DNA from: Azoarcus olearius
GTDB lineage: Bacteria > Pseudomonadota > Gammaproteobacteria > Burkholderiales > Rhodocyclaceae
DNA length: 64,000 bases
Reading direction: 5' to 3'
NCBI RefSeq assembly: GCF_001682385.1
Contig: NZ_CP016210.1
Location: 2,170,001 to 2,234,000, forward strand
In this document: positions 1 to 64,000 of the stretch, in pieces
Position numbering within the stretch: the first letter of the stretch is position 1
Layout: every line of letters starts with the position of its first letter
Made by a program: the position numbers and the translations under genes
Notes under the pieces: generated by a model
Told to the model about the DNA's origin: nothing
What the model saw: only the letters and a program-made list of their open reading frames with translations
Database searches by the model: none

Positions 1-670
1 GCCCCGCGGCATTGGTGCGCAGGTTGCCATGGACCGCGCCGTCCGGATTCGCATTGGGCACGATGTGGAAGGTGGCGTGCTCGCGCAGCCGGCGTGCCAC
101 GGGGTCGGCCGCGTCCAGCAGGCGTTCGAGCAGGCCTTCGATGAACCACTCGGCCATCGTTTCGCCGGGGTGCTGGCGGCCGACGATCCACACCACGGGG
201 CGCCCGGGTAGTGCGCGCCCCACCGTGACGAGGTCGAGGTCGCGTTCTTCCACCGTGGCGCCGAGGCTACGACATTCGGCAAACGGCGAGGCGTCGGCCC
301 AGGCGATCAGGTCGAGATGGCGCTCGTACGAGTAGGGCTCGAAATACGCGTAGTAGATGCTGTTGCGCTCGGGCGTGTGCTCGACGACGAGGCGGCCGTC
401 CTGGTAATGCGTGGTGGGAATGCGGAACCAGTTGCGGCGATCGTAGGACGCCACGCAGCGGTAATCGGTCCAGCCGTCCGGATACGCGGCGCGATCGGCG
501 TTCTCGAACACCAGCCGGACCGGCGTGCCCGCCGCATCCTGAAGCCGGAAATGGAACCACTGGCAGAAGGCCGCGGCGTTGTCCGCGCGCAGGCGCAGGC
601 GAATGTCCTGCGGGTCGGCCAGGCTGACGACCTCGATCGCGCCGGCGTCGAAATTGGAACTGATCTTCAT
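1..670 (-). CDS. M14-type zinc carboxypeptidase, C-terminus beyond window
   Basis: The gene starts at the ATG at 670 and runs off the left edge, so only about 223 N-terminal residues are visible. The first ~115 residues look like the beta-rich N-terminal domain found in cytosolic-carboxypeptidase-like M14 proteins. The catalytic domain then begins. It shows the zinc motif HPGE (in GRQHPGETMAEW) and the substrate-binding NPDG followed by a conserved arginine (NANPDGAVHGNLRTN). There is no signal peptide, so a cytoplasmic role is likely. The second zinc histidine and the catalytic glutamate would lie outside the window. It sits 29 bp behind yaaA on the same strand and is probably cotranscribed. 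The substrate is unknown; the family removes C-terminal amino acids or short side chains from peptides. Confidence 0.8.
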   Translation of the reverse strand, partial: MKISSNFDAGAIEVVSLADPQDIRLRLRADNAAAFCQWFHFRLQDAAGTPVRLVFENADRAAYPDGWTDYRCVASYDRRNWFRIPTTHYQDGRLVVEHTPERNSIYYAYFEPYSYERHLDLIAWADASPFAECRSLGATVEERDLDLVTVGRALPGRPVVWIVGRQHPGETMAEWFIEGLLERLLDAADPVARRLREHATFHIVPNANPDGAVHGNLRTNAAG

Positions 671-699
671 GGTGCCGCCCCCCCGTCCCCCGCCCGCGC

Positions 700-1485
700 T
701 CAGTTCTGCCGCCGGCGGAATACCCAGCTGTGCTCGTCCGACGCTTCGGCCACAAAGGTGTAGCCGTCGCTGTCGAATGCCTTCAGGTCCTCGACCTCGT
801 CCAGTTGCCGCTCGATCGCGTAGCGGCTCATCAGGCCCCGCGCGCGCTTGGCGTAGAAGCTGATGATCTTGTAGCGGCCGTCCTTCCAGTCTTCGAAGGT
901 CGGGGTCACCAGGCGGCCCTTGAGCAGCTTGGGCTTGACCGACTTGAAGTACTCCTCGGAGGCCAGATTCACCAGCACCGCTTCGCGGCCAGCGGCGCGC
1001 TCGAGATCGAGCAGGCGATTGAGTTCGGTGGTGATGCGTTCGCCCCAGAAGGCGTAGAGGTCCTTGCCGCGGGGGTTGGAGAGTCGCGTGCCCATCTCCA
1101 GCCGATAGGGCTGCATCAGGTCGAGCGGACGCAACACACCATACAGCCCGGACAGGATGCGCAGATGATCCTGCGCCCAGGCCAGACCGTCCTCGCCCAG
1201 CGTGGTGGCGGCAAGACCCTCGTAGACGTCGCCGTTGAAGGCAAGGATGGCCTGCTTGGCGTTGTCCGGCGCAAACGGGCGTGACCAGGTCGCATAACGC
1301 GCAACGTTGAGGCTGGCGAGCTTGTCGGAGAGGCTCATCAGGCCGGCGATGTCGGCCGGCGTGCAGGTGCGCAGGATGTCGATGAGTTCGGCGGCGTCGT
1401 CGAGGAAGTCCGGCGTGGTGAAGCGTGCGGTGACAGGCGGCGTCTCGTAGTCGAGCGCCTTGGCGGGCGAGATGACGAAGATCAT
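700..1485 (-). CDS. yaaA: peroxide stress protein YaaA (UPF0246 / DUF328)
   Basis: This 261-residue protein has the usual length and features of YaaA. It begins [13 protein letters not shown] and contains the conserved [11 protein letters not shown] and [10 protein letters not shown] stretches. In E. coli YaaA lowers free intracellular iron during hydrogen peroxide stress and binds DNA; that role comes from the family and is not visible here. The gene is divergent from bioA, with about 114 bp between start codons. The M14 peptidase gene follows 29 bp downstream. Confidence 0.93.
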
Positions 1486-1599
1486 GGACGGAAGGAAATC
1501 TGGATGGATGGGGCGATGTTAGCAAAGTCGGCGGTTTGACAGCCCCTTCCCGATTGCGCACCATTGGCCGGTTTCGCCCTGCCCCAGACCCTGCATCCG
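1486..1599. promoter_or_regulatory. divergent yaaA / bioA promoter region
   Basis: This is the only spacer between two divergent genes, so it must hold both promoters. On the minus strand there is an extended -10 (TGCTAACAT, 1516-1524) with a poor -35. On the plus strand a TTGACA lies at 1536-1541, but the -10 seventeen bases later is weak. No palindrome resembling a BirA or BioQ operator was seen. Confidence 0.35.
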
Positions 1600-2952
1600 A
1601 TGCCCTTCCAGTCCAGTTCCGACCTTCTGCAGCGCTCGCTCGCCGCAGTCTGGCACCCGTGCACCCAGATGAAGCACCACGAAACGCTGCCGCTGGTGCC
1701 CATCGTCCGCGGTGAAGGCGCCTGGCTGATCGACGCCGACGGACGCCGCCTGCTCGACGGCATCAGCTCGTGGTGGGTCAATCTCTTCGGACACTGCAAC
1801 CGCCGCATCAACGCCGCGCTGCGCGAACAGCTGGAAACGCTGGAGCACGTGATGCTGGCCGGCTTCACCCATCCGCCCGCGGTAGAACTGGCCGAACGGC
1901 TGGCCGCGCTGACCGGCCACCGTCTGGGCCACGCCTTCTATGCTTCCGACGGCGCCTCGGCGACCGAGATCGCGCTGAAGATGAGCGTGCATTACTGGCG
2001 CAATCGGGGCGAAGCCGGCAAGAACCGTTTCATCAGCCTCGCCGGCAGCTATCACGGCGAAACCGCCGGCGCGCTGGCCGTGACCGATGTGGCCTTGTTC
2101 CGCGACGCCTATGCGCCGCTGGTGCGGCCGGGCGCGACCGTGCCCACGCCCGACATCCGCCTGGCGGTGGCGGGCGAATCGGCATCCAGCCTGGCCCGGC
2201 GCGCGGCGCAAGCGCTGGAAGCGCACCTGGCCGAGCACCACGCCGAAACCGCCGCACTGATCGTGGAGCCGCTGGTGCAGGGGGCCTCCGGCATGGTGAT
2301 GTACGACGCCGAGTACCTGCGCCAGGCCCGTGCGCTGTGCGACCGCTACCGGGTGCACCTGATTGCCGACGAGATCGCCGTGGGCTGCGGGCGCACCGGC
2401 ACCTTCTTCGCGTGGGAGCAGGTCGCGGCGGATGACGCGGCGGGCTGGCCGGATTTCATCTGCCTCTCCAAAGGCATTTCGGGCGGCTATCTGCCGCTGT
2501 CGCTGGTGCTCTCCAGCGACGATATCTACGCCGCGTTCTACGACGACAGCAGCACGCGCGCCTTCCTGCATTCGCACTCCTACACGGGTAATCCGCTGGC
2601 CTGCCGCGCCGCGCTGGCAACGCTGGACATCTTCCGCGAGGACGACGTCGTGGCCGAGAACCGGGGCCGCGCCGAGCGCATGCGGCGACAGGCGGACGAG
2701 CGTTTCGCCAACCATCCGGCGGTCCGTCACCTGCGCCAGCAGGGGATGATCCTGGCCTTCGATGTCGATACCGGCACGCTCGGTGCGGGCGAGTTTGCGC
2801 GCCGCTTCTTCGCCGCGGCGCTGGACCATGGCCTGCTGCTGCGGCCGATCGGCAACACGGTCTACTTCATGCCGCCCTACGTGCTGGGCGAGGACGAACT
2901 GCGTCACCTCGTCGACGGCGCGGCCGCCGCGCTAGAGCGGGCGCTGCGCTGA
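1600..2952 (+). CDS. bioA: adenosylmethionine-8-amino-7-oxononanoate aminotransferase
   Basis: BioA transfers the amino group of S-adenosylmethionine to 7-keto-8-aminopelargonate, giving 7,8-diaminopelargonate, with PLP as cofactor. The 450-residue product has the class III aminotransferase features: the WHPCTQMK start typical of BioA, SYHGETAGA, the metal/PLP aspartate in LIADEIAVG, and SKGISGGYLPLS, where Lys291 should form the Schiff base. I chose the ATG at 1600; an in-frame TTG at 1564 would add 12 unconserved residues. The stop overlaps the bioF ATG by one base (TGATG), so the two are translationally coupled. It is first in a five-gene biotin operon that lacks bioB. Confidence 0.96.
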   Translation: MPFQSSSDLLQRSLAAVWHPCTQMKHHETLPLVPIVRGEGAWLIDADGRRLLDGISSWWVNLFGHCNRRINAALREQLETLEHVMLAGFTHPPAVELAERLAALTGHRLGHAFYASDGASATEIALKMSVHYWRNRGEAGKNRFISLAGSYHGETAGALAVTDVALFRDAYAPLVRPGATVPTPDIRLAVAGESASSLARRAAQALEAHLAEHHAETAALIVEPLVQGASGMVMYDAEYLRQARALCDRYRVHLIADEIAVGCGRTGTFFAWEQVAADDAAGWPDFICLSKGISGGYLPLSLVLSSDDIYAAFYDDSSTRAFLHSHSYTGNPLACRAALATLDIFREDDVVAENRGRAERMRRQADERFANHPAVRHLRQQGMILAFDVDTGTLGAGEFARRFFAAALDHGLLLRPIGNTVYFMPPYVLGEDELRHLVDGAAAALERALR

Positions 2953-4124
2953 TGTCCGCCCTGCTGGACCGCCTGCGCACCGACCTCTCCGCGCTTGCCG
3001 GCCAGGGCCTGCGGCGGGTGCGCCGCAGCAACGCCGTGCCCTGCGCGCCGCGCGCCCTGGTCGACGGACGGGAGATGCTCGCCTTCTGTTCCAACGACTA
3101 CCTTGGCCTCGCCGCCGAACCCGCCCTGGCGACGGCGCTGGCGCAGGCGAGCAGCCGGTGGGGCGCGGGCTCGGGCGCATCGCACCTCGTCAGCGGCCAC
3201 TATGCAGTGCACGACGCGCTGGAGCACCGCCTGGCGGCCTTCGTCGGCGCCGAGCGCGCGCTCTATTTTTCCACCGGCTACATGGCCAACGCCGGCATCG
3301 TCCCGGCGCTCGTGGGGCGGGGGGACGCGGTGTTCGCAGACCGTCTCAACCACGCTTCGCTGGTCGATGGCGTGCTGCTGTCGCGTGGCGACATGCACCG
3401 CTACCCGCACGGCGATCTGGCGGTGCTGGCACGTCAGCTCGCCGGCAGCAGCGCGGCCCGCAAGCTCATCGTCACCGATGCCGTGTTCAGCATGGACGGC
3501 GACGTGGCACCGCTCGCCGATCTGCTCGAACTCGCCGAGCGCCACGACGCCTGGCTGATGGTGGATGACGCGCACGGCTTCGGCGTGCTGGGGCCGCAGG
3601 GGCGCGGTGCCCTGGCGGACGCGGGGTTGCAGCACTGGCGGCTGATCTACGTCGGCACGCTGGGCAAGGCCGCGGGCGTTTCCGGCGCGTTTGCCGCCGG
3701 TCACGGCGAACTCGTGGAATGGCTGTTGCAGAAGGCGCGCACCTACATCTTCACGACCGGCGCACCGCCGGCGCTGGCGGAAGCGCTGCTGGTCAGCCTT
3801 GACCTGATCGAGGCCGCCGACGACCGTCGCACGCATCTCGCCGGCCTCATCGAACGCTTTGGCGCAGAACTGACGCTGAGCCGCTGGCAGCGCCTGCCCT
3901 CGCGCACGCCGATCCAGCCGATCCGCATCGGTGGCAACGAGGAAGCCCTGGCGGTCGCCCGCGCGCTGTGGGATGAAGGGTTGTGGGTGCCCGCGATTCG
4001 TCCGCCCACGGTTCCGGCAGGCAGTGCCCGCCTGCGGGTGTCGCTGACCGCTGCCCATACCGAAGCCGACGTGCTTCGCCTTGCGCGGACGCTGAACCGC
4101 CTGGAGCACGCCGCGCATGGTTGA
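2952..4124 (+). CDS. bioF: 8-amino-7-oxononanoate synthase
   Basis: BioF condenses pimeloyl-ACP with alanine, with loss of CO2, to give 8-amino-7-oxononanoate; it is a PLP-dependent alpha-oxoamine synthase. The 390-residue length is normal. Family markers are FCSNDYLGLA near the N-terminus, GSGASHLVSGH, VDDAHGFGVLGPQGRG, and GTLGKAAGVSG with the PLP lysine at about residue 239. Its start overlaps the bioA stop, and its last 8 bases overlap the start of bioH. Confidence 0.97.
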   Translation: MSALLDRLRTDLSALAGQGLRRVRRSNAVPCAPRALVDGREMLAFCSNDYLGLAAEPALATALAQASSRWGAGSGASHLVSGHYAVHDALEHRLAAFVGAERALYFSTGYMANAGIVPALVGRGDAVFADRLNHASLVDGVLLSRGDMHRYPHGDLAVLARQLAGSSAARKLIVTDAVFSMDGDVAPLADLLELAERHDAWLMVDDAHGFGVLGPQGRGALADAGLQHWRLIYVGTLGKAAGVSGAFAAGHGELVEWLLQKARTYIFTTGAPPALAEALLVSLDLIEAADDRRTHLAGLIERFGAELTLSRWQRLPSRTPIQPIRIGGNEEALAVARALWDEGLWVPAIRPPTVPAGSARLRVSLTAAHTEADVLRLARTLNRLEHAAHG

Positions 4125-4881
4125 GATCGGGATGTCCAGCCTGCCGCCGCTGGTGCTGCTGCACGGCTGGGGCATGACGCCGGCGGTCTGGGACGGGCTC
4201 GCACCGGCGCTGCGGGAGCGCTTCGCCGTATCCGCCCCGCCCCTGCCCTGTCACCTCGGCAGTGAAGTCACGACGGGAGCGCTGCCTGCATGGGCCGATG
4301 CGATCGCCGGCGGCTTGCCGGATGACGCGCTGGTGTGCGGCTGGTCGCTCGGGGCGCAACTGGCGATGACGCTGGCGCTGCGCCATCCGCACAAGGTAAG
4401 ACGGTTGCTGCTGGTGGGTGCAACGCCCTGCTTCGTCGCCGCGCCCGGCTGGGGGGCCGCGCTGGATGCCGCCACGGTGACCGCCTTCGTTGAAGGGTTT
4501 CGCGCGTCGCCCGCGCCGACGCTACGGCGTTTCCTGAGCCTGCAGGTGCAGGGCGAGGCAAGGCGCAAGCCGGTGCTGCAGGCGCTGGGCGCCACCGCCG
4601 TCGCGGCGGATGCGTTGGAGGCGGGAGACGCCGCAGCGCTCGCGGCCGCGCTCGACGTGCTGGTTTCGACCGACCTGCGCGCGCTGGCTGGCCGCATTAC
4701 CGCGCCGACCCTGCTGGTCCACGGCGACGGCGACGCCCTGATGCCGCTCGACGCCGCGCACTGGTTGGCTGAAGCCTTGCCGCACGCGCGCCTGGAGGTT
4801 TTCGCCGACAGCGGCCACGCGCCTTTCTTGTCCGATCCCGAGCGCTTCGTCGCCCTGCTGGGGGCGCTTGGCGATGCTTGA
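4117..4881 (+). CDS. bioH: pimeloyl-ACP methyl ester carboxylesterase
   Basis: BioH hydrolyses pimeloyl-ACP methyl ester, which ends the BioC-dependent disguised fatty acid route to pimelate. The 254-residue alpha/beta hydrolase shows the oxyanion-hole stretch LLHGWGMTPAVWD, the nucleophile elbow GWSLG (Ser77), the acid in VHGDGDALMP and the final histidine in SGHAPF. In E. coli bioH lies away from the bio operon. Here it lies between bioF and bioC, overlapping both by 8 bp, which fits a self-contained pathway operon. Confidence 0.95.
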   Translation: MVEIGMSSLPPLVLLHGWGMTPAVWDGLAPALRERFAVSAPPLPCHLGSEVTTGALPAWADAIAGGLPDDALVCGWSLGAQLAMTLALRHPHKVRRLLLVGATPCFVAAPGWGAALDAATVTAFVEGFRASPAPTLRRFLSLQVQGEARRKPVLQALGATAVAADALEAGDAAALAAALDVLVSTDLRALAGRITAPTLLVHGDGDALMPLDAAHWLAEALPHARLEVFADSGHAPFLSDPERFVALLGALGDA

Positions 4882-5668
4882 ACCCACGGCACGCAAAGCG
4901 GCGGTCAGGCGCGCGTTCGACCGCGCGGCCGACGGGTACGATCGCGCCGCGGACATCCAGCGCGCAGCCTGCGACCGCTTGGCCGTGCTGGCACACCGTC
5001 ATCCGCCTGCCGACGGTGCTACGCGCGTGATCGACGCCGGCTGCGGCACGGGCTACGGCGCGGCTGCGCTCGCGGCGTTGTGCCCCGCCGCCAGCCGGAT
5101 CGGCGTGGACTTTGCGCCGGCGATGCTGCAGCGGATGAGGCGGGTTGCCGGGGCGGTTGCGCCGGTGTGCGCGGATATCGAGGCGCTCCCGCTGGCCACC
5201 GGCTGTGCGGACGCGCTGTGGTCGAGCCTGGCGATGCAGTGGTGTACGCCGGCGCGGGTGCTGGCCGAGTGCGCGCGGGTGCTGCGGCCCGGTGGCGCAG
5301 GCTGGATTGCGACGCTGGGTCCGCGCACCCTGTACGAGTTGCGGGCGGCTTTCGCCGAAGTGGATGGTGCCGCCCATGTGCTCGACATGCACGACGCCGC
5401 GGTGTGGTGCGCCGCGGCGCGGGGGGCGGGCCTGGCTGTGCTTGCGTGCGAAAGCGCTGATCTGCAGGCGCACGCGCCCGACTTGCGCACGCTGCTGCAT
5501 AACATCAAGGCGGTCGGCGCGCAGACCGTGCCCGGCGATCGTCGCCGTGCCCCGCTTGGCCGCAGCGCGTGGCGGCGGCTGGAGCACGCCTACGAGGCCT
5601 ACCGCGACGCCGACGGCCGCCTGCCCGCCACCTACGATCTCATCCTGCTCGCGCTGTTCCGCCCATGA
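4874..5668 (+). CDS. bioC: malonyl-ACP O-methyltransferase
   Basis: BioC methylates the free carboxyl of malonyl-ACP, so that fatty acid synthesis can build the pimelate chain. The 264-residue class I SAM methyltransferase has motif I as VIDAGCGTGYGA and the BioC-like N-terminus (RRAFDRAADGYDRAA). I chose the ATG at 4874, inside the end of bioH; an upstream TTG at 4868 is less likely. The stop overlaps the bioD start (ATGA). BioC and BioH together account for pimelate supply in this organism. Confidence 0.94.
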   Translation: MLEPTARKAAVRRAFDRAADGYDRAADIQRAACDRLAVLAHRHPPADGATRVIDAGCGTGYGAAALAALCPAASRIGVDFAPAMLQRMRRVAGAVAPVCADIEALPLATGCADALWSSLAMQWCTPARVLAECARVLRPGGAGWIATLGPRTLYELRAAFAEVDGAAHVLDMHDAAVWCAAARGAGLAVLACESADLQAHAPDLRTLLHNIKAVGAQTVPGDRRRAPLGRSAWRRLEHAYEAYRDADGRLPATYDLILLALFRP

Positions 5669-6351
5669 CTGCTTCCGCTCACGCCAACGCCTGGTTCGTT
5701 ACCGGCACCGATACCGAAGTCGGCAAGACCTTCGCCACCTGTGCGCTGATCCACGCCGCCCGTGCAAAGGGCTTGCGCACCGTGGGGATGAAGCCGGTTG
5801 CCGCCGGCGCGGAGCGGGTGGCCGGTGAATGGGTGAATGAGGACGCCGCGCGCCTGCGTGCGGCGGGCAGCTTCGACCCCGGCCTCGCGCTGCTCAATCC
5901 CTACTGCCTGCGCAGCCCGGTCGCGCCGCACATCGCTGCGGCCGAGGAAGGCGTGACCTTGAATCCCGCGGTGATGATCGACGCCTTTGCGCAGCTTCGC
6001 GCGCTCGCGGACTGTGTGTTCGTCGAAGGCGTGGGCGGCTTTCGCGTGCCGCTCGCGCAGGGTTACGACACGGCCGACCTCGCGGTGCAGCTCGGGTTGC
6101 CGGTGATCCTGGTGGTCGGTCTGCGCCTGGGCTGCATCAACCATGCCCTGCTGACGGTCGAAGCGATCGCCGCGCGCGGCTTGCCGCTGGCCGGATGGAT
6201 CGCCAACGAGATTGCACCGGAGATGCTGCGCAGGGATGAAAACCTTGCCGCGCTGCGAGCCGGGATCACCGCGCCACTGCTCGGCGTGCTGCCTCACCAG
6301 CCGGATCGCGATGCGGCGGCGGTTGCCGGCCGGCTGGTGCTGCCGGGCTGA
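5665..6351 (+). CDS. bioD: ATP-dependent dethiobiotin synthetase
   Basis: BioD closes the ureido ring of dethiobiotin from diaminopelargonate, CO2 and ATP. The 228-residue protein starts with the P-loop GTDTEVGKT (Lys21) and has the second conserved stretch VEGVGGFRVPL. The ATG at 5665 overlaps the bioC stop. It is the last gene of the operon; its stop lies 3 bp from the stop of the convergent RNA methyltransferase gene. BioB, needed for the final sulfur insertion, is not in the window. Confidence 0.96.
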   Translation: MTASAHANAWFVTGTDTEVGKTFATCALIHAARAKGLRTVGMKPVAAGAERVAGEWVNEDAARLRAAGSFDPGLALLNPYCLRSPVAPHIAAAEEGVTLNPAVMIDAFAQLRALADCVFVEGVGGFRVPLAQGYDTADLAVQLGLPVILVVGLRLGCINHALLTVEAIAARGLPLAGWIANEIAPEMLRRDENLAALRAGITAPLLGVLPHQPDRDAAAVAGRLVLPG

Positions 6352-6354
6352 GGA

Positions 6355-7146
6355 TCAGCCTCGCGCAGCGCGCTGGCGGCGCTGTTCGAACAGGCACACT
6401 GCGGCCGCCGCCGCGACGTTGAGGGATTCGATCCCCGCCGCCATCGGAATCAGCACGGTACCGGTTGCGAGCGCCTTCGCCGCTTCGCTCAGGCCCTGCC
6501 CTTCGGCCCCGAACAGCCATGCGACCGGGCCGCGCAGATCGGTTTCGTAAAGCGACTTCGCCCGCGCGTCGAGCGCGGTCGCAAGCACCGCCCCCGGGTA
6601 AGTGGCAAGAAGCCCGGCCAGGTCGGTGCATTCGTGGATACGCAGGTGGAAATGCGCGCCCATGCCGGCCCGCAGTGTGCGCGGTGACCAAGGCTGCGCG
6701 CAGCCGCCGGTCAGGACGACATCTTCCACGCCCGCCGCGGCCGCAGTGCGCAGGATGGTGCCGAGGTTGCCCGGATCTTGCACGCCGTCGAGCACCACCA
6801 GCGAAGCACCGGCGGCCGGTGCGGGCGCCGCGGGCGGGATATCCGCAACCGCAAGGATGCCGGTGGGCGTATCGACCGGACTGACATGCGCGACGAGGCT
6901 GTCGTCGAGCTTGAGCGCGGGAATGGTGGCCGGTGCGCGTTCGAGCAGGCTGCGGATTTCCGCGCGGGCGTAGCCGCTCTCGGAGACTACCAGGCGCTTC
7001 AGGGGCCAGCCTGCGTCGAGTGCCGCGCCGATCAGATGGGGGCCATCGAACAGGGTTTCGCCCGCCTTGCGGCGGTCACGCGCGTTATGGGCGAGTCCGT
7101 GCAGGTGCTTGACCGCCGGATTGTCGCGCGAGGTGATCGATTTCAT
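6355..7146 (-). CDS. SpoU/TrmH-family RNA 2'-O-methyltransferase
   Basis: This 263-residue SPOUT methyltransferase has an N-terminal substrate-binding domain of about 100 residues (starting MKSITSRDNPAVKHLHGLA) and a C-terminal trefoil-knot domain. The three SpoU motifs are LDGVQDPGNLGTILRTA, LFGAEGQGLS and IPMAAGIESLNVAAAAAVCLFE. It methylates a ribose in rRNA or tRNA with SAM. The exact target (RlmB-like or TsnR-like) cannot be read from sequence alone. It is the last gene of the long minus-strand envelope cluster and begins 12 bp after the membrane protein gene. Confidence 0.9.
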   Translation of the reverse strand: MKSITSRDNPAVKHLHGLAHNARDRRKAGETLFDGPHLIGAALDAGWPLKRLVVSESGYARAEIRSLLERAPATIPALKLDDSLVAHVSPVDTPTGILAVADIPPAAPAPAAGASLVVLDGVQDPGNLGTILRTAAAAGVEDVVLTGGCAQPWSPRTLRAGMGAHFHLRIHECTDLAGLLATYPGAVLATALDARAKSLYETDLRGPVAWLFGAEGQGLSEAAKALATGTVLIPMAAGIESLNVAAAAAVCLFEQRRQRAARG

Positions 7147-7158
7147 GCCTGCGTGCGC

Positions 7159-7614
7159 CTACCAGCCGAGGCCGAGTGTGGCCAGCGCGATGGTGGCGAT
7201 GCCGAGCGCGAGATTGAAGGCAACGCGTGCGCGGATGCGTTGCATGGCGATCGCACCCTGCGCCCAGTCTTCGCGTGCGACCGCCGCGCGCAGGGCGCGC
7301 CAGGGGCCGAACCAGATCGACACAAACACCGCGATCATCACCGCGCCGGTCAGCGCCATCAGGTGCCAGGCCTTCGGCGCACCCGCCATGCCCACTTCCA
7401 GCAGCATCGAGACGCCGGACAGCAGGATCAGCCCGATCGCGGCCCACACCAGGGCGAAGAAGGTTCGCAGTACCGCGGCCCACAAGGCCAGCCGTTGCGC
7501 GGGAGGCAGCGCCATGGCGGCGGGCCGCAGGCAGCCCCACGCGAAAGCCATGCCGCCCACCCATACGGTGACGCCGAGCAGATGCAGGAAAAGCATGAGG
7601 TGGTGGAAGGTCAT
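7159..7614 (-). CDS. CopD-family four-helix membrane protein
   Basis: This 151-residue protein has four predicted transmembrane segments, near residues 7-27, 45-68, 80-103 and 127-150. It starts [22 protein letters not shown]; the [11 protein letters not shown] segment is typical of CopD / DUF2269-like proteins that may bind copper or heme. No function can be assigned beyond that. Its ATG overlaps the rnhB stop (ATGA), so the two are coupled. Confidence 0.75.
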
Positions 7615-8225
7615 GCGCTTTCTTCCTCGACCCACAGGGGCGGGTTCTGCAGCAGTTCGCGCACCGGGCCAAAGCTGCGGCGATAGAAGTCCGCAATGCC
7701 GTGGCGGCGGAGCGCGGCGAGATGGCCCGCCGTCGGGTAGCCCTTGTGGTCGGCCAGGCCGTAGTGCGGGTACTGCTCGTGCAATGCCTTCATGCCGGCG
7801 TCGCGGACCGTCTTGGCGAGGATGGACGCGGCGGAGATCGCAGGTTCGCTGGCGTCCCCGCCCACTACCGCGCGAGCCGGTACCGCCAGCGTGGGGCAGC
7901 GGTTGCCGTCGATCAGGACCTCGCCGGGCAGCACCGACAGCGCGCTGACCGCGCGCTGCATGGCGAGCATGGTGGCGTGGAGGATGTTGAGGCGGTCGAT
8001 TTCCTCGACGCTGGCCTCGGCCACGGCCCAGGCCAGCGCCCGCTCGCGGATCAAGGGCGCGAGGCGATCGCGCGCGCGTTCGGTGAGCTTCTTGGAGTCG
8101 GCCAGGCCGTCGATCGGGCGCGCGGGGTCGAGGATGACCGCCGCGGCGACCACCGGGCCGCATAGCGGGCCGCGGCCCGCCTCGTCGACACCGCAGATCA
8201 GGCGGAGACGCTGACTGGCTGGCAC
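7611..8225 (-). CDS. rnhB: ribonuclease HII
   Basis: RNase HII cuts the RNA strand of RNA-DNA hybrids and starts ribonucleotide excision repair. The 204-residue protein has the first catalytic Asp-Glu pair in [15 protein letters not shown] and further acidic residues in VLIDGNR and SILAKTVRD. The best start is a GTG at 8225, which lies 28 bp inside the end of lpxB. The order lpxA-lpxB-rnhB is common in proteobacteria. Confidence 0.95.
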
Positions 8226-9373
8226 GATGCGCTACTCGATAGATACGGCAGGACGGCTGCGGCGGCCTTTTCGGCGGTGTTTTGCCGCAGGCTGTGATGG
8301 AGTGCGGTGAAGCGTTCGGTCAATGCAGCGCAGGCGGCGGGATCGACGAGCCAGCGTTCCAGCGCGTCCGCCAGCTTCGGCGGCGTCGCGTCGTCCTGCA
8401 CGAGTTCCGGCACCAGCCCTTCCCTGCACAGGATGTTGGGCAAGCCGATCCAGGGCAGATAGGCCATGCGCTTCATCAGCCGGTACTGCCACTTGCCCAT
8501 GCGGTAGGTGATCACCATCGGCCGCTTGAGCAGCGCCGCCTCCAGCGAGGCCGTGCCGCTTGCGACGAGCACCGCGTCCGCCGCGGTCATCGCATCGACG
8601 GCGTGGCCGAACAGCATGCGCAGCGGCAATTCGTCGCCCTTGTTGCGCGCAAGCGCCGCGCTGAACAACTCGCGCGTCTCGCGCGTGGCCAACGGGACCA
8701 GGAAGAGCACGTCGGGATGGCGCTGGGCGAGCATCGCCGCGGTTTCGATGAAGAGTTCGCCGAGATTGCGCACTTCGGACTGGCGGCTGCCCGGCAGCAG
8801 GGCGACGACCTTGCGTTCAGGGGCGATGTCCAGCCGCTCCCGCGCCGCGGCGCGGTCCGGTTCGAGCGGAAACACGTCGGCCAGCGGATGCCCCACGTAG
8901 CTGACCGGTACGCCGGCGCGCTCGTAGAGTTCCGGCTCGAACGGGAACATGCACAACATGCGTGTCACCGAACGCGCGATCCGTTTGATCCGCCCCCCGC
9001 GCCAGGCCCAGATGGACGGGCTGACGAAATGGATGGCGGGGATGCCGGCGGCCTTGATCTTGCCTTCGAGCCACAGGTTGAAATCGGGCGCGTCGACGCC
9101 GATGAAGGCGTCCGGGCGCTCGCGGCGCACCTGCTTCAGCAGCTTCTTGCGGATGCCCGACAATTCCCGGTAGCGCTTCAGCGCGTCGACATAACCGTGC
9201 ACTGCAAGCAGTTCGCAGGGCCAGCGGGCATCGAAGCCTTCGGCCTGCATCTTGGGGCCGCCGATGCCGAAGAATTCCGCGTCGGGCACGCGCGCGCGGA
9301 TCGCGCGGATCAGGTGACTGGCGAGGAGATCGCCGGAGGCTTCTCCGGCGACCATGGCGATTCGCGGCGCCAT
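8198..9373 (-). CDS. lpxB: lipid-A-disaccharide synthase
   Basis: LpxB joins 2,3-diacylglucosamine-1-phosphate to UDP-2,3-diacylglucosamine to make the lipid A disaccharide at the inner membrane. The 391-residue protein shows [32 protein letters not shown] and [10 protein letters not shown], all typical of GT19. I chose the ATG at 9373, 4 bp after the lpxA stop, although the frame stays open further upstream. The 3' end overlaps rnhB. Confidence 0.97.
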
Positions 9374-9377
9374 GCCG

Positions 9378-10148
9378 TCACCTGACGATGCCGCGGGAGG
9401 ACTGGGCGATGAAGTCGGCGAACGGCGCCACGTCCGCGTGCTCGGCGACGATTTCCGCAATGCGCTCGCGCGCCTCGTCGAGCTTGAGACCGGAGCGGTA
9501 CAAGGCGCGGTAGGCGCGCTTGATCGCGGCGATCGCGTCCGCGGAGTAGCCGCGGCGCTTCAGGCCTTCGCTGTTGATGCCGTGCGGCGCAGCAGGGTTG
9601 CCGGCAACCGTGACGAAGGGAGGCAGGTCCTGCAGCAGTACCGTGCCGACGCCACAGAAGCTATGGGCACCCACGCGGCAGAACTGGTGCACGCCGGTGA
9701 AGCCGCCGAGGATGGCCCAGTCGCCGACATGCACATGCCCTGCAAGCGTGGCGTTGTTGGCGAAGATGGTGTGGTCGCCCACCTGGCAGTCGTGCGCAAT
9801 GTGCACGTAAGCCATGATCCAGTTGTCGCTGCCGACGCGGGTGACGTGCGCATCCTGCGTGGTGCCCACGTTGAAGGAGCAGAACTCGCGGATGGTGTTG
9901 CGGTCGCCGATCTCGAGGCGGGTCGCTTCGTCGTCGTACTTCTTGTCCTGCGGCGAGGCGCCGATCGAGCAGAACTGGAAGATCTCGTTGTCGCGGCCGA
10001 TGCGGGTGTGGCCCTCGACGACGACGTGGGGCCCGATGCGGGTGCCGTCGCCGATCTCGACGTGTTCGCCGATGATGGAATACGCACCGACGGCAACATT
10101 GGCGCCCAGCCGTGCGCCGGGGTGAATGATGGCGGTCGGGTGGATCAT
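9378..10148 (-). CDS. lpxA: UDP-N-acetylglucosamine acyltransferase
   Basis: LpxA adds the first 3-hydroxyacyl chain to UDP-GlcNAc from acyl-ACP. The 256-residue protein begins with [12 protein letters not shown] and is built of left-handed beta-helix hexapeptide repeats. It has a conserved histidine in [13 protein letters not shown] and the C-terminal helical domain. The ATG at 10148 overlaps the fabZ stop (ATGA). Confidence 0.97.
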
Positions 10149-10582
10149 GACAGGGTCTTGAGTGCGCACATCAGTTCGGCTTCGGTCGCGATTTCACCAT
10201 TCACGCGCGCTACGCCCTTGTACTTGTAGATGTTGCGCTTGCTCTGGGTGATCTCGACTTCCATCAGCAACTGGTCCCCCGGTACCACCGGGCGCTTGAA
10301 GCGCACGGCGTCGATGCCCGCGAAGTAAACGACCGAATTCTGGTCGGGCTTCACGCCCATGCTCTTGAACGACAGCACCGCGGCGGCCTGAGCCATTGCC
10401 TCGACGATGAGGACGCCGGGCATCACCGGGTGATGCGGGAAATGGCCCGGGAAGAACGGTTCGTTCATCGTCACGTTCTTCAGCGCGAGGATGCGCTTGT
10501 TCTCTTCCAGCTCCAGCACCCGATCCACCAGCAGGAAGGGGTAACGGTGCGGGAGGTACTGGACGATTTCGTTGATATCCAT
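10145..10582 (-). CDS. fabZ: 3-hydroxyacyl-ACP dehydratase
   Basis: FabZ dehydrates 3-hydroxyacyl-ACP in fatty acid elongation and competes with LpxA/LpxD for the same substrates. The 145-residue hotdog protein shows the catalytic histidine and glutamate in [12 protein letters not shown] and IVEAMAQ. It lies 5 bp after lpxD and overlaps lpxA by 4 bp, the usual arrangement that ties phospholipid and lipid A synthesis together. Confidence 0.97.
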
Positions 10583-10587
10583 GGCGA

Positions 10588-11613
10588 TCAGGCTGATTCC
10601 GGGTGGTCCGGCGATTGTTCGAGGGCGCGTATTCTAGCGGCGAGGCTGTCCAGGTGGCGCAGGTGGGCGAAGTTTTTCACCCAGTCGGCGTGGGGCTGGA
10701 CAGGCAGGTTGGCCGTATAGACGCCCGGTTTGTGGATGGATTTGGTGACCAGCGTGCCCGCCGAGATGACGACGTCGTCGGCGATGGTGAGGTGGCCGAT
10801 GATGCCCGCCTGCCCGCCGATCATGCAGCGGGCGCCGATCTGGGTGCTGCCGGCGATGCCGACGCAGCCGGCGATCGCGGTGTAGTCGCCGATCCGCACG
10901 TTGTGACCGATCTGGATCTGGTTGTCGATCTTGACCCCGTTGCCGATCACCGTGTCATCGAGTGCGCCGCGGTCGATGGTGGTGTTGGCGCCGATCTCGA
11001 CGTCGTCCCCGATCACCACGCGGCCGACCTGCGGAATCTTGACCCAGGCGCCGCTCTTCTCGCGCGCGAAACCGAAGCCGTCCGAGCCGATGACCGCGCC
11101 GGCATGGATCAGGCAGTTCGCGCCGATCACGCAGCCGGGGTAGATCACGACGCGCGGCGCGAGCCGGGTGCCGGCGCCGATGCGCACGCCCGCACCGATG
11201 CTGCTCCCCGCGCCAATCACCACGTCTTCGCCCAGTTCGACGCCCGCGCCGATGCTGGCACCCGCCGCCACCGATACGCTGGCGGGAACCGCGACCGCCA
11301 CGTCCGCGAGCGGATGAACGCCGGGTGCGACCGCTTCGGGCGGGTTGAAGAGCTGGGCGACGCGGGCGAAATACAGATAGGGGTCGCGGGTGACGATGCC
11401 GGCCTTTTCACCGAGCAGGCTGCGCGCGCTGTCGGCGACGATGATGGCGCTGGCGTGGCTGGACTTCAGCCGGCCGACGTACTTGGGATTGGCGAGGAAG
11501 GAGAGGTCGCCCTCCCCTGCCTGTTCCAGCGTGGCGACGCGCCGCACCGTGGTCGCCGGATCGCCGACGACATCCCCGCCCAGCCGCGCGGCCAGCTCAT
11601 CGAGGCGAAACAT
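10588..11613 (-). CDS. lpxD: UDP-3-O-acylglucosamine N-acyltransferase
   Basis: LpxD adds the second, N-linked 3-hydroxyacyl chain in lipid A synthesis. The 341-residue protein has the N-terminal uridine-binding domain ([17 protein letters not shown]) followed by a long hexapeptide-repeat helix. The conserved histidine lies in [13 protein letters not shown]. It follows ompH by 13 bp and precedes fabZ. Confidence 0.96.
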
Positions 11614-11626
11614 CGGGGCGAAGCGC

Positions 11627-12127
11627 TTACTTGCCTTCGGACAGGGACTTGATGACCTTGTCCGTGATGTCGATGCGCGGGCTGGCGTAGACCGCTTCCT
11701 GCAGGATCACGTCGAACTTCTCCGCTTCGGCGATCTGCTTGACGGTGCGGTTGGCCTTCTCGAGCACCGAGGCGAGTTCTTCGTTGCGGCGCTGGTTGAG
11801 GTCTTCACGGAACTCGCGCTGCTTGCGCTGGAAATCGCGGTTCAGGTCGTTGAAGGCGCGTTCCTTGTTGCGGCGGTCGGATTCGGCCAGCGTGGTGGAT
11901 GCGCTTTCCAGCTCGTTCTGCATCGACTTGAGGTCGTTCGCCATGCGCTGCAGTTCCTGGTCGCGCTTTTCGAACTCCTTCTCCAGCCGCTGCTGGGCCC
12001 GCATCGCCGGCGCGGCTTCGCGCATGACGCGGTCCGAATTGACGAAGCCGATCTTGGTCTCTGCCTGTGCCGCCTGGCTGATGCCGATCAGGGCCAACGC
12101 GAGCACGGAAATGGTGCTGACTTTCAC
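11627..12127 (-). CDS. skp: periplasmic chaperone OmpH / Skp
   Basis: Skp holds unfolded outer-membrane proteins in the periplasm on their way to the Bam complex. The 166-residue protein has a Sec signal peptide (about residues 1-22, ending AAQA) and a long charged coiled-coil region between residues 45 and 120, as expected for the tentacle-shaped trimer. The start is GTG at 12127, preceded by GGAGG at 5-base spacing. It lies 33 bp after bamA, its functional partner. Confidence 0.93.
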
Positions 12128-12160
12128 TTATGCCTCCAACAAATCTCGAACTGGCCGCAA

Positions 12161-14470
12161 TCAGAAAATGCTGCCCAACTGGAACTGGAACCGCTGGATG
12201 TCGTCGCCGCTGTCTTTCTTGATCGGCATGCCGAGGCTGAACTTCAGCGGGCCGATCGGCGAACTCCACGCGAACGCAAGCCCGGTACTGTAGCGCAAGT
12301 CGCCGAACTTGAGCTTTTGATCCTCGCCCCATACATAGCCGGCGTCGACGAAGGCCGAAATCCGGAACGAGCGGTCGGTGCCGGCGCCCGGCATCGGGAA
12401 GAAGAACTCCGCGTTGCCGATCAGCTTGCGGGTGCCGCCGAGCGCGTCGCCCTCGGAATCCTTCGGCCCCAGCGTGCTCTGTTCGAAGCCGCGCACCGAA
12501 CCGATACCGCCGGCGTAGAAGTTCTTGTAGAACGGCACTTCCTTGCCGCCGTAACCCTTGGCCCAGCCGGCTTCGCCATTCAGCATCAGCGCGTAGTCAC
12601 GGCCGAGCGGGAACCAGTGCTGGTACTGGTAATTGAGCTTGGTGTAGCGCAGCTTGCCCGGCGGCACTGCCACTTCGCCATGAATGCGCTGATAGACGCC
12701 CTGGCGGGGGTAGAGGTAGCTGTCGCGGCTGTCACGCGCCCAGCCGGCACTGGCAGTAAGGCTGTTGACCGTGACGTTGCCGATGCCGTCGTCGCTGCTG
12801 CAGCCGTAGTCGATGCAGAAGCCCTTGTACTGCTCGGGGCTTTCCTCGTAGGTGGTGATCTTGGTGCGGTCGACGGTGAGGCCGAAGTTGATGTTGTCGT
12901 CTTCACCGATCGGGTAACCCAGGCGCAGGCCGGCGCCGGTGGAGACCGTCTTGTACGGCGACACCGAGTAGGACTCCGACGGGTCGTAAGTGCGGTGATA
13001 GAGATCCCAACCGAGACTGACGCCATCGACGGTGTAGTACGGATTGGTGAAGGACAGTGCGTAGGTGCGGCTGGAGCTGCTGGTGTTGAGGCCGAGCGTC
13101 ATCGCGTTGCCGCTGCCGAACAGGTTCTGCTGCGAGATGGACGCCGACAGCACGACCTTTTCGGAGCTGGAGAAGCCGGCGCCGAGCATCAGGTTGCCGG
13201 TCGCGCGCTCCTTCACCGTCATGTTCACGTCCACCTGGTCGGTGGTGCCGGGCACCGGCGGCGTTTCGACGTTGACCTCGTCGAAGAAGCCGAGGCGGTC
13301 GACACGGGTGCGGGAACGGTTGATGGCAGCGGCGTCGTACCAGGCACCTTCCATCTGGCGCAACTCGCGGCGCACGACTTCGTCGCGGGTCTTGGTATTG
13401 CCACCGACGTTGATCCGGCGCACGTACACCCGGCGGCCCGGATCGACGAACACGGTGAAAGACACTTCACGCTTGTCCTTGTCGACTTCGGGGGCAGCAT
13501 TGACGTTGGCGAAGGCGTAGCCCTCGTTGCCGAGGCGGTCGGTGATCGCCTTGGTGGTTTCGGTCAGACGCTCGCGGGAGAAGGTGTCGCCCGGCTTTAC
13601 CGTCGTCAGGCCGAGATATTCGGATTCCGGCAGGATCAGGTCGCCGGTGAAGCGTACCCCGGTCACCGTGTAGCGTTCGCCCTCGGTGATGTTCACCGTG
13701 ATGTAGATGTCCTTCTTGTCCGGCGTGATCGACACCTGGGTGGAGTCGATGTTGAAGTCGAGGTAGCCGCGGTCGAGGTAGTAGGAACGCAGGTTTTCCA
13801 GGTCGGCCGAAAGCTTCTGGCGCGAATACTGGTCGTTCTTGGTGTACCAGGTGAGCCAGCCCGGCGTGGTGAGCTGGAAGCGTGCGAGGAGGTCGTCTTC
13901 GTCGAACACCTTGGCGCCGACGATGCTGATCTGGCGGATGCGCGCGACATCGCCTTCATCCACGTTGAAGTTGATGCTGACGCGGTTACGCTCCAGCGGC
14001 GTGACGGTGGTCGTGATCGTCGCCGAGTACTTGCCGCGCGAGAGGTACTGGCGCTTGAGTTCCTGTTCGGCGCGGTCGAGCAGCGCGCGGTCGAAGATGC
14101 GCGACTCGGCAAGACCGACCTCGCGCAGGCTCTTCTTCAACGCGTCCTTGTCGAATTCCTTGATGCCGACGAAGTCGATCTGGGCGATGGCCGGCCGCTC
14201 GTCCACCAGCACCACGAGCACCTGGTTTTCGACTTCGATCTTGACGTCGCGGAAGAAGCCGGTGGCGAACAGCGCCCGGATCGCCTCGGCCGCCTGAGCT
14301 TCGTTGAACGTGTCGCCGACCTTGACCGGCAGATAGCTGAAAACCGTGCCCGCCTCGGTGCGCTGGATGCCTTCGACACGGATGTCCTTGACCACGAAGG
14401 GATCGAAGGCGAATGCCGGCGCAGCGGCAAAGAGGGCCATCACGAGCCCTGAGAGAAGCTTGTGTTTCAT
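12161..14470 (-). CDS. bamA: outer membrane assembly factor BamA
   Basis: BamA inserts beta-barrel proteins into the outer membrane. The 769-residue protein has a signal peptide (cleavage after AFA, about residue 22), five POTRA domains to about residue 420, and a C-terminal 16-strand barrel. The barrel carries the loop-6 motif VRGFEQ and ends in an aromatic residue (QLGSIF). I chose the ATG at 14470 because it gives the signal peptide; the longer frame upstream overlaps rseP. It lies 8 bp after rseP, followed by skp. Confidence 0.97.
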
Positions 14471-14478
14471 GCGGGTCA

Positions 14479-15843
14479 CTAGCCGGAAATGAGACGGGTT
14501 ATGTCGTTGTAGAAGGCGAATGCCATGAGCATTGCGAGGAGGACGAGACCGATTTGTTGACCGATCTCCATGATGCGTTCCGGAATCGGGCCGCCTTTGA
14601 CGATTTCGACCAGATAATACAGTAAATGCCCGCCATCCAGCACCGGGATGGGCAGCAGGTTCAGCACCCCCAGGCTGATGCTGATGAGGGCCACGAACTT
14701 CAGGTAGTGGCTGAGGCCGAGCTGTGCGGTCTGGCCGGCGTAATCGGCGATCGTGACCGGGCCGGAAAGGTTCTTCCACGATACCTCGCCGGTCAGCATG
14801 CGGCCCATCATCTGCAGGCTCAGCACGCTGGTTTCCCAGGCCTGGCGGACAGCCTTCGCGAATCCTTCGAAGGGGCCGTAGCTCACCTTGGCGAACATCG
14901 AGGCGCCGCCCACGAGCGGTTCAGCCACCGCGACGCCGATGCGGCCGATCTGCTCGCCATTGTCGGTAGCGGCGTCGGGCGTCACCTCCAGGGTCAGGTT
15001 GCGGCCGTCGCGGCGCACGGTGAAGGACAGCGGCTTGCCCGGCGAAGCGCGTACCGCAGAAACCATGTCCGACCACTCGGCCACGGCGCGCGCGTCCACC
15101 GCGATGACTTCGTCGCCGCTCAGCAGGCCCGCGCGCGCGGCCGCGCCTTCCGGGGCTACTTTGCCCAGCACCGCGGGCACCGGTGGCCGCCAGGGCTTGA
15201 GCCCGATGCGGGCGATGAGGTCGGTCTTGCCGTCGTCGACTGCGATGCCGGAAAGATCCAGCGCGCGGGTGGTGGTGAGGTCGTCGATCGTGCGGACCGC
15301 GAGGACGATGCGACGGTTGTCGAGCGCGTGGCGTAACAGCGCCCAGCGCAGCTCCTGCCAGCTGCGGACCGCCTCGTCATCCACCGACAGCACGAGATCG
15401 CCTTCCATGATTCCGGCGGCCGCTGCGGGGGTATTCACCTCGGTGAGGGCGAGACGGGGGCGCAGTTCATCGGTGCCGGCGACGAAGATGGCCCAGTAGA
15501 GCAGGATGGCGAGCGCGAAATTGGCGAGCGGCCCCGCGGCGACGATTGCAAACCGGCGGCCGACCGGCTGGCGGTTGAAGGCCCGGTGCAACTCGGCAGG
15601 TGCCACCTCCCCTTCGCGTTCATCCAGCATCTTGACGTAGCCGCCGAGCGGAAACGCGCCGAGCGCCCATTCGGTGCCGTCGCGTCCGGCGCGCCATTTG
15701 ATCAGCGGCTTGCCGAAGCCGATCGAAAAGCGCAATACCTTCACGCCGCAGCGTCGCGCCACCAGGTAGTGGCCGAGTTCGTGAACGAGGATCAGCAGAC
15801 CGAGTGCGAACGCAAACGGAATCAGGTAATCGAGAAGATTCAT
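14479..15843 (-). CDS. rseP: RIP metalloprotease RseP
   Basis: RseP is the site-2 intramembrane zinc protease that cuts RseA in the sigma-E envelope stress response. The 454-residue protein has the zinc motif HELGH in the first transmembrane segment (His21, His25), two PDZ domains in the periplasmic part (about residues 115-310), and the third zinc ligand region [14 protein letters not shown]. The ATG overlaps the dxr stop by one base. Its place between dxr and bamA is conserved in proteobacteria. Confidence 0.96.
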
Positions 15844-17042
15844 CAGGGGATCCGGCGGGTCTGTATTTCTTCCCGCGCGATCCGGCGGGCGTGGCGATCC
15901 GCGTCAAGCACGGCTTCGACCGAATCGACCGCATGTTGCCCCGCACGTTCCATCGTTGCTTCGATGACGGCCGGAATGCCGCGGAAGCCGAGCTGTCCTT
16001 CCAGGAAGGCGGCGACGGCCTCTTCGTTGGCGGCGTTGAGCGTGGCCGCTGCAGAACCGCCCTCTTCCAGGGCGCGGTACGCGAGTGCGAGGCAGGGGAA
16101 GCGGTGGAAGTCGGGGCGCTCGAAGGCAAGCTGGCCGATCGCGAAAAGATCGAGCGGCGCGACGCCCGAGTCGATCCGCTCCGGCCACGCAAGCGCATGG
16201 GCGATCGGGGTGCGCATGTCGGGATTGCCGAGCTGGGCGAGAACCGAGCCGTCGAGGTAATCCACCATCGAGTGGATCACGCTCTGCGGGTGCACCACCA
16301 CCTCGATGATGGAAGCCGGTGCGCCGAAGAGCCAATGGGCTTCGATCACCTCCAGCCCCTTGTTCATCATCGTCGCGGAATCCACCGAGATCTTGCGGCC
16401 CATGACCCAGTTTGGGTGAGCGCAAGCCTGGTCCGGCGTGACTGCGTCGAGCGCTTCGAGCGGCGTCGAGCGGAACGGACCGCCGGACGCCGTCAGCAGG
16501 ATGCGGCGGACGCCGGCCGCGTCGGGAATCCGCCGATAGTCGACCGGCAGCGCCTGGAAGACGGCGTTATGTTCGCTGTCGATCGGAAGCAGGACCGCGT
16601 TGCTGGCCGCCACCGTGTCCATGAACAGGCGGCCCGACAGCACCAGCGCTTCCTTGTTCGCCAGCAGCACCTTCTTGCCGGCGCGGGCCGCAGCGAGCGT
16701 GGGCTTGAGTCCGGCGGCGCCGACGATGGCTGCCATCACCGCATGAACGTCGCCATGTGCGGCGACGTCCTCCAGGGCTGCCGCGCCGGCAAGGACCTCG
16801 GTGCGGCAGCCCTGCTGGACCAGGAGCCGCTGGAGGCGCGTGGCTGCATCGGCATCGACCATGACCGCGTAGCGCGGGCGGTGGCGCAGGCAGATCTCCA
16901 CCATCCGCTCCACCTGACGGTGGGCGCTGACGGCGAAAACGGCGAAGCGGTCGGGGTGGCGGGCTACAACGTCGAGCGTGCTGGCGCCAATGGAACCGGT
17001 GGCGCCCAGGATGGTGATCTGCTGGACAGGGGATGCGGGCAT
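15843..17042 (-). CDS. dxr: 1-deoxy-D-xylulose 5-phosphate reductoisomerase
   Basis: Dxr converts DXP to methylerythritol 4-phosphate, the committed step of the MEP isoprenoid pathway. The 399-residue protein starts [19 protein letters not shown] with the NADPH-binding glycine motif. It has the metal/substrate stretch [14 protein letters not shown] chose the ATG at 17042; a longer in-frame start would overlap cdsA. It precedes rseP with a one-base overlap. Confidence 0.97.
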
Positions 17043-17058
17043 AGGGCGGGCCGGAGGC

Positions 17059-17883
17059 TCAGCGGGCCAGCCACAGTGCGGCAAGGCCCAGGAGCGGAAG
17101 CGTTGAAGTGAGGCTGTCGATGCGGTCCAGGACTCCGCCATGACCCGGCAGGAGCGCGCCGCTGTCCTTCAGACCGGCCTGGCGCTTGAGCAGTGATTCG
17201 AAGAGGTCGCCGACGATGCTGACCGCGGTCAGGGCAACGAGCATGGGCACCAGCGTTGCGAGCACGGCGGCGGTGAGCGGAAGCGCCCCGGTGCTTGCGA
17301 CCAGGATCAGGCCGAACACCACGACGCCCAGCGTTGCGCCAACCGCGCCCTCCCACGTTTTGCCCGGGCTGATCTGCGGCGCCAGCTTGTGGCGGCCGAA
17401 CGCGCGACCGGCGAAATAGGCTGCGATGTCGGCGACCCACGCGACCGACATGGCCGCCAGCAGCACCCACGGGCCCAGGTGACGCAGATGCGCGAGGGCG
17501 AGCGTGGCCGGGACGAGCACGACGAGGCCGATGGCGATGCCGGCACCGGCGCCGGAAATGCGCCACTTGCGCGCGAGCCAGGGCGGGATCGCCACCAGCC
17601 AGAACAGGGCGCTGCAGACATACAGCGGCAGCAAGGCCGCAGCCTGGGGCGTGTCGTGGCCGAACCCTGCGGCGAGACCGATCAGGGCACTCACGAGGCC
17701 GGCAAAGGCGGTGAATGCGGTGCGCAGGGTGGGCGAGAAACCGGCGAGCGCGCCCCACTCCCACGCTGCAGCCGCGCATACCACCGCTGCGAAGGCGAGC
17801 CACAACGCGGCCGGAAGCAGAAACAGCGCACCGAGCAGGCCGCACAGCAGCACCAGGGCGGTGATGACCCGCGTCTTAAGCAT
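17059..17883 (-). CDS. cdsA: phosphatidate cytidylyltransferase
   Basis: CdsA makes CDP-diacylglycerol from phosphatidic acid and CTP, feeding all phospholipid synthesis. The 274-residue integral membrane protein has about eight hydrophobic segments. It carries the family signature near the C-terminus ([13 protein letters not shown] followed by [13 protein letters not shown]). Its ATG lies inside the end of uppS (8-bp overlap), so translation is coupled. Confidence 0.95.
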
Positions 17884-18676
17884 GAGGTTCGGTACCCGCG
17901 ACGGTGGCTTGGGCGGGGCTGGCCCCGGCGACCTGTTCGCTGGTGCGGCCGAAGCGACGTTCGCGGGCGCCGTACCAGGCGATGGCCTTGTCGAGTTCCG
18001 CGGCGTCGAAGTCGGGCCACAGGGTGTCGGTGAAGTACAGTTCCGCGTAAGCGAGCTGCCAGAGCAGGAAGTTGCTGATGCGCTGCTCGCCCCCGGTGCG
18101 GATGAAGAGATCCGGCTCCGGTGCGAAGCTCATCGACAGCTCGCTGGCAAGCTCTTCCTCGGAAAACGCGCCCTGCCGTTCCGGGTGGCGCGCCACGAGG
18201 CGGTTGAGCGCATTGAGGATGTCCCAGCGCCCGCCGTAGTTGGCGGCGATGGTCAGCGTGAAACGGTCATTGGCCGCGGTGAGCGCCTCCGCCTCGCGGA
18301 TGGCGGCGATCAGGGGCGCGTCGAAGCGTTCGAGGTCGCCGACGATGCGCAGCCGGATGCCGTTCTGGTGCAGCCGGCCGACTTCCTTCTTGAGCGACTT
18401 GATGAAGAGCTGCATCAGGAAGGAGACTTCGTCGGCCGGGCGCCGCCAGTTCTCGGAACTGAAGGCGAACAGCGTCAGGTATTCCACCCCGCGGTCCATG
18501 CAGGCGCGGATCGTGGTGCGGACCGACTCCACTCCGCGGGTGTGGCCGGCAATGCGCGGCATGAAACGCTTGCGCGCCCAGCGCCCGTTGCCGTCCATGA
18601 TGATGGCGACGTGGCGCGGTACGGTGCTGACCTCGGGGATCGCCCGGGTCGAACTGGTAAAGCCGATATCGGCCAT
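17876..18676 (-). CDS. uppS: undecaprenyl diphosphate synthase
   Basis: UppS builds C55 undecaprenyl diphosphate, the lipid carrier for peptidoglycan and O-antigen, from farnesyl diphosphate and IPP. The 266-residue cis-prenyltransferase shows [10 protein letters not shown] with the catalytic aspartate, FAFSSENW, and the C-terminal [14 protein letters not shown] and FTDTLWPDF motifs. A strong ribosome-binding site (GAGGAGG) precedes the ATG at 18676. Confidence 0.97.
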
Positions 18677-18723
18677 CGTCCGCCTCCTCGCCTCGTCCGC
18701 TCTGGGAACAGTCGATCCGGAGA

Positions 18724-19281
18724 TCAGATCTGCATCAGTTCCTGCTCTTTCTGGGCGAGCAGCTTGTCGATTTCGGCGACGTACTTGTCGGTCAGCTTCT
18801 GGATGTCATCCTGGGAGCGACGCTCGTCGTCCTCGGAGATGGTCTTGTCCTTCACCGCGTCTTTCAGATGCTGGTTGGCATCGCGGCGCAGGTTGCGGAC
18901 GGCGACCTTGGCGGTTTCGCCTTCCTGGCGGACCACCTTGGTGAGGTCGCGGCGGCGCTCTTCGGTGAGCGCCGGCATCGGCACGCGGATGATCTCGCCC
19001 ATGTTGGCGGGGTTGAGACCGAGGTCGCAGTCGCGGATGGCCTTCTCGACCTTGCCGAGCATGGGCTTTTCCCAGGTCTGGACGCCGATGGTGCGGGCGT
19101 CGATCAGGGTGATGTTGGCGACCTGGTTGATCGGCACCATGGAGCCGTAGTACTCGACCATCACGTGATCGAGCAGACCGGTGTGGGCACGGCCGGTGCG
19201 GATCTTGGCGAGGTCGGTCTTCAGCGCGTCGATCGACTTCTGCATCTTCTGCTCAGTCGTCTTCTTGAGATCGGAAATCAT
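18724..19281 (-). CDS. frr: ribosome recycling factor
   Basis: RRF splits the post-termination ribosome together with EF-G. The protein is 185 residues, exactly the usual size, when the ATG at 19281 is used; GAGGAG sits 6 bases upstream. It contains [13 protein letters not shown] and the C-terminal [16 protein letters not shown] longer frame upstream would read into pyrH and was not used. It lies 10 bp after pyrH. Confidence 0.97.
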
Positions 19282-19291
19282 GCGCGACTCC

Positions 19292-20008
19292 TCAGGAATG
19301 GACCAGCGTCCCTTCGTCTTCACCCATCACGACACGCTTGAGCGCGCCCGGCTTGAAGATCGAGAACACGTTGATCGGCAGTTTCTGGTCACGGCAGAGC
19401 GCGAACGCGGTGGCGTCGAGCACGGCCAGGTTGCGGCCGATCGCTTCGTCGAAGCTGATGCGGTGGAAGCGCTGGGCGGCCGGGTCCTTCTTGGGGTCGG
19501 CGGTATAGACGCCATCGACCTTGGTCGCCTTCAGGACGATCTGGGCGGCGATCTCCGACCCCCGCAGTGCAGCCGCGGTATCGGTGGTGAAGAAGGGGTT
19601 GCCGGTGCCGGCAGCGAAGATGACCACGCGGCCTTCTTCAAGATGACGGATGGCGCGGCCGCGGATGTAGGGTTCGACCACCTGGTCGATCCGCAGCGCG
19701 GACTGGACCCGGGCCTCGACGCCATTGCGGCGCATCGCGTCGGCGAGTGCCATCGCGTTCATGACCGTCGCGAGCATGCCCATGTAGTCCGCGGTGGCGC
19801 GGTCCATGCCGGAAGCCGCGCCTTTCATGCCACGGAAGATATTTCCGCCGCCGATTACCACACCCACTTCCACGCCCAGACGCGTCACCTCGGCGATCTC
19901 CGAGACGATGCGGCTCACCACATCTTCGTTGATTCCGTAGGCGTCGTCCCCCATCAGGGCTTCGCCGGAAAGCTTCAGCAGGATGCGCTTGTAAGCGGCA
20001 GCGGTCAC
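19292..20008 (-). CDS. pyrH: UMP kinase
   Basis: PyrH phosphorylates UMP to UDP; the bacterial enzyme is a hexamer of the amino acid kinase fold. The 238-residue protein starts with [12 protein letters not shown], has [10 protein letters not shown], and shows the nucleotide-binding [13 protein letters not shown]. The start codon is GTG at 20008, with AAGGAG seven bases before it. It sits between tsf and frr in the usual order. Confidence 0.97.
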
Positions 20009-20018
20009 GTAGTGCTCC

Positions 20019-20912
20019 TTACTTCTTGGCAGCAGCCGCGGCAGCCTGCTCGGCCACTTCGGCGGCGAAGTCGGTCACTTTCTTCTCGATGCCTTCGCCG
20101 ACGATGTACAGCACGAAGGACGCCACCGAGGCGCCACGCGCCTTCAGCAGGGCTTCGACGGTCTGCTTGTCGTCCTTGACGAAGGGCTGGCCGAGCAGGG
20201 TCACTTCCTTCAGGAACTTCTGCACGGTGCCTTCGGCGATCTTCTCGAGCATGGCTTCCGGCTTGCCGGCTTCGCGCGCCTTCTCGACCGCGATGCGGCG
20301 CTCGGATTCGATCAGTTCCTGCGACACGCCGGAGGCATCCAGCGACTTCGGCTTGGACGCGGCGATGTGCATGGCCAGATCCTTGGCGAGTTGCTCGTCG
20401 CCACCGACCAGATCAACCAGCACGCCGATCTTGGCGCCGGCGTGGACATAGCTCGCCACCTGGCCCTTGGCCTCAATGCGGGAGAAGCGGCGGACGGTGA
20501 TGTTTTCGCCGATCTTGCCGACCAGCGCGGTGCGGAAGGCTTCGACGGTCTGGCCGTCGAGTTCGAGCGCGGACAGCGCTTCGACGTCGGCCGGGTTCTT
20601 GGTGGCAACCAGGGTCGCGAGCGAGCCGGCGAGGCCGATGAAGTCGTCGTTCTTGGCGACGAAGTCGGTTTCGCAGTTCAGTTCGACCATCGCGGCCAGC
20701 TTGCCGTCGGCCGACAGGTAGGTGCCGACGATGCCTTCGGCGGTGACGCGCGCGGCGGCCTTGGAGGCCTTGTTGCCGAGCTTGATACGCAGCACTTCTT
20801 CAGCCTTGGCCATGTCGCCGCCGGCTTCGGTCAGTGCCTTCTTGCATTCCATCATCGGCGCGTCGGTCTTCTCGCGCAGTTCCTTGACCATGCTTGCGGT
20901 GATTTCCGCCAT
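20019..20912 (-). CDS. tsf: elongation factor Ts
   Basis: EF-Ts exchanges GDP for GTP on EF-Tu. The 297-residue protein has the N-terminal UBA-like domain with [19 protein letters not shown] and the core-domain [10 protein letters not shown] signature. It ends in an alanine-rich tail ([11 protein letters not shown]). It follows rpsB after a 111-bp spacer that carries a strong hairpin, which may lower its expression relative to S2. Confidence 0.98.
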
Positions 20913-20983
20913 GTTAGCTCCTGGATTGCTGGGCGCGACCGCCCGTCACAAGACGCGGCCGCCGCGCGGGGAATTTCACGTGA

Positions 20984-21019
20984 TGCCCGGCACGCTCGCA
21001 CTGCGAGCGCGCCGGGGCA
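20984..21019 (-). terminator. hairpin between rpsB and tsf, probable attenuator
   Basis: The rpsB-tsf spacer contains a near-perfect inverted repeat. The arms are 20984-20998 and 21004-21019, with one mismatch and a bulged base, around a 5-base loop (CACTG). The minus-strand RNA would form a GC-rich stem of about 14 pairs. No U-run follows, so partial termination or RNA processing is likelier than full termination. Confidence 0.5.
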
Positions 21020-21023
21020 GGAA

Positions 21024-21779
21024 TCAGCCCTGCTGTTCCTGGCTGCCTTCTTCGACTTCGACGAATTCGTCACCGCCGGCGGCGACGATTTCCTGCAGCA
21101 CCTGGCTGCGGCCTTCCAGCACGGCGTCGGCCACGCCACGGGCGTACAGGCGGATGGCGCGCGAGGAGTCGTCGTTGCCCGGGATGATGTAGTCGATGCC
21201 TTCCGGCGAGTGGTTGGTATCGACCACGCCCACGACCGGGATGCCCAGCTTCTGGGCTTCGGTCACGGCGATCTTGTGGTAGCCGACGTCGATGATGAAG
21301 ATCGCGTCCGGCAGGCCGCCCATGTCCTTGATGCCGCCGATGCTCTTCTGCAGCTTTTCGAGTTCGCGGGTCACGGTCAGGGCTTCGCGCTTGGACAGGC
21401 GCTCGATCGAGCCGTCCTCGATCATGGCCTCGACTTCCTTCAGGCGCTTGATCGACTGCTTGACCGTCTTGAAGTTGGTCAGCATGCCGCCCAGCCAGCG
21501 CTCGTCAACGTAGGGCATGCCGGCACGGCGGGCTTCCTCGGCGAGGATCTCGCGCGCCTGGCGCTTGGTGGAGACGAACAGGATGGTGCCGCGGTTGGCG
21601 GCGAGCTTGCGCACGAAGTTCATCGCTTCGTTGTACTTCACCATCGTCTTTTCGAGGTTGACGATGTGGATCTTGTTGCGCTGGCCGAAGATGTACGGGG
21701 CCATGCGCGGATTCCAGAAACGGGTCTGGTGGCCGAAGTGGACGCCCGCTTCGAGCATCTGACGCATCGTGACAGTCAT
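21024..21779 (-). CDS. rpsB: 30S ribosomal protein S2
   Basis: S2 binds the 30S subunit together with S1. The 251-residue protein begins [24 protein letters not shown] and has the second S2 signature in [22 protein letters not shown]. It opens the rpsB-tsf-pyrH-frr cluster. A leader of about 170 bases separates the predicted promoter from the ATG. Within it, CTCCAG (21821-21826 on the minus strand) can pair with the Shine-Dalgarno CTGGAG (21786-21791), a possible target for S2 autoregulation. Confidence 0.98.
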
Positions 21780-21956
21780 TTGAAACTCCAGTACTAGGGT
21801 TGAACCTCCGCCCCTCAGCGCTGGAGGCGAGCGGCCATTCGGCGACGTCTCGCGTCCAACTTTTGCCGCGCTGCCTGTTCAAAGCGAATACAGTGCGTCG
21901 CGGACCCTGTTCTGGTGGGCGTGCGGATTTTGCCTGCGCTAGCAGACAAGCCCGAG

Positions 21957-21986
21957 ATGTTAGCACGCGCGGGTTAAGCCGCTCAA
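21957..21986 (-). promoter_or_regulatory. predicted sigma-70 promoter of rpsB
   Basis: On the minus strand TTGAGC (21986-21981) and TAACAT (21962-21957) are separated by 18 bases. A TG one base before the -10 box makes it an extended -10. The spacing and position fit transcription of the rpsB operon with a long leader. The -10 matches the one proposed upstream of yaaA. Confidence 0.5.
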
Positions 21987-22058
21987 GGCGGCCGGCCGCT
22001 GCGTTTGCCCGAACACTGCCCATGCGCTAGCCTTGTGACCTTTTGAGCCCCCACCCCG

Positions 22059-22877
22059 ATGAGCATTACCCTCAAGACCGCAGAAGAAATCGAAAAGATG
22101 CGGCTGGCCTGCCGCCTGGCTGCCGAAGTGCTCGACCACGTCGAGCCCTACGTGAAACCCGGCGTGACCACGGCCGAACTGGACAGGATCTGCCATGAGT
22201 ACATGGTGAACGTCCAGCACACGGTACCCGCCCCCCTCAACTACGCGCCGCCGGGTTACACGCCCTACCCCAAGTCGATCTGCACCTCGGTGAACCACCA
22301 GGTCTGCCATGGTATTCCCGGCGACAAGGCGCTCAAGAAAGGCGACATCGTCAACCTCGACATCACCGTCATCACCGAAGACGGTTTTCACGGCGATACC
22401 AGCCGGATGTTCATCGTCGGCGGTGACGGCGCCATCCTTGCCAAGCGCCTGTGCCAGGTGACGTTCGAATGCCTGTGGCTGGGCATCGCCGCGGTGCGCC
22501 CGGGCGCGCGGCTCGGCGACATCGGCGCGGTCATCCAGAAGCACGCCGAGGGCAATGGTTTTTCGGTGGTGCGCGAATTCTGCGGTCACGGCATCGGACG
22601 CAAGTTCCACGAGGAGCCGCAGGTGCTGCACTACGGCAAGGCCGGCACCGGCGTGGAACTGAAGCCCGGCATGATCTTCACGATCGAGCCGATGATCAAT
22701 GCCGGCAAGGCGGCGATTTCCGAACTGCCCGACGGCTGGACCATCGTGACCAAGGACCGCAGCCTGTCGGCGCAGTGGGAGCACACCATTCTGGTGACCG
22801 AGACGGGCGTGGAGGTGCTGACCCTGTCGGCCAAGTGCCCGCCGCCCCCGCCCCTGGTCGCGGCGTCGTTTGCCTGA
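22059..22877 (+). CDS. map: type I methionine aminopeptidase
   Basis: Map removes the initiator methionine from nascent proteins. The 272-residue enzyme shows all five metal ligands: the two aspartates in NLDITVITEDGFHGDTSR, the histidine in GHGIGRKFHEEP, and the glutamates in FTIEPM and WEHTI. No clear Shine-Dalgarno precedes the ATG. It is divergent from rpsB. Its stop lies 19 bp before the glnD ATG, so the two are probably cotranscribed. The C-terminal proline run (PPPPPL) is an extension of the usual end. Confidence 0.96.
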   Translation: MSITLKTAEEIEKMRLACRLAAEVLDHVEPYVKPGVTTAELDRICHEYMVNVQHTVPAPLNYAPPGYTPYPKSICTSVNHQVCHGIPGDKALKKGDIVNLDITVITEDGFHGDTSRMFIVGGDGAILAKRLCQVTFECLWLGIAAVRPGARLGDIGAVIQKHAEGNGFSVVREFCGHGIGRKFHEEPQVLHYGKAGTGVELKPGMIFTIEPMINAGKAAISELPDGWTIVTKDRSLSAQWEHTILVTETGVEVLTLSAKCPPPPPLVAASFA

Positions 22878-22896
22878 CTTGCCGCCGGGTTCCGCG

Positions 22897-25482
22897 ATGA
22901 ACGACATGGTGATCTCCATCGACGCGCTGCAGGGCGCGATCGGCGAGGCGCGGCGCGAGCTGGCTGAGGGCAGCGCCGCGCTGCGCAGCGCCTACGAGGC
23001 CCATCCTCTGACCGCCGCGCTGCTGAAGGGGCGCGCCCGTCTCGTCGATCAGGCCATCCTGCGGCTGTGGCGCGCCTGCGCGATCCCGCCGGAGGCCACA
23101 CTCGTCGCGGTCGGTGGGTACGGGCGCGGCGAGCTGTATCCCTGTTCGGACGTGGATCTGCTGATCCTGCTCGCGCAGCCTGCGGATGGCGCCTTGCAGG
23201 CGCGGCTGTCGACCCTGGTGGGCGCGCTGTGGGACACCGGCCTCGAGATCGGCCACAGCGTGCGGACGGTCGAGGAATGCCTCGACGCGGCAATGTCCGA
23301 CATCACCGTGCAGACCAACCTGCTGGAAGCCCGCCTGCTCACCGGCGACGCCGAGCTGTTTGCCGACTTCCAGGCGCGCTACAACGAAACGCTCGATGTT
23401 CGCGCCTTCTTCAAGGCCAAGCAGCTTGAGCAGGAGCAGCGCTACACGCGCTACAACGACACGCCCTACTCGCTCGAACCCAACTGCAAGGAAAGCCCCG
23501 GCGGCCTGCGCGACCTGCAGATGCTGGGCTGGATCGCGCGGGCGGCCGGGCTGGGGCGCAACTGGCGCGATCTCGCCCGCCGCCGCCTGATCACCGGCGA
23601 GGAAGCCAGTGACCTGCGCAGCGTCGAGCGTTTCCTGCAGCACGTGCGCATCCGGCTGCACTACCTCACCGGGCGCGCCGAGGACCGCCTGCTGTTCGAC
23701 CACCAGGAAAAGCTCGCGCGCATCATGGGCGTCGAGGCCACGGTGGGCAAACGCGCGTCCGAAGTGTTCATGCAGCGCTACTACCTGACGGCGAAGAAGG
23801 TCACCCAGATCAACGCCATCCTGCTGCAGAACTACGGTACCGAAATCTTCCCCGACCGCGGCGGCGCCGCGATCGTCATCAACGCCCGCTTCCAGGCAGT
23901 GCGCGAACTGCTCGACATCCGCGACGAGACGGTGTTCGAGCGCCATCCCTCGGCCCTGCTCGAATGCTTCCTGCTGATGCAGCAGCGTCCCGAGCTGAAG
24001 GGCATGACCGCGCGTACGCTGCGGGCGCTGTGGCTCAACCGCAACCGCATCAATGCGGCGTTTCGCGCAGATCCCGCCAACCGCGCGCTGTTTCTGCAGA
24101 TCCTGCAGGAAAAGCGCGGGATCGTGCATGAGTTCCGGCGCATGAACCAGTACGGCGTGCTGTCCCGCTACCTGCCGCCGTGGCGCAAGATCCTGTGCCA
24201 GATGCAGCACGACCTGTTCCACGTCTACACGGTGGATCAGCACATCCTGATGGTGCTGCGCAACATGCGCCGCTTCACCATGGGCGAGCACGCGCACGAA
24301 TACCCCTTGATGACGCGGCTCATCCTCGGCTTCGAACGGCACTGGCTGCTCTACGTGGCCGCGCTGTACCACGACATCGCCAAGGGCCGCGGGGGGGACC
24401 ATTCCAAGCTCGGCATGGAAGACGCGCGCGAGTTCTGCGAAGACCATGGCCTGTCGGCGGAGGACACGGAACTCGTCGTCTGGCTGGTCGAGCACCACCT
24501 CACGATGTCGCACGTGGCGCAGAAGGAAGACACTTCCGACCCCGAAGTCGTGCGCCGTTTCGCCGACACCGTGGGCAGCGAGCGCAAGCTCACTGCGCTC
24601 TACCTGCTCACCCACGCAGACATCCGCGGCACCAGCCCCAAGGTGTGGAACGGCTGGAAGGGCAAGCTGCTCGAAGACCTCTTCTTCGCCACCCAGCGCC
24701 TCTTGCGCGGCGCCACGCCGCAGCAGGCCCTTGGTCTGGACGACCGCCAGGAGGACGCGCGCCGGCTGCTGCGCTACCACGGCCTGCGGCCGGGAGTCGA
24801 GGACGCGCTGTGGGCACAGCTCGATGCCGTCTATTTCATGCGGCATTCGCCGGAAGAGATTGCGTGGCACACCCGCCTGCTCTATTTCCGCCCGGAGGTG
24901 GACGAGCCGGTTGTGAAGGCGCGCGTGTCCGAAGGTGAGGAAGGCGTGCAGGTGATGGTGTTCACCCGCGACGAAAAGGATCTCTTCGCCCGCATCACCG
25001 GCTTTTTCGGCCGCATCGGGTTCACGATTCTCGACGCCAAGGTGCACACCACGCGGCACGGCTACGCGCTCGACAGCTTCATGCTGCAGGACCCCGGCAA
25101 CGCGGCGCCCTACCGCGACGTCGTCGCCTTGATCGAGCACGAGCTTGCGTTGCGGTTGCAGAAGGGCGGCGCCCTCGAACGGCCTTCCAGCGGCCGGCTG
25201 TCGCGCCAGGTGAAGCATTTCCCGATCACGCCCGAGGTCAGCCTGCGTCCCGACGATGCCGGCCGCCACTACATCCTGTCGCTGGTCGCGGCCGATCGCC
25301 CGGGGCTGCTGTTCGACGTGGCCGAGGTGCTGGCCAAGTACGGCATCAGCCTGCAGACCGCCAAGATCGCCACGCTGGGCGAGCGGGTGGAGGATACCTT
25401 CCTGCTCACTGGCGCAGGGCTGTCGCAGGACGCCCACGTGCTGCGTCTGGAACGCGAACTGCTGGACCGCCTGCAGCTCTAG
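22897..25482 (+). CDS. glnD: bifunctional uridylyltransferase / uridylyl-removing enzyme GlnD
   Basis: GlnD senses glutamine and adds UMP to, or removes it from, the PII proteins that control nitrogen metabolism. The 861-residue protein has the nucleotidyltransferase signature GGYGRGELYPCSDVD (about residues 73-87, with the two metal aspartates). An HD domain for UMP removal follows, with HVYTVDQH near residue 442 and YHDIAKG near 490. Two C-terminal ACT domains (about 685-760 and 790-861) bind glutamine. I chose the ATG at 22897 after the map stop. It ends at a bidirectional terminator. Confidence 0.97.
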   Translation: MNDMVISIDALQGAIGEARRELAEGSAALRSAYEAHPLTAALLKGRARLVDQAILRLWRACAIPPEATLVAVGGYGRGELYPCSDVDLLILLAQPADGALQARLSTLVGALWDTGLEIGHSVRTVEECLDAAMSDITVQTNLLEARLLTGDAELFADFQARYNETLDVRAFFKAKQLEQEQRYTRYNDTPYSLEPNCKESPGGLRDLQMLGWIARAAGLGRNWRDLARRRLITGEEASDLRSVERFLQHVRIRLHYLTGRAEDRLLFDHQEKLARIMGVEATVGKRASEVFMQRYYLTAKKVTQINAILLQNYGTEIFPDRGGAAIVINARFQAVRELLDIRDETVFERHPSALLECFLLMQQRPELKGMTARTLRALWLNRNRINAAFRADPANRALFLQILQEKRGIVHEFRRMNQYGVLSRYLPPWRKILCQMQHDLFHVYTVDQHILMVLRNMRRFTMGEHAHEYPLMTRLILGFERHWLLYVAALYHDIAKGRGGDHSKLGMEDAREFCEDHGLSAEDTELVVWLVEHHLTMSHVAQKEDTSDPEVVRRFADTVGSERKLTALYLLTHADIRGTSPKVWNGWKGKLLEDLFFATQRLLRGATPQQALGLDDRQEDARRLLRYHGLRPGVEDALWAQLDAVYFMRHSPEEIAWHTRLLYFRPEVDEPVVKARVSEGEEGVQVMVFTRDEKDLFARITGFFGRIGFTILDAKVHTTRHGYALDSFMLQDPGNAAPYRDVVALIEHELALRLQKGGALERPSSGRLSRQVKHFPITPEVSLRPDDAGRHYILSLVAADRPGLLFDVAEVLAKYGISLQTAKIATLGERVEDTFLLTGAGLSQDAHVLRLERELLDRLQL

Positions 25483-25492
25483 TACGAAAGCA

Positions 25493-25526
25493 AACGGGGC
25501 CGGACGCTCACGCGCCCGGCCCCGTT
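25493..25526. terminator. bidirectional terminator between glnD and the UPF0114 gene
   Basis: Perfect 11-bp inverted repeat (AACGGGGCCGG at 25493-25503 and its complement at 25516-25526) around a 12-base loop. It lies in the 60-bp gap between two convergent genes. The A and T ends are short, so termination strength is uncertain. Confidence 0.7.
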
Positions 25527-25542
25527 CCGTGTGCGACGAGGC

Positions 25543-26049
25543 TCAGTGGTCCTTGGCGGCCAGCTTGTCGGTCAGCGCGTAGAACACGCCCGAGAACAGG
25601 AAGGTCACGTGGATGCCGACCATCCACGCCAGGTGGCGGTCGGTCAGGTTATCCACGTTCATGAAGGCCTTCAGCAGCTCGATCCCGGAGATCGCGACGA
25701 TCGACCCGATCAGCTTGATCTTCAGGTCCGAGAAGCCGATGTGTCCCATCCAGTCCGGGCGGTCCTGGTGGCTGTGCAGGTCCTCCATCTTGGAGACGAA
25801 GTTCTCGTAGCCGCTCAGCATGATGATGATCAGCAGATTCATGATCAGCGCGATGTCGACCAGCGACAGCACGCCGATGATCATCTCCCCGCCGGACGCG
25901 GTGGTGATGTGTCCGAGCAGGCCGAAGATTTCCTTGGCGAACTTCACCAGCAACACCAGCATCGCCAGCACCAGCCCGAAATAGACCGGCGCCATCAGCC
26001 AGCGACTGCTGAAGAGGACGTGTTCAAACAGGGTTTCGAGACGTTTCAT
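25543..26049 (-). CDS. UPF0114 (YqhA-like) inner membrane protein
   Basis: This 168-residue protein has about four transmembrane segments: residues 15-38, 52-78, 108-126 and 136-158. It carries the family stretch LIIIMLSGYENFVSK. I chose the ATG at 26049, because the longer frame adds an arginine-rich stretch with no similarity. UPF0114 proteins have no established function. The gene stands alone between convergent glnD and a divergent FAD protein. Confidence 0.9.
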   Translation of the reverse strand: MKRLETLFEHVLFSSRWLMAPVYFGLVLAMLVLLVKFAKEIFGLLGHITTASGGEMIIGVLSLVDIALIMNLLIIIMLSGYENFVSKMEDLHSHQDRPDWMGHIGFSDLKIKLIGSIVAISGIELLKAFMNVDNLTDRHLAWMVGIHVTFLFSGVFYALTDKLAAKDH

Positions 26050-26327
26050 GACAGGGCGGCAGCGCCGCGGCGATTTCGGAAGGCGCCGATTGTAACAGCC
26101 TCGTCCTGCGCTACGCCGGTCCGGTGCCGCAATGCAGCATGCAAGGGCGATGTGGCGGTCGCGTCTTTTGCCGTACATGCGCTGCCCCGCCATCCGCATT
26201 GCGCAGGGGCGTATCGGGCTTCGGCAAGGCTCGGCCGTCGCCGGGCCATCCTGTAGAATCCCCCGCCTTCGTCCGGCGGCATCTTCCCAGGCCGCCGGCG
26301 CATCCTGCAGGCAAAAACGGACATCCC

Positions 26328-27941
26328 ATGCTGCGACTGACCGAACTCCGGCTTCCCCTCGAACATCCGGCCGATGCGCTGGCGCCGGCGATCGCCCGCC
26401 GCCTTGGCATCGACGTCGCAGACCTGCTGGATTTCACCGTGTTCAAGCGCAGCTACGATGCACGCAAGTCGGACGCGCTGACCTTCATCTACACCATCGA
26501 CCTCAGCGTGCGCGATGAGGCCGCGGTGTTGAAGCGGTTTGCGGGTGACCGGCACGTCGCCCCCGCGCCGGACGTGCGCTACAACTTCGTCGCCCATGCG
26601 CCAGCGGATTTTGGCCCGCGGCCGCTGGTGGTGGGCTTTGGCCCCTGCGGCATCTTCGCCGCGCTGGTGCTGGCGCAGATGGGCTTCCGTCCCATCGTGC
26701 TGGAGCGCGGCAAGGCGGTGCGCGAACGCACGCAGGACACCTGGGGCCTGTGGCGGCGGCACGAACTCAATCCCGAGTCCAATGTGCAGTTCGGCGAAGG
26801 CGGCGCCGGCACCTTCTCCGACGGCAAGCTCTATAGCCAGATCAAGGACCCCAAGCATTACGGCCGCAAGGTGCTCGCCGAGTTCGTCAAGGCCGGAGCA
26901 CCCGAAGAAATCCTCTACGTCAGCAAGCCGCACATCGGCACCTTCCGGCTGGTGGGCATGGTCGAGCAGATGCGCGCCGAGATCGAGTCGCTGGGCGGCG
27001 AAATCCGCTTCCAGCAGCGCGTCACCGACGTGCTGATCGAGGACGGCCACATCCGTGGCGTCGTGCTGGCCAGCGGCGAGCAGTTGCGTAGCGACCACGT
27101 GGTGCTGGCGCTGGGCCACAGCGCGCGCGATACCTTCGAGATGCTGCATTCGCGCGGCGTGTTCATGGAGGCCAAGCCGTTCTCGGTGGGTTTCCGCATC
27201 GAGCATCCGCAGTCGCTGATCGACAAGGCGCGGCTCGGGAAGTACGCCGGCAATCCGCTGCTTGGCGCCGCCGACTACAAGCTGGTGCATCACGCGAAGA
27301 ACGGACGCTCGGTCTACAGCTTCTGCATGTGCCCCGGCGGCACCGTGGTGGCGGCCACCTCCGAGCCCAACCGCGTCGTCACCAACGGCATGAGCCAGTA
27401 TTCGCGCAACGAGCGCAACGCCAATGCGGGCATCGTCGTCGGCATCACGCCCGAGGACTACCCGGGCGGGCCGCTGGCCGGCATCGCCTTCCAGCGCGAA
27501 CTGGAGTCGCGCGCCTTCGTGCTCGGCGGCGGCGGCTACAACGCACCGGCGCAACTCGTGGGCGACTTCATCGCCGGCCGGCCGTCGACCCGACTCGGTT
27601 CGGTCGAACCCTCGTACAAGCCCGGCGTCACGCTCGGCGACCTCTCCACCGCCCTGCCCGCCTATGCGATCGAGGCGATGCGCGAGGCCATTCCGGCCTT
27701 CGAGCGGCAGATTCGCGGCTTCTCGATGCACGATGCGGTGTTGACCGGCGTCGAGACCCGCACCTCGTCGCCGCTGCGCCTCACCCGCGGTGAAGATTGC
27801 CAGAGCCTCAACGTGAAGGGCCTCTACCCCGCCGGGGAAGGCGCGGGCTACGCGGGGGGCATCCTGTCGGCCGGCGTGGATGGCATCCGCGTGGCCGAGG
27901 CCGTGGCGCAGCAGATGCTGGCCGACGCCGGCCGCGGCTGA
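26328..27941 (+). CDS. FAD-dependent dehydrogenase of the COG2509 type
   Basis: This 537-residue flavoprotein has an N-terminal domain of about 95 residues with LDFTVFKRSYDARK. The FAD-binding glycine motif follows (VVGFGPCGIFAALVL, about residues 100-114), with NVQFGEGGAGTFSDGKL. A C-terminal part binds FAD again (YPAGEGAGYAGGILSAGVDG). The family is widespread but its substrate is not established. I chose the ATG at 26328. A possible extended -10 (TGTAGAAT, about 26250) lies upstream. It ends 3 bp from convergent dctD. Confidence 0.85.
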   Translation: MLRLTELRLPLEHPADALAPAIARRLGIDVADLLDFTVFKRSYDARKSDALTFIYTIDLSVRDEAAVLKRFAGDRHVAPAPDVRYNFVAHAPADFGPRPLVVGFGPCGIFAALVLAQMGFRPIVLERGKAVRERTQDTWGLWRRHELNPESNVQFGEGGAGTFSDGKLYSQIKDPKHYGRKVLAEFVKAGAPEEILYVSKPHIGTFRLVGMVEQMRAEIESLGGEIRFQQRVTDVLIEDGHIRGVVLASGEQLRSDHVVLALGHSARDTFEMLHSRGVFMEAKPFSVGFRIEHPQSLIDKARLGKYAGNPLLGAADYKLVHHAKNGRSVYSFCMCPGGTVVAATSEPNRVVTNGMSQYSRNERNANAGIVVGITPEDYPGGPLAGIAFQRELESRAFVLGGGGYNAPAQLVGDFIAGRPSTRLGSVEPSYKPGVTLGDLSTALPAYAIEAMREAIPAFERQIRGFSMHDAVLTGVETRTSSPLRLTRGEDCQSLNVKGLYPAGEGAGYAGGILSAGVDGIRVAEAVAQQMLADAGRG

Positions 27942-27944
27942 ACC

Positions 27945-29288
27945 CTACTGCACGAGACGGAAGCGGCGCGGCGGCAGGTTCAGGCGCGCGAGCTTGTCGT
28001 ACAGCGTCTTGCGCGGCACCCCCAGCGTCAGCGCCGCGGCAGCAACGTCGCCGCCGGTTTCGGCCAGCGCGCTTTCGATCAGGAACTGCTCGAAGGCGGC
28101 AATGCGCTGCGGCATCGTCCGCCCGGCTTCCGCCGGCGTCTCCGCGAGCGGCTGCCACAGGCCCAGCGTGTGGCGTTCGGCCGCGTGCAGCAACTCGCGC
28201 ACATTGCCGGGCCAGTCCGCGCTCATCAGCCAGTCGGCCAGCACGGTGTCGATGACGGGCGGCGGTCGCCGGTAGCGTTCCGCGGCGCGCAGGCAGAAGG
28301 CCTGGAACAGGCGCGGAATGTCTTCGCGCCGCTCGCGCAGCGGCGGCAGCGCCACGGTCACCACGTTCAGGCGGTAGTACAGGTCGGCACGAAAGCGTCC
28401 GGCTTCGCTCTCGGCCTTCAGGTCCACCTTGGTCGCGGCGACGATGCGGCAGTCCACCGGTATCAGCCGGTTCGACCCCAAGCGCTCCACCACGCGCTCC
28501 TGCAGCACGCGCAGCAGCTTGGCCTGCAGCGCCAGCGGCATGCCCTCGATCTCGTCGAGGAACAAGGTGCCGCCGGTGGCGTGTTCGATCTTCCCGGCGC
28601 GGCTGCGGGTTGCGCCCGTATAGGCTCCCGGCTCCACGCCGAACATCTCGCTTTCGAACACGCTTTCCGGCAGCGCGGCGCAGTTGATCGCGACGAAGTT
28701 GCCGGCTGCGGCGGCGGCCGGCCTCGTGCAGCCCGCGCGCCCCTTCTCCTTGCCGGTTCCGGTTTCGCCCAGCACCAGCACATCCACGTCGGTGTCGGCC
28801 AGTTCGGCGATCAGCGTGCGCACCTGCTGCATCGGCGCGCTGTCGCCCAGCAGCCCCTCGATGGCGATGTCTTCGGCCAGACGGGCCTTGAGCGCGCGGT
28901 TTTCCAGCACCAGCTGGCGTTTTTCCAGGGCGCGCCGCACCACCTCCACCATCGCCTCGGGGGCGAAGGGCTTCTCGATGAAGTCGTAGGCGCCTGCCCG
29001 CATCGCCTCCACCGCCATCGCCACGTCGCCATGGCCGGTGACCAGGATCACCGGCAGGTCGGGATCGATCTCCATCGCGCGGCGCAGCAGGCCCATGCCG
29101 TCCATGCCGGGCAGCCGCACGTCGGTTACCAGCACCAGCCGCGCGTCGGAGGCAAGGCTGGGCAGCGCCGCCTCGGCGCGATCGACGCCTTCGACCGCTA
29201 GATCGGCCAGCGCAAAAGTCTGGCAGCCGGCCATGCGTACCGCCTCATCGTCCTCCACGTAGAGCACGCGGAGCGGGATTGCAGTCAT
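27945..29288 (-). CDS. dctD: sigma-54-dependent response regulator, DctD-like
   Basis: DctD-type regulators receive phosphate from DctB and activate sigma-54 promoters of C4-dicarboxylate transport genes. The 447-residue protein has a receiver domain (Asp56, Lys106), an AAA+ domain with Walker A GETGTGKE (174-181), a GAYTGA loop (221-226) that contacts sigma-54, and Walker B TLFLDE (241-246). A Fis-type helix-turn-helix lies at about 411-435. Residues 182-196 ([15 protein letters not shown]) do not look like the family. The neighbouring frame there reads [12 protein letters not shown], which fits much better, so two compensating one-base indels seem likely (real or a sequencing error). It starts 10 bp after dctB. 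Confidence 0.88.
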
Positions 29289-29298
29289 TCGTCTCCTC

Positions 29299-31128
29299 CT
29301 AGGCGCGCGTGGCGGGCCGGGCCCAGTACGCGCGGATTCGCGCCCCGCCGGCGTCGGATGCGCCGATGTCGAGGCTACCGCCCGAAGCTTCGATCAAATC
29401 GCCGACAATCGCCAGCCCGAGCCCCAACCCGTGCCCCAGCGGCTTGGTCGAGAAAAACGGCTGCGCCACCTTCTCGCGCAGCGCCGGGGCGATGCCCGGT
29501 CCGTTGTCGGCCACCTCCAGCCAGCAGCCCTGTTCGTCCTCGCCGGCGCGTACGTCGATCTGGCCGCCGCCGTCGCGGCCTGCCAGTGCGTCGATCGCAT
29601 TGCCCAGCAGGTTGGACGCCACCTGCTCCAGGGCCTGCGGGTCGAGCGGCAGGCGTTCCACATTCACCTCCTGCACCAGGCGGATCGCGGCGGCTTCGAG
29701 GCGGGGGGCAAACCAGCCGGCGACGCGCGCCAGCGTGGCGGCGGCCGGGGCGGAACCGGCGGCCGACTGCTGGCGCGATGCGAACACCTTCAGCTGCGCG
29801 GTCAGGCGCGCCATGCGTTCCACCAGTTCGTTGATCTGGCGCAGGTTGTCGGTCAGCGGCTCGAGCCGGCCGCGTTCGAGAAACACCAGGCTGTTGCCGG
29901 CAAAGCCGCGCAGCGCCTGCAGTGGCTGGTTGAGTTCGTGGGCGACGCCGGCGGCCATCTGGCCGAGGGCGGCAAGGCGGTTGGCTTCGATCAGCGCGCG
30001 CTGGGCGCTGTGCAGCTTGTCCTCGGCGGCAGTCCGCTCCGCCACTTCCTCGCGCAGGCGCGCGTTGGCGGCGGCGAGATCGGCGGTGCGCCGTGCCACC
30101 GTGTCCTCCAGCATCGCCTGTACCGCCAGCCGTTCGCGCAGCCGGCGTGCGCGCTGCACCCAGAACAGGCCGCCGATGGCGGCCAGACACAGCGCGAGCG
30201 CCACCGCCAGCGCCTGCGCGCGCGCGGCCGTGGCGGCGGGCGCGGTGTCCACCAGCATCAGCATGCGCCAGTCTGCCCAGCGCAGCGCGCGCACGCCGAC
30301 CGCGTAGTCGCGCCCCGCCAGCGTCAGGCGCTGGCCGCCGTCCCAGCGCAGAGGCAGCGGTTGCAGGCTGGCGGTGTAGTACTGCCGGGTGGCGGCGAGC
30401 GTGGTCCGCGACGGAGCGCCGAGCGGTCCGAGGGTGGCGAACTTCCATTGCGGGCGAGACGACAGCGCGACGACCCCGTGGCCGTCGACCACCAGCAGCG
30501 CCTCGCCGCTCTCGGCCCAAGTGTTCTCCAGCCCGGTCAGTTCCACCTTGATCGCGAGTACGCCGATTACCCGCTCACCGTCGCGCACGGGCTGGGCAAT
30601 GAAGAAGCCGGGGATGCGGGTGGTGGCGCCGACCGCGAAGAACATGCCGGTGCGGCCGGCCAGGGCGTCGCGGAAATACGGGCGGTAACCGTAGTTCTCG
30701 CCGACGAAGCTCTCGGGCTCGCGCCAGTTGCTGGCGGCCAGCGTGATGCCGGAGGGCGCGATCAGGTAGATGACGCCGGTGCCGGTCCGCTCGCGCACTT
30801 CGGCCAGCAGCGCGTTGGCGCGCGCCGGGGCATCCGGCCCGCCGTGGCCCAGCAGCACGTCCTTCAGCAGCGGATGCGGCGCGAGCACCGTGGGCAGGCT
30901 TTCGTTGCGGAGCAGCTCGGCGTCGAGGCTGGCCGACAGCAGCGCCAGCCGCTGTTGCGCCTGCGCCGCAAGTTCATCGATGCCGGTCTGGAAGCGGTGC
31001 AGGTAAATGCCGGCGAGCAGCGGGGCCGCGAGCAGTACCGCGAGCGCCAGCTTCCAGCGCGCGGGCAGCGCCGCGGCGGGGGCGAGGCGTGGCAGGGTCG
31101 GAAACGGCAGGCGGGGCCGCATGTTCAT
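29299..31128 (-). CDS. dctB: sensor histidine kinase, DctB-like
   Basis: This membrane sensor probably detects a transported carboxylate in the periplasm and controls DctD. The 609-residue protein has transmembrane segments at about 24-43 and 304-324 around a periplasmic double-Cache-like domain. A short coiled coil follows, then a HisKA domain with GVAHELNQP (His397), and an ATPase domain with the N box (near residue 506), DNGPGI and GLGLGLAI. I chose the ATG at 31128 (MNMRPRL), 5 bp after the DUF1850 gene. Its position directly behind a TAXI-type transporter is worth noting, because DctB/DctD is best known for controlling DctA or DctPQM systems. Confidence 0.9.
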   Translation of the reverse strand: MNMRPRLPFPTLPRLAPAAALPARWKLALAVLLAAPLLAGIYLHRFQTGIDELAAQAQQRLALLSASLDAELLRNESLPTVLAPHPLLKDVLLGHGGPDAPARANALLAEVRERTGTGVIYLIAPSGITLAASNWREPESFVGENYGYRPYFRDALAGRTGMFFAVGATTRIPGFFIAQPVRDGERVIGVLAIKVELTGLENTWAESGEALLVVDGHGVVALSSRPQWKFATLGPLGAPSRTTLAATRQYYTASLQPLPLRWDGGQRLTLAGRDYAVGVRALRWADWRMLMLVDTAPAATAARAQALAVALALCLAAIGGLFWVQRARRLRERLAVQAMLEDTVARRTADLAAANARLREEVAERTAAEDKLHSAQRALIEANRLAALGQMAAGVAHELNQPLQALRGFAGNSLVFLERGRLEPLTDNLRQINELVERMARLTAQLKVFASRQQSAAGSAPAAATLARVAGWFAPRLEAAAIRLVQEVNVERLPLDPQALEQVASNLLGNAIDALAGRDGGGQIDVRAGEDEQGCWLEVADNGPGIAPALREKVAQPFFSTKPLGHGLGLGLAIVGDLIEASGGSLDIGASDAGGARIRAYWARPATRA

Positions 31129-31133
31129 CGTTG

Positions 31134-31550
31134 TCAGGGCGACTCGGTGGAAGCGCCCTCCTCCTTGGCCGACATTGAACACGCGCGGACCTCGGTCACG
31201 CCACCATCGCTGGGCAGGATGTCCCCCAGCGGAACGCAGTGCCCGCCGTCGGGGCACCAGCTGTAGTCGGCGGTAAAGCCGGAGCGGGTCAGCCGCAGCA
31301 CGGCGTGCGTCGTGCCTGGCTGCCACTCCCATACGCCGTCGCGCAGATGGGCGCCCGCCGGGGGCTCCATGCCGGCGCCGTGCCCGCGCACGCGCACGCG
31401 CTCCAGTACCAGGGCGGCGACGGCGCCCTCGCCGCGCACCGCCCAGTCTTCCTCCCAGCGCTGCTTTTCGATGGAGTGCGTCCAGGCGAGCGTGAAGCTG
31501 TGGACCGCGACGACCGCGGTCGCCGCGGCCGTCGCCAGACAGACCGCCAT
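31134..31550 (-). CDS. DUF1850 protein associated with the TAXI TRAP transporter
   Basis: This 138-residue protein has one N-terminal hydrophobic segment (about residues 2-20, alanine- and valine-rich), which may be a signal peptide or membrane anchor. A small beta-rich domain follows, containing FTLAWTHSIEKQRWEEDW. DUF1850 genes regularly sit next to fused TAXI TRAP permeases, so it is probably an accessory part of the transporter, but its role is unknown. The ATG at 31550 overlaps the permease stop by one base. Confidence 0.85.
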   Translation of the reverse strand: MAVCLATAAATAVVAVHSFTLAWTHSIEKQRWEEDWAVRGEGAVAALVLERVRVRGHGAGMEPPAGAHLRDGVWEWQPGTTHAVLRLTRSGFTADYSWCPDGGHCVPLGDILPSDGGVTEVRACSMSAKEEGASTESP

Positions 31551-33586
31551 CAGAGCGTCACCGGTGCCATGCGGCGCGCCCGCCACAGGTGGCCGCCGAT
31601 CACCGCGGCGGCGAGCAGGAAGCCCAGCTCGTCGGTGATCGGCGCCGCGATCACCAGCAGCGCCGCGGCGATGAAGGCGAGCGCCCGTTCGACCACGTTC
31701 ATCGGTGAGCGGAAGTGGCCGATCACCGTGCTGCCCCACAGCAGGACGGCCAGCGCAGCCTTGAATACCACGTAGAGCGTCGCCGCCAGCCCCTTGTCGC
31801 CTTGCAGCATCAACTCCGGCGCGTACACCGCCATGTAGGGCACGACGAAGCCCGCTGCGGCGATCTGCACCGCGCGGATGCCGATCCTGAGGCCGGACGT
31901 CTTGGCGATCGGCGCGGCGGCGAAGGCGGCCAGCGCCACCGGTGGGGTCAGGTCGGCCATGATCCCGAAATAGAACACGAACATGTGCGACACGATCAGC
32001 GGCACGCCCAGCTCCAGTAGCGCAGGGGCGGCGATCGAGCTGGTGATGATGTAGTTCGGGATGGTCGGAATGCCCATGCCGAGCACCAGGCAGGTCAGCA
32101 TCGTCAGCACCAGCGACAGGAACATGCTGTGCCCGCCCAGCTGGATGATGTAACCGGCGAAGGCGGTGGCGCCCCCGGTGAGCGTGAGCGAGCCGATGAT
32201 GACGCCGACCAGCGCGCACGCCACCCCGACCGGCAGTGCATGCAGCGCGCCATCGACCAGCGCGCGCACCGCGAGGGCCAGCGTGGCGCGGCCGTCGCGG
32301 CGGGGCAGCAGCAGGACGACCAGCACCGCGATGGCCGCCATTACGGAAACGATGCCGACCTTGGCGAATGCGGAGCACGCCAGCCCGAGCGCGATCCAGA
32401 ACAGCAGCCGCAGCGAGGTGCCGTTGAGCCATCCCGCCACCGCGCTGCCGAAGATCAGCACCACCGTGAGCGCAAGGCCGACCATGCCGGAGAACATCGG
32501 CGTAAAGCCGGCAAACAGCAGGTACACCAGCGCGATCAAGGGCAGCAGCAGGAACCAGCGCGCTTTCAGCGCAGCCCAGGGGTCGGGGCACTCCGCCTTC
32601 GGCAGGCCGACCAGGCCGCGCTTGCCGGCTTCGAGGTGCACCATCCAGAACACCGTGAAGAAGTACAACAGGGCGGGAATCGCCGCCGCCTTGGCAATCT
32701 CGACGTAGGGCACGTTGATGGTCTCGGCCATGATGAAGGCCACTGCGCCCATCACCGGCGGCATGATCTGGCCGCCCATCGAGCTGGTCGCCTCCACCGC
32801 GCCGGCAAAGGCCGGCTGGTAGCCGAAGCGCTTCATCAGCGGAATCGTGAACTGCCCGGTGGTGACCACGTTGGCGACGCCCGAGCCGTTGATCGTCCCC
32901 ATCAGCCCCGACGACACCACCGCCACCTTCGCCGGGCCGCCCTTGGTGTGGCCCACGGTGCCGAGCGAGAAGTCGGTGAACAGCTGGATCATCCCGGCCT
33001 GCTCCAGGAAGGCGCCGAACAGGATGAACAGGAAGATGTAGCTCGACGACACGTAGGTGGGCGTGCCGTAGATGCCCTCGGTGCCGAAGGCCAGTTGGCC
33101 GATCACCTGATCGAGCCCGTAGCCGCGATGGGCGAACGCGCCCGGCAGGTGTTCGCCGAACAGCGCGTAGGCGAGAAAACCGAGGCAGATCAGCGGCAGC
33201 GCCAGCCCCATGATGCGGCGGGCGGCTTCGAACACCAGCACCAGCGTGACGATGCCGACGGCCATGTCGGCGGTGGTGAGTTCGCCCGCACGCTGCACCA
33301 GGTCGGCTTCGAACAGCCAGTGGTAGCACGCGAGGCCGAGTGCGCCGAAGCCGACCAGCTTGGTCAGCAGATGAGTGGGCTTGCCCTCGCCGCCGCGCAG
33401 CGGATAGAGCAGGAAGGTGAGCAGCAGCAGGAAGCCGACGTGCAGCGCGCGCACCACCGTGCTGGACAGCGGGCTGAAGGCCGAGGTGACGATCTGGAAG
33501 GTGGAGAACGCGATGGCGGCCCAGAAGACGACGCGCAGCATCGTTCGCCCGCCGGCGGCGAGCGGTTCGGAGACGGAGGTAGTCAT
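31550..33586 (-). CDS. TRAP transporter fused permease (4TM + 12TM), TAXI type
   Basis: This 678-residue membrane protein fuses the small DctQ-like and large DctM-like TRAP permease units, as is usual with TAXI receptors. Many hydrophobic segments are visible. The large-domain signature GSGVANVVTTGQFTIPLMKR lies near residue 225, with SSMGGQIMPPVMGAVAFI following. It probably uses a sodium gradient to import an organic acid delivered by the receptor encoded upstream. A 126-bp GC-rich gap separates it from the receptor gene. Confidence 0.93.
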   Translation of the reverse strand: MTTSVSEPLAAGGRTMLRVVFWAAIAFSTFQIVTSAFSPLSSTVVRALHVGFLLLLTFLLYPLRGGEGKPTHLLTKLVGFGALGLACYHWLFEADLVQRAGELTTADMAVGIVTLVLVFEAARRIMGLALPLICLGFLAYALFGEHLPGAFAHRGYGLDQVIGQLAFGTEGIYGTPTYVSSSYIFLFILFGAFLEQAGMIQLFTDFSLGTVGHTKGGPAKVAVVSSGLMGTINGSGVANVVTTGQFTIPLMKRFGYQPAFAGAVEATSSMGGQIMPPVMGAVAFIMAETINVPYVEIAKAAAIPALLYFFTVFWMVHLEAGKRGLVGLPKAECPDPWAALKARWFLLLPLIALVYLLFAGFTPMFSGMVGLALTVVLIFGSAVAGWLNGTSLRLLFWIALGLACSAFAKVGIVSVMAAIAVLVVLLLPRRDGRATLALAVRALVDGALHALPVGVACALVGVIIGSLTLTGGATAFAGYIIQLGGHSMFLSLVLTMLTCLVLGMGIPTIPNYIITSSIAAPALLELGVPLIVSHMFVFYFGIMADLTPPVALAAFAAAPIAKTSGLRIGIRAVQIAAAGFVVPYMAVYAPELMLQGDKGLAATLYVVFKAALAVLLWGSTVIGHFRSPMNVVERALAFIAAALLVIAAPITDELGFLLAAAVIGGHLWRARRMAPVTL

Positions 33587-33712
33587 GGAGACTCCGCGGA
33601 ATACCGCTGCAAGTGAGCGGCTGGAATGGGGGGCGCCGGCGCGGCAAGACCGCGGCGGGCGCTCACGAAGGACCGAAGCGGGAGCGGCAGGGCCGCCCCC
33701 GGCGCGTTGCGC

Positions 33713-34663
33713 TTACTTGATCAGGCCGCGTTCGCGGTAATACTTCTCCGCCCCCGGATGCAGCGGGATCGGCAGCCCGTCCACGGCGGATTCGAGCTTG
33801 ATCTGGCGTGCCGCGGCGTGCGAGTTGCCCAGCCGCGGCAGGTTCTCGAAGATGCCCTTGGTCATCTGATACACGACCTCGGCCGGCACCTTGTCGTGGG
33901 TGACCAGCAGGTTGTTGATCGCCACCGTCGGCACTTCGGTGGTCTGGCCGTCGTAGGTGTTGGGCGGAATGGGGGCGGAGCGGTAGGCGGAGTCGCCCAC
34001 CTTGGCGACCACGTCGGCCGGCACCGGCACGAAGTTCACCTTCACCGCCGTGGAGAGGTCGCGCAGCGCGGCCACGCCGAGACCGGCCGACTGCAGCGTG
34101 ACGTCGATCTGGCGGTTCTTCATCAGCTCCACCGATTCACCGAACGGCAGGTATTCCACCTTGGCGAAGTCCGAGTAGGACAACCCGGCGGCCTTCAGGA
34201 TGGCGCGAGCATTGATCTCGGTGCCCGAGCGCGGCGCGCCGACGGAGATGCGCTTGCCCTTCAGGTCGGCCAGCGACTTGATGTTGGCGTCCGCGAGCGC
34301 AACGATCTGGATGTAGTTGGGATACACCGCAGCCACCGCGCGCAGCTTGTCGAGCGGTTTGGAGAAGCCCGCGTCGGCGTCACCTTTCCATGCGTCGGAT
34401 ACGGAGTCGGCCAGCGAGAAGCCGATCTCGCCACGGCCGCCTTGCAGCAGGTTGAGGTTTTCGGCCGAGGCCTTGGTCGCCTGGACCTGCACCTTCGAAT
34501 CCGGGATCACCTCGCCATAGATTTGCGACAGCGTGACGCCGAGCGGGTAATACACCCCGCTAGTGCCGCCGGTGAGAACGTTGACGAAGGTGGCGGCCGA
34601 AACGGCGGCCGTGCTGACGGCAAAAAGCGCGCCGACCGCGCACTTGCGGACGAAGGAAGGCAT
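33713..34663 (-). CDS. TAXI-family TRAP solute receptor
   Basis: This 316-residue periplasmic binding protein has a signal peptide ending near residue 23 (VSTAAVSA). The TAXI family signature follows (NVLTGGTSGVYYPLG), then ATKASAENLNLLQGGRGEIGFSLAD and GKRISVGAPRSGTEINAR. Known TAXI receptors bind acidic ligands such as glutamate or 2-oxoglutarate; the ligand here is unknown. I chose the ATG at 34663, with AGGAG 8 bases upstream, which gives a proper signal peptide. It is first in the transporter operon and is preceded by a sigma-54 promoter. Confidence 0.93.
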   Translation of the reverse strand: MPSFVRKCAVGALFAVSTAAVSAATFVNVLTGGTSGVYYPLGVTLSQIYGEVIPDSKVQVQATKASAENLNLLQGGRGEIGFSLADSVSDAWKGDADAGFSKPLDKLRAVAAVYPNYIQIVALADANIKSLADLKGKRISVGAPRSGTEINARAILKAAGLSYSDFAKVEYLPFGESVELMKNRQIDVTLQSAGLGVAALRDLSTAVKVNFVPVPADVVAKVGDSAYRSAPIPPNTYDGQTTEVPTVAINNLLVTHDKVPAEVVYQMTKGIFENLPRLGNSHAAARQIKLESAVDGLPIPLHPGAEKYYRERGLIK

Positions 34664-34713
34664 GACGTGTCTCCTGATTATTGGATGTATGTGCCCGGTG
34701 GGCTTCCTCGTTG

Positions 34714-34729
34714 TGCAAGGGTCGTGCCC
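34714..34729 (-). promoter_or_regulatory. sigma-54 (-24/-12) promoter of the TAXI TRAP operon
   Basis: The minus strand reads GGGCACGACCCTTGCA. It matches the -24/-12 consensus (TGGCACG N4 TTGCA) at all but the first base, with the GG and GC exactly 10 bases apart. It lies about 50 bp upstream of the receptor ATG. A sigma-54 activator (DctD) is encoded in the same cluster. Confidence 0.8.
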
Positions 34730-34809
34730 GCGGTACGCAAATGGCCAGGCGCTTATAAGTAGCGGAAAAAACGTGGATATTTTCGCGCGGCCCGATGCCT
34801 GGGTAACGG

Positions 34810-34827
34810 GTTCCGGAATTCCGGAAC
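34810..34827. promoter_or_regulatory. 18-bp palindrome, probable enhancer site for DctD
   Basis: GTTCCGGAATTCCGGAAC is a perfect palindrome about 80-100 bp upstream of the sigma-54 promoter, the usual position for an NtrC-family activator. A further half-site TTCCGG lies at 34843-34848. The assignment to DctD is inference from position. Confidence 0.55.
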
Positions 34828-34976
34828 GGCGCCGGCGCGGCATTCCGGGCTTTCGCACTGCGTTGCCCTGCCCCCTGCTCCGGTGTGGGTGCGGAACCAT
34901 ATCCGCCGTCCGCGCAATCTGATAAAACGGCGGTCCCGCGGCGAAGGCGAGGCTGCGGCGGAGCGAGGAGGTGGCG

Positions 34977-36086
34977 ATGGAGACAGTCGATTGCGTGGTC
35001 GTCGGGGCGGGCGTGGTGGGGCTGGCCTGTGCCCGGGCGATTGCGGCGAGCGGCCGCGAGGTGTTGATCCTGGAGCGCGAACGCGCGTTCGGCACCGGCA
35101 TCAGCTCGCGCAACAGCGAGGTCATCCATGCCGGGCTGTACTACCCGCCGGGTTCGCTCAAGGCGCGTCTCAGCGTTGCCGGCGGCCGCATGCTCTACGC
35201 CTATTGCGAGTCGCGCGGCGTCGCCCACCGGCGCTGCGGCAAGCTGGTGGTCGCGGCGCAGCGCGAGGCGCTGCCGGCGCTTGCGCGCATCCGGGCGCGC
35301 GCGCTCGCCAACGGCGTGGAGGAATTGCTGTGGCTGGAGCCCGGGGCGGTGAAGGAGATCGAACCCGCGCTCGACAGCTGCGGGGCGCTGTTCTCGCCCG
35401 CCACCGGCATCGTGGACAGCCATGGGCTGATGCTTGCGCTGCTCGGCGACGCGGAGCGCCATGGCGCGACGCTGGTGCTGGACACGCCGGTGCTCGGCGG
35501 CCGGGCCGAGGCTGGCGGCATCGTGCTGCAGACGGGCGGCGAGGCACCGATGACCTTGCAGGCGCGCTGCGTCGTGAACGCGGCGGGACTCGACGCGGTC
35601 CGCCTTGCCGGCCAACTGCCGGCGTCGTCACGCGGTCTGCCGCAGGCGCATTTTGCCCGCGGCGTGTATTTCAGCTACGCGGGCCGGGTGCCGTTCTCGC
35701 ACCTGATCTATCCGGTGCCCGAGCCCGGCGGCCTGGGCATCCATCTCACGCTCGACATGGGCGGCCAGCCCCGCTTCGGCCCGGACGTGGAGTGGATCGA
35801 CACGCCCGATTACACGGTGGACCCGGCGCGGGCGGAGCGTTTCGCCGCGGCGATCCGCAAATGGTGGCCGGGCCTGGAGCCGGAACGGCTGCAGCCCGCG
35901 TATGCCGGCGTGCGACCCAAGATCGTCGGCCCCGGCGAGGCGGACGCCGATTTCCAGATCGATGGCCCCGCCGAGCATCGCGTGCCTGGGCTCATCAACC
36001 TGCTGGGCATCGAATCGCCGGGGCTTACCGCGGCGCTCGCAATCGGCGAGGAAGTGGCGCGGCGGATTGCCGCGCCGCAGGGCTGA
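34977..36086 (+). CDS. FAD-dependent oxidoreductase, L-2-hydroxyglutarate oxidase-like
   Basis: This 369-residue flavoprotein of the DAO superfamily begins with the FAD-binding motif VVVGAGVVGLACARA. It has the family stretch GISSRNSEVIHAGLYYPPGSLKA, which is well known from L-2-hydroxyglutarate dehydrogenases (LhgO/L2HGDH). These enzymes oxidise L-2-hydroxyglutarate to 2-oxoglutarate and pass electrons to the respiratory chain. The ATG at 34977 is set by AGGAGG five bases upstream; an in-frame GTG at 34971 overlaps that site. No CsiD (glutarate hydroxylase) gene is near, so the substrate is inferred from the family only. Confidence 0.8.
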   Translation: METVDCVVVGAGVVGLACARAIAASGREVLILERERAFGTGISSRNSEVIHAGLYYPPGSLKARLSVAGGRMLYAYCESRGVAHRRCGKLVVAAQREALPALARIRARALANGVEELLWLEPGAVKEIEPALDSCGALFSPATGIVDSHGLMLALLGDAERHGATLVLDTPVLGGRAEAGGIVLQTGGEAPMTLQARCVVNAAGLDAVRLAGQLPASSRGLPQAHFARGVYFSYAGRVPFSHLIYPVPEPGGLGIHLTLDMGGQPRFGPDVEWIDTPDYTVDPARAERFAAAIRKWWPGLEPERLQPAYAGVRPKIVGPGEADADFQIDGPAEHRVPGLINLLGIESPGLTAALAIGEEVARRIAAPQG

Positions 36087-36098
36087 GGGGCGCGCCCC

Positions 36099-37556
36099 TC
36101 AGCGGATGCCGCCGAGGCAAAGGTATTTGATCTCGACGTAGTCCTCGATGCCGTACTTCGACCCCTCGCGCCCGATGCCGGACTCCTTGACCCCGCCGAA
36201 CGGCGCGACCTCGGTCGAGATGATGCCCTCGTTGATGCCGACGATGCCGTAGTCCAGCCGTTCGGCCACGCGCCAGACGCGCGCGATGTTGCCGGCGTAG
36301 AAGTAGGCGGCGAGACCGTATTCCGTGTCGTTGGCCAGTTGTACCGCCTCGTCCTCGGTGGAAAAGCGGAACAGCGGCGCGACCGGCCCGAAGATCTCCT
36401 CGCGCGCGAGCCGCATCGCCGGGGTCACGCCGGTCAGCACCGTGGGCTGGAAGAATCCGTGGCCGAGCGCGTGGCGTTCGCCGCCGATCACCACCTGCGC
36501 GCCCTTTGCGGTGGCGTCGGCGAGCAGTTCTTCCACCTTGGCCACGGCCTTGTCGTTGATCAGCGGTCCCTGCTGCACGTCGGCTTCGACGCCGGGGCCG
36601 ACTTTCATCTTCGCCACCGCCTCGGCCAGCCTGGCCGCGAAGGCCTCGTAGATACCGTCCTGCACCAGCAGGCGGTTGGCGCACACGCAGGTTTGCCCGG
36701 CGTTGCGGTACTTGGAGGCGATCGCGCCCGCGACTGCTGCGTCGAGGTCGGCGTCGTCGAACACGATGAAAGGCGCGTTGCCGCCGAGTTCCAGCGAAAC
36801 CTTCTTCACCGTGCCGGCGCATTGCGCCATCAACAGCTTGCCGACCGCGGTCGAGCCGGTGAAGGAGAGCTTCCTCACGATCGGGTTGGTGGCGAGTTCG
36901 GTGCCGACCTCCGGCGCGCGGGAAGTGGTCACCACGTTGAGCACGCCGGCGGGCAGCCCGGCGCGGCGGCCGAGTTCCGCGATCGCGAGCGCACACAGCG
37001 GCGTGTCCTCCGCGGGTTTGACGACCACGGTGCACCCCGCCGCGAGTGCCGGCCCGCATTTGCGCGTGATCATCGCGATCGGGAAATTCCACGGGGTGAT
37101 CGCGGCCACCACGCCGATCGGCTGCTTGATCACGATGATGCGCTTGTCGGGGCCGTGGCCGGGGATGACGTCGCCGTAGATGCGCTTGGCTTCTTCGGCG
37201 AACCACTCGATGAAGGAGGCGCCGTAGGCCACTTCGCCGCGCGCTTCGGCCAGCGGCTTGCCCTGCTCCGCGGTCATCAGCTGGGCCAGGTCTTCCTGAT
37301 GAGCGAGGATCAGGTCGAACCACTTGCGCAGGATGAGTGCGCGGTCCTTGGCAGTGCGCGCGCGCCAGGCGGGCAGCGCGGCGTCGGCGGCGGCGATGGC
37401 GCGTCGCGTTTCTGCCGCACCCATGTCCGGCACCGTGGCCACCAGGCTGCCATCGGCAGGGTTGCGCACATCGAAGCGGGCGCCGTCGTCGGCCGCGATC
37501 CACTCGCCGTCGATGAAGGCGGCGTCGAGCAGCAGGGATTGATCCTTGAGTTGCAT
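36099..37556 (-). CDS. gabD: NAD(P)-dependent aldehyde dehydrogenase, succinate-semialdehyde type
   Basis: This 485-residue protein closely resembles GabD, which oxidises succinate semialdehyde (and glutarate semialdehyde in some strains) to the acid. It shows the cofactor motif FTGSTAVGKLL, the catalytic glutamate in LELGGNAP, and the catalytic cysteine in NAGQTCVCANR. It ends with EVAPFGGVKESGIGREGSKYGIEDYVEIKY. The ATG at 37556 has GGAGG 8 bases upstream. It is convergent with the L-2-hydroxyglutarate oxidase-like gene, 12 bp apart. Confidence 0.88.
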   Translation of the reverse strand: MQLKDQSLLLDAAFIDGEWIAADDGARFDVRNPADGSLVATVPDMGAAETRRAIAAADAALPAWRARTAKDRALILRKWFDLILAHQEDLAQLMTAEQGKPLAEARGEVAYGASFIEWFAEEAKRIYGDVIPGHGPDKRIIVIKQPIGVVAAITPWNFPIAMITRKCGPALAAGCTVVVKPAEDTPLCALAIAELGRRAGLPAGVLNVVTTSRAPEVGTELATNPIVRKLSFTGSTAVGKLLMAQCAGTVKKVSLELGGNAPFIVFDDADLDAAVAGAIASKYRNAGQTCVCANRLLVQDGIYEAFAARLAEAVAKMKVGPGVEADVQQGPLINDKAVAKVEELLADATAKGAQVVIGGERHALGHGFFQPTVLTGVTPAMRLAREEIFGPVAPLFRFSTEDEAVQLANDTEYGLAAYFYAGNIARVWRVAERLDYGIVGINEGIISTEVAPFGGVKESGIGREGSKYGIEDYVEIKYLCLGGIR

Positions 37557-37674
37557 GGGAGGGTCCTCCAAACCGGGTGACTGCAGCGGGCCTGCGTCAA
37601 TCGGCCAGCATTATCCCCGGACTGTCGCCACAGCCCAATCCGATGCAAGGGAGAGTCCCGGACGGAAGGCCCGG

Positions 37675-37706
37675 AAAAGACGCCGCCCCGGCAAACCGGG
37701 ACGGCG
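37675..37706 (-). terminator. intrinsic terminator after etfA
   Basis: The minus-strand RNA forms an 11-bp stem (37706-37696 with 37691-37681, one G-U pair) around a UUUG loop. It is followed by GUCUUUU. It lies about 65 bp after the etfA stop and should end the etf / CoA-transferase transcript. Confidence 0.75.
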
Positions 37707-37768
37707 AAGAAACCGACAGGTGCGGAGAGAGGGAGTAGAAGCTGCACCCGTCGGGAGCGGAAAAACGT

Positions 37769-38695
37769 TCAGGCCGCGGTCAGCGCCGGCACCACCTCGA
37801 ACAGGTCACCCACCAGACCGTAGTCGGCCACCTGGAAGATCGGCGCTTCGGGGTCCTTGTTGATCGCCACGATCACCTTGGAGTCCTTCATGCCGGCCAG
37901 GTGCTGGATGGCACCCGAGATGCCGACCGCGATGTAGAGCTGCGGCGCGACGATCTTGCCGGTCTGGCCGACCTGGTAGTCGTTGGGCACGTAGCCCGCA
38001 TCGACCGCCGCGCGGCTCGCGCCGAGCGCGGCGCCCAGCTTGTCGGCGAGCGGTTCGAGCAGCGTGGTGTAGTTCTCGCCGCTGCCCAGGCCGCGACCGC
38101 CGGAGACGATGATCTTGGCGGCACCGAGTTCGGGGCGCGCGCTCTTGGTGATCTCGCGGCCGACGAGGTTGGACTGGCCGGCATCCGCGCCGGTGGCGAC
38201 TGCTTCGATCGCGGCACTACCGCCCTCGCCTGCTGCTTCGAAGGCGGTGGTGCGCACGGTGATGACCTTGACCGCGTCGGCGCTCTTGACCGTCGCCAGC
38301 GCGTTGCCGGCGTAGATCGGGCGCACGAAGGTGTCGGCCGCTTCCACACCGACGATGTCGCTGATCTGCGCGACGTCGAGCAGCGCGGCCACGCGCGGCA
38401 GCGTGTTCTTGCCGGCGGAAGTCGACGGCGCGAGCACGTGGCTGTAGGCCGGCGCGAGCGTCTGCAGCAGCACGCTCACGTTCTCGGCGAGCTGGGCGTC
38501 CAGATGCGGGGCGTCGGCCACCAGCACCTTGGCGACGCCCGCCACCTTGGCAGCGGCTTCGGCCGCGCCGGCGCAGTTGCTGCCCGCGACGAGAACATGG
38601 ATGTCACCGCCGATCTTGGCGGCGGCCGTCACCGTGTTGAGCGTGGCGGCCTTGAGGGTGTGGTTGTCGTGTTCGGCAAGGACAAGAATGGCCAT
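37769..38695 (-). CDS. etfA: electron transfer flavoprotein alpha subunit
   Basis: EtfA carries the FAD of the ETF dimer, which takes electrons from acyl-CoA dehydrogenases such as glutaryl-CoA dehydrogenase and passes them to the quinone pool. The 308-residue protein has the C-terminal FAD-binding domain with [15 protein letters not shown] and the signature [27 protein letters not shown]. Its ATG overlaps the etfB stop by one base. Two acyl-CoA dehydrogenase types in the window could use it. Confidence 0.96.
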
Positions 38696-39444
38696 CAGAG
38701 CACCTTCGCTTCGTTCTTCAGTTTGTCGACCAGCTGGGCCACATCGGCGACCCGCACCCCGGCGCTGCGCTTGGGCGGCTCGGTCACTTTCAGCGTGGCG
38801 AGACGCGGCGCGACATCGACGCCCAGATCGGCCGGCTTCACCGTGTCGAGCGGCTTCTTCTTCGCCTTCATGATGTTGGGCAGCGTCGCGTAGCGCGGCT
38901 CGTTCAGGCGCAGGTCGGTGGTCACCACCGCCGGCAGGCTGATCGCCACGGTCTCCAAACCGCCGTCGATTTCGCGCGTCACCGTCGCTTTGCCATCCGC
39001 CAGCGTGAGCTTGGAGGCGAAGGTCGCCTGCGGCCAGCCCTTGAGCGCCGCCAGCATCTGGCCGGTCTGGTTCGAGTCGTCGTCGATCGCCTGCTTGCCG
39101 AGGATCACCAGCGTCGGCTCTTCCTTGTCGGCGAGCGCCTTCAGCAGCTTCGCCACGGCCAGCGGCTGCAGCTCCACATCGGTTTCCACCAGAATGCCGC
39201 GGTCCGCGCCGATCGCCATCGCCGCACGCAGCGTTTCCTGGCAGGCCGCCACGCCGCAGCTCACCGCGACCACCTCGGTCGCCACGCCCGCTTCCTTCAG
39301 ACGCACCGCTTCTTCAACCGCGATCTCGTCGAACGGGTTCATGCTCATCTTCACATTGGCCAGATCGACACCGCTGCCGTCCGCCTTCACGCGGACTTTC
39401 ACGTTGTAATCGACCACGCGTTTTACGGGTACGAGGATCTTCAA
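38695..39444 (-). CDS. etfB: electron transfer flavoprotein beta subunit
   Basis: EtfB is the AMP-binding partner of EtfA. The 249-residue protein begins [19 protein letters not shown] and has the adenosine-binding stretch and recognition loop region ([11 protein letters not shown]). The start is an unusual TTG at 39444, supported by AGGAG nine bases upstream and by conservation of the N-terminus. It lies 26 bp after the CoA-transferase gene. Confidence 0.95.
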
Positions 39445-39470
39445 GCGCGCTTTCTCCTGGGGTTGTCGTT

Positions 39471-40694
39471 TCAGATCACGCCCGCGGCGCGCAATTTTTC
39501 GATCTGCGTTGCGCTGAGGCCGAGCGTGGTGCTGAGGATCTGCTCGGTATGTTGGCCGAGCAGCGGGGGCGGGTTGCGGTACTCGACCGGTGTGGCCGAA
39601 AGCCGTAGCGGGTTGGCGACCAGCGGCACTTCGCCGGCGAGCGGATGCGGCATCGTGACCTTGAGGCCGCGGGCCTGCACCTGCGGGTCGGCGAAGACGT
39701 CGGCCAGCGTGTTGATCGGGCCGCAGGGCACGGCCAGCGCTTCGAGTGCGGCGACCCAGTCGGCGGTGCTGCGCTCGATGGTCAGGCGCTTGAGCGCGGG
39801 AATCAGCGTGTTGCGGTTTTCCACCCGCGCCTTGTTGGTGGCGTAGCGCGGGTCGGCGGCGAGTTCCGGGGCGCCGGCTTCGGTGCAGAAGCGGGCGAAC
39901 TGACCGTCGTTGCCGATGGCGAGGATCATGTAGCCGTCGGCCGTCGGGAAGTCCTGGTAGGGCACGATGTTGGGGTGGGCGTTGCCCAGCCGCTTAGGAT
40001 TCTGCCCGGTGGTGAGGTAGTTCATCGCCTGGTTGGCGAGGCAGGCGATCTGTACGTCGAGCAGCGCGAGGTCGATGAACTGCCCTTCCCCGCTTTTCTC
40101 CCGCCAGGCGAGCGCGGCGAGCACGGCGTTGGTGGCGTAGAGGCCGGTGAGGATGTCGGTGAGCGCGACGCCGACCTTCATCGGCCCGCCACCCTCTTCG
40201 TCGTCCGGGCGGCCGGTGAGGCTCATCAGCCCGCCGAGGCCCTGGATCAGGAAGTCGTAGCCGGCGCGCGGTGCGTAGGGGCCGTCCTGGCCGAAGCCGG
40301 TGATGGAGCAGTAGATGAGGCGCGGGTTGATCGCCTTCAGCGCGGCATAGTCGAGGCCGTACTGGGCGAGCCCGCCGAGCTTGAAGTTTTCCAGCACCAC
40401 GTCGGATTCGGCAGCGAGCTGTTTCACCAGCGCCTGGCCTTCCGGCCGGGTGATGTCGATGGTGATGGAGCGCTTGTTGCGGTTGGCGCAGAGGTAGTAG
40501 GCGGCGACCGGTGTGTTTTCGCCCTGTTCGTCTTTCAGGAAGGGAGGACCCCAGCCGCGGGTGTCGTCGCCGGCGCCGGGGCGTTCCACCTTGATGACGT
40601 CGGCGCCGAGATCGGCGAGCAACTGGCCGGCCCAAGGGCCCGCGAGGATGCGGGAGAGGTCTAGCACGCGGATGTGGGAGAGTGCGCCGGGCAT
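39471..40694 (-). CDS. class III CoA-transferase (CaiB/BaiF), probably glutarate-activating
   Basis: This 407-residue family III CoA-transferase begins with the typical [20 protein letters not shown]. It has [19 protein letters not shown] and the [16 protein letters not shown] stretch. Members move CoA between two carboxylic acids. Lying between glutaryl-CoA dehydrogenase and EtfAB, it may well be a succinyl-CoA:glutarate CoA-transferase, making the substrate of that dehydrogenase. The assignment rests on context, because substrate specificity in this family cannot be read from motifs. No good ribosome-binding site is seen. Confidence 0.82.
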
Positions 40695-40777
40695 GGTGGG
40701 GGGCTCTTGCTGTCCTGTGGTGACGTGGGTGATGCGCTGCGTCTGTTAAAAGCCTTCGGATCGACTGGCGCCTCGCG

Positions 40778-40859
40778 CGGGGTATTTGTTCCGCCGGGCT
40801 GCGGAACTCACTCGCTGCGCTCGTTCAGACAGTCCTCGCCCGGCTCCACAAACACCCCG
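40778..40859. repeat. repeat family B, copy 1
   Basis: An 82-bp element bounded by inverted ends CGGGGTATTTGT and ACAAACACCCCG (one mismatch). Its inner core GCTGCGGAACTC-CTCGCTGCGCTCG-GACAGTCCTCGCC is nearly identical to that at 49385-49465. It is intergenic and likely able to fold into a large hairpin. Confidence 0.75.
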
Positions 40860-40936
40860 CCCGACCGCTGGCGGTGGGGCAATGTGCGCTTTGGTAAACC
40901 GGCGCTAAATTGAGATGCGTGACGGGGAGCCGCCAT

Positions 40937-41045
40937 GTTCCTCCCCCTCCCCTTCAAGGGGAGGGCTGGGGTGGGGATGGGGTCAAGCTCTGCGGCGCGC
41001 CCAACCCCATCCCCCTCCTAACCTCCCCCTTGAAGGGGGAGGAAC
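40937..41045. repeat. repeat family A, copy 1 (long palindrome)
   Basis: A 109-bp near-palindrome. GTTCCTCCCCCT at the left end pairs with AGGGGGAGGAAC at the right end. Inside it, GGGGTGGGGATGGGGT pairs with ACCCCATCCCCCTCC. The CTTCAAGGGGAGGG and CCCCCTTGAAGGGGG halves are also self-complementary. A second copy lies at 50512-50626 and related units at 57776-58022. Confidence 0.8.
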
Positions 41046-41058
41046 AAAACAATCCCGC

Positions 41059-42246
<1,188 letters not shown>

Positions 42247-42345
42247 GTCGTCTCCTTTTTCACGGTGTCGGGGCGGCCGTTGGTTCGGGCCGCGGATGCG
42301 CCAATACTAGGGATCGTCCTTCGTCCCGGCAAACGAGTATTTGGA

Positions 42346-42365
42346 AGTAAACTGTGCGCTTTACT
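42346..42365. promoter_or_regulatory. inverted repeat in the gcdH / LysR divergent promoter
   Basis: AGTAAA, 8 bases, then TTTACT form a perfect 6-bp inverted repeat, about 100 bp from the gcdH ATG and 67 bp before the LysR ATG. It contains a T-N11-A type core, the usual LysR-family binding pattern. Its position fits a site bound by the divergently encoded regulator. Confidence 0.5.
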
Positions 42366-42431
42366 CACTCCGAAGCGACCGTAACGGGCTTCTTTGCTGG
42401 TGTGGCCCGCGGACGGAATGCGAACAGAGCA

Positions 42432-43376
42432 ATGCGCCGAAAAATTCCGAGCACCGCCGCGCTGCAGGCCTTCGATGCCGCTGCGCGCCACGAGAGTTTC
42501 ACCCGCGCAGCGGACGAGCTTGCGCTGACGCAGAGCGCGATCTGCCGCCAGATCGCCGGGCTGGAGGATTTCCTCGGTGTCGCCCTGTTCCGCCGCACCC
42601 GGCGCGGCGTGCGGCTGACCGAGGCGGGGCTCAACTACAGCCGCAAGGTCGCGGCCCGGCTGGACGCGGTGGAGCGTGACACGCTGGCGGTGATGGCGCA
42701 GCGCGACAGTGGCGCCACGCTGGAAATCGCGACGGTGCCCACCTTCGCCACCCGATGGCTGTTGCCGCGGCTGCCGGGCTTTTTGGCGCAGCACCCGGAT
42801 GTCACGATCAATCTCAGCACCCGCACGCGCCCTTTCCTGTTCGACGAAACCGAGTTCGACGCCGCGATCTACTTCGGCGACGCCGGGTGGCCCGGCACCG
42901 AGGCGCACTTCCTGATGCGCGAGTATCCCGTGCCGGTGTGCAGCCCGCTGCTACCCGGCGCCAAGCCGAGCATGAGCCCGGCGGAAATCGCCCAGCTGCC
43001 GCTGCTGCAGCAGACCACCCGGCCGTATGCGTGGCGGCACTGGTTCGAATCGCTCGGCATGAGCATTTCGCAAGACATGAGCGGCCCGCGGCTGGAGCTG
43101 TTCTCGATGCTGGCCGAAGCTGCGATCCAGCGCCTGGGCGTGGCGCTGATACCGCCCTTCCTGATCCGTCACGAACTCGACGCGGGCCTGCTGATCACGC
43201 CCACGCCGCACGCCCAGCGCAGTGAGCGGGCCTATTACTTCATCGTGCCGGAACGCAAGTCGCAGCATGCCGCGCTCGGCGCCTTTCGCGCCTGGCTGGT
43301 CGAGGAGACCGCGCGTTATGCAGAAAACGAGAATTCCTCCGCATATTCAGGCAAGGACGACGTCAATCCTGCATGA
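42432..43376 (+). CDS. LysR-family regulator, GcdR/GcvA-like
   Basis: This 314-residue protein has a winged helix-turn-helix at residues 5-65 (STAALQAFDAAARHESFTRAADEL, LTQSAICRQI) and a C-terminal effector-binding domain. It belongs to the GcvA-like LysR branch that often controls glutaryl-CoA dehydrogenase genes. I chose the ATG at 42432; an upstream in-frame TTG-type start adds an unconserved stretch. It is divergent from gcdH, with a 185-bp spacer that holds a candidate operator. The effector is probably glutarate or glutaryl-CoA, by analogy. Confidence 0.87.
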   Translation: MRRKIPSTAALQAFDAAARHESFTRAADELALTQSAICRQIAGLEDFLGVALFRRTRRGVRLTEAGLNYSRKVAARLDAVERDTLAVMAQRDSGATLEIATVPTFATRWLLPRLPGFLAQHPDVTINLSTRTRPFLFDETEFDAAIYFGDAGWPGTEAHFLMREYPVPVCSPLLPGAKPSMSPAEIAQLPLLQQTTRPYAWRHWFESLGMSISQDMSGPRLELFSMLAEAAIQRLGVALIPPFLIRHELDAGLLITPTPHAQRSERAYYFIVPERKSQHAALGAFRAWLVEETARYAENENSSAYSGKDDVNPA

Positions 43377-43479
43377 CGCTTGCACTATGCTTGCGGACTT
43401 TGCCGCGGCGCTTCCACTGGCGCAGCCGGCCACGAGAATCCGCCCCTCCACGGCGGACGCAAGATGGAGTGTGGACGAC

Positions 43480-44244
43480 ATGAAGAAGCTGAATTCCGGC
43501 GCTGCTGCGAAACCGGCGGGCGCGGTCGCGGAGAGAGCGAACGCTTCGCGGCCCGGCCGCGGCGGGCTGTGGTCCATCGGACGCCGGATTGCGCTGCCCG
43601 GCCTCGCCGTTCTTTCCGCGGTGCTGGTGGCAGCCTGTGCCACCCCGGCCGATCCCGGGGCCGGTTCGGCGAGCACCGCCGCCACGGTGGAAGCGCCCGC
43701 GAACGTGCAGATGCAGGCGGTGCAGGTGTATCTGGTGCCGCTGGACGACTTCGACGGTGCGCAGGCCAACACGCTGGCCGCGCAGATGGCGGCGGAATTC
43801 GGCATGGAGATTCGCGCCTCGGCGCCGCTGAGCGCACGCCGCGCCCTGCCCTTCTCAGGCACGCGGCAGTTTCCCGCGGAAGACCTGCTGCATGTGACCT
43901 TGCCTGCGCTGGAGCATCTGCCCGGACGCGGCAGCCAGACGAGCTATGTATTGCTGACGGCGCGCGACATCAATGCGCGTGCGCGCAACAACCGCTTCCT
44001 GTTCTCGTGGCACGTGCCCGACCAACGGGTGTCCATCGTGTCCACCGCGCGGCTTCAGCCCGCGGGCGCAATGACGGCGCAGACGCGGGCGCTGACCGCA
44101 ACCCGCTTGAAGAAGATGACCCGCCGCGCGATCGGCGAGATGCAGTTGGGATGGCAGCGCAGCGCGCAGCGCGACAACCCGATGTATGCCCCGCTGAACA
44201 GCGTGGCCGATATCGACCGGCTGGCCGATCGCCAGCCGCAGTAA
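43480..44244 (+). CDS. lipoprotein resembling archaemetzincin without zinc ligands
   Basis: No function is established. The 254-residue protein has a long positively charged N-terminus, then a hydrophobic segment ending in the lipobox LVAAC (about residues 51-55), so it is probably a lipoprotein. The rest resembles archaemetzincin (M54) proteases: a YLVPLDDFDG start, TARDINAR, FLFSWHVPDQRVSIVSTARL, and a C-terminal PMYAPLNSVADIDRL that recalls the M54 segment after the zinc motif. Where HExxH should be, it reads AIGEMQLGW (about 217-225), with no histidine. An inactive or repurposed member is likely. It is the last plus-strand gene before the catabolic operon. Confidence 0.6.
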   Translation: MKKLNSGAAAKPAGAVAERANASRPGRGGLWSIGRRIALPGLAVLSAVLVAACATPADPGAGSASTAATVEAPANVQMQAVQVYLVPLDDFDGAQANTLAAQMAAEFGMEIRASAPLSARRALPFSGTRQFPAEDLLHVTLPALEHLPGRGSQTSYVLLTARDINARARNNRFLFSWHVPDQRVSIVSTARLQPAGAMTAQTRALTATRLKKMTRRAIGEMQLGWQRSAQRDNPMYAPLNSVADIDRLADRQPQ

Positions 44245-44281
44245 GCGCGGCGGGTGGACAGGCGTGCGTTACGCCCGTCGC

Positions 44282-44298
44282 ACCCCCGCCGCGGGGGT
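44282..44298. terminator. short hairpin between convergent genes
   Basis: ACCCCCG, CCG loop, CGGGGGT form a 7-bp perfect stem in the 56-bp gap between the lipoprotein gene and the convergent enoyl-CoA hydratase gene. It lacks a T-run on either side, so it is only a possible terminator. Confidence 0.35.
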
Positions 44299-44300
44299 AC

Positions 44301-45095
44301 TCAGCGGCCCTTCCAGACCGGCTTGCGCTTTTCCAGGAAGGATTTGACGCCCTCGTTGCGGTCCTCGGTGCCGGCGAGCACCACGAAGTTGCGGCGCTCG
44401 ATCGCCAGCCCCGCGGCGAGCGGCGTCTCGAAGGCCTGCAGCACCGAATCCTTGGCCAGCCGCACCGCCAGCGGTGCCTTCTTGGCGATCTTGCCGGCCA
44501 ACTCGTGGGCGCGCGCGATGCAGGCCTCGTCGGCCACCACTTCCGCCACCAGCCCGGCGGCGCGCGCTTCCTGCGCCGGGATGAACTCGCCCGCCAGCAC
44601 CAGCTTCATCGCCACCGACTTGCCGACCGCGCGGGTCAGGCGCTGGGTGCCGCCGGCGCCGGGGATGATGCCGAGATTGATTTCGGGCTGACCGAACTGG
44701 GCCGACTCGCCGGCGATGACGATGTCGGCATGCATCACCAGCTCGCAGCCGCCACCCAGCGCGTAACCGCACACGGCGGCGATGATGGGCTTGGGAAAGC
44801 GTGCGATCGCGCCGAACAGCCGGGGCCGCTCTTCTAGCAGCACCGCCTGCATGTCCTTGGCGGCCATCTCGGCCAGATCGGCGCCGGCGGCGAACACCTG
44901 ATCGCCGCCGGTGAGGACGATGCAGCGCACCGCGTCGTCGTGTTCCGCCTGCTCCAGCAGCGCGACGATGCTGCGCAGCAGCGGCGTCGACAATGCGTTC
45001 TTCGCCTGCGGACGATCCAGCCGGATTTCGAGCACGCCGGCATCGGGGCCGGCCACGATCACGCCCTCACCGGGCAGGTAAGCCTTGTCTGTCAT
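44301..45095 (-). CDS. enoyl-CoA hydratase
   Basis: This 264-residue crotonase adds water to trans-2-enoyl-CoA. Both catalytic glutamates are present, in YALGGGCELVMHADIVIAGE and FGQPEINLGIIPGAGGTQRL, and the oxyanion loop is FAAGADLAEM. It is the last gene of the 2-aminobenzoyl-CoA operon, 8 bp after the RidA gene. It could hydrate crotonyl-CoA formed by GcdH or an earlier ring-opened intermediate. Confidence 0.92.
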   Translation of the reverse strand: MTDKAYLPGEGVIVAGPDAGVLEIRLDRPQAKNALSTPLLRSIVALLEQAEHDDAVRCIVLTGGDQVFAAGADLAEMAAKDMQAVLLEERPRLFGAIARFPKPIIAAVCGYALGGGCELVMHADIVIAGESAQFGQPEINLGIIPGAGGTQRLTRAVGKSVAMKLVLAGEFIPAQEARAAGLVAEVVADEACIARAHELAGKIAKKAPLAVRLAKDSVLQAFETPLAAGLAIERRNFVVLAGTEDRNEGVKSFLEKRKPVWKGR

Positions 45096-45103
45096 CCTTC
45101 CTC

Positions 45104-45499
45104 TCAGTCTGGAATGACGGCGGTGACCTCGATCTCGACCTTGGCCTCGTCCTCGACGAGGTCTGCAACCTGGACGGCGGTCATCGCCGGGAAATTCTTG
45201 CCCATGACCTCGCGGTAGGCTGCACCGATCTCCTTGAGGCGAGCGTTATATTCCTTCTTGTCCTTAAGGTACCACGTCATCCGGACCATATGCTCCGGGC
45301 CGGCGCCGGCCACGGCGAGCACGTCGTGGATGTTACGCAGCGCCTGGAAAATCTGCTGCACGAGGTCGTCGCTCTCGAACTTGCACTGGCCGTTCCAGCC
45401 GATCTGGCCGCCGACGTAGATCTGCCGGCCGCGCGCTTCGATGCCGTTCGCGTAGCCGCGGGGGGCGAGCCAACCTTCGGGTTGCAGGGTCTTATGCAT
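45104..45499 (-). CDS. RidA/YjgF-family deaminase
   Basis: RidA proteins hydrolyse reactive enamines and imines to ketones and ammonia. The 131-residue protein has the usual fold and the conserved region with VYVGGQIG-like (IYVGGQIGWNG) and NIHDVLAVAGAGPEHMVRMTWYL segments. A canonical RidA arginine at about residue 105 is not clearly visible (the region reads KNFPAMTAVQV), so this is a subfamily protein. It overlaps the thioesterase gene by 8 bp in the 2-aminobenzoyl-CoA operon. I infer that it releases ammonia from the cyclic enamine made by AbmA. Confidence 0.88.
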   Translation of the reverse strand: MHKTLQPEGWLAPRGYANGIEARGRQIYVGGQIGWNGQCKFESDDLVQQIFQALRNIHDVLAVAGAGPEHMVRMTWYLKDKKEYNARLKEIGAAYREVMGKNFPAMTAVQVADLVEDEAKVEIEVTAVIPD

Positions 45500-45947
45500 C
45501 TCTGTTCTCCATGAAACGGGCAATCGCGCCGCGGACGTCGTCCGGCCACGCGATCGATTTGTGATTGTCGAGCGAGGTGGCGACGATGACCTGGCGCGCA
45601 CTCAGTCGTGGCTTGTCTTTGCCGCTGGCCAGGTGATTGAGCACCAGCGAGGCGTTGCCGAGTTTTTCGATGCTCAGTTCCCAGCGCAGCGTCTCGCCGA
45701 ACACCGAGGGGGCGAGGAAGCGGGTGTCGAGCTGGGCGGTGGGCGTGCCCATGCGGCGCACGCTCACCAGTTCGGTCCAGGGGTAGCCGAGGGATTCCAG
45801 CCAGTCCTCCACCACGCTGTTCAACATGCGCAGGTAGTTGGGGAAGAAGACGATGCCCGCCGGGTCGCAGTCCTCGAAGCGCACGCGGCGCTCGACGACG
45901 AAACGCGCCGCTTCGCGAGCCGTATCGGAATCGGGGTGCTGGGTCAC
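45492..45947 (-). CDS. 4-hydroxybenzoyl-CoA-type hotdog thioesterase
   Basis: This 151-residue hotdog protein has the 4-HBT family motif VRFEDCDPAGIVFFPNYLRM, with the catalytic aspartate. It hydrolyses an aryl- or acyl-CoA thioester. In this operon it may rescue CoA from dead-end aromatic thioesters, or release a product. The start is a GTG at 45947, supported by AAGGAG six bases upstream; no ATG gives a sensible N-terminus. It lies 14 bp after the second gcdH and overlaps the RidA gene by 8 bp. Confidence 0.85.
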   Translation of the reverse strand: MTQHPDSDTAREAARFVVERRVRFEDCDPAGIVFFPNYLRMLNSVVEDWLESLGYPWTELVSVRRMGTPTAQLDTRFLAPSVFGETLRWELSIEKLGNASLVLNHLASGKDKPRLSARQVIVATSLDNHKSIAWPDDVRGAIARFMENRDA

Positions 45948-45961
45948 GACGGGCTCCTTGC

Positions 45962-47143
<1,182 letters not shown>

Positions 47144-47189
47144 GCTCTGTTCGGCTCCGTAGGGGTTGGGGTCGGGGCTGGGGGTAGGC

Positions 47190-48341
<1,152 letters not shown>

Positions 48342-48348
48342 GGCGTGC

Positions 48349-49194
48349 TCAGTTTCCTTCGAACTTGGGTTTCTGCTTGGCGGCGAAGGCTTCGAAGGCG
48401 CGGCGGAAGTCGCCGGTCATCATGCAGATGGCCTGGGCCTGGGCTTCGGATTCGACCATTTCCTCGATGCCCATGGCCCATTCCTGGTTGAGCATGGTCT
48501 TGGTCATAGTGTGGGCGAACCAGGGGCCGTCGGCGAGGTTGCGGGCGAGCTTGTCGGCTTCGGCGAAGAGGTCGGCGCTGGGGTGCAGCGCGCTGAAGAA
48601 GCCCCAGTCGCGGCCTTCTTCGGCGCTCATGACGCGGCCGGTCATCAGCAGTTCGGTGGCGCGGCCCTGGCCGATCATGCGCGGCAAGAGGCCGCAGGCG
48701 CCCATGTCGGCGCCGGCGAGGCCGACGCGGGTGAAGAGGTAGGCGGTCTTGGTTTCCGGCGTGCCGAGGCGGAAGTCGGCGGCGAGCGCGACCATGGCGC
48801 CGGCGCCGGCGCAGAAGCCGTCGATGGCGGCGATGACGGGTTGCGGGGCGCGCCGCATGGTCTTCACCAGGTCGCCGGTCATGCGGGTGAATTCGAGGAG
48901 TTCGGGCATGCTCATCTTGGTGAGCGGTTCGATGATTTCGAACACGTCGCCGCCGGAGCAGAAGTTGCCGCCTTCGCCGCGGATGACCACGGTACGCACG
49001 TCGCTGGCGTACTTGAGGTTGTTGAAGAGGTCGCGCAGTTCGGCGTAGGAGTCGAAGGTGAGCGGGTTCTTCTTCTCCGGGCGGTTGAGCGTGATGGTGG
49101 CGACGCGGCCGTCCTCGGAGCAGGACCACTTGAAGTGGCGGGCCTGGTAGTCCTTGAACGGACGCTTGTGATCGTTCATCGAAAGTTCTGCCAT
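48349..49194 (-). CDS. crotonase-fold protein with non-canonical active site
   Basis: This 281-residue protein belongs to the crotonase superfamily, with oxyanion loop [11 protein letters not shown] and [22 protein letters not shown]. The two glutamates of classic enoyl-CoA hydratases are missing: the first site reads GAGAMVAL and the second reads [13 protein letters not shown]. The GADMG aspartate sits where dienoyl-CoA isomerases keep a catalytic aspartate. It may therefore isomerise a double bond or hydrolyse the ring rather than hydrate. I chose the ATG at 49194, with AGGAG upstream. Confidence 0.85.
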
Positions 49195-49633
49195 GGTCTC
49201 TCTCCTATGCTTCCTGGCTGGGTTTATTGGATTCGGGTTGCCGCTCTCTAGCGGTTTGTTCCGTGTTGCGCTGCCGTGCTTGCCGGCCGGGTTTCGCGGT
49301 GGCCTTCCGTTTGGCTGCGATGACTGCGTTCCTGCGGTACTGCTCTCCGGTGATGCACACACGCGCTTGCTGGCCGGCGATCACGCGGGATGTTTCTTCC
49401 GGGGCTGCGGAACTCGCTCGCTGCGCTCGCTCGGACAGTCCTCGCCCCTGCATAAACACCCCGCGCGCTCGCCTCTGTCCTTGCGTTTCCCTTCGCTGCT
49501 GTTCGTAGCGGCCGTGTGCTTGTTTCTGTTGGTGGGCTTCGCGTCGTTTGGTGGTGGGTCGCTCCGCTCACCTCGGGAAGCCGGGTTCGCTCGGTGTCGG
49601 CCACGGGGCTTCGTCGCCTTGGGTTGGTTCCCG
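49195..49633. other. 439-bp spacer with repeat B and no gene
   Basis: The gap between the SDR and crotonase genes of the abm operon holds one repeat B copy (49385-49465). The rest is GC- and GT-rich DNA of low complexity. I could not support any ORF on either strand. The gap breaks the otherwise tight operon, so a second promoter or RNA processing site may lie here, but I see no clear -35/-10 pair. Confidence 0.5.
49385..49465. repeat. repeat family B, copy 2
   Basis: An 81-bp element with inverted ends (GCGGGATGTTT and AAACACCCCGC, one mismatch). Its core GCTGCGGAACTCGCTCGCTGCGCTCG-GACAGTCCTCGCC is shared with the copy at 40778-40859. Confidence 0.75.
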
Positions 49634-50443
49634 TCAGCCGGCCATCACCTCGCCCCCCGCTACCGGGATCGACTGCCCGTGGATTGCATCCGAGCCCGGC
49701 AGGCACAGCCAGCCGACGGTGCGGGCGACGTCCTCCGGTTGAACCAGCCGGCCCTGCGGGTTGCTGGCGGCCAGCGTGGTCTTGGCGTCGTCGCTGCTGC
49801 GGCCGGTCTTGGCGACGATGTTGTCGACCGCGCCGCCGAGCAGCGGGGTGTCGGTGTAGCCCGGGCAGACCGCGTTCACCGTGATGCCCTGCTTCGCCAC
49901 TTCCAGCGCCAGCGCGCGGGTCAGGCCGATCACGCCGTGCTTGGCGGCGCAGTAGGCCGAAACATAGGCGTAGCCCACCAGGCCGGCGGTGCTGGCGATA
50001 TTGACGATGCGGCCCCAGCGTGCGGCCTGCATGCCCGGCAGCACGGCGTGGGTGCAGTTGTAGGTGCCGGTGAGGTTCACCGTCAGCATCTCGTTCCACA
50101 GCGCCGGCTCGGTCTTGGCGAGCGGCGCGCTCTTGGCGGCGCCGGCGTTGTTGATGAGGATGGCGATGGCGCCGCGCGCTGCCGCGGCCTCGGCCAGCGC
50201 GGCGCCGATGGCGGCGTGGTCCGTGATGTCGGCCACCGCGATGCCATGTCCCTGCCCCGCCAGCTTGTCGAGCGTGGCGTTAAGCGGTTCGGCACGGCGG
50301 CCGACCAGCGTGAGCGTGGCGCCGAGTTGGGCGAGTTCGATCGCGATCGCCTCGCCGATGCCGCTGCCGGCACCGGTCACCACCGCGTGGCGACCGGCGA
50401 GCGGCGGATGTGTCTCTCTGCTGTTGTCGGTGGGTGCGTTCAT
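49634..50443 (-). CDS. short-chain dehydrogenase/reductase of the abm operon
   Basis: This 269-residue SDR has the complete classical motif set: TGAGSGIGEA for NAD(P) binding, NNAGAAKSA, the serine in NIASTAGLVG and the catalytic pair in SAYCAAKHG. It interconverts an alcohol and a ketone. Directly after abmA it probably acts as a 3-hydroxyacyl-CoA dehydrogenase, or reduces/oxidises the ring ketone formed by AbmA. The ATG at 50443 follows AGGAAGG at 7-base spacing. Between it and abmA lies repeat A copy 2. Confidence 0.9.
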   Translation of the reverse strand: MNAPTDNSRETHPPLAGRHAVVTGAGSGIGEAIAIELAQLGATLTLVGRRAEPLNATLDKLAGQGHGIAVADITDHAAIGAALAEAAAARGAIAILINNAGAAKSAPLAKTEPALWNEMLTVNLTGTYNCTHAVLPGMQAARWGRIVNIASTAGLVGYAYVSAYCAAKHGVIGLTRALALEVAKQGITVNAVCPGYTDTPLLGGAVDNIVAKTGRSSDDAKTTLAASNPQGRLVQPEDVARTVGWLCLPGSDAIHGQSIPVAGGEVMAG

Positions 50444-50511
50444 TGCGCTACCTTCCTGAGGGTTCTTGGGGGGCGCCGATGTCGGCACACTCCGTCAGGG
50501 TCAAGCTGCTC

Positions 50512-50626
50512 GGTTTTGCCCCCTCCCCTTCAAGGGGAGGGTTGGGGTGGGGATGGGGTCGGGCGACGTTGAACCTAACCCCATCCCCCTCCTAGCCTCC
50601 CCCTTGAAGGGGGAGGGACCAAAACC
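50512..50626. repeat. repeat family A, copy 2 (long palindrome)
   Basis: A 115-bp element with ends GGTTTTG and CAAAACC. Inner arms CCCCTCCCCTTCAAGGGGAGGG and CCTCCCCCTTGAAGGGGGAGG flank a GGGGATGGGGT / ACCCCATCCCC pair. It lies between abmA and the SDR gene and would form a large hairpin in the operon mRNA. Confidence 0.8.
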
Positions 50627-50657
50627 GACGTCTCTGATTGCGCCAAGGGCAATCAGC

Positions 50658-52973
50658 TCACTTCCCCGCCGAATAACTCCGCTTCAGATTCGTCTCATAC
50701 TGCCCGCGGCCCGACAGGTACTGCTTCGGCCAGGCCTGGCCCTTGAACTCGATCTTGGCGGCTTCGTGCAGCGTCCAGGCCGGGTCGGCCAGGTGCGGAC
50801 GGGCCACCGCGCAGAGGTCGGCACGGCCGGCGCCGATGATGCTGTTGACATGGTCGGCTTCGAAGATGGCGCCCACGGCGATGGTCGGGATGCCCACTTC
50901 GTTGCGGATGCGGTCGGCGAACGGGGTCTGGAACATGCGGCCGTACACCGGCTTTTCACCCTTCCACACCTGACCGGACGAGCAGTCGATGATGTCGGCG
51001 CCGGCTTCCTTGAACAGGCGCGCGATGGCGACCGCGTCGTCGGCCGTGTTGCCGCCGGGGAACCAGTCGTGGCACGACAGGCGCACCGACATCGGCTTGT
51101 CGGCCGGCCACACCGCGCGCATCGCCTTGAACACTTCCAGCGGGTAGCGGGCGCGGTTTTCGACGCTGCCGCCGTATTCGTCCTTGCGCTGGTTGGTCAG
51201 CGGCGACAGGAAGCTCGACAGCAGGTAGCCGTGGGCGCAGTGGAATTCCAGGATGTCGAAGCCGGCTTCGGCGGCCATCTTGGTGGAGCGGACGAAGTCT
51301 TCCTTGACGCGGTCCATGTCGGCGCGGTTCATCTCGCGCGGCACCTGGCTGTTCGGCAGGTAGGGCAGCGGCGAGGCGGAGATCAGTTCCCAGGCGCCGG
51401 ATTCCAGCGGTTGGTCGATGCCTTCCCAGGCCAGCTTGGTCGCGCCCTTGCGGCCGGCATGGCCGAGCTGGATGCCCATCTTTGCGTCGGAGTTGGCATG
51501 CACGAAATCGACGATGCGCTTCCAGGCATTGACGTGCTCGGGCTTGTACATGCCGGCGCATCCCGGGGTGATGCGGGCGTCGGCCGAGACGCAGGTCATT
51601 TCGGTATAGAGCAGGCCGGTGCCGCCGAGCGCGCGCGAGCCGAAGTGGACCAGGTGGAAGTCGTTGGCGAGGCCGTCTTCCGCGGAGTACATCGCCATCG
51701 GCGACATGATCACGCGGTTGGCCAGCGTCAGGCCGCGCAGCTTGAACGGGGTGAACATCGGCGGCGGCGGGGTCTGGTCGGCGGCGACGGGCACGCCGGC
51801 CTTGTTGGCCAGCCAGCGCTCGTAGCCTTCCAGCCAGTTGGCGTCGCGCAGGCGCAGGTTTTCGTGCGAGATGCGCTGCGAGCGGGTCAGCATCGAGTAC
51901 ATGAACTGCTCGGGTTCCAGCGTATCGCAGTAGCGCGCGTCGCAGACCTCGAACCATTCCATCGCGTTCCACGCGGCGTTCTGCAGGCGCAGCACGTCGA
52001 TGTTGCGCACTTCCTGGTAGCGCGCGAGCACGGCGGGGATGTTGTCGGCGCTGTCGCCCTCTTCCTTGAACAGGCGGGTCAGGTCGATCGCGTCTTCCAG
52101 CGCCAGCTTGGTGCCGGAGCCGATGGCGAAGTGGGCGGTGTGTACCGCGTCGCCCATCAGCACGACGTGGCTCTTGCCGTTGAAGTGGTGCCACTGTTCG
52201 CACTTGACGCGCTGGAAGTTGAGCCAGGCCGAGCCGCGCAGGTGACGGGCGTTGGTCATCAGCGGGTAGCCGTCCAGGTGGTCCTTGAACAGCTTTTCGC
52301 AGAATTCGATGGACTGCTGCTGGTCGGCCTTGTCGAGGCCGTGGGCCTGCCAGACGTGTTCCGGGCACTCGACGATGAAGGTCGTCGTGGTGTCGTCGAA
52401 CTTGTAGATGTGGGCCTGGAACCAGCCGTGTTCGGTCTTCTCGAAAATGAAGTTGAAGGCGTCGAACAGCTTGTTGGTGCCCAGCCAGATGTAGCGGTTC
52501 GGGCGGGTGACGATGTCCGGCTTGAAGACTTCGTTGTAGCGGTTGCGGATCTTGGAGTTGATGCCGTCGGAGGCGATGATCAGGTCGGCGTCCGGGTATT
52601 CCAGGTCGGAATCGACGTCCTTCTCGAACACCAGTTCCACGCCCAGCTCCACGCAGCGGTCCTGCAGGATGTTGAGCATCTTCTTGCGGCCGATGCCGAC
52701 GAAGCCGTGGCCGCCGGAGCGGATGGTGCGGCCCTTGAAGTGCAGCTCGATGTCGTCCCAGTGGTTGAAGGCGACCTGGATCGCGTCGGCGGTGACCGGG
52801 TCCCATTCGCGCATGTTGTCCATGGTCGCGTCGGAGAACACCACGCCCCAACCGAAGGTGTCGTAGGGCTTGTTGCGCTCGACCACGGTGATCTGATGCG
52901 CCGGGTTCAGCTTCTTCATCAGGATCGCGAAATACAGCCCCGCGGGGCCCCCACCGATACACACGATGCGCAT
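50658..52973 (-). CDS. abmA: 2-aminobenzoyl-CoA monooxygenase/reductase (fused FAD monooxygenase and OYE domain)
   Basis: This 771-residue protein joins two flavoprotein domains. Residues 1 to about 390 form a group A FAD monooxygenase ([15 protein letters not shown] at the start, [26 protein letters not shown]). The rest is an old-yellow-enzyme reductase ([42 protein letters not shown]). In Azoarcus evansii an enzyme of this architecture both hydroxylates and reduces 2-aminobenzoyl-CoA to a non-aromatic enamine ketone. The start at 52973 follows AAGGAG. Salicylyl-CoA 5-hydroxylases share the architecture, but RidA in the operon and an indole-type oxygenase nearby favour an amino substrate. 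Confidence 0.82.
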
Positions 52974-53024
52974 GCTGTTCTCCTTTAGTTGTTGCCGCCC
53001 TGAGGTCCGGCGGACGTGAAAGTG

Positions 53025-53043
53025 TTCCTCATTTAGCGAGGAA
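53025..53043. promoter_or_regulatory. inverted repeat overlapping the abmA promoter, candidate MarR operator
   Basis: TTCCTC, 7 bases, GAGGAA form a perfect 6-bp inverted repeat. It touches the predicted -10 box of abmA and covers the likely transcription start, where bound MarR protein would block transcription. Confidence 0.55.
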
Positions 53044-53070
53044 TATTTCATGTCTAAACTATTAAGTCAA
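53042..53070 (-). promoter_or_regulatory. predicted sigma-70 promoter of abmA
   Basis: On the minus strand TTGACT (53070-53065) and AATATT (53047-53042) are 17 bases apart, in an unusually AT-rich patch of the GC-rich window. It lies about 70 bp before the abmA ATG. Confidence 0.6.
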
Positions 53071-53107
53071 GAAGCGCATCTATGAATTTTCATGGAAGTA
53101 GGACGGG

Positions 53108-53614
53108 TCAGTTTTCCTCGCCCGGATCGGCGGAAAGATCGGGCGGATGCAGGGTCAGCAGCTCGCGCAACATGCCCAGCAGCATGCGCGCGTTGTCGGC
53201 GCCAAAGGGTTGTAGCACCGCGGCCTGGTGCTGCAACGCCCGTTCGCGCAGACCTTCGGTAAGCCGCTGCCCCTTGGGCGTCAGCACCACCACCGTCTGG
53301 CGGCGGTCCGCTTTCACCCGCGTGCGGCTCACCAGGCCCTCCTGCTCCATGCGCTGCACCACCTTGCTCAGCGTCGGTTGCTTGGTCAGCGCCAGCTGGC
53401 TGAGGCTGCCGATGCTCTCGCCGGCGCTGCCGCTCAGGCTGGCGAGCACCCGCCATTCGGTGACGGACAGACCGGCTTCGTTCACCTCGCGGTGGAACTC
53501 GTGGGAGATCCGGCTGCTTGCCTGGGCGAGCAGATAGGCGAGATACCCGTCGATGAAACGTTCGCCCGACCCGGTGGCGATCGCGGCGGCTTCAGGTGGA
53601 GGGAAAAGCGACAT
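53108..53614 (-). CDS. MarR-family transcriptional regulator
   Basis: This 168-residue winged-helix protein has the MarR core: FHREVNEAGLSVTEWRVLASLSG, LALTKQPTLSKVVQRMEQEGLVSR and ADRRQTVVVLTPKG. MarR repressors usually release DNA on binding an aromatic acid or its CoA ester; here 2-aminobenzoyl-CoA is the obvious candidate. I chose the ATG at 53614 because GGAG lies 7 bases upstream; in-frame starts at 53707 or 53737 would give longer, unconserved N-termini. It lies 134 bp before abmA on the same strand. Confidence 0.88.
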   Translation of the reverse strand: MSLFPPPEAAAIATGSGERFIDGYLAYLLAQASSRISHEFHREVNEAGLSVTEWRVLASLSGSAGESIGSLSQLALTKQPTLSKVVQRMEQEGLVSRTRVKADRRQTVVVLTPKGQRLTEGLRERALQHQAAVLQPFGADNARMLLGMLRELLTLHPPDLSADPGEEN

Positions 53615-53829
53615 CGGGCGCTCCGGAATGGTGCCGGTTGAGGGGTGGGAATGCACCCGTTTGGGGCGGTTTGGGCGGTAATCCGAATCTGGCAGCGATG
53701 GGTGCATCTTAGGCTTGCGATTCGAACTTTGTTGCATTTAAATTATTTAGGTCTATACATTATGGGCGAGGGTGCACGCCATGTCAGTTCTCCCGTTGCT
53801 GCCGACCGGCCCGCTGCCGGCCTACCGCC
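53615..53829. promoter_or_regulatory. divergent MarR / AraC promoter region
   Basis: This spacer contains an AT-rich patch. On the plus strand TTGCAT (53732-53737) and TATACA (53754-53759), 16 bases apart, are a plausible promoter for the AraC gene. A small palindrome ATTTAAAT lies within the spacer. A 20-codon ORF starting at ATG 53781 runs out of frame into the AraC gene and ends at 53843. Confidence 0.4.
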
Positions 53830-54837
53830 TTGAACGCGCCTGACGCCGGGCTGGCGGAGCCGCTGGCCGCCTATCCCTTCTTCCGCTCCAGCGATGCGGA
53901 GGAGTCGCGCCAGCACGTCGCCCGCGTATTCTGCCCGCACGAACTTCGCCAAGTCACGGGCAGGCGGCCGTTCGCCTCGCGCCACAACATGCTGCGGCTG
54001 CACGAGACGGCGCTGAACTTCCTGACCTACGGCACCGACGTCGACATCCTTCCCGGCCGCCTCGAAAGCTTCTATCTGGTCCAGATGCCGCTGGCGGGCG
54101 GCGCCGATATCCGCTGCGGCGAGCAGGCGGTGCTGTCCTCGCCGCGGCTCGCCACCATCCTCAGCCCGGACGATGAAACGCGGATGCGCTGGCAGCACGA
54201 TGCGCGCCAGCTGCTGCTGTGGATTCCGCGCGAGGCCCTGGAGCGGCGGCTGGAAGAGCATCTGGGCGAACGCCCGGACCGCCCGCTCTCCTTCCACCTC
54301 GGCCTGCCGCAGGACGAAGGGCTGACCCGCAGCTGGTGCCGCATGCTCGCTGACCTTGCGGCCAACATCGACCAGTGCGGGGCCGACTGGCTCCGCTTCC
54401 GCCCCACCGTCGCCGCCCTGGAGGATTGTCTGTTGCGCGGATTACTGCAGCTTCACCAGCACAACTACAGCGACTGCCTGAACGCACCGCGCGACACCGG
54501 CAAGCCGCGCCACGTCCAGCGCGCGATGGACTACGTGCAGGCGCACATCGAAGAGGGCATCAGCGTGGGCGACATCGCACGCGCCGCCTGTGTCAGCGTG
54601 CGGGCGCTCGAAGAAGGCTTCCGCAAGTATTGCGACACCACGCCGCTCGCCTATCTGCGCGAACTGCGGCTGGAGCGCGCGCGCAAGGCCCTGCTGGCCC
54701 TGCCCGGCCGCAGCGAATCGGTGACCGACGTCGCGCATCGCTACGGCTTCGTCCATCTCGGGCGCTTCTCCGCGTATTACAAGGCGCGCTTCGGCGAAAC
54801 GCCCTCGCAGACGGTCGGTCGCGCGCGGCGCTGCTGA
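53830..54837 (+). CDS. AraC-family regulator, XylS/BenR-like
   Basis: This protein of about 335 residues has an N-terminal AraC-binding-like domain (HNMLRLHETALNFLTYGTDVDI, LESFYLVQMPLAGGADI). Two helix-turn-helix units lie at about 240-330, with ISVGDIARAACVSVRALEEGFRKY and VTDVAHRYGFVHLGRFSAYYKARFGE. Such proteins activate aromatic catabolic genes. The reading frame has no ATG before residue ~54; the best start is TTG at 53830, so either the start is unusual or a frameshift hides an ATG at 53781. It lies 122 bp upstream of the SDR-monooxygenase operon and is probably its activator. Confidence 0.88.
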   Translation: MNAPDAGLAEPLAAYPFFRSSDAEESRQHVARVFCPHELRQVTGRRPFASRHNMLRLHETALNFLTYGTDVDILPGRLESFYLVQMPLAGGADIRCGEQAVLSSPRLATILSPDDETRMRWQHDARQLLLWIPREALERRLEEHLGERPDRPLSFHLGLPQDEGLTRSWCRMLADLAANIDQCGADWLRFRPTVAALEDCLLRGLLQLHQHNYSDCLNAPRDTGKPRHVQRAMDYVQAHIEEGISVGDIARAACVSVRALEEGFRKYCDTTPLAYLRELRLERARKALLALPGRSESVTDVAHRYGFVHLGRFSAYYKARFGETPSQTVGRARRC

Positions 54838-54858
54838 TCCCTGTCGGACAGCGCATAA

Positions 54859-54887
54859 CGGATAGGTCCAGAACGGATTCCGGATAG
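54859..54887 (+). promoter_or_regulatory. direct repeats for an AraC/XylS-type activator, SDR operon
   Basis: CGGATAG occurs at 54859-54865 and 54881-54887, exactly 22 bp apart, with CGGATTC directly before the second copy. The repeat points toward the SDR gene and its last base is 72 bp before the ATG. It matches the GGNTA half of XylS-type sites. Confidence 0.6.
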
Positions 54888-54959
54888 CCCGTCACCGGGC
54901 TGAAATGAAAACTGTGCTCCATCGACGCCGCTGCGCGTCACCTCAACGGAGCACAGCAG

Positions 54960-55748
54960 ATGAAGGGCCTGGACAACAAAGTCGCCATCGTCACCGGTGG
55001 CGCAACCATGATCGGCGAGGCGGTCGCGCGTGACCTGATCGCCCACGGCGGCCGCGTGGTGCTGGCGGACATCGACGCCGACAAGGGCGCCGCCGCGGCG
55101 GACAGGCTGGGCGCCGCCGCCCGCTTCATCCGCACCGACGTCACCGACGATGCCGCGATCGCCGCCTGCGTGGCCGGCACCGTGGCGGCCTTCGGCGGCG
55201 TCGACTTCCTCGTCAATTGCGCCTGCACCTACGTCGATAACGGCGCCGCCTCCACGCGCGCCGAATGGCTGCAGGCCTTCAACGTGAATGTGGCCGGCGC
55301 GGCGATGATGCTGCAGACCTGCCGGCCGGAGATGGTCAAGCGCGGCGGCGGCGCGGTGGTGAACTTCGCCTCCATCTCTGCCACCTCCGCCCAGGCCGGC
55401 CGCTGGCTCTACCCGATGAGCAAGGCCGCGATCCAGCAATTCACCCGCAGCGCCGCGCTCGACCTCGCCGCCGACCACATCCGTGTCAACTCGGTGTCGC
55501 CCGGCTGGACGTGGTCGTCGATCATCGAAACGCTCTCCGGCGGCGACAAGGCCAAGGCCGACAAGGTCGCGGCCGACTACCACATCCTCGGCCGCCTCGG
55601 CCTGCCCGAGGAAGTCGCCCAGGTCGTCTCCTTCCTGCTCTCCGACCACGCCAGCTTCGTCAGCGGCGCCGACTACGCCTGCGACGGCGGCTACACCGCG
55701 CTCGGGCCGGAAGGCAGCGCAGCCGCGATCACCCGGCTGATGGCCTGA
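54960..55748 (+). CDS. short-chain dehydrogenase/reductase beside an indole-type oxygenase
   Basis: This 262-residue SDR keeps the catalytic YPMSK pair and the active-site serine region (NFASISATSAQAG). The cofactor motif is unusual: TGGATMIG has methionine where the second glycine of TGxxxGxG should be, and the NNAG motif is replaced by NCACTY. Indole-degradation clusters contain an SDR that oxidises indole-2,3-dihydrodiol, and this gene has the right position for that role. It is the first gene of the operon SDR - monooxygenase - flavin reductase. Confidence 0.85.
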   Translation: MKGLDNKVAIVTGGATMIGEAVARDLIAHGGRVVLADIDADKGAAAADRLGAAARFIRTDVTDDAAIAACVAGTVAAFGGVDFLVNCACTYVDNGAASTRAEWLQAFNVNVAGAAMMLQTCRPEMVKRGGGAVVNFASISATSAQAGRWLYPMSKAAIQQFTRSAALDLAADHIRVNSVSPGWTWSSIIETLSGGDKAKADKVAADYHILGRLGLPEEVAQVVSFLLSDHASFVSGADYACDGGYTALGPEGSAAAITRLMA

Positions 55749-55800
55749 CCTCCCCTTTCCTCCCCCTTCAGCAAGCATCCGCACCCATCAGGAGACTTCC

Positions 55801-57099
55801 ATGCACCTCGCCAGCAATGCGTCCGAAAACAAGATCACCCCGCGCAGCGTTGCCATCGTCGGCGCCGGCCAGGCCGGCCTGCTGCTCGGCTGCGCCCTGC
55901 TCGACAAGGGCTACAGCGTCACCATGGTCACCAACCGCAGCGCCGAAGATGTCTGGCACGGCAAGGTGATGTCCTCGCAGTTCATCTTCGACCCGGCGCT
56001 GCAGATCGAGCGCGACTTCGGCATGAACCAGTGGGAAGCCGAGTGCATGAAGACCGAGGGCATCAGTTTCTCGATTCCGATGCCGGACGGCAGCGGCAAC
56101 AAGGCCATCCACTGGCATGCGCGTCTCAACGCCTACGGGCAGTCGGTCGACCAGCGCGTGAAGATGCCGGGCTGGATGAAGGAATTCGAGCGCCGCGGCG
56201 GCGAACTGCGCTTCGACGACGTCGGCGTGGCCGAGCTGGACCAGCTTGCCGCCGAGTACGAACTGGTGCTGCTGGCCGGCGGCAAGGGCGAGATCGTCAA
56301 ACTGCTCGGCACCGACGAGAGCCGTTCGCCGGTCAAGCAGCCGATGCGCCAGCTCGCGCTCACCTACGTCACCGGGATGAAGCGCCACGACTACTACGAG
56401 TGCGTGAACTTCAACCTCATCCCCGGCGTGGGCGAGTACTTCGTGTTCCCGGCGCTGACCACCAAGGGCGCCGACGGCACCCAGGACTGCGACATCATGG
56501 TGTTCGAAGGCGTGCCCGGCGGCCCGATGGACTGCTGGGGCGAGGCCAAGACCCCGGAGCAGCACCTCGAGGTCAGCCTCAACATCCTCAAAACCTTCGT
56601 GCCCTGGGAATACGAGCGCAGCCGCGACTGCCAGCTGACCGACGCCAACGGCATCCTCGCCGGCCGCATCACGCCGACCGTGCGCAACCCGGTGCTGACC
56701 CTGCCCTCCGGCCGCAAGGTGTTCGGCATGGGCGACGCCGTGCTGGTGAACGACCCGATCACCGGTCAGGGCTCCAACAACGCGACCAAGGGCGCCAAGC
56801 ACTACTACGACGCCATCCTCGCCCGCGGCGCCGCCGCCTTCGACGAAGCCTGGATGCGCCAGACCTTCGACGCGCTCTACAACGGCTACGCGGAAAAGGT
56901 GGTGCGCTGGACCAACAGCCTGCTGTTCCCGCCGCCCGAGCACATCGTCAAGCTGCTGGGCGCCGCGCAACAGGCCCCCTCGCTGGCCAGCCGCATCGCC
57001 AACGGATTCAACGATCCGCGCGACTACGCCGAGTACTGGTTCGACGCCGCCGATGCGGAAAACCTGATCGCCAGCGAGATGCAGAAGCTCGCCGCCTGA
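55801..57099 (+). CDS. StyA/IifC-like flavoprotein monooxygenase (group E, styrene/indole type)
   Basis: This 432-residue FADH2-dependent epoxidase-type monooxygenase has the FAD motif VAIVGAGQAGLLLGCALL at the N-terminus and the group E stretch GDAVLVNDPITGQGSNNATKGAKHY. It lacks an NAD(P)H site of its own and would need the reductase encoded just downstream. Relatives oxidise styrene to the epoxide or indole to an oxide/dihydrodiol. No styrene-oxide isomerase or phenylacetaldehyde dehydrogenase is near, while an anthranilate-type CoA pathway lies next door, so indole is the likelier substrate. AGGAGA precedes the ATG. Confidence 0.88.
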   Translation: MHLASNASENKITPRSVAIVGAGQAGLLLGCALLDKGYSVTMVTNRSAEDVWHGKVMSSQFIFDPALQIERDFGMNQWEAECMKTEGISFSIPMPDGSGNKAIHWHARLNAYGQSVDQRVKMPGWMKEFERRGGELRFDDVGVAELDQLAAEYELVLLAGGKGEIVKLLGTDESRSPVKQPMRQLALTYVTGMKRHDYYECVNFNLIPGVGEYFVFPALTTKGADGTQDCDIMVFEGVPGGPMDCWGEAKTPEQHLEVSLNILKTFVPWEYERSRDCQLTDANGILAGRITPTVRNPVLTLPSGRKVFGMGDAVLVNDPITGQGSNNATKGAKHYYDAILARGAAAFDEAWMRQTFDALYNGYAEKVVRWTNSLLFPPPEHIVKLLGAAQQAPSLASRIANGFNDPRDYAEYWFDAADAENLIASEMQKLAA

Positions 57100-57140
57100 G
57101 CGTTCCCGCGTCGTCGTCTGCAAGAAAGAAGGATCGGTAT

Positions 57141-57175
57141 CGCCGGGCCGTGGGGAGCACCTTCCCGGCCCGGCG
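57141..57175 (+). other. intercistronic hairpin between monooxygenase and flavin reductase
   Basis: CGCCGGGCC (57141-57149) pairs with GGCCCGGCG (57167-57175), and GGGGA / TTCCC extends the stem inside, leaving a GCACC loop. There is no T-run. It may protect the upstream mRNA or reduce expression of the reductase relative to the oxygenase. Confidence 0.5.
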
Positions 57176-57190
57176 GCCAAGGAGACAACC

Positions 57191-57676
57191 ATGTTCGACC
57201 CCCGACAGTTCCGCAACGCGCTGGGGCATTTCGCCACCGGCGTCGCCATCGTCACCACCAAAGACAGCCAGGGCGGCGCGATCGGCCTCACCATCAACAG
57301 CTTCGCCTCGGTGTCGCTGGAACCGCCGCTGGTGCTGTGGAGCCTCGCCCGCAACGCGTGGAGCGTGGCTGCCTTCGAAGCCGCCGAATTCTTCGCGATC
57401 CACGTGCTGGCCGAGGACCAGCAAGATCTCTCGAACCGCTTCGCGCGCGCCTCGGAAGACAAGTTCGCCAACGTCAAGACCAGCGCCGGGCTGGGTGGGG
57501 TGCCGCTGCTGACGGGATGCCCCGCGGTGTTCCAGTGCAGTACCGAACGCCATTACGACGGCGGCGACCACATCATCATAGTGGGACGGGTCGAGAGCTT
57601 CCACACCGAGGAACGGCCGCCGCTGCTGTTTCACCGGGGGCGCTATCTGGCGACGCCGGAGGGCTGCGCGGCGTGA
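57191..57676 (+). CDS. flavin reductase (partner of the StyA-like monooxygenase)
   Basis: This 161-residue flavin reductase-like protein has the family stretch FRNALGHFATGVAIVTTKD, then GLTINSFASVSLEPPLVLWSL and FAIHVLAEDQQDLSNRFA. It reduces FAD or FMN with NAD(P)H and hands the free reduced flavin to the monooxygenase. It follows the monooxygenase gene by 91 bp and has AGGAGA five bases before its ATG. Confidence 0.92.
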   Translation: MFDPRQFRNALGHFATGVAIVTTKDSQGGAIGLTINSFASVSLEPPLVLWSLARNAWSVAAFEAAEFFAIHVLAEDQQDLSNRFARASEDKFANVKTSAGLGGVPLLTGCPAVFQCSTERHYDGGDHIIIVGRVESFHTEERPPLLFHRGRYLATPEGCAA

Positions 57677-58028
57677 GGTGCTTCGCAACCCTCGTTTTCA
57701 GGCGGGTTTGACTGGAATTGCGGTGAAGACAGAAGTGCGGTGGCCGGATGGCTCGATTCAGGACGTAAGGCCCCGGCTGGGACGGGATGGGGTTTGCGCT
57801 GCGGTGAGCCCCACCCCATCCCCCTCCTAACCGGTGGTCTCGGCTTCGCCTCGCCGCTCTGCAGGCGTCGAGCAGTGCTCGCCGAAACCCCTGCTCCGCC
57901 CCCCTTGAAGGGGGAGGAACTTGAATCTCCGGGCCGGTAGTCTCGGCTCCGACTTGCCGCTCCGCAGGTGGCAGGCAGTGCCGCCAAACCCCGGTACGCC
58001 CCCCTTGGAGGGGGAGGAACAAGACCCT
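57677..58028. other. 352-bp spacer made largely of repeat A material
   Basis: No gene is supported between the convergent flavin reductase and YedI-type genes. The right 250 bp consist of a repeat A fragment and two tandem related units, described separately. The left 100 bp show no clear structure. Confidence 0.6.
57776..58022. repeat. repeat A-related fragment followed by a tandem duplication
   Basis: A half of repeat A (GGGATGGGGT ... ACCCCATCCCCCTCCTAACC, 57783-57832) is followed by two direct units of about 88 bp, 57831-57920 and 57934-58020. Both units begin CCGGT-GTCTCGGCT and end CCCCCCTTG-AGGGGGAGGAAC; the inner parts have diverged. Confidence 0.7.
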
Positions 58029-58985
58029 CTAAGCCCTCGCCCTCACCGACCGCAGCGCCTTACCCACCGCCGTAACCCCCGCCAGCACCAGCGCTCCGGC
58101 AATCACTCCCGCCACGCCATCCAGCACCGTGGGCGCCACTGCCTCCAGCACCGGCCCGATCGCGGGCACTCCGCCTACCGCGTGCGCCGCTCCATGTATC
58201 ACGTCATGTGCGCCCGGAATGCCGTGGGTAAGGATGCCGCCGCCGACCAGGAACATCGCCGCGGTGCCGAGTACCGACAGGCTTTTCATCAGCCACGGCG
58301 CGGCGGCGAGGATGCCGCGGCCGGTGGCGCGCTGGAGGCGGGGAAGCCCGCCCTCGCCCGCCTTGCGGCTGAGGTACAGCCCGCCGTCGTCGAGTTTGAC
58401 GATGCCGGCGACGAAGCCATACACGCCGACCGTCATGAGCAGCGCAATCGTCGTCAGCACCGCCACCTGGGTGCCGAGCGGTGCGTCGGCCACGGTGCCG
58501 AGGGTGATCGCGATGATCTCGGCCGAGAGGATGAAGTCCGTGCGCACCGCGCCCTGGATCTTGTCCTTCTCGAAAGCCTTCATATCGACCGCCGGGTCTG
58601 CCACTGCCTGCGCCAGTTCGGCGTGATGCGCCGCATCCTCCGCGTGGGCGTGGAGGAATCTGTGGGCGAGCTTCTCGAAGCCCTCGAAGCACAGGAAGGC
58701 GCCGCCCACCATCAGCAGCGGCGTTACCAGCCAGGGCACGAAGGCGCTGATGGCCAGCGCCGCCGGCACCAGGATGGCCTTGTTCTTCAGCGAACCGAGC
58801 GCGACCGCCCAGACCACGGGCAACTCGCGGTCGGCATTGACGCCGGTGACCTGCTGGGCGTTGAGCGCGAGGTCATCGCCGAGCACGCCGGCGGTTTTCT
58901 TCGCCGCCACCTTGCTCATCACCGACACGTCGTCGAGCACGCTCGCGATGTCGTCGATCAGCGCGAGCAGGCTGGTGCCGGCCAT
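58029..58985 (-). CDS. DUF808 / YedI-family inner membrane protein
   Basis: This 318-residue membrane protein begins with [38 protein letters not shown], the well-conserved DUF808 start (NB: written here only to show family identity up to the first helix). It has about five hydrophobic segments between residues 70 and 310. The family (E. coli YedI) has no established function. It stands apart from the catabolic genes in strand and role. GGAG lies before the ATG. Confidence 0.9.
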
Positions 58986-59124
58986 CAGCGTTCTCCAGCC
59001 ATGCTCGGACGGCGGGCGGGCGTGGGAATCGGCTGGGTCATGGCGGTGTCCTGCGGGCGTTGGGGGCGCCCACGGTACGACGTGCGCCTGACACCGTCAA
59101 TCGACGCGCCGCCGCACGGGGCGG

Positions 59125-60702
59125 CTATGGGGCGTAATCGCTCCAGTTCGCCACCAGGTGCGCAGCGGTGCGGTGTGCCAGTGCCGACGCGGTGAAGGTG
59201 GGATTGACCGCACCGCCGCTGGGGAACAGCCCGGGGCCGGCGATGAACACGTTGGCCAGCTCGTGACAGCGGCCCCAGCCATCGGCAACCGAAGTTGCGG
59301 GGTCGCTGCCCATGCGGGTGCCGCCGATCAGATGCATGCTCGCCATCGGGCCATGCCAGGCCTCGCGCGCGCCGGCGCTGTTGAAGATCGCCACGCCCTC
59401 CTTCATCGCATGGGCGTACAGCCGCAGCGCGTTGTCGTCGAAGCGATGGACCACGCGCATCTTCGCCATGCCGGCGCCGTCGGTGCCCGGTGCAAGTTCG
59501 ACGCGGTTCTCGGCCAGCGGCAGGGTTTCGCCCACCGCCGTCATCGAGGCGAAGCGCGTGGCGGCCTGGCCCATGAAGCTGTTGAAAGCGCTGCCGTGCA
59601 GGTCGGGCCGGCTGCAGGCGATGCCGAGCAGGTCGTTGGGCTTGGTCGAGTGCGCAATCAGCCACTGGTAGCCGCCGATGAAGTCCTTGCCCTCGCGCTT
59701 CGCCTTGCCGTAACCGTCCTGGCAGACGAGCTGCCCGCCGCTGACGCCCAGGTGGCAGTCGGTGGCTTCGTCGAACAGGCCGAAGACGCCCCCGGCTGCG
59801 TGCGTGTGCAGGTAGCGGCCGACGGTGCCGGACGCGTTGGCCAGCCCCTGCGGATGGCGGTCGGTGGCGGAGGCCAGCAGCAGGCGCGGCGTCTCCAGCG
59901 CAAAGGCGGCAAGCACCACCAGCGCAGCGGGCTGGAACACCCGCTCGCCGTCGGGCCGGGCCACGATCACGCCGATGCTGCGCGTGCCTGCGGCGTCGGT
60001 GACGATGCGCTCGACGCGGTGGCGGTAGTTCAGCTTCGCGCCGGCGGCCTGCGCCCACTTCAGATACGTCACCAGCGGGTTCGCGAGCGCGCCGGTGGGA
60101 CAGCCCGCGTCGCACCAGCCGTCGTAGATGCAGGCCTCGCGGCCGCGATAAGGCGCGGTGGCGATTGCCAGCGGCAGCGGCGCGACGTGCAGGCCGTGGC
60201 GCTCGAAACCGCGCGCGAGGATTTCGCCCTGACGGAAGCGCGGCACCGGCGGTAGCGGATACTCCGCGCCGGGCGGGCGCCAGCGTTCCGCCGCGGCGTC
60301 ACCGGCGATGCCCACCTCCTCCTGCACCGCGTCGTAGTGCGGACGCAGCGTGTCGTAACCGAACGGCCAGTCGGCGGCCACGCCGTGGCGGCGCTGCATC
60401 TCGAAATCCTCCGGATGCAGGCGGAACCAGCACGCGTAATGGTGGGCGGCGGTGCCGCCGGCGCCCTGCCCCGTGTTGAACGTGATGCCCAGCGGATGAT
60501 CGCCGGCGCTGGCCGCGAGATCCGGCGTGCCTTTCAGCCGGCGCGCCCAGATCTGCGAACTCACGAGCGCTTCGGTGCCGCGTGCGGCGCCGGCTTCGAA
60601 CACCGTCACCTGCTTTCCGGCGGCGGCGAGCTTGGCGGCGACGAGGCTGCCGGCCTGGCCGGCGCCAACGACGACGACTTCGGTTGCGTCCAGCGTCCTC
60701 AT
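59125..60702 (-). CDS. GMC-family FAD oxidoreductase (gluconate/choline dehydrogenase-like large subunit)
   Basis: This 525-residue flavoprotein oxidises an alcohol or sugar. The FAD motif is VVVGAGQAGSLVAAKLAAAG. The C-terminal part has HLIGGTRMGSDP with the likely catalytic histidine, and GGAVNPTFTASAL with the partner asparagine, as in gluconate 2-dehydrogenase large subunits. A Cys-rich stretch (CIYDGWCDAGCPTG) is typical of this subgroup. The ATG at 60702 overlaps the small-subunit stop (ATGA). The protein lacks its own signal peptide, so it would be carried to the periplasm with the Tat-exported small subunit. Confidence 0.88.
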   Translation of the reverse strand: MRTLDATEVVVVGAGQAGSLVAAKLAAAGKQVTVFEAGAARGTEALVSSQIWARRLKGTPDLAASAGDHPLGITFNTGQGAGGTAAHHYACWFRLHPEDFEMQRRHGVAADWPFGYDTLRPHYDAVQEEVGIAGDAAAERWRPPGAEYPLPPVPRFRQGEILARGFERHGLHVAPLPLAIATAPYRGREACIYDGWCDAGCPTGALANPLVTYLKWAQAAGAKLNYRHRVERIVTDAAGTRSIGVIVARPDGERVFQPAALVVLAAFALETPRLLLASATDRHPQGLANASGTVGRYLHTHAAGGVFGLFDEATDCHLGVSGGQLVCQDGYGKAKREGKDFIGGYQWLIAHSTKPNDLLGIACSRPDLHGSAFNSFMGQAATRFASMTAVGETLPLAENRVELAPGTDGAGMAKMRVVHRFDDNALRLYAHAMKEGVAIFNSAGAREAWHGPMASMHLIGGTRMGSDPATSVADGWGRCHELANVFIAGPGLFPSGGAVNPTFTASALAHRTAAHLVANWSDYAP

Positions 60703-61301
60703 CCGCGCAGCCTCCCCGTCGCCGCAGTTTCGCCCGGCCAGCGCGCGGGCGGTTCCACATGGGCGCGGTAGTCCAGGCCCAGCCGTTCGATGCCGGGGCG
60801 GGTGCCGAACACGAGGTCGGCGGCATCGGCCTTGGTCACGAAATAGAACAGTCCGGCCGGCGGACCGGCCCATCCCTCCGCCTGCCCGCTGGCAACCGCA
60901 TCGACGAGGCTGCGACGCGCGTCGGCATCCAGCGCCGAGAAGCCGCGGCCGTGACGGCGCCGGGCAAGCGCATCCACCGCGGCCAGGCCGTCGCGGTAGA
61001 ACGCGGCGTGGCCGGCGGGCCAATCCATGTAGCGCAGGAAAAGGGTGTTCTCATGTCGTGGCAGCGCGAGCTGCGCGGCCAGGTATTCGGCGGCGCCGGC
61101 TGCGGCAGCGCCCGGCACCAGGGCCTCGGCCCACGCCCGCCAGCGCGCCAGCGTCGGGCGGTCCAGGGTGGCGGCGTCTGCCGCGCGGGCCGCGGCTGGC
61201 CCGGCAAGGGCGGCGAGCGCCGCGCCGGCGCCCGCCTTCAGCACGCCGCGGCGGGTGACCTTCGGCGGGGCTCCCGCGCTGTCGGGAGGGTCTTGCTTCA
61301 T
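60699..61301 (-). CDS. gluconate 2-dehydrogenase subunit 3-like protein, Tat-exported
   Basis: This 200-residue protein has a twin-arginine signal (TRRGVLKAGAGAALAAL, about residues 14-30) and a helical Gluc_2-dh3-type domain. In characterised dehydrogenases this small subunit takes the FAD subunit across the membrane and a cytochrome c subunit accepts the electrons. No cytochrome gene is next to this pair, so the electron acceptor is unknown. GGAGG precedes the ATG. It heads a two-gene operon and has an AraC/XylS-type site upstream. Confidence 0.82.
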   Translation of the reverse strand: MKQDPPDSAGAPPKVTRRGVLKAGAGAALAALAGPAAARAADAATLDRPTLARWRAWAEALVPGAAAAGAAEYLAAQLALPRHENTLFLRYMDWPAGHAAFYRDGLAAVDALARRRHGRGFSALDADARRSLVDAVASGQAEGWAGPPAGLFYFVTKADAADLVFGTRPGIERLGLDYRAHVEPPARWPGETAATGRLRG

Positions 61302-61392
61302 CGGAATGTCCTCCGGGCGGTGAAAGGGTCGGGCCGCCGCGCAGCCACAGGCGGCGGGCGATCCGAAGCTAGCGGGCCGGCGGGCGAAGGGC

Positions 61393-61427
61393 TATCCGGC
61401 AACTGCAGTGCTTGTCCGGAAACGGCA
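61393..61427 (-). promoter_or_regulatory. AraC/XylS-type direct repeats upstream of the GMC operon
   Basis: The minus strand reads TGCC-N6-GGACA (61427-61413) and TGCA-N6-GGATA (61407-61393), 20 bp apart, pointing at the small-subunit gene; the nearer site is about 90 bp from the ATG. The second half-site matches the XylS consensus TGCA-N6-GGNTA fully. Confidence 0.6.
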
Positions 61428-61511
61428 CGCAGGTGCCGGCGCCCGCCGGGTGCGGGCTGCGTCACGGTGATGGTGGCGCTGCTCGGCGTTTCGGCCGGCG
61501 CGCGGCCGCGC

Positions 61512-62030
61512 TCATGGCGCCGCTTCCGGGTGCAGGCGGGCGAAGGCGCCGTCGCGGTAGAGCAGCGGCATCGCGTCGGGCGCGGTGCGTAGTTCGACCA
61601 CATCGGCGATCACGATCGCGTGGGTGGCGGATTCGTGCATCTCCACCACACGGCAATCGAAGCTCGTCAGCGCGTCGGCCAGCAGGGGCGCGCCGGTGCG
61701 GGCGGTCTCCCAGCGCCCTTCGGCAAAGCGCGCCTCGCCGCTGCAACGGCTGGAGCCGAAGCGCATGCACAGCGCGCCCTGCCCTTCGGCCAGCATGTTG
61801 ACCGCGAGCACGCCGCTCGCACGCAGCAGCGGAAAGGCGCTGGCGGCGGTGTTGATGCAAACGAGCAGCCGCGGCGGTTGGGTGCTGACAGAACACAGCG
61901 ACGACACGGTGAGTCCGCCGCGCACGCCGTCGTGCGCGGTGGTGACCACGGCGGTCGGCAGCGCCAGCCGCCGCATGCCGCGCCTGAAGGCTTCCGCCGA
62001 CAGCGGCGCTTCCAGCACCGCGCTGCTCAT
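61512..62030 (-). CDS. flavin reductase (partner of the RutA-like monooxygenase)
   Basis: This 172-residue protein of the flavin reductase-like family has FRRGMRRLALPTAVVTTAHDG, GLTVSSLCSVSTQPPRLLVCIN and VLAVNMLAEGQGALCMRF. It is similar in size to RutF. Its ATG at 62030 overlaps the stop of the monooxygenase gene (ATGA), so the two are coupled and probably work together. A longer frame upstream overlaps the monooxygenase gene and was not used. Confidence 0.9.
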   Translation of the reverse strand: MSSAVLEAPLSAEAFRRGMRRLALPTAVVTTAHDGVRGGLTVSSLCSVSTQPPRLLVCINTAASAFPLLRASGVLAVNMLAEGQGALCMRFGSSRCSGEARFAEGRWETARTGAPLLADALTSFDCRVVEMHESATHAIVIADVVELRTAPDAMPLLYRDGAFARLHPEAAP

Positions 62031-63157
62031 GGCGCCACCTTGAAGGCCTTGCGCAGTCCGCGGGCTTCCAGGATGGGCAGCACGGTGTCGCGGAAGTACG
62101 GGAATTCCTCGGCGTAATCGACGAAGGACAGCGTCGAACCGGCGAAGCCCGCCTCGTGCAGGGCGCAGATGCCGTCGGCCACCTGCTGCGGATCGCCCAC
62201 CAGCGGATAGCCGCCGTGGCCGCCGGAGAAGCGGTCGCGGATCAGCTTGAGCTGGTCCTTCGGGAAGGACTCGGCGTGGGCGAACATCAGCCGGATGATG
62301 TTGTCGACCGCCGCCCAGTCGGCGTGCTGCTGCGAGTAGTAGTGGTGGTAGTCCTCGGCTTCCTTCTGCGTCGGCCGGCACACGACGTAGGAGAAGGTCA
62401 GCACGTCGATGGCACGGCCCTTGGCGGCGGCCATGGCCTTGATCTCGGCGATCTCCGCCCTGGAGCGCGCCAGGTCGATCGCCGAGGTGAACAGGAAGTC
62501 GGCGTTGCGGGTGGCGAAGTCGCGGCCCTGGGCAGAGCCGGCGGCGTTGAAGATGGGCACGCGGTCCACCACCGGATGCGGCTGGCCGTAGGCGCCCTTC
62601 AGCTTGAAGTACTCGCCGTCCCAGTCGAAGGGCGCGCTCTCGTACCACAGCTTCTCGATGATGTCGTACCACTCCTGCCCCATGCGGTAGCGGGTGTCGT
62701 GGTCGTCTGGCAGGGTCTGCCCCATCGCGTCGTATTCCGGCTTGTTCCAGCCGCAGACGATGTTGAGGCCGGCGCGACCCTTGCCGATCTGGTCGATGGT
62801 GGCGATCTGCTTGGCGACCACCACCGGGTGGTTGCAGGCGGTGTGGATGGTGGCGAACACGTTGATGTGCCGGGTGTGCGCCAGCAGGCCGGCGGCCCAG
62901 GTCATCGTCTCCAGCACGTTGCCGTGGAAATCGGTGGCGCCGCCGTAGCCGATCCAGCGCGCGATCGGCAGCATGAACTCGATGCCCGCGGCGTCGGCGA
63001 GCTTTGCCAGCCGCAGGTTGTTGTCCCAGGTGTTCTGCCAGCGCTCGGGCACCTGGGTGACCGACATGCCGCCGGAGCAGTTGGCGGCGAAGAAGCCGAG
63101 CTTGAACTTGTTGTCGTTGCGTACCGGCGGCACGAAGCCGCTGCTGCGTTCGCTCAT
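62027..63157 (-). CDS. RutA-like luciferase-family flavin monooxygenase
   Basis: This 376-residue protein is a bacterial luciferase-like (LLM) oxygenase. The stretches FMLPIARWIGYGGATDFHG, ATIDQIGKGRAGLNIVCGWNKPEYDAMG and MGQEWYDIIEKLW resemble RutA, which opens uracil by oxidative cleavage of a ring amide bond using reduced flavin. No other rut genes (B, C, D, E, G) are here, so the substrate is different. Lying in an aromatic/indole-type region, a lactam such as an oxindole or isatin is a possible substrate, but this is inference. AAGGA precedes the ATG. Confidence 0.85.
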   Translation of the reverse strand: MSERSSGFVPPVRNDNKFKLGFFAANCSGGMSVTQVPERWQNTWDNNLRLAKLADAAGIEFMLPIARWIGYGGATDFHGNVLETMTWAAGLLAHTRHINVFATIHTACNHPVVVAKQIATIDQIGKGRAGLNIVCGWNKPEYDAMGQTLPDDHDTRYRMGQEWYDIIEKLWYESAPFDWDGEYFKLKGAYGQPHPVVDRVPIFNAAGSAQGRDFATRNADFLFTSAIDLARSRAEIAEIKAMAAAKGRAIDVLTFSYVVCRPTQKEAEDYHHYYSQQHADWAAVDNIIRLMFAHAESFPKDQLKLIRDRFSGGHGGYPLVGDPQQVADGICALHEAGFAGSTLSFVDYAEEFPYFRDTVLPILEARGLRKAFKVAP

Positions 63158-63240
63158 GTTCGTGTCCTTGTCATCTGTCTGTTGGGGGCCGGCTCTTGGC
63201 GGCCGGTGTGCCCAATCTAGTGACGCGGTACGTGGCGAAC

Positions 63241-63275
63241 TATCCCGAAACTCTGGCGCCTATCCGGATGTTGCA
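63241..63275 (-). promoter_or_regulatory. AraC/XylS-type direct repeats upstream of the RutA-like gene
   Basis: The minus strand reads TGCA-N6-GGATA (63275-63261) and CAGA-N6-GGATA (63255-63241), 20 bp apart, pointing at the monooxygenase gene. The nearer one is about 84 bp from the ATG. The sites lie just after the stop of the AraC gene. Confidence 0.65.
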
Positions 63276-63292
63276 GAAATCGCCTGGGCTGC

Positions 63293-64000
63293 TCAGCGGC
63301 CGAGCGTGGACGAGGGGCTTTCGCCGAAGCAGCGTTTGTAGTCCACCGCGAAGTGGCCGAGGTGCGAGAAACCCCAGCGCATCGCCACGTCGGTCACGGT
63401 GGTGGTGTCGGGGGCGCTGCGCAGCAGTTCCTGATGGACGCGCTGCATCCGCACGTCCTTCAGGTACTGCATCGGCGTGGTGTCGCGGTACTTGCGGAAG
63501 CCGGCGAACAGCGAGCGGGTGCTGACGCCCGCGTGTTCGGCGAGTTCGCCGATGGTGAGCGGCTCGTGGGCCTTGTCCTCGATGTAGCGCTCGGTGCGGC
63601 GGATGAAGTGCGGCGCGATCGACGGGCCATCCTGCGCGAGGCGTTCGGAGTAGTTGTGCGGCTGGCACATCAGGAGCGTGGTGATCACCATCTGTTCCAC
63701 CTGCGCGGAGAACAGCGGCGAATCGAGCACCGCTTCGCCCTGCGGGTTCTCGTGGCCGATTTCCTCGCACAGCCACTTCATCAGCCGCACCCAGGATTGG
63801 CAGCGGGTGCTGCCCAGGGCCATCTCCGGCAGGAACTCCACCGGCTCGCGCAGCGTGCCGCCCAGGTGCTGGCGGCAGTGACGTTCCAGCGTTTCGCGGT
63901 CGATGCGGATGAAGAGTTTGTCGGTGTCGGCCCCGTGGCGAATGCTGACCGCCTGCGTGGGGCTGACCACCGAGGCCACGTCGGTATTGGAATTGACCGT
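63293..64000 (-). CDS. AraC-family regulator, N-terminus beyond window
   Basis: The last 235 residues of an AraC/XylS-type activator are visible; the frame stays open through the right edge. It has the end of the N-terminal effector domain and two helix-turn-helix units, with LTIGELAEHAGVSTRSLFAGFRKYRD and VTDVAMRWGFSHLGHFAVDYKRCFGE. It resembles the regulator at 53830. It lies 135 bp upstream of the RutA-like gene on the same strand, with a matching direct-repeat site between them, and probably activates that operon. Confidence 0.85.
   Translation of the reverse strand, partial: TVNSNTDVASVVSPTQAVSIRHGADTDKLFIRIDRETLERHCRQHLGGTLREPVEFLPEMALGSTRCQSWVRLMKWLCEEIGHENPQGEAVLDSPLFSAQVEQMVITTLLMCQPHNYSERLAQDGPSIAPHFIRRTERYIEDKAHEPLTIGELAEHAGVSTRSLFAGFRKYRDTTPMQYLKDVRMQRVHQELLRSAPDTTTVTDVAMRWGFSHLGHFAVDYKRCFGESPSSTLGR

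Follow-up and report, generated by a model that had tools for sequence, protein, structure and literature searches.

Genes and regulators of the locus

The window, a 64,000-nucleotide stretch of the Azoarcus olearius genome, carries near its end three operons preceded by paired repeats (operators A, B and C), together with two regulator genes and a CoA-monooxygenase gene:

50658-53051, minus strand: salicylyl-CoA 5-hydroxylase-type fusion, likely an anthraniloyl-CoA monooxygenase/reductase
53830-54837, plus strand: AraC1, a regulator of the AraC/XylS family that presumably reads operator A
54960-55748, plus strand: SDR oxidoreductase, opening the operator A operon
55801-57099, plus strand: indole/styrene-type flavoprotein monooxygenase
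57191-57676, plus strand: flavin reductase
59125-60702, minus strand: GMC oxidoreductase
60699-61301, minus strand: gluconate-2-dehydrogenase subunit-3-like protein, opening the operator B operon
61512-62030, minus strand: flavin-reductase-like partner of the LLM monooxygenase, weakly similar to the IifD-type reductase
62027-63157, minus strand: luciferase-like (LLM) monooxygenase, opening the operator C operon
63293-64000, on to window-equivalent 64309, minus strand: AraC2, AraC/XylS-family regulator of 338 aa, presumed reader of version 2 operators

As judged from sequence comparison, the SDR-monooxygenase operon resembles the indole-induced iif operon. It combines an AraC/XylS regulator with iifB-, iifC- and iifD-like genes that share 56%, 61% and 48% identity with the A. 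baumannii iif locus, and its regulator is 33% identical to the iif regulator of that locus by local alignment. A search of the window's genome (G000) for the cofactor-independent oxygenase gene iifA found nothing at E<=1e-20. The LLM operon had been called RutA-like from the sequence, which is imprecise: the LLM enzyme is nearer to SfnG than to RutA, with a best score below the SfnG cut-off.

The reported pair of AraC/XylS-like regulators is indeed encoded alongside, AraC2 extending past the window end. AraC1, AraC2 and AraC3 each contain PF14525 and PF12833, which places regulators of the kind expected for XylS-type operators close to the sites, and three further regulators of the AraC1/AraC2 kind lie within 28 kb past the window end. 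AraC1 shares 35-39% identity with AraC2, AraC3 and AraC5, and the tree places AraC1 and AraC2/3/5 in separate clades with support of 100/99. The first recognition helices differ between the two clades. Identity of the regulators to XylS is just 24-26%.

Paired half-sites upstream of three operons

The three operators and their candidate -10 boxes are as follows:

54850-54886, plus strand: operator A (version 1), with AGCGCATAACGGATA and AACGGATTCCGGATA as half-sites and a period of 22
54908-54913, plus strand: candidate -10 box of operator A, AAAACT
61393-61427, minus strand: operator B (version 2), TGCCGTTTCCGGACA-N5-TGCAGTTGCCGGATA, period 20
61371-61366, minus strand: candidate -10 box of operator B, TAGCTT
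63241-63275, minus strand: operator C (also version 2, with a degenerate box A in the proximal half), TGCAACATCCGGATA-N5-CAGAGTTTCGGGATA, period 20
63219-63214, minus strand: candidate -10 box of operator C, TAGATT

The sequence-only reading had reported paired GGATA half-sites before all three operons. The pairs and their coordinates hold, with GGATA at 54860-54864 and 54882-54886 (A, plus strand), at 61397-61393 (B, minus strand) and at 63265-63261 and 63245-63241 (C, minus strand), but the other half of operator B (61417-61413) reads GGACA, so that GGATA occurs in only 5/6 half-sites. Each pair points toward its own operon, as claimed, and the distances to the start codons fall within the proposed 70-95 bp: 73 bp to the SDR ATG at 54960, 91 bp to the ATG at 61301 and 83 bp to the LLM ATG at 63157. 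The full TGCA-N6-GGATA pattern was likewise found at two sites, in the proximal half of B and the distal half of C, and is absent from A. Taken as a whole, the earlier observation is partly confirmed.

Rarity of the motif in the genome

The paired half-sites are genuine and non-random, and the motif by which they were first described is loose. The sites are better described as a pair of 15-bp repeats (TGC-N7-GGAYA) with a 20-bp period, usually followed after 21 bp by a TAnnnT -10 box. The exact pair TGC-N7-GGAYA-N5-TGC-N7-GGAYA has 3 matches in the 4.45 Mb genome and none in the exact reversed control. All three lie inside 9.1 kb, where they precede the GMC operon and, beyond the window, a molybdoenzyme operon and a Ycf48-RND operon. 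A paired site also belongs to an isatin hydrolase gene located 40 kb past the window end. No operator was found before the salicylyl-CoA 5-hydroxylase-type fusion gene.

Looser motifs separate less well. Allowing <=2 mismatches in the full pair gives 13 matches against 6 in the reversed control, and the loosened motif therefore loses its edge. A genome-wide count of the motif had been proposed; written as GGATA-N14-17-GGATA, it was dropped as a test motif because it barely exceeds its reversed control (7 versus 4), although 4/7 matches are clustered inside 49 kb. That stretch makes up 1.1% of the genome and was picked post hoc (binomial 5e-7). Single half-sites are more frequent than their controls, with 17 matches against 2 for TGCA-N6-GGATA and 39 against 16 for TGCR-N6-GGATA, the latter with 8/39 inside 42 kb where 0.37 are expected. 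By themselves these counts are suggestive rather than decisive.

A scoring matrix trained without the window's genome scored sites B-F at 31.2-43.3, against a maximum of 12.2 in 400 kb of background; operator A scored 13.1 with this version-2 matrix, barely above that maximum. The XylS-type tandem repeat is exact in B, D and E, has a period of 21 in F and one degenerate box A in C, and is a variant in A; the period is 20 in B-E and 22 in A. A spot before a second monooxygenase gene (genome position 2259662, score 16.1) was rejected as a site since GGAYA is absent from both halves; its score is higher than that of operator A.

Conservation in relatives and spacing to the -10 box

Across 395 family genomes the exact pair occurs 42 times in 25 genomes and the reversed control 0 times; related genomes are not independent here, and the sites fall in 7/68 genera. 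Genomes with a regulator of the AraC2/3/5 clade contain the exact pair in 21/23 cases, compared with 4/372 of those without, using a 53% identity line for the clade that was set after the list was seen. With all regulator matches at E<=1e-70 the figures are 21/40 versus 4/355. Two genomes (G203, G183) have a regulator of the clade and no exact site, and four (G032, G086, G130, G286) have the reverse.

The sites are conserved while their flanks have diverged. When conservation in relatives was checked as proposed, the version seen at operator A (YGCGC..GGAYA, period 21-22) was kept in 9/9 relatives and the operator C site, with one degenerate box, in 4/4 orthologues, but operator B is present in only 4/7 orthologous regions and missing in 3/7. 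Site D is kept in 4/4 orthologous regions, site E is present in 5/7 and missing in 2/7, and F-type pairs occur in 3/10 regions of relatives. Among loci from a plasmid collection, related pairs lie upstream of indole-monooxygenase operons in 4/6 examined, one of them an A. baumannii iif-type locus. There a pair ending AAAAAAATTCGGATA was chosen initially and replaced by an overlapping pair 20 bp upstream, CGCAGAGATTGGATA-N5-TGCAGCTTTTGGACA.

The proximal repeat sits beside the -35 position, and TAnnnT follows the proximal box after 21 bp in 21/34 distinct sites and after 22 bp in 6/34, thus in 27/34 altogether, and at no other scanned offset. At the Pm promoter the proximal GGNTA likewise stands 21 bp from the -10 box (TAGGCT). 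The conserved -10 box of operator A, nAnACT, is poor. Chance matches in GC-rich intergenic DNA might account for loose counts such as 7 versus 4 and 13 versus 6, but are contradicted by the clustering, the conservation amid diverged flanks, the 42 versus 0 occurrences, the fixed -10 distance and the co-occurrence with regulators, and we regard them as extremely improbable. Conservation, the Pm-like -10 distance and co-occurrence with the regulator clade instead make it well supported at the sequence level that the repeats are AraC/XylS-type operators.

Operator type and known systems

The operator type itself is already known, and its tie to indole regulators appears to be new. Pm of TOL plasmid pWW0 has two 15-bp direct repeats, TGCA-N6-GGNTA, beside the -35 position (PMC5481539) and is likewise served by an AraC/XylS regulator; it differs in its period (21, versus 20 at B-E and 22 at A), in the box A, which is not strictly TGCA here, and in its inducers, which are aromatic acids at Pm and presumably indole compounds here. 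In the actinobacterium Rhodococcus sp. YH-5B, the CphR repeats TGCA-N6-GGNTA lie at -35 to -49 and -55 to -69 with a period of 20, and are described as required for full promoter activity (PMC6205950); they serve a chlorophenol monooxygenase operon. Pben of Pseudomonas fluorescens (BenR) differs in serving a benzoate dioxygenase operon, and what its repeats do had yet to be tested in the paper describing them.

The closest gene sets are those of IifR and the iif operon in Acinetobacter and of WhpR in Pseudomonas savastanoi, which likewise combine SDR, indole flavoprotein monooxygenase and flavin reductase genes with an adjacent AraC/XylS regulator containing PF14525 and PF12833. Paired GGAYA half-sites also lie upstream at the A. 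baumannii iif-type locus. A difference from iif is that, in place of an iifA homologue, the window's genome has an isatin-hydrolase gene carrying a site. The literature search gave nothing usable on an IifR operator or on IndR, and no binding motif for WhpR was given in the passages retrieved from PMC12538310.

That paper describes WhpR, a related AraC-family regulator, as repressing most operons of its indole-gene island (PMC12538310), so that the sites here might be repressor operators whose regulator blocks the promoters until indole arrives. This we consider very improbable: the layout equals that of the XylS-activated Pm, with a poor -10 box at a fixed distance, and IifR is reported to be needed for indole-induced expression of IifC (PMC4577076).

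One regulon or two linked sub-regulons

The sequence-only reading proposed one regulon for all three enzyme sets. This is supported for the GMC and LLM operons, whose operators are alike, but the operator of the SDR-monooxygenase operon can be told apart by its different box A and its period of 22, so that a single operator type shared by A, B and C was not found. Since A is distinct in version and adjoins a regulator of the other clade, the one-regulon proposal is only partly supported. Beyond the window, the regulon supported for the GMC and LLM operons would also take in the genes for the molybdoenzyme, Ycf48-RND and isatin hydrolase.

Sites A-F could still be acted on equally by one regulator or by paralogues that are fully interchangeable. 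All six sites share box B and the -10 distance, and the gene sets adjoin in three relatives (G026, G115, G067). Cross-recognition may also occur, because in two genomes (G086, G130) the GMC site is accompanied by a regulator of the AraC1 type and no AraC3 match reaches E<=1e-70. Against equal action, the differing box A and period of operator A are conserved as such, the two regulator clades have different first recognition helices, and version 2 tracks the AraC2/3/5 clade across the family. We therefore think equal action unlikely, and an indole island made up of two linked sub-regulons the likelier arrangement.

Proposed mechanism and indole route

Our preferred reading, which we consider quite probable, is that these are activator operators in two versions, read by sister regulators and jointly controlling one indole-compound island. 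We infer binding, activation rather than repression, the identity of the inducer and the assignment of paralogues to sites. A regulator dimer bound to its inducer, probably indole or an indole product, would dock on a tandem pair of 15-bp half-sites, both composed of a box A (TGC...) and a box B (GGAYA). The proximal half-site would abut the -35 position, so that the regulator could recruit RNA polymerase as XylS does at Pm, with the -10 box (TAGNTT type) 21 bp beyond. Version 1 (YGCGC..GGAYA, period 21-22) would be read by AraC1 to control the iif-like SDR-monooxygenase-reductase operon for indole oxidation. Version 2 (TGC..GGAYA, period 20-21) would be read by the AraC2/AraC3/AraC5 clade to control the GMC, LLM, molybdoenzyme and Ycf48-RND operons and probably isatin hydrolase. 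Together, both versions would switch on one indole-compound island.

More tentatively, sister AraC/XylS regulators that have diverged slightly in box-A recognition might run the island as layered sub-regulons whose operators mark an undescribed indole route, a proposal that we consider possible but rather doubtful. The AraC1 operon would oxidise indole; 3-hydroxyindolin-2-one would be converted to isatin, perhaps via the GMC dehydrogenase; and isatin hydrolase would open isatin to isatinate. A thiamine-dependent IOR-type oxidoreductase, whose gene adjoins that of isatin hydrolase, could then convert isatinate, a 2-oxo acid, directly to anthraniloyl-CoA, and the window's CoA-monooxygenase pathway would complete breakdown. 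No report of the isatinate to anthraniloyl-CoA step was found in the literature search. If true, breakdown would proceed without free anthranilate, and the route would take the place of iifA.

In 2018 a review counted regulation of the iif indole genes among the questions yet to be answered (PMC6221969), and gel-shift work on WhpR was still called for in the 2025 paper on that regulator (PMC12538310). The sites predicted here amount to base-level predictions for IifR/WhpR-type regulators, and the slight differences between the half-sites of the sister regulators would provide a natural test of how AraC/XylS specificity changes. Additionally, the sites may flag possible indole-breakdown genes, namely those for isatin hydrolase, the IOR-type enzyme, and the GMC and LLM enzymes.

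Half-site pairs and a fuller candidate operator unit

The sequence-only reading placed pairs of GGATA half-sites upstream of the SDR-monooxygenase (site A), GMC (site B) and RutA-like (site C; here LLM) operons, and rechecking the coordinates confirmed their positions and their orientation toward their own operons. The distances to the start codon (proposed, 70-95 bp) are 73, 91 and 83 bp for A, B and C, and the spacings (proposed, 20-22 bp) are 22, 20 and 20 bp. GGATA itself holds for 5/6 half-sites, with one half-site of B reading GGACA, and TGCA-N6-GGATA is indeed present in two of the three pairs, B and C. As a loose motif, the pair is not special genome-wide: GGATA-N14-17-GGATA has 7 matches in the 4.45-Mb genome versus 4 for a reversed control, and 4 of the 7 fall in 49 kb, a region picked after seeing the matches.

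Further out, we observed a fuller unit in which each half-site has a box A (TGC) and a box B (GGAYA). This unit, TGC-N7-GGAYA-N5-TGC-N7-GGAYA, has three exact matches in the genome (B, D and E), all inside 9.1 kb, and C matches it apart from a degenerate box A in the proximal half. With up to 2 mismatches there are 13 genome matches versus 6 for a control. Of 395 family genomes, 25 contain the exact unit, with 42 matches between them; the reversed pattern gave no match. The window covers genome positions 2170001-2234000, and the sites and genes beyond it are:

Genome 2234460-2234494: site D, exact match just outside the window, upstream of a molybdoenzyme gene
Genome 2240430-2240464: site E, exact match just outside the window, upstream of a Ycf48-like/RND operon
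Genome 2273510-2273545: site F, strong site with period 21, upstream of an isatin hydrolase gene
Genome 2273652-2277191 (L013:1633-2409 and L233:1819-4191): isatin hydrolase gene, then an IOR-alpha-type gene

Conservation in relatives

The pairs are retained upstream of orthologues although the flanks diverge. Counting this genome, and with several relatives' start codons approximate, the pair is kept in 4/4 upstream regions for C, 4/4 for D, 5/7 for E (absent from G106 and G114) and 4/7 for B (absent from G115, G067 and G083). Upstream of isatin hydrolase genes of relatives, a period-21 pair ending GGATT was found in 3/10 (G115, G130 and G086) and no F-type pair by the search used in the other 7. 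Site A has its own version, with consensus YGCGC-N5-GGAYA: two GGA[CT] half-sites 21-22 bp apart occur in 9/9 relatives, one of which (L027) duplicates the G115 contig, judging from its length and coordinates, and the pair is also present in G026, G086, G130 and G067.

In 28 loci of relatives (L185-L212), exact sites precede Ycf48-RND, molybdoenzyme, GMC and MmoC/BenC-type reductase genes; the gene downstream of the G032 site matched none of the query proteins used. Three tandem half-sites, 20 bp apart, lie upstream of the Ycf48-RND operon in G067, G150 and G179 (L192, L193 and L212). In G115 and G026 (L194, L211) a MobB gene for molybdenum-cofactor guanylation (PF03205, E 9.3e-46 in G115; similar gene in G026) lies between AraC2 and the molybdoenzyme and is preceded by an exact site of its own, suggesting that the molybdoenzyme and its cofactor supply are regulated together.

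Promoter layout

We scanned 36 of the 42 family matches (34 distinct) for TAnnnT at offsets 10 to 33 after the proximal GGAYA. The hexamer begins at 21 bp in 21/34 distinct sites and at 22 bp in 6/34, and at no other offset in that range. The same 21 bp separates the proximal repeat from the -10 in XylS/Pm of pWW0, where the stretch upstream of the aromatic-ring dioxygenase gene reads TGCAAGAAGCGGATA-N6-TGCAAAAAATGGCTA-N21-TAGGCT.

Sites from other genomes, 26 in all, were used to train a matrix, which scores E 43.3, B 40.0, D 36.6, C 35.2 and F 31.2; B, D and E fit the training pattern by construction and C has orthologues in the training set; F and A test the matrix more fairly. A scores 13.1, and the best score in 400 kb of other DNA from the same genome is 12.2; a score of 12.3 occurs twice, for one duplicated sequence. 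Identical promoter-like stretches at 2257698-2257732 and 2273411-2273445 (L044) have one good and one degenerate half-site with TAGCAT 21 bp on, and both lead into the same duplicated sequence, apparently a two-copy aldehyde dehydrogenase gene (named by eye). A second indole/styrene-type monooxygenase gene (L044:2352-3581, genome 2258352-2259581) adjoins two further AraC-type genes. Upstream of it, a place at 2259662 scores 16.1, and its TGCA..GCACG/GCATA repeat pair may be a third operator version.

Regulators and probable sub-regulons

The genome has five AraC1-like genes between 2.2238 and 2.2618 Mb and a weaker sixth elsewhere; identity of these five to XylS is 24-26%. AraC2, AraC3 and AraC5 form one clade and AraC1, adjoining the SDR-monooxygenase operon, forms another with its orthologues (support 100/99 for each; AraC1 shares 35-39% identity with AraC2/3/5). 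In XylS, the first helix-turn-helix reads box A and the second reads box B. The two clades have a similar second motif and diverge in the first (RALEEGF vs RSLFAGF in this genome), matching the shared box B and differing box A of the two site versions.

Regulator and site also occur together. Taking 53% identity to AraC3 as the minimum, a line chosen after the list was seen, 21/23 genomes with such a match have the exact site, versus 4/372 of the others; with all AraC3 matches at E<=1e-70 the counts are 21/40 versus 4/355. The regulator occurs without an exact site in G203 and G183 (in G183 a match with one mismatch is present), and the site occurs without this kind of regulator in G032, G086, G130 and G286. 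The sites of G086 and G130 are nearly identical and both genomes have an AraC1-type regulator, so that cross-recognition of version-2 (B-F-type) sites is possible there, and they are hardly two separate cases. Two sub-regulons with a common box B fit the data better than the single regulon proposed for the three operons.

AraC1 and the regulators of the AraC2/3/5 clade most likely act, like XylS, as ligand-dependent activators: a regulator dimer would occupy the two half-sites, with the proximal one beside the -35 and a poor -10 21 bp further. As the related WhpR represses most operons of its own island (PMC12538310), we infer activation here from the promoter layout and IifR.

Indole operons elsewhere and a possible isatin route

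The SDR, the indole/styrene-type flavoprotein monooxygenase and the flavin reductase of the AraC1 operon are 56%, 61% and 48% identical to those of an iif-type A. baumannii locus. In A. baumannii, indole-induced IifC requires IifR (PMC4577076). The monooxygenase gene has its closest relatives, at 82-86% identity, in Azoarcus, Parazoarcus, Cognatazoarcus and another Zoogloeaceae, which points to an Azoarcus-like host. Its PDB match 9lrq_A (E 3e-163) has the molecule name alanine-phosphoribitol ligase, perhaps a naming error. The plasmid collection also includes NZ_CP104448.1 (L214), a 4.09-Mb A. baumannii sequence that is probably a chromosome under the wrong label.

Searching six indole-monooxygenase loci, we found related period-20 pairs at four: Alloyangia (TGCGCAATCCGGATC-N5-TGCGCAATCAGGATA), Burkholderia, Paraburkholderia (26 bp upstream of an open frame, iifA-like in appearance) and A. 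baumannii. Variovorax gave no related pair and Azospirillum only an imperfect one, by eye. At 21 bp from the pair, Alloyangia lacks a -10-like hexamer, whereas Burkholderia and Paraburkholderia have AATACT and A. baumannii has GAAGAT. A search for iifA at E<=1e-20 gave no homologue in this genome or in six relatives; partial matches are in G130 (37%) and G203 (34%), and G286 has a good one. In G286 an exact site precedes a homologue (72%) of iifA of the A. baumannii locus. We found no published operator of IifR-type indole regulators in the mostly open-access literature searched.

Instead of iifA, this genome has, behind site F, the isatin hydrolase gene, which matches PDB 5nmp (E 1.8e-119), and the thiamine-dependent IOR-alpha-type protein has PF02775 and falls under the family cut-off (E 2.9e-84); the gene pair recurs in L021, L023, L026 and G086. 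An indoleacetamide hydrolase-type amidase gene, above its family cut-off, also lies inside the island (L018:2600-4057, genome 2248600-2250057). Isatin hydrolase, the IOR-type enzyme and the window's CoA-monooxygenase suggest a route from isatin to anthraniloyl-CoA, of which we found no published account in the literature searched. The salicylyl-CoA 5-hydroxylase-type fusion (above cut-off) adjoins AraC1 with a MarR-type gene between, lies beside the AraC1 operon in 6/9 relatives and is also near the Alloyangia operon. This placement suggests that the pathway ends at anthraniloyl-CoA.
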